This document shows, one piece after another, positions 1 to 20,395 of a stretch of 20,395 bases of DNA. Numbering within the stretch: position 1 is the stretch's first letter; every line of letters begins with the position of its first letter. The notes beneath the pieces were generated by a model, which was not told where the DNA came from, ran no database searches, and was given only the letters and a program-made list of their open reading frames with translations. Both the position numbers and the translations under genes were made by a program. The stretch is taken from IMG/VR virus record IMGVR_UViG_3300017741_000081, positions 1-20,395 of that record. The stretch is one strand, 5' to 3'. Source of the DNA: a virus.

Positions 1-72
1 ATGGACAATGACGTTGGTCGGGTGACCGTGATCCCTGGTCAGTGGATCGTGGACAAAAAAGAAATAACTTGA
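1..72 (+). CDS. C-terminal end of an unidentified phage gene (partial)
   Basis: An open frame runs from the first base of the window to a TGA at 70-72. The visible 23 residues end in VIPGQWIVDKKEIT. The ATG at position 1 could be a start, but this is more likely the 3' end of a larger gene that begins outside the window. The next gene begins inside this one, either at GTG 42 or at TTG 69, where TTGA overlaps the stop by four bases; this suggests one co-transcribed plus-strand unit. The fragment is too short to assign. In many phages Mom-like genes sit next to packaging genes, but nothing here proves that. Confidence 0.4.
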   Translation: MDNDVGRVTVIPGQWIVDKKEIT

Positions 73-548
73 ACATAGAAATACAAGAAACCTCAGCAGC
101 TGTCGCTTGTAAACTAAACGAGGTATGGCACTCTCGATTACCTCAACTTCATCCAAGTAATGTGTGGCGATCTAAAAATTATATTTGTTTTTTATTTATT
201 ATAGACGAAGCAGTCGTCGGTGTTGGCATTTGGTCATCCCCTGTGGCTCGAATGTTAAGTAATAAAACACTACTAGAGCTGCGTCGGCTAGCTCTAAGTA
301 AACATTGTCCTAAAAATACAGCAACATATGTTATCTCTAAAATGATTAAAACAATTAAAGAAAAATTTCCCGACATAGAAAAGGTAATATCCTATCAAGA
401 TACGGCAGTGCACTTAGGTACGATCTATAAAGCTGCTAATTGGACACAATCGAACATTAGTACTGGGGGCGAATGGGCAAGAAAATCCAGGTCTAGAAAT
501 AAAGTACAAACAGCAGTTCCAAAAGTGCGTTGGGAATATTCTATTTAA
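42..548 (+). CDS. Mom/GNAT-like putative DNA-modification protein
   Basis: The 168-aa protein looks like the phage Mom / GNAT-fold group. The N-terminal part has WHSRLP (residues 29-34) followed by a His. A beta-strand-rich core with GVGIWSSPVAR (about 60-70) comes next, then the block LELRRLALS...PKNTATYVISKMIK (78-103), then ISYQDTAVHLGTIYKAANW (116-134), which I recognise as typical of Mom-like and XF1762-like acyltransferase-fold proteins. In phage Mu, Mom converts adenine to a carbamoylmethylated form that protects phage DNA from restriction; a similar role is inferred. No classic acetyl-CoA pyrophosphate loop is evident. The GTG start at 42 overlaps the previous frame by 31 bases; TTG at 69 gives a neat 4-base TTGA overlap and is a good alternative. 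It could instead be a GNAT enzyme of other function. Confidence 0.6.
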   Translation: MDRGQKRNNLNIEIQETSAAVACKLNEVWHSRLPQLHPSNVWRSKNYICFLFIIDEAVVGVGIWSSPVARMLSNKTLLELRRLALSKHCPKNTATYVISKMIKTIKEKFPDIEKVISYQDTAVHLGTIYKAANWTQSNISTGGEWARKSRSRNKVQTAVPKVRWEYSI

Positions 549-617
549 AAGTCAAGTAATTTATTTTAATTTTACAGTAGAAATTTTTCCACAAACTTTG
601 ATATACTAGAGGTTCGC

Positions 618-782
618 ATGAAACAATATAACCTAAACATAGACGCACTACTTCCTACAGAACTAAGAAATCTGTATATAGCATCATTACAAAATAAATT
701 ATCCAAGGGCGAGTGTCCTTGTGGCGAAGACTGTGCTTGCAAAAAAGCGAAAGATCAGGGCGTAAAACTAGGTCAGCGTTAG
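618..782 (+). CDS. Small Cys-cluster protein, unknown function
   Basis: ATG at 618 is preceded by AGAGG at 608-612, a good ribosome binding site five bases away. The frame encodes 54 residues ending at TAG 780-782. The C-terminal half has CPCGEDCAC (residues 33-41), four Cys in nine residues followed by Lys-rich sequence, which suggests a small metal-binding (zinc-ribbon-like) protein. The N-terminal half is a likely helix (ALLPTELRNLYIASLQNKL). Its stop codon overlaps that of the convergent minus-strand gene at 779. I do not recognise a family. Confidence 0.62.
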   Translation: MKQYNLNIDALLPTELRNLYIASLQNKLSKGECPCGEDCACKKAKDQGVKLGQR

Positions 783-1003
783 TCGAGCTGCGGTCGAGTA
801 GCTTTCGGTTCAATAATAAAAGCCTTCTCTAACATTGAGTCTACTTGGCTCAACATACTATCCCACTCTTCAGCAAGATAACCATTCACATTCCCGTCGT
901 TGAAAGTCACTAAGACTTTGTCAACTGTATCTTTCAATACCGGATCGTACATTCGTTGTCGTTGGACAGCGAGGACGATTTTTGTTTTTATCTCGTTCAA
1001 CAT
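779..1003 (-). CDS. Hypothetical 74-aa protein
   Basis: The frame starts at ATG 1003 and has AAGGAC about six bases upstream on the minus strand, a convincing ribosome binding site. The product is charged and probably helical (for example DSMLSQVDSMLEKAF), with no Cys and no membrane segment. Its TAA shares bases with the TAG of the convergent plus-strand gene (779-782). A GC-rich hairpin followed by a short T-run lies just upstream at 1021-1053, so expression may be set by read-through of that hairpin. I do not recognise a family. Confidence 0.68.
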   Translation of the reverse strand: MLNEIKTKIVLAVQRQRMYDPVLKDTVDKVLVTFNDGNVNGYLAEEWDSMLSQVDSMLEKAFIIEPKATRPQLD

Positions 1004-1017
1004 AATGTTGTCCTTGT

Positions 1018-1053
1018 AAAAGCGGGAGATCGAAACAGGGAAATACTCCCGCT
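1018..1053 (-). terminator. Hairpin with short T-run (terminator or attenuator)
   Basis: Perfect 8-bp inverted repeat AGCGGGAG (1021-1028) / CTCCCGCT (1046-1053) with a 17-base loop. On the minus strand the stem is followed by a run of four Ts (1021-1018), giving CCCGCTTTT, the look of an intrinsic terminator. It sits between the 36-aa gene and the 74-aa gene on that strand, only 15 bases before the ATG at 1003, so it could also act as an attenuator or 5' mRNA structure for the 74-aa gene. Confidence 0.45.
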
Positions 1054-1122
1054 CTTATATAAAATTATATATATTTTTTAGATAAATTAATAGCGAAAAG
1101 TCAAGAGGAATTAAATAGATAA

Positions 1123-1233
1123 TTAATTCCTATCGTCGACTTTTTTAATAGTTCTTCTGTCTATTTCTTTTTGAGCCAGCTTTACTATCTTCATTAACTC
1201 TTCAATTGTTAATTCTTTCATTGATTCTTGCAT
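1123..1233 (-). CDS. Very small acidic/basic helical protein, 36 aa
   Basis: ATG at 1233 (minus strand) follows AGAGGAA, a good ribosome binding site. The 36-residue product, with segments such as ELTIEELMKIVKLAQKEIDR, looks like one amphipathic helix ending in a basic stretch and stops at TAA 1123-1125. A second Met at residue 5 could be the start. The strong ribosome binding site and the tightly packed block support a real gene, but the length is at the limit of what sequence alone can prove. Function unknown. Confidence 0.58.
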   Translation of the reverse strand: MQESMKELTIEELMKIVKLAQKEIDRRTIKKVDDRN

Positions 1234-1252
1234 GTTTTTTCCTCTATTCTTG

Positions 1253-1422
1253 GACCAAGGGAGCACTTACTATGCGGAGACATTATGTTAAAACCCCCTT
1301 GGTCGGTCTTGCGAGAGCAAGTCAGATCTCATCCATCTGCTTGGGAGGTAGACGTTTGAGATAATTACCGATTCTCGCTATCAGTAATCAAGAGAGAGCG
1401 AACCCCCTCTCTTCATTACTGA
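1253..1422. other. Inverted-repeat-rich segment, candidate structured RNA
   Basis: This gap between two minus-strand genes is richer in G+C than its surroundings and holds no convincing gene. It contains four inverted repeats: GACCAAGGG (1253-1261) / CCCTTGGTC (1296-1304); CTTGC-GAGA-GCAAG (1308-1321), which has a GNRA-type loop when read on the plus strand; ATCTCA (1326-1331) / TGAGAT (1357-1362); and a 16-bp stem with one mismatch, 1381-1396 / 1407-1422, with a 10-base loop. The last stem covers the stop codon of the ribbon-helix-helix gene. Short frames exist on both strands (for example a 30-residue plus-strand frame from 1272) but none is persuasive. It may be a non-coding RNA or mRNA processing structure. 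Confidence 0.35.
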
Positions 1423-1571
1423 GCACTTCTCTTGTGTTCTTTCTTCCATTCCTTATCAACAAGCTGAGAAACAATACCTGAAATTTTTTTATCTTTCCCT
1501 GCTAGCGATTTCAACTTAGCGTGTGTTTCTAATCTCACGATAATTGATTTATACTTAGTTATATCTGTCAT
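1416..1571 (-). CDS. Ribbon-helix-helix (Arc/CopG-type) small DNA-binding protein
   Basis: The 51-residue product fits the ribbon-helix-helix fold: a short beta strand (YKSIIVRLE, about 7-15), helix A (THAKLKSLAGKD) and helix B (ISGIVSQLVDKEWKK), the pattern of Arc/CopG/MetJ repressors, which bind DNA as dimers through the strand. The ATG at 1571 overlaps the TAA of the upstream gene by one base (TAATG), and that gene's end supplies GAGGAGAA as ribosome binding site, so the two are translationally coupled. It may repress early phage promoters such as those at 2584-2611 and 4510-4537; that is inference. Confidence 0.74.
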   Translation of the reverse strand: MTDITKYKSIIVRLETHAKLKSLAGKDKKISGIVSQLVDKEWKKEHKRSAQ

Positions 1572-1789
1572 TAGTATTCTCCTCGAATGTAATCATCAAT
1601 CAAACTTAAAAATTCTTCTGTTTGTTTTTTAAGAAGATCAAAGTCTATTTCTTTGTGTTGTTTTCTAAGGAGTTGAAACCCCTCTAATTCTTCTACTTTG
1701 TCGATCGCTATGACCGCTTCTTCTACTTTAGAATACAACTCTTTTAGTTTATTATCATACTCTAAAGCATATTCGTTTGACTTACTCAT
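1571..1789 (-). CDS. Hypothetical 72-aa coiled-coil-like protein
   Basis: ATG at 1789 is preceded by AAGGAAA on the minus strand. The product is rich in Glu, Lys and Leu with heptad-like spacing (KLKELYSKVEEAVIAIDKVEEL, split here only for description) and is probably a short coiled coil. It has no Cys and no membrane segment. It lies 12 bases after the ParB-like gene and overlaps the start of the ribbon-helix-helix gene, so the three form one transcription unit, probably driven by the promoter at 2584-2611. Function unknown. Confidence 0.78.
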   Translation of the reverse strand: MSKSNEYALEYDNKLKELYSKVEEAVIAIDKVEELEGFQLLRKQHKEIDFDLLKKQTEEFLSLIDDYIRGEY

Positions 1790-1801
1790 TATCTTTCCTT
1801 T

Positions 1802-2548
1802 CTATTCTATAAAGTATTTAGCTTTATCTCTGTTTCTATAATTATGAACATGAAGAATACTTCTTAAATTGTCCATGGTTTGATATGCGTCTTTCCACTC
1901 ATATGGAAATCTCTCAAAGTTTTCTATGAAACGATACGTATCAAACTCTTTTACTTTTCTAAGTTTCATCAAGGCTCTGATAAAGTATTGTTTGTTCCAG
2001 ATCTTAGAATCCATCCCAGAACTTTTTAACATTTTAATCAAGCCTTTGATCATTTCATATACCTCAAGCGGTAAAGTAAAATTACCTGATTTAAAATCAT
2101 TAGTAGTGCATTTAACATCAGGCTTACCTTTTGAAAATTCAGTGCAGGCATGTAAAACAAAAGAGTGAGACACTCCTAGGTTTACAAGATCCATATATCT
2201 TTTGTAGAACTCATTATCTTCGGATACTGCGTAAGAGTTTCCAATATTAACTGATGTCCAATTTTTTTGATTTTTGTTTATAGCTCTTATCAAATCTAAA
2301 ACTCTATTATCAGATGAGTAGATTTGATCCACTACATACCTAACAGGTATTCCTAAATTTTCACAAGCTTCTAGCCTGTGACCACCATCTAGTACACCTT
2401 TATCTTGAGTGACTAAGATAGGGTTCTTCAAACCAAACTGTTTGATTTCTTTTTGAAGTCTTTTGACTCGATCCTTTTCAATCGGTCTGTTCCCGTTAAT
2501 TAACGAAAACATATTGTAGTTTTGTGTTTCGTGTATTTGAGTTTTCAT
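1802..2548 (-). CDS. ParB-like N-terminal domain protein (ParB/sulfiredoxin fold)
   Basis: The first 75 residues of the 248-aa protein match the ParB/sulfiredoxin fold: 'RPIEKDRVKRLQKEIKQFGL' (21-40), the strand NPILVTQ, then VLDGGHRLEACENLGIPV (52-69), in which DGGHRLEA replaces the ParB GERRxRA motif. The rest is helical and carries no recognised partition domain. Phage ParB-like proteins are variously linked to nuclease activity, transcription or DNA modification; no host-type partition system (no parA) is present, so plasmid partition is unlikely. The ATG at 2548 has AAGGAC upstream at good spacing. A sigma70-like promoter lies just upstream. Confidence 0.88.
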   Translation of the reverse strand: MKTQIHETQNYNMFSLINGNRPIEKDRVKRLQKEIKQFGLKNPILVTQDKGVLDGGHRLEACENLGIPVRYVVDQIYSSDNRVLDLIRAINKNQKNWTSVNIGNSYAVSEDNEFYKRYMDLVNLGVSHSFVLHACTEFSKGKPDVKCTTNDFKSGNFTLPLEVYEMIKGLIKMLKSSGMDSKIWNKQYFIRALMKLRKVKEFDTYRFIENFERFPYEWKDAYQTMDNLRSILHVHNYRNRDKAKYFIE

Positions 2549-2583
2549 TTTTTGTCCTTTTTCATTCTGAGGTTATATATAAT

Positions 2584-2611
2584 AATATAGGATGTTTTCT
2601 ATATTAGTCAA
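2584..2611 (-). promoter_or_regulatory. Sigma70-like promoter upstream of the parB-like gene
   Basis: On the minus strand TTGACT (2611-2606) is followed after 16 bases by TATATT (2589-2584). The ATG of the ParB-like gene is about 35 bases downstream. The -35 box lies over the stop codon of the cyclotransferase gene. The spacer contains the imperfect palindrome ATATAG (2585-2590) / CTATAT (2599-2604). The box spacing and the flanking GGAT and CTTGAC are the same as in the promoter at 4510-4537. Confidence 0.55.
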
Positions 2612-3026
2612 GCCTCTGTGAAAATTTTACAGCTTCAACCAAATTATCTGTGGGTATATCGCAATCTATATAGCCTTTTATAATAGTTTCTAAATAGCTT
2701 TCAGAGGGAGGAAAAACTAATTGCTTATCTACCATGCTATAGAACATTATTTTTTTAGGCATATTTTCATCCTGTGCCATATGATATTTTTTTGTATAAA
2801 GATTAGGGTATCCCTCATATCTATCCAGAGATCTTTCACATTCATCTGTTATCTTAAACAAAGCTCCAACCACAGAGCTATCCTTAGATTGTTGCACATC
2901 TGCAACACTTCTAAATACAAGTTCGTGATCAGGTAGTTCATGAGGCCCTATATACTTTGATTTAGGGCATCTATATTTCATATGCTCATGATTCATATTG
3001 GAACCATAAGCAAAGTAATATGTCAT
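2604..3026 (-). CDS. Gamma-glutamylcyclotransferase-like (GGCT/AIG2 fold) protein
   Basis: The 140-aa product (from ATG 3026) begins MTYYFAYGSNMN, the signature YGSNM loop of the gamma-glutamylcyclotransferase fold that binds the gamma-glutamyl moiety, and has DRYEGYP at 68-74 with Glu71 as the expected catalytic acid. The family releases 5-oxoproline from gamma-glutamyl amines or peptides, or acts on related amide substrates. Start choice: ATG 3026 overlaps the helicase stop by four bases (ATGA) and places YGSNM at the usual distance from the N-terminus; an upstream ATG at 3053 would add nine Lys-rich residues but has a poorly spaced ribosome binding site. Its role in a phage is unknown; it might act on host glutathione-type metabolites or on a modified amine. 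Confidence 0.88.
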   Translation of the reverse strand: MTYYFAYGSNMNHEHMKYRCPKSKYIGPHELPDHELVFRSVADVQQSKDSSVVGALFKITDECERSLDRYEGYPNLYTKKYHMAQDENMPKKIMFYSMVDKQLVFPPSESYLETIIKGYIDCDIPTDNLVEAVKFSQRLD

Positions 3027-4486
3027 TTCTTTTTTTTGCTTTCTATTAGCCATTCTTTTAGTGTTTCTCCTAACGATTGTGAGGCCAAGTCAATTTTGTT
3101 TCGTAAGCTATTTACGATATTTTCATCAACTGTTTTCTCACATATTATATCAATGTAAGTCACATTGTTCTTTTGACCGATTCTATGTGCTCTATCTTCT
3201 GATTGTATTCTTTTCTCTAAATCATAGTTATTAGAGTAGTACACAACAGTGTGAGCCTGTGTTAACGTTAGTCCGTAGCCACCGGTCTGTTGATTTGCTA
3301 CGAAGAAACGAACAGGACTTTCTGGGTCCTGAAATCTTTTGACAATTTCTTGCCTATCTTTGTCTTTGGTGTCTCCAAAATATGTCACGACACTATCTTC
3401 TCCAAACTTCTTTTGTAGATTTTTTTCTATGTCAAAAATAGAATAGCGATAGTTCGCCCAAATAATAACCTTGCCATCTACTTCTTCCAAAACATCTAAC
3501 AGTTCTGCCATACGATTATTCTTAATTGGAACATCCATTGTTTCGTCGTCCGTGGGCAGATAACCACACGTAATCTGATGAAGTCGAAGCAGCATGGTCA
3601 TGGTATTATTAACCGATAATGTTTCTCCTTCTAACTGTGTGATCGCAAATGTCGCTAGATCATTATAAACTTTCTCTTGTTCCTTACTTAGTTCAATGTG
3701 TCGAGGAGAATAAATCTTTGCAGGTAAGTCCAGACAATCTTCTTTCAATACTCGAAAAGAAAAAGATCCTAGTTTTTGAGAAAGTTCTTCAAGGTTTCGA
3801 AAGCCTACAATATGGTTGAAAGAATGTGTTGAGGAATGTCTTTTAACCTCGATCGCATAGCGAGCCTTATAAGCATAGTAAGAACTAAAACCTAGTAGAT
3901 CTTCATCTAAAAATTGACACTGAGAATAAAGATCTAAAGGATTTTTTGTGACAGGAGATCCTGTGAGTATTCGACGATATTTTGCAAAGCGAGAAGCCCT
4001 TACTAAATTTTTTGTACGACTAGCATTTTGTGTTTTAATCGTAGTGCTCTCATCTACTGATAACAAGCTATTAGTTGAGTTTAAATATCTTGCTAAAAAT
4101 TCTGCAGCAGGTTTGTTGGACAACGCTTCTATGTTCATTAAAAAAATATCTAGACCTTGAAAACTTTTAGATAACTCCTCAATATTTTTTTTGTCTTCTT
4201 TTGTTCGAGAACTTGGTGCCACCCAGGTAGTGACTCTTGTTTCAATGTGATCGGGCAAGTGCGCAGGAATTTCTAATCGCTCCCAATTGCGATACACACC
4301 TTTGGGTGCAATAACAACTGCAGCATTGATCTGTCCTTGATCATAGAGCATAGCAATATTATCAATTAATACTTTTGATTTACCTGTTCCCATTTCCATG
4401 AAGTAGGCAAAGTTTGTTTTGTCCCAACTACAACCTAACGCTTGTAATTGATGATTAAACGGTTTCGTTTTAAAATTCGGATACAT
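3023..4486 (-). CDS. SNF2/DEAD-like superfamily 2 helicase or DNA translocase
   Basis: The 487-aa protein has the full set of SF2 Snf2-type motifs: Q-like FNHQLQAL (10-17), Walker A MEMGTGKSK (30-38), Walker B VDES (144-147, in place of DEAH), motif III LTGSP (174-178), and in the C-terminal RecA domain KVIIWANYR, TGGYGLTLTQA and RIQSEDRAHRIGQ. The last is the classic Snf2 motif VI. Such enzymes move on double-stranded DNA rather than separating strands; in phages they are found in early or replication regions and may remodel replication or recombination intermediates or strip proteins. The gene starts 24 bases after a strong promoter -10 box and overlaps the cyclotransferase gene by ATGA. 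Confidence 0.94.
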   Translation of the reverse strand: MYPNFKTKPFNHQLQALGCSWDKTNFAYFMEMGTGKSKVLIDNIAMLYDQGQINAAVVIAPKGVYRNWERLEIPAHLPDHIETRVTTWVAPSSRTKEDKKNIEELSKSFQGLDIFLMNIEALSNKPAAEFLARYLNSTNSLLSVDESTTIKTQNASRTKNLVRASRFAKYRRILTGSPVTKNPLDLYSQCQFLDEDLLGFSSYYAYKARYAIEVKRHSSTHSFNHIVGFRNLEELSQKLGSFSFRVLKEDCLDLPAKIYSPRHIELSKEQEKVYNDLATFAITQLEGETLSVNNTMTMLLRLHQITCGYLPTDDETMDVPIKNNRMAELLDVLEEVDGKVIIWANYRYSIFDIEKNLQKKFGEDSVVTYFGDTKDKDRQEIVKRFQDPESPVRFFVANQQTGGYGLTLTQAHTVVYYSNNYDLEKRIQSEDRAHRIGQKNNVTYIDIICEKTVDENIVNSLRNKIDLASQSLGETLKEWLIESKKKK

Positions 4487-4509
4487 AGTTTTTTACTTTC
4501 TAATTTCTT

Positions 4510-4537
4510 TATATAGGATAACCTATATCGTTGTCAA
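4510..4537 (-). promoter_or_regulatory. Strong sigma70-like promoter with palindromic spacer
   Basis: On the minus strand the consensus -35 TTGACA (4537-4532) is followed after 16 bases by TATATA (4515-4510). The spacer holds the palindrome ATATAGG-ATAA-CCTATAT (4511-4528), which could be an operator or a cruciform. It lies directly upstream of the SNF2-like gene and inside the last codons of the preceding small gene, so that gene's C-terminus is constrained by the promoter. It should be active with host RNA polymerase. Confidence 0.65.
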
Positions 4538-4729
4538 GTTTTTTGAAGAACAAAAAGAAGTCATATATAAATCTGGGTTCTTTATATTGTTATAAATATA
4601 ATTAGCTGCTACTCTGCACTCCTCTAAAGAATTAAAGGTACTTCCATATTGTTCTTGAATACAGGTCTTTTCCAAAGAAACAACAGGATCATTCAGGCAT
4701 AGCCATATCAGCATAAAATATTTCATCAT
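4523..4729 (-). CDS. Small putative secreted/membrane-anchored Cys protein
   Basis: The 68-residue frame (ATG 4729, or ATG 4726) begins MMKYFMLIWLCLNDPVVSL, a hydrophobic N-terminus after one Lys that resembles a weak signal peptide or anchor. The remaining part has Cys residues in a spaced pattern (TCIQEQYG, LEECRVAA, TSFCSSKN), suggesting a small disulfide-bonded exported domain. Small exported phage proteins of this style recur in marine phage genomes, in my recollection, without known function. It lies divergently from the gene at 4783. No strong ribosome binding site is visible, only AGG about ten bases upstream. Confidence 0.58.
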   Translation of the reverse strand: MMKYFMLIWLCLNDPVVSLEKTCIQEQYGSTFNSLEECRVAANYIYNNIKNPDLYMTSFCSSKNLTTI

Positions 4730-4782
4730 TGAAATTGTACCTGAAATATCTTAAAGTGAAAATAATAAACGAAAGAAAGAGA

Positions 4783-5106
4783 ATGAATAAAGTATTTATA
4801 ACAACGAACACTAAGTTGCCTAATGGTGGATATCGTGACGTTTCAGATTGTGAAAGATTCGGAACACCTATCATTATGTTTGAAAACCCTAAACAAATAC
4901 AAGTAAACTCAACACGATTTGCTTTTGCAGTGGAGAAAAAATTAAAAGATTTCACATCAAAAGATTATTTATTATTGATGGGAGATCCTGTTTTAATAGG
5001 GATAGTTTGTGCTGTCGCTGGAAAAATTACAAATAATAATTTTAAAGTCTTGAAATGGGACAGAGAGAGTGCTATATATATTCCTATAACAATAGAATTA
5101 AAATAA
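4783..5106 (+). CDS. Hypothetical phage protein, first gene of replication operon
   Basis: Starting at ATG 4783 the frame encodes 107 residues. A longer reading from TTG 4729 would add Lys-rich sequence and overlap the divergent small gene's start, so I prefer the ATG, which follows the purine-rich AAAGAGA. The segment DYLLLMGDPVLIGIVCAVAG (55-80 region) and the ending KVLKWDRESAIYIPITIEL resemble a small conserved family that I remember from marine phage genomes next to replication genes; no function is known. Ten bases separate it from the next gene. Expression presumably starts in the divergent gap 4730-4782, where I find no convincing promoter. Confidence 0.75.
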   Translation: MNKVFITTNTKLPNGGYRDVSDCERFGTPIIMFENPKQIQVNSTRFAFAVEKKLKDFTSKDYLLLMGDPVLIGIVCAVAGKITNNNFKVLKWDRESAIYIPITIELK

Positions 5107-5116
5107 GGAGTCTAAA

Positions 5117-5680
5117 ATGGGTCTATTAGATAAAGCCTACGAGCAATCTAAACTTAATACGTTAGATAGTTCAGAAGTAAAAGATGTTGGTGAAGCATGT
5201 AATGAACTTGATGATGTTCGTCAAGCGATCACTAACAAAGAAGCAGAGATTAAACAACTCAAAGACAGAGAGTATCAATTAGAAAATGAAGTGATACCAA
5301 GTTTCTTTGAGACCGCCGGCGTCTCTTCTATTAGTTTGATGGATGGTAGTAAAGTTTCTATCAAAGATCAAACAAGAGCTAACATTACACAAGAGAACGA
5401 AGACTATTGTTTTGATTGGTTAAAACAATCAGGTCTTGATGATGTTATTAAAAATGAAGTGAAGTTGACATTCGGCCGTGGACAAGATTCCGATGCTCTA
5501 AATATTATGGGTGAACTACAAGATCGTGGTTTGTATCCTAGTAATAAAAAAGCAGTAGCATGGAATACCTTAGCTAAACTCGTAGAAGAACAGATTGGAA
5601 AAGGATCAATGCCGTCTGATGTTCAAGCTAAGTTCGGGGTTTATACCCAGAAAAAAGTAAAGATTGATCGTAAAAAATAA
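5117..5680 (+). CDS. Conserved phage protein with N-terminal coiled coil (unknown)
   Basis: ATG 5117 follows TAAGGAGT, a near-perfect ribosome binding site. The 187-aa product has a coiled coil from about 25 to 60 (ACNELDDVRQAITNKEAEIK and on), then VIPSFFETAGVSSISLMDGS, KVSIKDQTRANI, and EVKLTFGRGQDSDA (about 111-124), and ends FGVYTQKKVKIDRKK. I recognise this arrangement from phage replication regions, where it directly precedes an SSB-like gene, but it has no established function that I can name. Position between the operon's first gene and the SSB-like gene suggests a DNA-replication or recombination accessory role; that is inference. Confidence 0.84.
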   Translation: MGLLDKAYEQSKLNTLDSSEVKDVGEACNELDDVRQAITNKEAEIKQLKDREYQLENEVIPSFFETAGVSSISLMDGSKVSIKDQTRANITQENEDYCFDWLKQSGLDDVIKNEVKLTFGRGQDSDALNIMGELQDRGLYPSNKKAVAWNTLAKLVEEQIGKGSMPSDVQAKFGVYTQKKVKIDRKK

Positions 5681-5696
5681 CAAGGAAAAAACAAAA

Positions 5697-6485
5697 ATGA
5701 CAAACACAAAAGAAAATGGTGCGGTCGCCACAAAGACCGAAAAGCTACCTGCTATGAACTTCGACAGTCTTGAGAAGTTTGCAGGTACAGGACTTGATAC
5801 CATCACCACTGATGATATCGCAACACCAAGACTTAAAGTCTTGGCACAAATGTCTCCAGAAGTTGAAGATATTGAAGGCGCAAAAGCTGGAATGATCTGC
5901 AATTCTGTGAGCAAAAAAGTATACTCAGGGCAAGACGGAATTAAAGTTGTTGTCTGTGGGTATGACAAAGTATGGTTGGAATGGACAGATAGAGGAAAAG
6001 GTTCCTCTGCTCCTGTTAATATCTTTTCTCCAAAAGAAAAGCCAGCTAACGCAGTACGTGGAGATGACGGAAAATTCCGTCTAGAGAACGGCAACTACTT
6101 AGAAGAGTGTGCAAACTTTTACGTGCTTCTTTTAAATGGTGGAGTAGCTCCAGAGCCTGCAATCATATCAATGAAAGCAACGCAGTTAAAAGCTGCAAGA
6201 AGTTGGGCCTATAGTTTGAAGAATGAGTTCATTCAAAATCCAAAAACTAAAAAGCTTTTCTTAGCTCCTTCTTGGTATCGTATTTACAACCTATCAACGA
6301 TTAAGCAATCTAATGATAAAGGTACTTGGTATGGTTGGGTTGTAAACAAGGATGACTTCCTCGATAACGAAGGAACATTTGATATGGCTGCGAACTTCAA
6401 CGAATCAGTCAGAGGCGGCAAGATCACACCGAAGTATGACGATGAAGCTGAAAGTTCAAATAGCTCTGAGGATACTCCATTTTAA
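5697..6485 (+). CDS. Single-stranded DNA-binding-like protein with acidic -PF tail
   Basis: The 262-aa product (ATG 5697, AAGGAA upstream) matches a phage family often found beside primase and polymerase: TPRLKVLAQMSPEVE near 40-55, a beta-rich core (GIKVVVCGYDKVWLEWTDRG), FYVLLLNGG, and ISMKATQLKAARSW. The C-terminus is acidic and Ser-rich and ends SSEDTPF, closely like the DDDIPF tip by which bacterial SSB recruits partner proteins. Role as the phage ssDNA-binding protein is inferred from tail, core and context. An in-frame TTG at 5664 would add 11 Lys-rich residues and is less likely. The stop overlaps the primase start (TAATG). Confidence 0.78.
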   Translation: MTNTKENGAVATKTEKLPAMNFDSLEKFAGTGLDTITTDDIATPRLKVLAQMSPEVEDIEGAKAGMICNSVSKKVYSGQDGIKVVVCGYDKVWLEWTDRGKGSSAPVNIFSPKEKPANAVRGDDGKFRLENGNYLEECANFYVLLLNGGVAPEPAIISMKATQLKAARSWAYSLKNEFIQNPKTKKLFLAPSWYRIYNLSTIKQSNDKGTWYGWVVNKDDFLDNEGTFDMAANFNESVRGGKITPKYDDEAESSNSSEDTPF

Positions 6486-8044
6486 TGGACGAAAGGGTCT
6501 CTAAATTTAAAGAGATCTTTCTAGGGTTGGAGCGTGCATACGGTACGTTCCAACCTAAAGAAAGTCTCCGAGAAGACAATAAAGCAGAAGGCGAAACTTG
6601 GATTCGCAAGAAACCTTTAGAAGATTCTCTATGGCAAAATCACCTTTCAGGTGAATGGCCAAGCCTCGGTATTTTTCCCATTAATGATGAGGACAAATGT
6701 CGTTGGGGATGTATTGATGTAGATGAGTATCCTTTAGATCATGTATCTATTGCTAAAAAATTAGCAGAGAAAAAATTACCTTTTGTTGTATCTAAATCTA
6801 AAAGTGGAGGCGCACATATCTTTTTATTCTTTAAAGACTATGTCCCTGCAGGATTAGTACATAACAAGATAAAAGAATTAGCAGCCTTCATGGGTCTTGG
6901 GCACTGTGAAGTATTTCCTAAACAAGAAAAATTATTACGAGAAGGAAACCCTAATGATTGGGAAGTGGGAAGCTTTCTCAATATGCCTTATCATAATGGT
7001 CTTGAACACACTGAACGATATGCTTTTAGTGGAGAAGGAAACACTTTAAGCCTTGATGAATTTTTAAAAGAAGTAGAAGAAAAATCTATTACAGTTGATC
7101 AATTAAAAAAACTTTCTTTGAAAAAAGAAAACTCAGAATTTTCAGATGCCCCTTATTGTATTGAAGCTTACCTTACAGAAAATAAAACAGTGCAGCCAGG
7201 CAGTAGAGATAACTTTCTCTTTCAATATGCTGTGTATGCAAAGAAAAAATATGGGGAGACATATGAAGAAGAGGTTCATAAATTTCATCATAAGTATTTT
7301 GAGGATCCTCTTCGACCAAAAGAAATTGAAAAGATTATTAAGCAAGCAGATAAAAAAGATTGGGGATACAAATGTAAAGATCAACCGATGTGTTCCTTTT
7401 GTAATAAATCAAAATGTCGTATTAGAAAGTACGGTGTAGGAGATAGTAATATTGTTAGTGATATTGGAAATGTTATTCAATATGGAGACAATGAAGATAC
7501 TATCTATCATGTCACTGTTAATCAGGAACAAACGATTGTTTGTGGTATAGAAGAGCTCTACGATCAACACAAGTTTAGAAAAAAATGTCTTGTAAAACTA
7601 GGTTCTATGCCTTCTATGATGAACAGGAATGACTGGGATTATTACATTACCGATATTGTATCTAAAGCAATTAAAGTTAAATCAGAATTTGAAATGACAC
7701 CAGAGGGTGAATTTAGAAATGTTTTATCAAGATATATTTCTAATCAAGCAAACGCTATGGATATAGATGACATTCTTAATGGTCAGTGTTTCGTGGATGA
7801 TGAAGAAAGCAAAGTGTATTTCCGTATGGATCAGCTTCAGGAATATATGCGTAATCGTCGATACATTGCTCTTAGTTCTAATCAAATGGGTATTTTTTTA
7901 AGGAATCTAGGTGGAGATTATTCAAAAAGAAAACTCAATGGTAAAGCAGCACAGCTTGTTTGGTGGGTACCTAGTGAAAAATTCGCTAATAAAAAAGTAG
8001 TAGAAACTCAAGAAGAAAAACAAGAAGAGGTAATTCCATTTTAG
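6485..8044 (+). CDS. Archaeo-eukaryotic-type (AEP) DNA primase with Cys cluster
   Basis: The 519-aa protein carries AEP-superfamily primase motifs: CIDVDEYP with Asp78 and Asp80 as metal ligands, SKSGGAHIFLFF (105-116) with His111 as nucleotide-binding residue, and EVFPKQ / GSFLNMPY (142-169). A PriCT-like helical region follows (NFLFQYAVYAKKKYGETYEE and on), then a Cys cluster C297, C303, C306, C311 that may bind zinc or an iron-sulfur cluster. It would make primers for the family A polymerase encoded downstream. The C-terminus ends EEVIPF, an SSB-like tip. The ATG at 6485 overlaps the SSB-like stop by one base. The last part overlaps the helicase gene if that starts at 8038. Confidence 0.88.
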   Translation: MDERVSKFKEIFLGLERAYGTFQPKESLREDNKAEGETWIRKKPLEDSLWQNHLSGEWPSLGIFPINDEDKCRWGCIDVDEYPLDHVSIAKKLAEKKLPFVVSKSKSGGAHIFLFFKDYVPAGLVHNKIKELAAFMGLGHCEVFPKQEKLLREGNPNDWEVGSFLNMPYHNGLEHTERYAFSGEGNTLSLDEFLKEVEEKSITVDQLKKLSLKKENSEFSDAPYCIEAYLTENKTVQPGSRDNFLFQYAVYAKKKYGETYEEEVHKFHHKYFEDPLRPKEIEKIIKQADKKDWGYKCKDQPMCSFCNKSKCRIRKYGVGDSNIVSDIGNVIQYGDNEDTIYHVTVNQEQTIVCGIEELYDQHKFRKKCLVKLGSMPSMMNRNDWDYYITDIVSKAIKVKSEFEMTPEGEFRNVLSRYISNQANAMDIDDILNGQCFVDDEESKVYFRMDQLQEYMRNRRYIALSSNQMGIFLRNLGGDYSKRKLNGKAAQLVWWVPSEKFANKKVVETQEEKQEEVIPF

Positions 8045-9552
8045 ATAATGTTTGTAAAATAATTGGACCTCCAGGCACAGGTAAAACAACAACACTATTG
8101 CGTTTGGTAGAGGAGCAATTGTCCTTGGGCCGTGAGCCGGATAGGATTGGCTACTTTTCTTTTACCAAGAAAGCTACACAAGAAGCTATCGACAGAGCTT
8201 GTACTAAATTTAAAGTTCCTAGAAAAGATTTAAAATGGTTTCGAACATTACATAGTCTTGCCTATCAGTGGCTTGGTTGTACGTATACCGACATGATACA
8301 AAAACAAGACTATAAAGATTTTTATAATCAGCACGGTATTGATATTTCAAAGTCTATTAAAACAGATGATGTTCCTTTTGGAGAAGAAGACTCAGGACTA
8401 TCTTTAATAGATCTGTATCGTGTAAAAAATACATCACTAGAAGAAGAGTTTAGAAATCATGGACACATTAAAGGTGGTCTTCAAAGACTACAAAGAATAG
8501 ACAAGCTCTATCGCTTATTTAAAAATCAAAGAGGTGTTAAAGATTACACAGATTTAATTACAGAGTTTAATAAAGTAGCTCAGTCTCCTCGATTAGATAT
8601 CGTCATTGTAGATGAAGTACAAGACTTGAAACCGAATGAATGGGAGATGGTTAATATTATGATGAAACAAGCAACAGCTACCTATCTAGCAGGGGATGAT
8701 GATCAAGCTATTTATTCTTGGAGCGGCGCTGATGTTTCTAAATTAATTGATTTGGACTGTCATTTGCAAGTTTTAAATCAATCATATAGAATACCAAAAA
8801 CAATATTCGCAAAGTCGAACAATCTTGTGTCTAGAATAAAAAAAAGAATTAACAAAGAATGGCAACCTCGAAAAGAAGAGGGAAAAATTCGCAATACAAA
8901 TTTTGAAAGTATAGATCTTAATGACGGTCAGTGGTTAATCCTCGGTCGAACAAATTATTATATTGATGAAGTATCAAAAGAGTTGAAAAATAAGGGTTTT
9001 TTCTATGAGAAAAATAATAGATTGTCGATTAGTAATGACATTGCCACAGCTTATCGTTCGTGGATCGCATTACAGAACAAGGAAGAAATTCCCTACTCAC
9101 ATGTAAAGATCATGTATCAATTCATGTCAGTGGGTAATGACGGGGTGTCGAGAGGCAAGAAAGGGTTATTAGGTGCTGATACGGAATCACAATATTCTTA
9201 TGAAACCTTATCAAAAGAATGGGGCCTCAATACACCTTTAAAATATTCTTGGGAGGTAGCTCTTATAAGAATTACAGAATCAGATAGAAATTATATTAAA
9301 CATATACTTAGAAGCGGGCATGAGTTAGACGAGAAACCTAATATAAAACTTTCAACTATTCACGGAGCAAAGGGTGGAGAAAGTCAGAATGTTATTTTAT
9401 TTTCAGATATCTCAAAAAGAATTAATGATAACATGTGGGCTAATAGAGATGATGAACGTCGTGTTTTTTATGTAGGTATGACACGAGCTAAAGAAAATTT
9501 GTACATTGTTCCTTCTACTTCGCCTTACGAATTTGAGGAGATATTAAGATGA
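8038..9552 (+). CDS. UvrD/PcrA-like SF1 DNA helicase with non-canonical start
   Basis: The frame carries all SF1A motifs: Walker A GPPGTGKTTT (encoded at 8065-8094), Ia FSFTKKATQEA, Ic FRTLHSLAY, Walker B VDEVQDL, III GDDDQAIYSWSG, IV LNQSYR, V LSTIHGAKGGE and VI FYVGMTRAKE. It would unwind DNA 3'-5' in phage replication. The first ordinary start in frame (TTG 8098) falls after Walker A, so it cannot be the true start. No ATG, GTG or TTG lies between the in-frame stop at 7990 and Walker A. ATT at 8038 has AGAAGAGG ending seven bases upstream and overlaps the primase stop. Alternatively one missing A in the run 8056-8059 hides an ATG start at 8048. Length from 8038 is 504 residues. Confidence 0.9.
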   Translation: MLDNVCKIIGPPGTGKTTTLLRLVEEQLSLGREPDRIGYFSFTKKATQEAIDRACTKFKVPRKDLKWFRTLHSLAYQWLGCTYTDMIQKQDYKDFYNQHGIDISKSIKTDDVPFGEEDSGLSLIDLYRVKNTSLEEEFRNHGHIKGGLQRLQRIDKLYRLFKNQRGVKDYTDLITEFNKVAQSPRLDIVIVDEVQDLKPNEWEMVNIMMKQATATYLAGDDDQAIYSWSGADVSKLIDLDCHLQVLNQSYRIPKTIFAKSNNLVSRIKKRINKEWQPRKEEGKIRNTNFESIDLNDGQWLILGRTNYYIDEVSKELKNKGFFYEKNNRLSISNDIATAYRSWIALQNKEEIPYSHVKIMYQFMSVGNDGVSRGKKGLLGADTESQYSYETLSKEWGLNTPLKYSWEVALIRITESDRNYIKHILRSGHELDEKPNIKLSTIHGAKGGESQNVILFSDISKRINDNMWANRDDERRVFYVGMTRAKENLYIVPSTSPYEFEEILR

Positions 9553-11429
9553 TATTTGAACAACAAATGGACTTATTGAAAAAAGATAATAAACCAGAAT
9601 GGACACGACCAAGTTTTCCGGATGTCACAGGAATACAGCAAGTAGCAGTAGATCTAGAGACGTATGATCCTGAGATTAAAAATCTTGGTGGTGGATGGGC
9701 GACAAACAAAGGTTTTGTTGTTGGTGTTGCTGTTTCTTTTGATGGCTTTGATGGATACTTTCCTGTGCGTCATGAAAGGGGAGGAAACTTTTCAGAAGAA
9801 GAGGTAAAGAAGTGGCTTCGAAAATTATTTAAACAAGATCCTATTGTAATTTGTCATAACGCTGTCTACGATTTAGGTTGGCTTCGTCGTTGGGGTGTTG
9901 ATTGCAATGTTACTAAAGTCTACGATACGTTGGTCGCAGCTCCTTTAGTTGATGAGAATAGATTTAGTTATAGCTTGAATAATTTATCTAAAGATTATTT
10001 AGGGGAAAGAAAACAAGGAAATATTTTAGAAGACTTTGGTAAAGAACATGGCTTCAAAGCGATTGAGAATATGCATTTAGTTCCTGTAGAATATGCGGGC
10101 ATTTATGCAGAACAAGATACTAGACTTACACTAAAGCTTTGGGAAGTTCTACGGGTTGAAATACAAAAGCAAGGGCTTACTGATATATTCAATTTAGAAA
10201 CAGATCTACTACGTTTGCTTTTGGAGATGCGTTGGAAAGGTGTTCGTGTTGATTTAGAGCAAGCAGAAAAGACAAAGAAGTTTTTTAAATCAGAAGAAGA
10301 AAAAATTTATAGCAATATTAAAAAAGAAACAGATATCAAAATTGATGCCTCAGATATTTATACCGCTGCGTCCCTACAAAAAATATTTGATAAGCTAGGG
10401 GAGAAGTACGAATACACTGAAAAAAATAAACAAGCTAAGATCAGTAATACAGCTATGAAAGAAAGTGAAAATCCTTTGATTCAATCTTTATCAGTGGCTA
10501 GAGAATATAATAAAGCACATACAACCTTTATTGATTCTATTTTAAAACATCAAGTTGATGGTCGTATTCATGCAGAAATTAATCAATTAAAAGGGGAGTT
10601 TGGGGGCACGGTCAGTGGGCGGTTGTCCATGAACAATCCTAATTTACAGCAGGTTCCAGCTAGAAACGAAGCGATTGGGCCTAAGATACGATCTCTTTTC
10701 TTACCAGAGGAGGGGGAGCAATGGGCTTCCTTAGATTATTCACAGCAAGAGCCTAGACTCCTCGTGCATTATGCCAAAAAACACGGTTTAGAGGGCGCTG
10801 ACACCATGATTAAGTTCTTTCGTGATGGAGAGGACTTTCACCAAGTTACAGCAAATATGGCAGGAATTTCAAGGAAAGAAGCTAAAACAATTGGACTTGG
10901 TCTGATGTATGGTATGGGCATAGCTAAGTTAGCAGCTTCTCTGGACATCAGCCAAGAAGAGGCCAAATCTTTGAAGAAAAAATACAACGATAATGTTAGT
11001 TTTTTAAATAATATAATTGTTCGTGCTACGAGATACACAGAACAGAATGGATATATTAATACACTGCTCGGAAGGAGATGTCGTTTTGATTTGTGGGAAA
11101 ACAAAGACTTTTACGATAAACGAATGATGTCTCATGAAAATGCCAAGAAAACTTGGCAATGGAATGAAATGAAAAGAGCAGGGACCTATCGTGCATTGAA
11201 TAGGTTAATACAAGGTTCAGCAGCAGATCAAACCAAACAAGCCATGGTGAATCTGTGGAAGGATGTAGGGGTTATTCCTATGATTCAAATACATGACGAA
11301 CTCAACGTCTCCGTAACCAGCGAGACCCAGGTAAAAGAGATTAAAGAGATGATGGAGTCTGCTGTTGAACTACATGTACCTGTCAAATGCGATGCAGAGA
11401 TAGGGAAAAATTGGGGAAATATTAAATGA
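9549..11429 (+). CDS. polA: Family A DNA polymerase with 3'-5' exonuclease (Leu762 type)
   Basis: The 626-aa polymerase has a proofreading domain with Exo I VDLET (Asp35, Glu37), Exo II HNAVYD (Asn104, Asp108) and Exo III YAEQD (Tyr186, Asp190). Polymerase motif A is DYSQQEPR (Asp396), motif B (O-helix) RKEAKTIGLGLMYG (442-455) and motif C IHDE (Asp583). No 5' nuclease domain is present, as usual in phage enzymes. Leu450 occupies the position of E. coli Phe762. In motif A, Gln and Pro replace the usual Ile and Leu around Glu401. The start overlaps the helicase stop (ATGA) and has GAGGAG eight bases upstream. It is the replicative polymerase of this phage. Confidence 0.97.
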   Translation: MIFEQQMDLLKKDNKPEWTRPSFPDVTGIQQVAVDLETYDPEIKNLGGGWATNKGFVVGVAVSFDGFDGYFPVRHERGGNFSEEEVKKWLRKLFKQDPIVICHNAVYDLGWLRRWGVDCNVTKVYDTLVAAPLVDENRFSYSLNNLSKDYLGERKQGNILEDFGKEHGFKAIENMHLVPVEYAGIYAEQDTRLTLKLWEVLRVEIQKQGLTDIFNLETDLLRLLLEMRWKGVRVDLEQAEKTKKFFKSEEEKIYSNIKKETDIKIDASDIYTAASLQKIFDKLGEKYEYTEKNKQAKISNTAMKESENPLIQSLSVAREYNKAHTTFIDSILKHQVDGRIHAEINQLKGEFGGTVSGRLSMNNPNLQQVPARNEAIGPKIRSLFLPEEGEQWASLDYSQQEPRLLVHYAKKHGLEGADTMIKFFRDGEDFHQVTANMAGISRKEAKTIGLGLMYGMGIAKLAASLDISQEEAKSLKKKYNDNVSFLNNIIVRATRYTEQNGYINTLLGRRCRFDLWENKDFYDKRMMSHENAKKTWQWNEMKRAGTYRALNRLIQGSAADQTKQAMVNLWKDVGVIPMIQIHDELNVSVTSETQVKEIKEMMESAVELHVPVKCDAEIGKNWGNIK

Positions 11430-11650
11430 GAATAATGTATCAAAGTGGAGAACTTAAACTCAGCCTAACAAAAAAAGAAATAAAACATATTGTAGATAAT
11501 TCTGGTAGTCCGGTGACTATGGACATTAAAATGCTGAAAGTTTTACATGAAGATATATCTGATTGTGTCAAAGCACATTGGTCTAACGTAGAAGTATGGC
11601 AAGCTATAGAAGAACATCTAGCGTCTCAAAAAAGCATAAGTAAAAAATAA
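11426..11650 (+). CDS. Hypothetical 74-aa protein after polymerase
   Basis: ATG 11426 overlaps the polymerase stop by four bases (ATGA), with GGGGAAAT upstream, so translation is coupled to polymerase. The product has a helical middle (LTKKEIKHIVDNSGS, MDIKMLKVLHEDIS) and a Trp-rich patch (AHWSNVEVWQAIEEHL); no Cys pair, no membrane segment. An alternative start is ATG 11435. No family recognised; the position suggests a small replication accessory protein. Confidence 0.74.
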   Translation: MRIMYQSGELKLSLTKKEIKHIVDNSGSPVTMDIKMLKVLHEDISDCVKAHWSNVEVWQAIEEHLASQKSISKK

Positions 11651-11665
11651 GAATAAGTATTATAT

Positions 11666-11689
11666 TCTCCTCGAAATAAACCGAGGAGA
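11666..11689 (+). promoter_or_regulatory. Hairpin that sequesters a ribosome binding site
   Basis: Perfect 8-bp inverted repeat TCTCCTCG (11666-11673) / CGAGGAGA (11682-11689), loop AAATAAAC. The 3' arm contains GAGGAG, the ribosome binding site for ATG 11695 six bases on. Folding would hide the site, so translation of the 58-aa gene could be switched by structure, by a trans-acting RNA or by ribosome transit from the gene upstream. No T-run follows, so it is not a classic terminator. Confidence 0.52.
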
Positions 11690-11694
11690 TAATA

Positions 11695-11871
11695 ATGTTT
11701 AACTTAACCAACAAAGCAAAAAATCATTTCTTAAACTTCTTCAAGCAAGAAGATAAAGATGAATCAATAAAAGAATTCTGCCAATCAGAATATAAAAAAG
11801 ATTGGTACGCAGCTTACAAATTTTTTAAAGAAGAAGGTCAGTTCCCTAATTTTATAAGAAGAACTCTTTAA
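11695..11871 (+). CDS. Hypothetical 58-aa protein
   Basis: ATG 11695 follows GAGGAG with six bases spacing. The 58-residue product is charged and aromatic: NHFLNFFKQEDKDESIKEF, then DWYAAYKFFKEEG and FIRRTL at the end. It is probably two or three short helices, soluble, with one Cys. It is the last plus-strand gene of the replication operon; its TAA shares TTAA with the stop of the convergent endolysin gene. A ribosome-binding-site hairpin immediately upstream suggests tight control. No family recognised. Confidence 0.72.
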   Translation: MFNLTNKAKNHFLNFFKQEDKDESIKEFCQSEYKKDWYAAYKFFKEEGQFPNFIRRTL

Positions 11872-11876
11872 GAGTT
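11862..11876. terminator. Short palindrome at the convergent gene junction
   Basis: AACTCTT-T-AAGAGTT straddles both stop codons of the convergent genes. As a hairpin it would be AACTC/GAGTT with a five-base loop, AT-rich and weak and without a long T-run. It may help end transcription from both sides, but could simply reflect overlapping codons. Confidence 0.25.
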
Positions 11877-12329
11877 TGCAACGATTTCAGCTAAGGCTTC
11901 GCATCTCACAGGAGTTTGCGAATGCCACCTGGAATCCTGCATTTCTAGTGACGCTTGTTTTCTATCACCATCAGATAATGCTCTCCACATTTTTTTAAAC
12001 TTTGAGACACCTGTTTTTCCTAACTGAAAAACCATTTCGACTATCACATGTTCGATTGCCTGTGGTAATCGTTTATCCCCTTTATAGTTTTCTGATATTA
12101 GTTGCTCTGCTCCTGCACAAGCTCTATTCAAATCTATTAAAAATAGGTCTTCTATTTCATCTGTTGATATTTTAACACCTTCTTTAAATCTTTTTCTTTC
12201 ATGTGCTTGTACTAGGTGCCCGATACCTATCGTGGCTTTTCCTAAGGTGTCTAGGTAAACAGTGTCTACACAACCTTCATGGTCTCGTATTCTCGCTTTT
12301 AATTCGTCAGTAATTTTAATTGTATTCAT
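11868..12329 (-). CDS. T4-type lysozyme endolysin (glycoside hydrolase family 24)
   Basis: The 153-aa protein aligns by eye with T4 lysozyme along its whole length. The catalytic triad is Glu18 (HEGC), Asp27 (YLDTLGK) and Thr33 (ATIGIGHL), with the same spacing as T4 Glu11/Asp20/Thr26. MVFQLGKTGVSKF and SRWHSQTPVRCE match conserved helices of the C-terminal lobe. It cleaves the glycan backbone of peptidoglycan at the end of infection. No signal peptide is present, so a holin should be needed; none is obvious in the window. ATG 12329 follows AGGA and overlaps the TAA of the 32-aa gene by one base (TAATG). A TTG at 12347 is a poorer start. Confidence 0.95.
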   Translation of the reverse strand: MNTIKITDELKARIRDHEGCVDTVYLDTLGKATIGIGHLVQAHERKRFKEGVKISTDEIEDLFLIDLNRACAGAEQLISENYKGDKRLPQAIEHVIVEMVFQLGKTGVSKFKKMWRALSDGDRKQASLEMQDSRWHSQTPVRCEALAEIVANS

Positions 12330-12427
12330 TATGATCCTATACCCCAATGCTTTTCATGAGGGTCTTCTTCCTTTCTTTTAAATATAAATGTACTTATTAA
12401 ATTTCTAATGTGTGTAAATATTCTCAT
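12329..12427 (-). CDS. 32-aa micro-gene upstream of the endolysin
   Basis: Starting at ATG 12427, one base after the stop of the 348-aa gene, a frame of 32 codons ends at TAA 12329-12331, which overlaps the endolysin ATG. The product starts with an amphipathic or mildly hydrophobic helix (IFTHIRNLISTFIF) and ends with a charged, His/Trp-containing tail (EDPHEKHWGIGS). No ribosome binding site is strong, so it probably relies on coupling. The place next to an endolysin is where holin or antiholin genes are often found, but the hydrophobic stretch is short for a holin. Could be a leader peptide. Confidence 0.5.
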   Translation of the reverse strand: MRIFTHIRNLISTFIFKRKEEDPHEKHWGIGS

Positions 12428-12428
12428 A

Positions 12429-13475
12429 TTATCTGACAGATAATATACCAGTTCCATAAATGTTGTTAGTACTTTTTTGCATTTCTGCTAATCTACTATC
12501 AACGGAACCACCTTCAGCTCTAAAGATTGACTCTTCACCAAATATTTCATTTGATTTATTTAAAGCATCATCAAATTGTTGATTACTAATAGAACTTACT
12601 TGTCCGTTTTGAATTTGCATGTTGTTTTGATTGTTGTTACCAACATCTGATGCCATTATCTCTGCTAATAATTCTCTTTGATCAGGAGGCATTACTTTAA
12701 ACCCAGGTGGTTGTTGAGGTAATCCATAGAGTGTTGAAGGTACCATTGTATCTAATTGTGTTATACCTTGTTTAATTAAATCTGCTTGTTGTTTAGCAGT
12801 CATTTGTTCTTTTTCAGTAAGAGAAATATCCTGTAGTTCAGGATCTTTTAGTATACTTAATTTATGTCTTGAGGGATTTGCAATTTTTTCTTTTTGAACA
12901 TCTGTTAAAGCGCTTATCTTTTCACCAAGCTGTTGTCTTTTTTGATCAACAGTATCTGATAAACCTCTAAACGCATTGACAGCTAAACCAAATAATCCAC
13001 CGGAACCTAAATACTGTTGTGCTGCTTGACCAACACCTTGTGCAAGACTACCTAATCCAAAACCAATATCTCCCATGACTTCTCTTGTCGTAGGACCATA
13101 TTGCTGAACTAATCTTTGTCTTTCTTGCTCTAACGTTCTAGGAGCATCTAGCTTCATTTGAGTGACACCCGTAACACGACTTCCTGTATCTGTATAAACA
13201 GGCTTTGTGTATAGGTTTTTGAATCGCTGAAGTTCATCAGCTTGCTTCATTCTTCTAGCTGCTCTGTCGTCAGAGACATCTGGTCTGTTGGAAAAGAATT
13301 CTTTACGGCCTCTAGCAGCGTCTAAATCTCTAGCGATATCTGCTTTACTCGTTCTAGCTCTACTGATATTCGCTCTTGTTTGAGCCGCTCTACTAGTCGG
13401 TGCTGACCCTGGCGGGCCTCCTGACGGCCTAGAGGGTCTACTAATATTAGCTCTTCTTCTACGTGGTGGTGCCAT
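12429..13475 (-). CDS. Virion-associated protein, basic N-terminus, GG motif at C-terminus
   Basis: The 348-aa protein starts with a strongly basic, Pro/Arg/Ser-rich, probably disordered segment (MAPPRRRRANISRPSRPSGG) that could bind DNA. The middle has a Gly/Ala-rich stretch (IGFGLGSLAQGVGQAAQQY, about 137-155), and the C-terminal third is Gln/Asn-rich, with FRAEGGSVDSRLAEM near 316-330, a GG motif shared in style with two other proteins in this operon. The gene is coupled to the 1373-aa gene (TAATG) with AGGAAA upstream. By position and composition it is a structural or ejected internal virion protein; no function is known. Confidence 0.85.
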   Translation of the reverse strand: MAPPRRRRANISRPSRPSGGPPGSAPTSRAAQTRANISRARTSKADIARDLDAARGRKEFFSNRPDVSDDRAARRMKQADELQRFKNLYTKPVYTDTGSRVTGVTQMKLDAPRTLEQERQRLVQQYGPTTREVMGDIGFGLGSLAQGVGQAAQQYLGSGGLFGLAVNAFRGLSDTVDQKRQQLGEKISALTDVQKEKIANPSRHKLSILKDPELQDISLTEKEQMTAKQQADLIKQGITQLDTMVPSTLYGLPQQPPGFKVMPPDQRELLAEIMASDVGNNNQNNMQIQNGQVSSISNQQFDDALNKSNEIFGEESIFRAEGGSVDSRLAEMQKSTNNIYGTGILSVR

Positions 13476-16400
13476 TAACTTAATTTTCCTATAGCCCTAT
13501 TAGTTAGGTCTGTTATTGTTCCTTGCCTAAATCTAACATCTACATTAGCGTTTGTCGAGCCTTGTCCTTGTCCGGTGACAATGGTTCCTGGACCAGTGTT
13601 CGTGGTTGGTGATTGAGGAGTAACCGGAGCGCTGGAATCAAATATAGGAAAGTCTAAGAAGCTTGTAATTTCCGGTAAAGTAAATTCAAAGTTTGGGTTG
13701 TCCGATAAACTTTTACCTGTATTAGCTTGTAAGTATTGTTTAATAGGAGAGAAAGCTTTTTGAAAAGGATTACTTAGGGGTTGTCCTGTCTCTCTTACCA
13801 AATCTAAAGCGTTTTGATAAAATAATCTTTGCACTTCGTCAGATGGTTGATAAGGAAGGTATCTATTTGTTAATAAAGCATTTTTGGTTTTCTTAGAAAC
13901 TCTATCTAATTGTTTATTTAATTCTTTTTTATTTATTCCTAATCTTTCTGCTGCTTGAATGTCTTTTCTAAAATCTTGAAAAGCTTTAAATCTTTGAGCT
14001 TCTCCTCCATAGTACTGCTCTAAAACTTGTTCAGGAGTCATTTGTCCGCCTCTTAATACGTCTCCTAAAAATGTAGCTCTAGCAGAAGCAATTCTTTTAT
14101 TAAAATCGGATACCATAAATTTAAAACTATCCTCTACATCTAATTCAATATTTCTAAATCCAAAAATACCAGGAAGTTCATCGGATAAATCATAAACTCT
14201 TCCATACTTATCTGGTTTAGACATCACGGAATCTTTTATTCTACCCGCTTGTTTAAGAGAACCTGGGGCAAAAGTTTCTACAATGTGCATAGTTCCTTTG
14301 TAAAGTTTTTCTCCGACAGGATCTTCTGGTCTAAAAATAGCACGTCCATCTCTTGACCTACCTTGTCTAATTAATAGATCAGTCATCGCTTCTGTATAAA
14401 TAGCTTCAGATAAAAATGGTTTAACAAGTTCTTTCATTGCCATCACCCCGCCATCTAATAATCTTTTAGTCATTTGTTCGTTAGTTGATTCACCCTTTTG
14501 AAGTTCGTTAAACATTGTTTTGCCTGGTCGTAACAAAGCATCATAAGGGTAGATATAAGATAAATCTAAGTATTGAATTCTTCCTGTTCTTTCATCTTTG
14601 CCAGTTGGCACGAGTAGTCCGTTTTGAGACCATGAAGGAACAAATCTTCTTAAAGCTTCCATGTCTTCTGGTAAAAATCCAGATAATTGTTTTCCTAATT
14701 CTACAGCTCCCACAGGTAAAGCTGCACCTGTTCCTAAAACTCCTGCCATTCTTCTCATACCTTGAGCTCTAGTCTCTTGCATAGAAAGAAGTCTCATAGA
14801 ACTCTGTAAAGTATTAAAACCTGTTCTAAGTATTTCAGCAGGGAAAGAAACGAACGTTCCAATAGGAAGTTTTCTCAAAGTTTTAATGCCTTGACCTACA
14901 TATTCATAGTTAGGTATGTTATTTCTAGTAGAGTCTGCTGCTAAATTCTTAATCAAGGCACCTAAAGAGTCTTCTTCAATTGATTGCTTTGCATTTGATG
15001 GATCTATATCTTTCCCTACAAAATAAATAGGATCATTAATGTTAGTTTTTCTATCTATAATTTTTCCAACTCTATCGTTTAATCTATTAAATATATCTAA
15101 ATCTCCGCTCTCTCTAAGTTCTTTTAACATAGCATCTTTTGTAGGGCCTGCTTCTAGATTTTCAGCAGTTCTTACTTTTTTAATTATCTCACTCAGCTTT
15201 CCATCTTCAATGTTTTGAGATCTAAGAAAGTTTTTAACAAAACCATCTTTAAAATTTCCCTGTTCAAATCTGTAATTATATATTTTCCAAAAGTCATCCT
15301 CTGCCAAGTAAGTATTCACTGTCCAATCTTTAACTCTTTTTAATCTCTGACCTAACATATCTAATGTTCCACCTGTTAAATCTTCTATCTTTTGTCCTAG
15401 ATTTAAACTAGATACATCTTTACCTAAGTCAGCTAGTTCTCCTACTTGTAAGTTAGTTCCTCTAACCCCTCTTCTTCCATAATCTAAATATTCTTTTAAT
15501 GCTTCAGGATCAAATCTCCTGTTTTTTCCGAAACCTCTTTGCCCTCTTCTAAAAGCTTCTAAACTTTTGGTGAAAGCCTCTATTGTTTTTTTAGGGTTGG
15601 TTAAAGAAATATTTCCATTCATCGTTACGAAAGCAGCAGCACTTAAAATGTTTCTAAAGTGAGTGAAAGGAGAAAAAAGAGTTTTGGCTGATTGAGAAAA
15701 AGATTTAGGCGCTAAAATAAAATACTTATATAGATTACTATTTAAAACTCCTTTAGCAGCATCTGTTTGCTCTGCAAAAGCCTCTGCCATTTCTCTACTG
15801 GTGTATGCTCCATCCAAAGCTGTTGGTAATCCTAATTTACTAAGTCCTCCTACTTGACCTAAATTTACGACTTCAGTGGTTCCAAAAGCTGCTTGCGCTG
15901 CTGATTGTCCTGATATTTTTTCTCCTGTTTTTGTGGCATCATCAAAGAAAAATATTTTTCCTTTTCCTAACTTTGCTAAATTTGTAAGCATAGATAGTTC
16001 TGTTATTAAAGCACCTTGTTTTGCTATAGTTGAAGATAAAACATAAGCAGGATCTTTTATTTCTCCTAAGATAGCTTTAATTTCAGGTGGAATTTTTTGT
16101 TTTGCTTTTAATATTCCTGTATCAACGTCTAACCCTAATCTCTGTAGAACACCTTTATTTAAAGGAGTTTCTAAATTTTTAATATTACCATCTAAAATAT
16201 TTTCTAAAATTTCTCTAGCTTGAACATCAGCGTCAACTACTTTTACTCCTTGTCCCTCTGTATCTAATATCTGTCTTTTTATAAACTGAAAAGCATTTTC
16301 TAAAGATTCACTAGAGGGTTTATATTTTGCAAAAGCAGATCCAAACTTATTATTTTTTTCAATTAATTTATAAGTTGTGGTTAAATACTCTCCCAAATTT

Positions 16401-17596
16401 TTTTCTATTGTATCTCTTAAAGCTATCGCTCCTTCAGGCACTAAGTCTCTAATTTGATTTGATAAATTATCTACAAAGTCTCTAGCATTGTTTACAGTAG
16501 TAAAAATTTCATCTTGTTTTGTAGCATTAACTCCTAATTCATTTAAGACTGTTTTTAGTTCGTTCTTTTGTTCACTTTTTAAAGATTGAAGAATTGCTGC
16601 TGATAATTTATTTTTTTGTTCTGGCTTTAATTGTTGAGCAATATTTCCTGTTTCATCTAAAATATCTTCAAATACTTGTTGTAGATTAGCGCCAACAGCT
16701 TTACCTTGAAAACCAAACTTTTCTGATTCTCTTTGAAATTGTCTTAAAAGTTCTTCTGCTTCTTTAGGTTTTACTCCTTGAGCTGTTAATTTAGATAATA
16801 GTCTCTTTGATGAGTCAGCGATAGGATCTCTTGTAAATTTATATTTAACAGAATCTGCTCCTTTTTTTAAAAAGCTAAAAGCTCCTCCTATTCCAGCAGT
16901 CAGCAATGCTCCCTCTGAAGCAAATTTTAATCTATTTTCTATCTCTCTTAAAGCTTCTGACCTGCCTTCTCTCTCCTGCTCGTCTCTTTGAGTCGGACCA
17001 AAGCCTATGGCATCTCCAATCGTTCCAATTTCTTCATCGGCAAAAACAAAATCTGCCAATGCAGAACCACCTAGTCCGCCTCCAAATAGATAAGCTCTAT
17101 CCGCTAAAGATCTTTTTAGCTTTTCACTTTTACCTAAAATTTCTTTTTCCGCTCCTCTAAGAGCTTTCTTTTTTTGAGCAAAATCTAGATCTTTAAATTT
17201 TTTAACTTGTCCTTTAGAAGTTAGATTAGCGTAGCGATTTGCTCTTTTTGCCTTTAACCCTTGCTTGGCTAATTGTGTTCCTAATTTAAATCCTGCTGTG
17301 GAGGGGACACCAAGACTAACTAATGTTTCAGTTAGTTTACCAACCATGGTTTCCTCAGCTAGTTCATCAAAAGGATTGATATTGTCGAAAAATAATTCTA
17401 CTTCTGTGGCTGTATCTGTCCCTGCTCCAAGATCATAAAGTGTTGCGCCTAAAGAAAAAAATCCTTCTGGTATTTTCAAAGCACCAGATCCAATACCCGC
17501 TAAAAAACTTTTTACGCCTTGATATTTTTCTTCTTTATCGTTTGCTAATCCTGATGGATCGGGACGATCAATTAAATTTGGATCGACGATAGCCAT
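13475..17596 (-). CDS. Very large internal virion / DNA-ejection-type protein (1373 aa)
   Basis: This is the longest gene of the window, about a fifth of it. The N-terminus has SGALKIPEGFFSLGATLYDL (36-55) and INPFDELAEETM, which I recall from large structural proteins of marine phages. The protein is mostly helical and charged, with several Gly/Ala-rich hydrophobic patches (for example FGGGLGGSALADF near 172, LLTAGIGGAFSFL near 230, AGVLGTGAALPVGAVE in the last third) that could enter a membrane. Such length, composition and the neighbours fit internal core proteins ejected with DNA by short-tailed phages. I see no lysozyme, transglycosylase or polymerase motif. It starts one base after the previous stop. 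Confidence 0.88.
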   Translation of the reverse strand: MAIVDPNLIDRPDPSGLANDKEEKYQGVKSFLAGIGSGALKIPEGFFSLGATLYDLGAGTDTATEVELFFDNINPFDELAEETMVGKLTETLVSLGVPSTAGFKLGTQLAKQGLKAKRANRYANLTSKGQVKKFKDLDFAQKKKALRGAEKEILGKSEKLKRSLADRAYLFGGGLGGSALADFVFADEEIGTIGDAIGFGPTQRDEQEREGRSEALREIENRLKFASEGALLTAGIGGAFSFLKKGADSVKYKFTRDPIADSSKRLLSKLTAQGVKPKEAEELLRQFQRESEKFGFQGKAVGANLQQVFEDILDETGNIAQQLKPEQKNKLSAAILQSLKSEQKNELKTVLNELGVNATKQDEIFTTVNNARDFVDNLSNQIRDLVPEGAIALRDTIEKNLGEYLTTTYKLIEKNNKFGSAFAKYKPSSESLENAFQFIKRQILDTEGQGVKVVDADVQAREILENILDGNIKNLETPLNKGVLQRLGLDVDTGILKAKQKIPPEIKAILGEIKDPAYVLSSTIAKQGALITELSMLTNLAKLGKGKIFFFDDATKTGEKISGQSAAQAAFGTTEVVNLGQVGGLSKLGLPTALDGAYTSREMAEAFAEQTDAAKGVLNSNLYKYFILAPKSFSQSAKTLFSPFTHFRNILSAAAFVTMNGNISLTNPKKTIEAFTKSLEAFRRGQRGFGKNRRFDPEALKEYLDYGRRGVRGTNLQVGELADLGKDVSSLNLGQKIEDLTGGTLDMLGQRLKRVKDWTVNTYLAEDDFWKIYNYRFEQGNFKDGFVKNFLRSQNIEDGKLSEIIKKVRTAENLEAGPTKDAMLKELRESGDLDIFNRLNDRVGKIIDRKTNINDPIYFVGKDIDPSNAKQSIEEDSLGALIKNLAADSTRNNIPNYEYVGQGIKTLRKLPIGTFVSFPAEILRTGFNTLQSSMRLLSMQETRAQGMRRMAGVLGTGAALPVGAVELGKQLSGFLPEDMEALRRFVPSWSQNGLLVPTGKDERTGRIQYLDLSYIYPYDALLRPGKTMFNELQKGESTNEQMTKRLLDGGVMAMKELVKPFLSEAIYTEAMTDLLIRQGRSRDGRAIFRPEDPVGEKLYKGTMHIVETFAPGSLKQAGRIKDSVMSKPDKYGRVYDLSDELPGIFGFRNIELDVEDSFKFMVSDFNKRIASARATFLGDVLRGGQMTPEQVLEQYYGGEAQRFKAFQDFRKDIQAAERLGINKKELNKQLDRVSKKTKNALLTNRYLPYQPSDEVQRLFYQNALDLVRETGQPLSNPFQKAFSPIKQYLQANTGKSLSDNPNFEFTLPEITSFLDFPIFDSSAPVTPQSPTTNTGPGTIVTGQGQGSTNANVDVRFRQGTITDLTNRAIGKLS

Positions 17597-17597
17597 G

Positions 17598-18956
17598 TTA
17601 GAAATTGAAGACGTCTATGTCCTCTAAAATTAAAAAATCATCTTCTATTGTTAATACTTTTTTCTTTTTATCCTGTAGAGAAGAATCTTTTGGTATACCC
17701 ATAAAAATTTTACCTGTTTCATTATCTTGAAACTTAAATCCTTCTCCTTCAAAAAATTTCTGTTGTATCATTTTTTTATCATATCCCCCTTCTACTATAA
17801 ATGGAGAGGTATCTAATAATAAAGTCGACGGAATAGCTCCTGCTGATCTGGCTGCAGCTACATTATTTGGGATGTTTTGTGAATCCTGTGCTGCTGTAAA
17901 TCTTTCAAAGCTAGTTGCTGTTTTAGGATCATCTTTTAAAAGAGTTTCATAAACTCCATAAGCTTCATTTATAGGAATATTTTTTATCCTTGCAATATCT
18001 CTTACAGATTTACCAATCGTGGATAAATCAGCTTCACTTTCAATTTCTGTAAGCAATTGTTTTTCTCCAGATTCAATTGCTGCTAATTCAATCGCTCTTT
18101 CATCTTTTGAAGCATCTCTAGCTAAAGCTGCAAATGTTTGTAAAGGATCAGTCGCTGATTTTGCAATTTTCTCTGCTAAGTTTCCTCCTCTAGCTGCTGC
18201 TAAATTTAAACCAAACTGCGCTAATTGTAAGAAGCCTTGTTGTTTTAATTGTTCTTTTGGATCTCCTAATAATTTTTTATAAAGGTCGGATCTTTCTTTT
18301 ATAATATCCTGTAATTTGGATAATCTATTATCTTCATCGACAACAGGATCTGGTAGAGGGTCTCCTTCTCCACTTGTTCCTTCTGTACCTGAAACTGTGT
18401 TATTGGCCTCAAAGAAAGATTTAGCCCCTGCTTGCATATTAGCAGCATCCTCTCTTGTAGCCATTGCTTTTTGTGACTCTAAAACTTCTTTCTTTTTTTC
18501 CTCTGCTCTTTTTTCTCGAGGAGTTTTCTTTTCGTCTTCTTCACCTAACTCTTTAATTACATCGGTAAAAGTTTTATTTTTTTCTTGTTCTCTTCGTTCT
18601 TTTCTTTTTTGAGTGGCGCTTTGAGCATCTTTAACATCAGCAAAACCCTTCAAAATATCCATACCTTCTGCGGCACTTTCCTGCATACCTTTTGCTACAC
18701 CCATATTGTCTAAGCCAGCATAGGCTTTTAAAACTTCTTGAGGAGACATTCTCTCGTATTCTTCTAAGGTTAATCTTTTAAACATGTTAAAAGGAGGTTT
18801 ACCAGAAATAGCACCTGACTCAGTGTATCCCAAATCAACGCCTCCACCATTATTCATCCTTACAACACCACCATTAGCAAAAGCCGGTAGACCATATCCC
18901 CGTAGCTGGTCCTTGGTCAATGGTCGTTGAAACATCGGTCTATCTAAAATAGCCAT
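17598..18956 (-). CDS. Virion-associated protein with N-terminal GG motif and charged linker (452 aa)
   Basis: The N-terminus has LPAFANGGVVRMNNGGGV (23-40), a Gly-pair motif common in proteins of marine phages. Residues about 113-165 are extremely Lys/Glu-rich (KRKERREQEKNKTF, EKRAEEKKKEVL) and probably form a long helix or coiled coil. A more conserved part follows, QFGLNLAAARGGNLAEKIAK (about 246-265), then SATDPLQTFAALARD; I recall this block from marine phage structural genes. It ends acidic (EDDFLILEDIDVFNF). The ATG at 18956 directly follows the previous stop and takes its ribosome binding site from the codons for that protein's last two Gly. Role as internal or tail-associated protein is inferred. 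Confidence 0.86.
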   Translation of the reverse strand: MAILDRPMFQRPLTKDQLRGYGLPAFANGGVVRMNNGGGVDLGYTESGAISGKPPFNMFKRLTLEEYERMSPQEVLKAYAGLDNMGVAKGMQESAAEGMDILKGFADVKDAQSATQKRKERREQEKNKTFTDVIKELGEEDEKKTPREKRAEEKKKEVLESQKAMATREDAANMQAGAKSFFEANNTVSGTEGTSGEGDPLPDPVVDEDNRLSKLQDIIKERSDLYKKLLGDPKEQLKQQGFLQLAQFGLNLAAARGGNLAEKIAKSATDPLQTFAALARDASKDERAIELAAIESGEKQLLTEIESEADLSTIGKSVRDIARIKNIPINEAYGVYETLLKDDPKTATSFERFTAAQDSQNIPNNVAAARSAGAIPSTLLLDTSPFIVEGGYDKKMIQQKFFEGEGFKFQDNETGKIFMGIPKDSSLQDKKKKVLTIEDDFLILEDIDVFNF

Positions 18957-19898
18957 CTAACCTCCAAACAAGGAACTAATACCACCGAATGTTCCTCCCG
19001 CTGAACCATAAGCACCAAGTCCTGCGATGCCTAATCCTAAAGCTTGTTGAAGAGCAGAAGGAGTGGGTTGTTGTGTGTATGTAATTTGTGATGAGGGAAC
19101 GCCTCGTAGAATATCAGAAGCAAAAGCTGTTCTTTCAAACGGTTCTTTTTGCTCTGCTAAAGTTGTTGCTCTTGCAGCTTCAATCTGTGCTTGACCAGGA
19201 ACGAATGCTCCTCCTGGTCCTTCGAAACCAAACTGTTGTGTCAGTTGTCCAAGGCCCAATAACCTGTTGATATCTTCACCACCTAGCTGTTGTCCTAGTT
19301 GTCCTAAGCCTGCTTGTCCTTGAGCAGCTTGTAGTGTTTGTGTTCCAATTGTACCAAGTTGTTGTGCTGTTGCTCTTTGAGCTTGTTGTGCTTGTAAATA
19401 GTTTCGTGATAAATCTTCAAAAATTCTTTGTGATTGAACCTGAGCTAAGTTCCTAGCTTCTTCTGCTTCACGAACACCGAATCGTGATCCACCAAATGCA
19501 CCTGCTGCCACGGCTTCGGCAGAAGTTCTTTGTCCTTGAATATCAGATTGTCTTTGTAATTCAGCTAAAGCTTCTTGTGTAACTTGTTGTTGATAAGGAT
19601 CCATGTATGTAGAAATTTGTGATGGATCTAAAACTTCTTGAGCGGCACCAATTGCTTCTAAGCCTGTACCAATGGTTGTCCTTGCAGCCTCTAGGTCTGG
19701 TTGATAGGCACCAAGTCCTGCTTCTGCTCTTTGAATGGCAGCTTGTTGTTGGGGAGTTAAGCCTGCTACTTCATATGCAGGGATCTCTGAAGGTCTAGAT
19801 GCTAGTCCTTGTGAACCAAACACAGACTCTAATAATTTTTCTGCTCTCTCTTCAATAAAGGGTGCTTGTCGTTGATATTGGTATATTGTTTCAGCCAT
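18957..19898 (-). CDS. Gln/Ala-rich virion-associated protein (313 aa)
   Basis: The protein is very rich in Gln, Ala and Gly. Recognisable blocks are RQAPFIEERAEKLLESVFG (10-28), ISTYMDPYQQQVTQEALAEL (95-114), AAGAFGGSRFGVREAEEARN (130-149), FASDILRGVPSS (about 258-269) and a Gly-rich hydrophobic C-terminus (LGLGIAGLGAYG). This pattern recurs in structural gene clusters of marine phages, in my recollection, without a proven function; long helical Gln/Ala-rich proteins like this may line the internal core or be ejected. Its last codons, GGA GGT TAG, followed at once by ATG, provide a perfect ribosome binding site for the next gene. Its own ATG overlaps the previous stop (TAATG) with AAGGT upstream. 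Confidence 0.86.
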   Translation of the reverse strand: MAETIYQYQRQAPFIEERAEKLLESVFGSQGLASRPSEIPAYEVAGLTPQQQAAIQRAEAGLGAYQPDLEAARTTIGTGLEAIGAAQEVLDPSQISTYMDPYQQQVTQEALAELQRQSDIQGQRTSAEAVAAGAFGGSRFGVREAEEARNLAQVQSQRIFEDLSRNYLQAQQAQRATAQQLGTIGTQTLQAAQGQAGLGQLGQQLGGEDINRLLGLGQLTQQFGFEGPGGAFVPGQAQIEAARATTLAEQKEPFERTAFASDILRGVPSSQITYTQQPTPSALQQALGLGIAGLGAYGSAGGTFGGISSLFGG

Positions 19899-20395
19899 TA
19901 TGCTACCTTACTTTCAAATTTATCCATCATGTCATACATCATCTTAGCGCCCTTGCGACGTTGTTCTACTTTATCATCTTTATTTGCACCATTCAATGCC
20001 CCAAGTCCTCTAACTGCAGCAGCAGTCATAACAAACTCACCATCAGATAACATTGCAGGGATGTCATCAGATTTCTCTGTCCCTGGTCCGTCGATCTGTC
20101 CTGTTTTACGAGGGAAACCTCCCTCAGCAACTCTTGCAATGGGTTGCAATGTCGGAGCTGATGCTCCGTATCTACCTGTTGCAGTATCATAATACGTGGC
20201 CCTCGGCGCACTGACATCGAACATACCTTGGCTACCAGGTTCAATCTGTGCTGGTGGTGGCATACTTGTATCTTCTTCTTTAAAAGCCCCCATAGCACCT
20301 AAAGCACCAAGGCCTAAAGCACCTTTAGCTAAAGGACTCATGCCTTTAAATGCACCCATTGCTTTTTGACCTAAAGTTTGTTTTGCAGCTTGCTG
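19898..20395 (-). CDS. Structural protein with tape-measure-like IPAMLSDGEF motif (partial)
   Basis: The frame is open to the window edge (12 codons beyond ATG 20359 without a stop), so the gene is probably cut at its 5' end, though ATG 20359 could be a start. A Gly/Ala-rich hydrophobic stretch (GALGLGALGAMGAF) is followed by a Pro-rich linker, then VAEGGFPRKTGQIDGPGT and DDIPAMLSDGEFVMTAAAV, then RRKGAKMMYDMMDKFESK at the end. The IPA-L-GEFV block matches one that appears in phage tail tape-measure and related proteins (form VPALLTPGEFV). It heads the visible structural operon. A tail or connector-associated role is inferred. Confidence 0.85.
   Translation of the reverse strand, partial: QQAAKQTLGQKAMGAFKGMSPLAKGALGLGALGAMGAFKEEDTSMPPPAQIEPGSQGMFDVSAPRATYYDTATGRYGASAPTLQPIARVAEGGFPRKTGQIDGPGTEKSDDIPAMLSDGEFVMTAAAVRGLGALNGANKDDKVEQRRKGAKMMYDMMDKFESKVA

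Follow-up and report, generated by a model that had tools for sequence, protein, structure and literature searches.

A likely Mom-type DNA-modifying enzyme of compact size in a marine tailed phage, encoded without a detectable Com partner

Introduction

The DNA modification of phage Mu is named N6-(1-acetamido)-adenine in PMC10286901. Does the mom-like gene at the start of the viral DNA analysed here encode an enzyme of this kind, and does it depend on a regulator comparable to Mu Com? The window, i.e. the whole stretch of DNA under analysis, is a 20,395-base viral record with a G+C content of 36%. A preliminary description had placed a Mom-like gene “outside the classic Mu context” at its beginning, and had suggested that a small Cys-cluster protein encoded directly downstream might parallel Com.

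Profile searches identified genes for a primase, a helicase and a family A DNA polymerase in the window. The nearest polymerases are those of phage 023Pt_psg01 (49% identity) and Pelagibacter phage HTVC023P (47%), followed by phage DSL-LC04 (47%) and Pelagibacter phage HTVC027P (42%); Mom was found in none of these four named phages. A run of large reverse-strand genes at 12429–19898 gave no or marginal matches. It includes an open reading frame of 1373 aa (13475–17596, − strand) with no match among PHROGs (E 0.1) or Pfam families (E 0.05).

Results

Coordinates, start codon and selection

The 168-aa reading frame described at 42–548 is present and holds both of the sequence blocks quoted for it. 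Its start was revised: the frame itself is real, whereas GTG 42 is replaced by TTG 69, giving a gene of 159 aa at 69–548 (+ strand). On comparison of the sequences TTG 69 is almost surely the start, because 5 of 15 relatives (L002–L006) have in-frame stop codons within the stretch corresponding to 42–69. At 69, each of L001–L012 reads TTG or GTG (the latter in L012 and L002–L004), and the more distant L013–L015 have neither codon. The start codon (69–71) overlaps the TGA stop (70–72) of an upstream gene, the 3′ end of which occupies 1–72 on the + strand, and translational coupling of mom to this preceding gene is therefore possible. In L012 the upstream product has 101 aa and is devoid of Cys, and the upstream gene gave no Com match; the sequence 5′ of mom in L005 is unrelated to that of the window.

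Among seven sequences, pN/pS ranged from 0.00 to 0.14 for mom and from 0.08 to 0.63 for the small downstream gene. As all 21 pairs gave a ratio below 1 in each case, the reading frames at 42–548 and 618–782 both behave as genes. By this measure, mom is under strong purifying selection.

Family assignment and fold

The mom-like protein scored 67.5 bits against Pfam PF25680 (Mom; cut-off 27.1) and matched phrog_1384 (Mom-like DNA modification protein) at 6e-26, while no ordinary GNAT Pfam family appeared at E values up to 0.1. In a phmmer search of PDB sequences, phage Mu Mom (8BV8, 5.8e-4) was the sole match up to E 1, and a 50-sequence profile was aligned to Mu Mom with 94.8% probability (E 4.9e-8). 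NCBIfam NF045478, the XF1762 family, which is named without a function, reached 48.7 bits and thus stayed just below its 50-bit cut-off. At the level of sequence, membership in the Mom family is far above chance.

The AlphaFold model (pLDDT 87, pTM 0.83) gave a concordant result. Foldseek returned 8bv8_B as the best of 350,542 chains at 2.3e-9, followed by an unrelated GNAT at 7.1e-8. With VIA-align, 8bv8_A reached Z 16.6 at an rmsd of 2.5, a remote similarity of 20% identity over 147 aligned residues, and the runner-up reached Z 15.4 at 9% identity, so that the margin to Mu Mom is only 1.2 Z. The structural comparison with ordinary acetyltransferases that the preliminary description had called for thus ranks Mu Mom first, with ordinary GNATs close behind, as is expected of proteins that share one fold.

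A further distinction is provided by the loop before helix 3, which in ordinary GNATs carries the pattern [RQ]xxGx[GA]. This pattern was missing at the expected place in all 81 sequences compared (the window and 80 of 164 relatives); a stray copy occurs near the C-terminus in three of them. Its place is taken by a Mom-type loop, P-[KRT]-[NYF]-[ST]-x-[ST], in 81/81. On Pfam, Foldseek, VIA-align and the loop pattern, a GNAT of the ordinary type is not the favoured reading.

Active site and sequence blocks

Mom reportedly binds iron and acetyl-CoA. Its active-site positions in Mu, which we take to be H58, R111, D149 and Y159 (NP_050657 numbering), were considered together with S124, as the PDB title of 8BV8 calls the S124A mutant of Mu Mom “inactive”. 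Mu H58, R111, S124, D149 and Y159 align with H28, R73, T86, D111 and Y120 of the window protein. In the set of 81 (the window plus 80 of 164 relatives), R73, D111 and Y120 are invariant and position 86 holds either Thr (66 sequences) or Ser (15), with the reservation that L021–L100 were found by the peptide patterns CPKNTAT and YQDT[EA]VH and conservation at residues 80–86 and 109–115 is inflated for that reason. Position 28, the counterpart of Mu H58, is less uniform in the same set (His 61, Asp 17, Val 3). H21 of the WHSR motif is again invariant among the 81. The Mom-like identity proposed at the outset is supported by the profiles, by the structural match and by the residues aligned with the Mu active site.

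Of the two blocks that had been quoted as typical of Mom, the second has a Mu counterpart, with SFADERCGRAGVVYQASNF aligned to SYQDTAVH-LGTIYKAANW. The first, WHSRLP, occurs neither in Mu nor in seven further named Mom-like proteins (WHSR in 0 of 8). Judged from these sequences, WHSRLP is the mark of a distinct compact clade, not a general Mom block.

Relatives and distribution

Two alignments were used. A1 joined the window to 13 loci from the first set of 15 relatives, L003 and L005 being omitted; A2 joined it to 49 of the 50 loci that passed a 95% filter, without the nearly identical L021. A 58-row tree separates the window clade of 50 from the eight named Mom-like proteins with support of 99/96; a branch of length 2.63 divides this clade from the Mu-type proteins, and the tree is to be read with a long-branch warning.

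Matches to the window protein occur in 182 of 50,697 public phage records, and Mom domains, including fusions to nucleases, are described for jumbo phages in PMC7824862. The location outside the classic Mu context is hence true as claimed, but it was known already. Mom outside Mu is well known, and the window gene is an unremarkable though well-supported member of the family. The PF25680 cut-off was passed by all four proteins tested, from Pelagibacter phage HTVC034P, Vegas, P12002L and Mu. HTVC034P gp61 (809–1276 of locus L017), annotated as hypothetical, is a remote Mom member at 29.8 bits against the cut-off of 27.1; its gene directly precedes that of the terminase large subunit. A narrow search of bacterial genomes, covering 300 pattern stretches, returned no relative by tblastn.

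The genes around mom vary among the relatives, several of which have DNA methyltransferase genes near mom. In L012 a C5-cytosine DNA methylase gene (19321–19911 of that record) lies between a SNF2 helicase gene and a gp32-like gene; the window has no room for it at the corresponding position. A different small gene stands directly 3′ of mom in L033, L034, L036 and L046 and encodes a 68-aa protein of CxxC...CxxH type. The copy in L014, from the same record as L034, gave no Pfam match over cut-off and marginal PHROG matches only. A C5-methylase gene comes after the CxxC...CxxH-type gene in L013 (by sequence) and L014. The window itself carries a ParB-like gene (1802–2548, − strand; phrog_12305 at 1.9e-24) about 1.2 kb from mom.

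The small downstream gene and the Com question

A Cys-cluster protein of 54 aa is indeed encoded at 618–782 (+ strand), starting 69 bases after mom. The two genes are adjacent in 14 of 81 loci (the window and 80 of 164 relatives). In these copies, from the window and 13 loci, the N-terminal half of the small protein is kept, while the C-terminal Cys cluster is not: four Cys are present in seven, two in two, and none in five. In L044 the Cys were lost by point substitutions in a protein that is otherwise very similar. The Cys spacing, which had been offered as a likeness to Com, did not bear comparison either. It reads CxCxxxCxC near the C-terminus, whereas in Mu Com two CxxC pairs lie well apart in the N-terminal part; PMC6483171 gives that protein as 62 aa with an N-terminal four-Cys zinc finger. 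No Pfam family was found for the small protein at E 0.1, under conditions in which Mu Com matched PF10122 at 2.7e-9. A Com search across 40 records, many of them fragments (the window, 38 further Mom-bearing viral records, and Mu), gave a match in Mu only. Com matches thus numbered 0 in 39 Mom-bearing viral records, with a positive Mu control.

The gene order likewise differs, as Mu com precedes mom and overlaps it by 80 nt; the Mu-type layout, with com 5′ of and overlapping mom, was not encountered in the window. The intergenic stretch at 549–617 (+ strand) is conserved and contains an invariant, extended −10-like TTTGATATA element, which precedes the small gene in all 12 sequences compared. 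A scan for promoter sites found 6 against 5.6 expected and is worthless alone because this is chance level; only the conservation of TTTGATATA counts. The small gene is a separate gene with what is likely a promoter of its own, as far as the sequence indicates. Com of Mu acts on a hairpin in the mom mRNA and turns translation on. A translation-inhibiting RNA structure at the start of mom is unsupported by fold z-scores of 0.14 (L001) and −1.54 (L012), a weak test because the Mu region itself, at −1.70, barely stands out. The proposed parallel between the 618–782 protein and Com was rejected because the Cys are not kept, no Com profile matches, the gene order is reversed and the small gene has its own −10-like element.

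Exchange of alleles at the mom locus

Among the 80 loci compared, two cases of divergent mom sequences in closely similar surroundings were identified, the other pairs having less similar flanks. In the first, L001/L021 and L044 have divergent mom alleles within near-identical flanks. Between L001 and L044 the flanks show 85–100% identity in most 60-base steps (75% in one), whereas mom shows 50–77%. The L044 allele is close to that of L047, with 86% identity in DNA and 94% in protein. In the second case, L034 and L046 agree mostly at 97–100% in the upstream flank, apart from three steps at 62, 84 and 90%, and at 100% over the first 120 bases of mom. The remainder of mom falls to 48–85%, followed by about 240 bases 3′ of the gene at 97–100%, beyond which the two diverge; the breakpoint is inside mom after about 120 nt.

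Since divergent mom sequences lie between near-identical flanks, these comparisons indicate that mom alleles are exchanged by recombination at a fixed locus among close relatives. The pattern suggests that phages profit from carrying different alleles where hosts differ in their restriction systems, and a match of this kind would be the simplest reason for the exchange. Judged by titles and abstract openings, no paper dealing with the exchange of Mom alleles or with Mom in pelagiphages was evident.

Discussion

We consider it likely, by analogy with Mu, that the product of the window gene is a compact enzyme of the Mom family, belonging to a marine tailed phage, with Mu-like chemistry and without Com. 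If the Mu enzyme is a guide, the window protein would bind acetyl-CoA late in infection and modify freshly synthesised phage DNA with an acetamido-type group at N6 of adenine; host restriction enzymes would then no longer cut this DNA. Expression of mom would be free of Com control, possibly relying instead on translational coupling to the preceding gene through the stop-codon overlap. The window Mom thus probably decorates phage adenines as a protection against host restriction.

A GNAT that descends from the Mom family and now acts on another substrate (a protein, peptide, small molecule or tRNA) is conceivable because Mu Mom is a distant match and the structural scores of ordinary GNATs come close to its own (Z 15.4). 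The variable residue aligned with the Mu His, the long branch to the Mu-type proteins and the near-match to the XF1762 family fit such a change of function. Conversely, Mom is the best match in both sequence and structure, the Mom-type loop is kept in every one of the 81 sequences, and DNA methyltransferase genes lie near mom in several relatives; we regard a different substrate as rather unlikely. A modification-plus-nuclease conflict system, comparable to the nuclease-fused Mom domains that PMC7824862 reports for jumbo phages, recalls Synechococcus phage DSL-LC03, in which an annotated type II restriction endonuclease gene precedes mom, and could draw on the ParB-like gene in the window. However, no nuclease is fused or adjacent to the window mom, and the ParB-like gene lies on the other strand and recurs in only one of the 15 relatives of the first set (L001), several of which are short. 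Such a system is very improbable here.

The regulatory pair foreseen in the preliminary description, in which the downstream Cys protein would bind mom mRNA through zinc, can claim the adjacency of the two genes in part of the loci, the small size of the protein and the four Cys in half of its copies. It is contradicted by the reduced or absent Cys in the other half, including the point substitutions in L044, by the lack of a PF10122 match and of Com in all 39 viral records where the controls were positive, and by the reversed order and the conserved −10-like element; the unremarkable RNA fold around the mom start adds little, the test being weak. We hold a pair of this kind to be extremely unlikely. 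A Com-like role of the 618–782 protein was rejected on Cys loss, profile and gene order.

Returning to the reading as a Mom enzyme without Com, one can go further and propose that the WHSR clade forms a Mom subfamily of distinct function, in which the invariant H21 lies in a loop that holds a different His in Mu, and Thr stands for the catalytic-site Ser of Mu. Its alleles, swapped either entirely or over the final two thirds at one fixed locus, would differ in sequence specificity or in the group added, comparable to the shuffling of restriction specificity genes, and phage lineages would thereby switch their DNA decoration to match host restriction. We offer this as speculation with a small chance of being right. 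Under the favoured reading, a rare type of DNA modification would reach into a large set of phages from the environment, some of them marine, and a Com partner need no longer be assumed. If the allele exchange reflects selection, Mom would be an anti-restriction gene whose variety is maintained by recombination, and the paired alleles of L001 and L044 represent a ready comparison for the effects of mom variation. Modified adenines would also disturb the sequencing and restriction digestion of such phage DNA.

Comparison with known systems

Mu Com (PF10122) and the small protein of the window are alike in being small, in having four Cys (in the window copy) and in being encoded beside mom; they differ in profile, Cys spacing, gene position and Cys conservation. 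In Mu, com overlaps mom, whereas the window has no overlapping com and belongs to a marine phage that is not Mu-like. No com is annotated beside mom, either, in the regions read from Paenibacillus phage Vegas, Polaribacter phage P12002L, Enterococcus phage PMBT2 and Pelagibacter phage HTVC034P, all represented in phrog_1384. The XF1762 family (NF045478) is a near neighbour of the window protein, below its cut-off. Mu Mom (NP_050657; 8BV8) is the larger protein, with 241 aa against 159 aa, and has an N-terminal extension and a C-terminal tail, both absent from the window protein; it carries Ser124 where the window has Thr, and no WHSR block. What the two have in common is the Pfam family, the GNAT fold and the aligned positions R111, D149, Y159 and H58.
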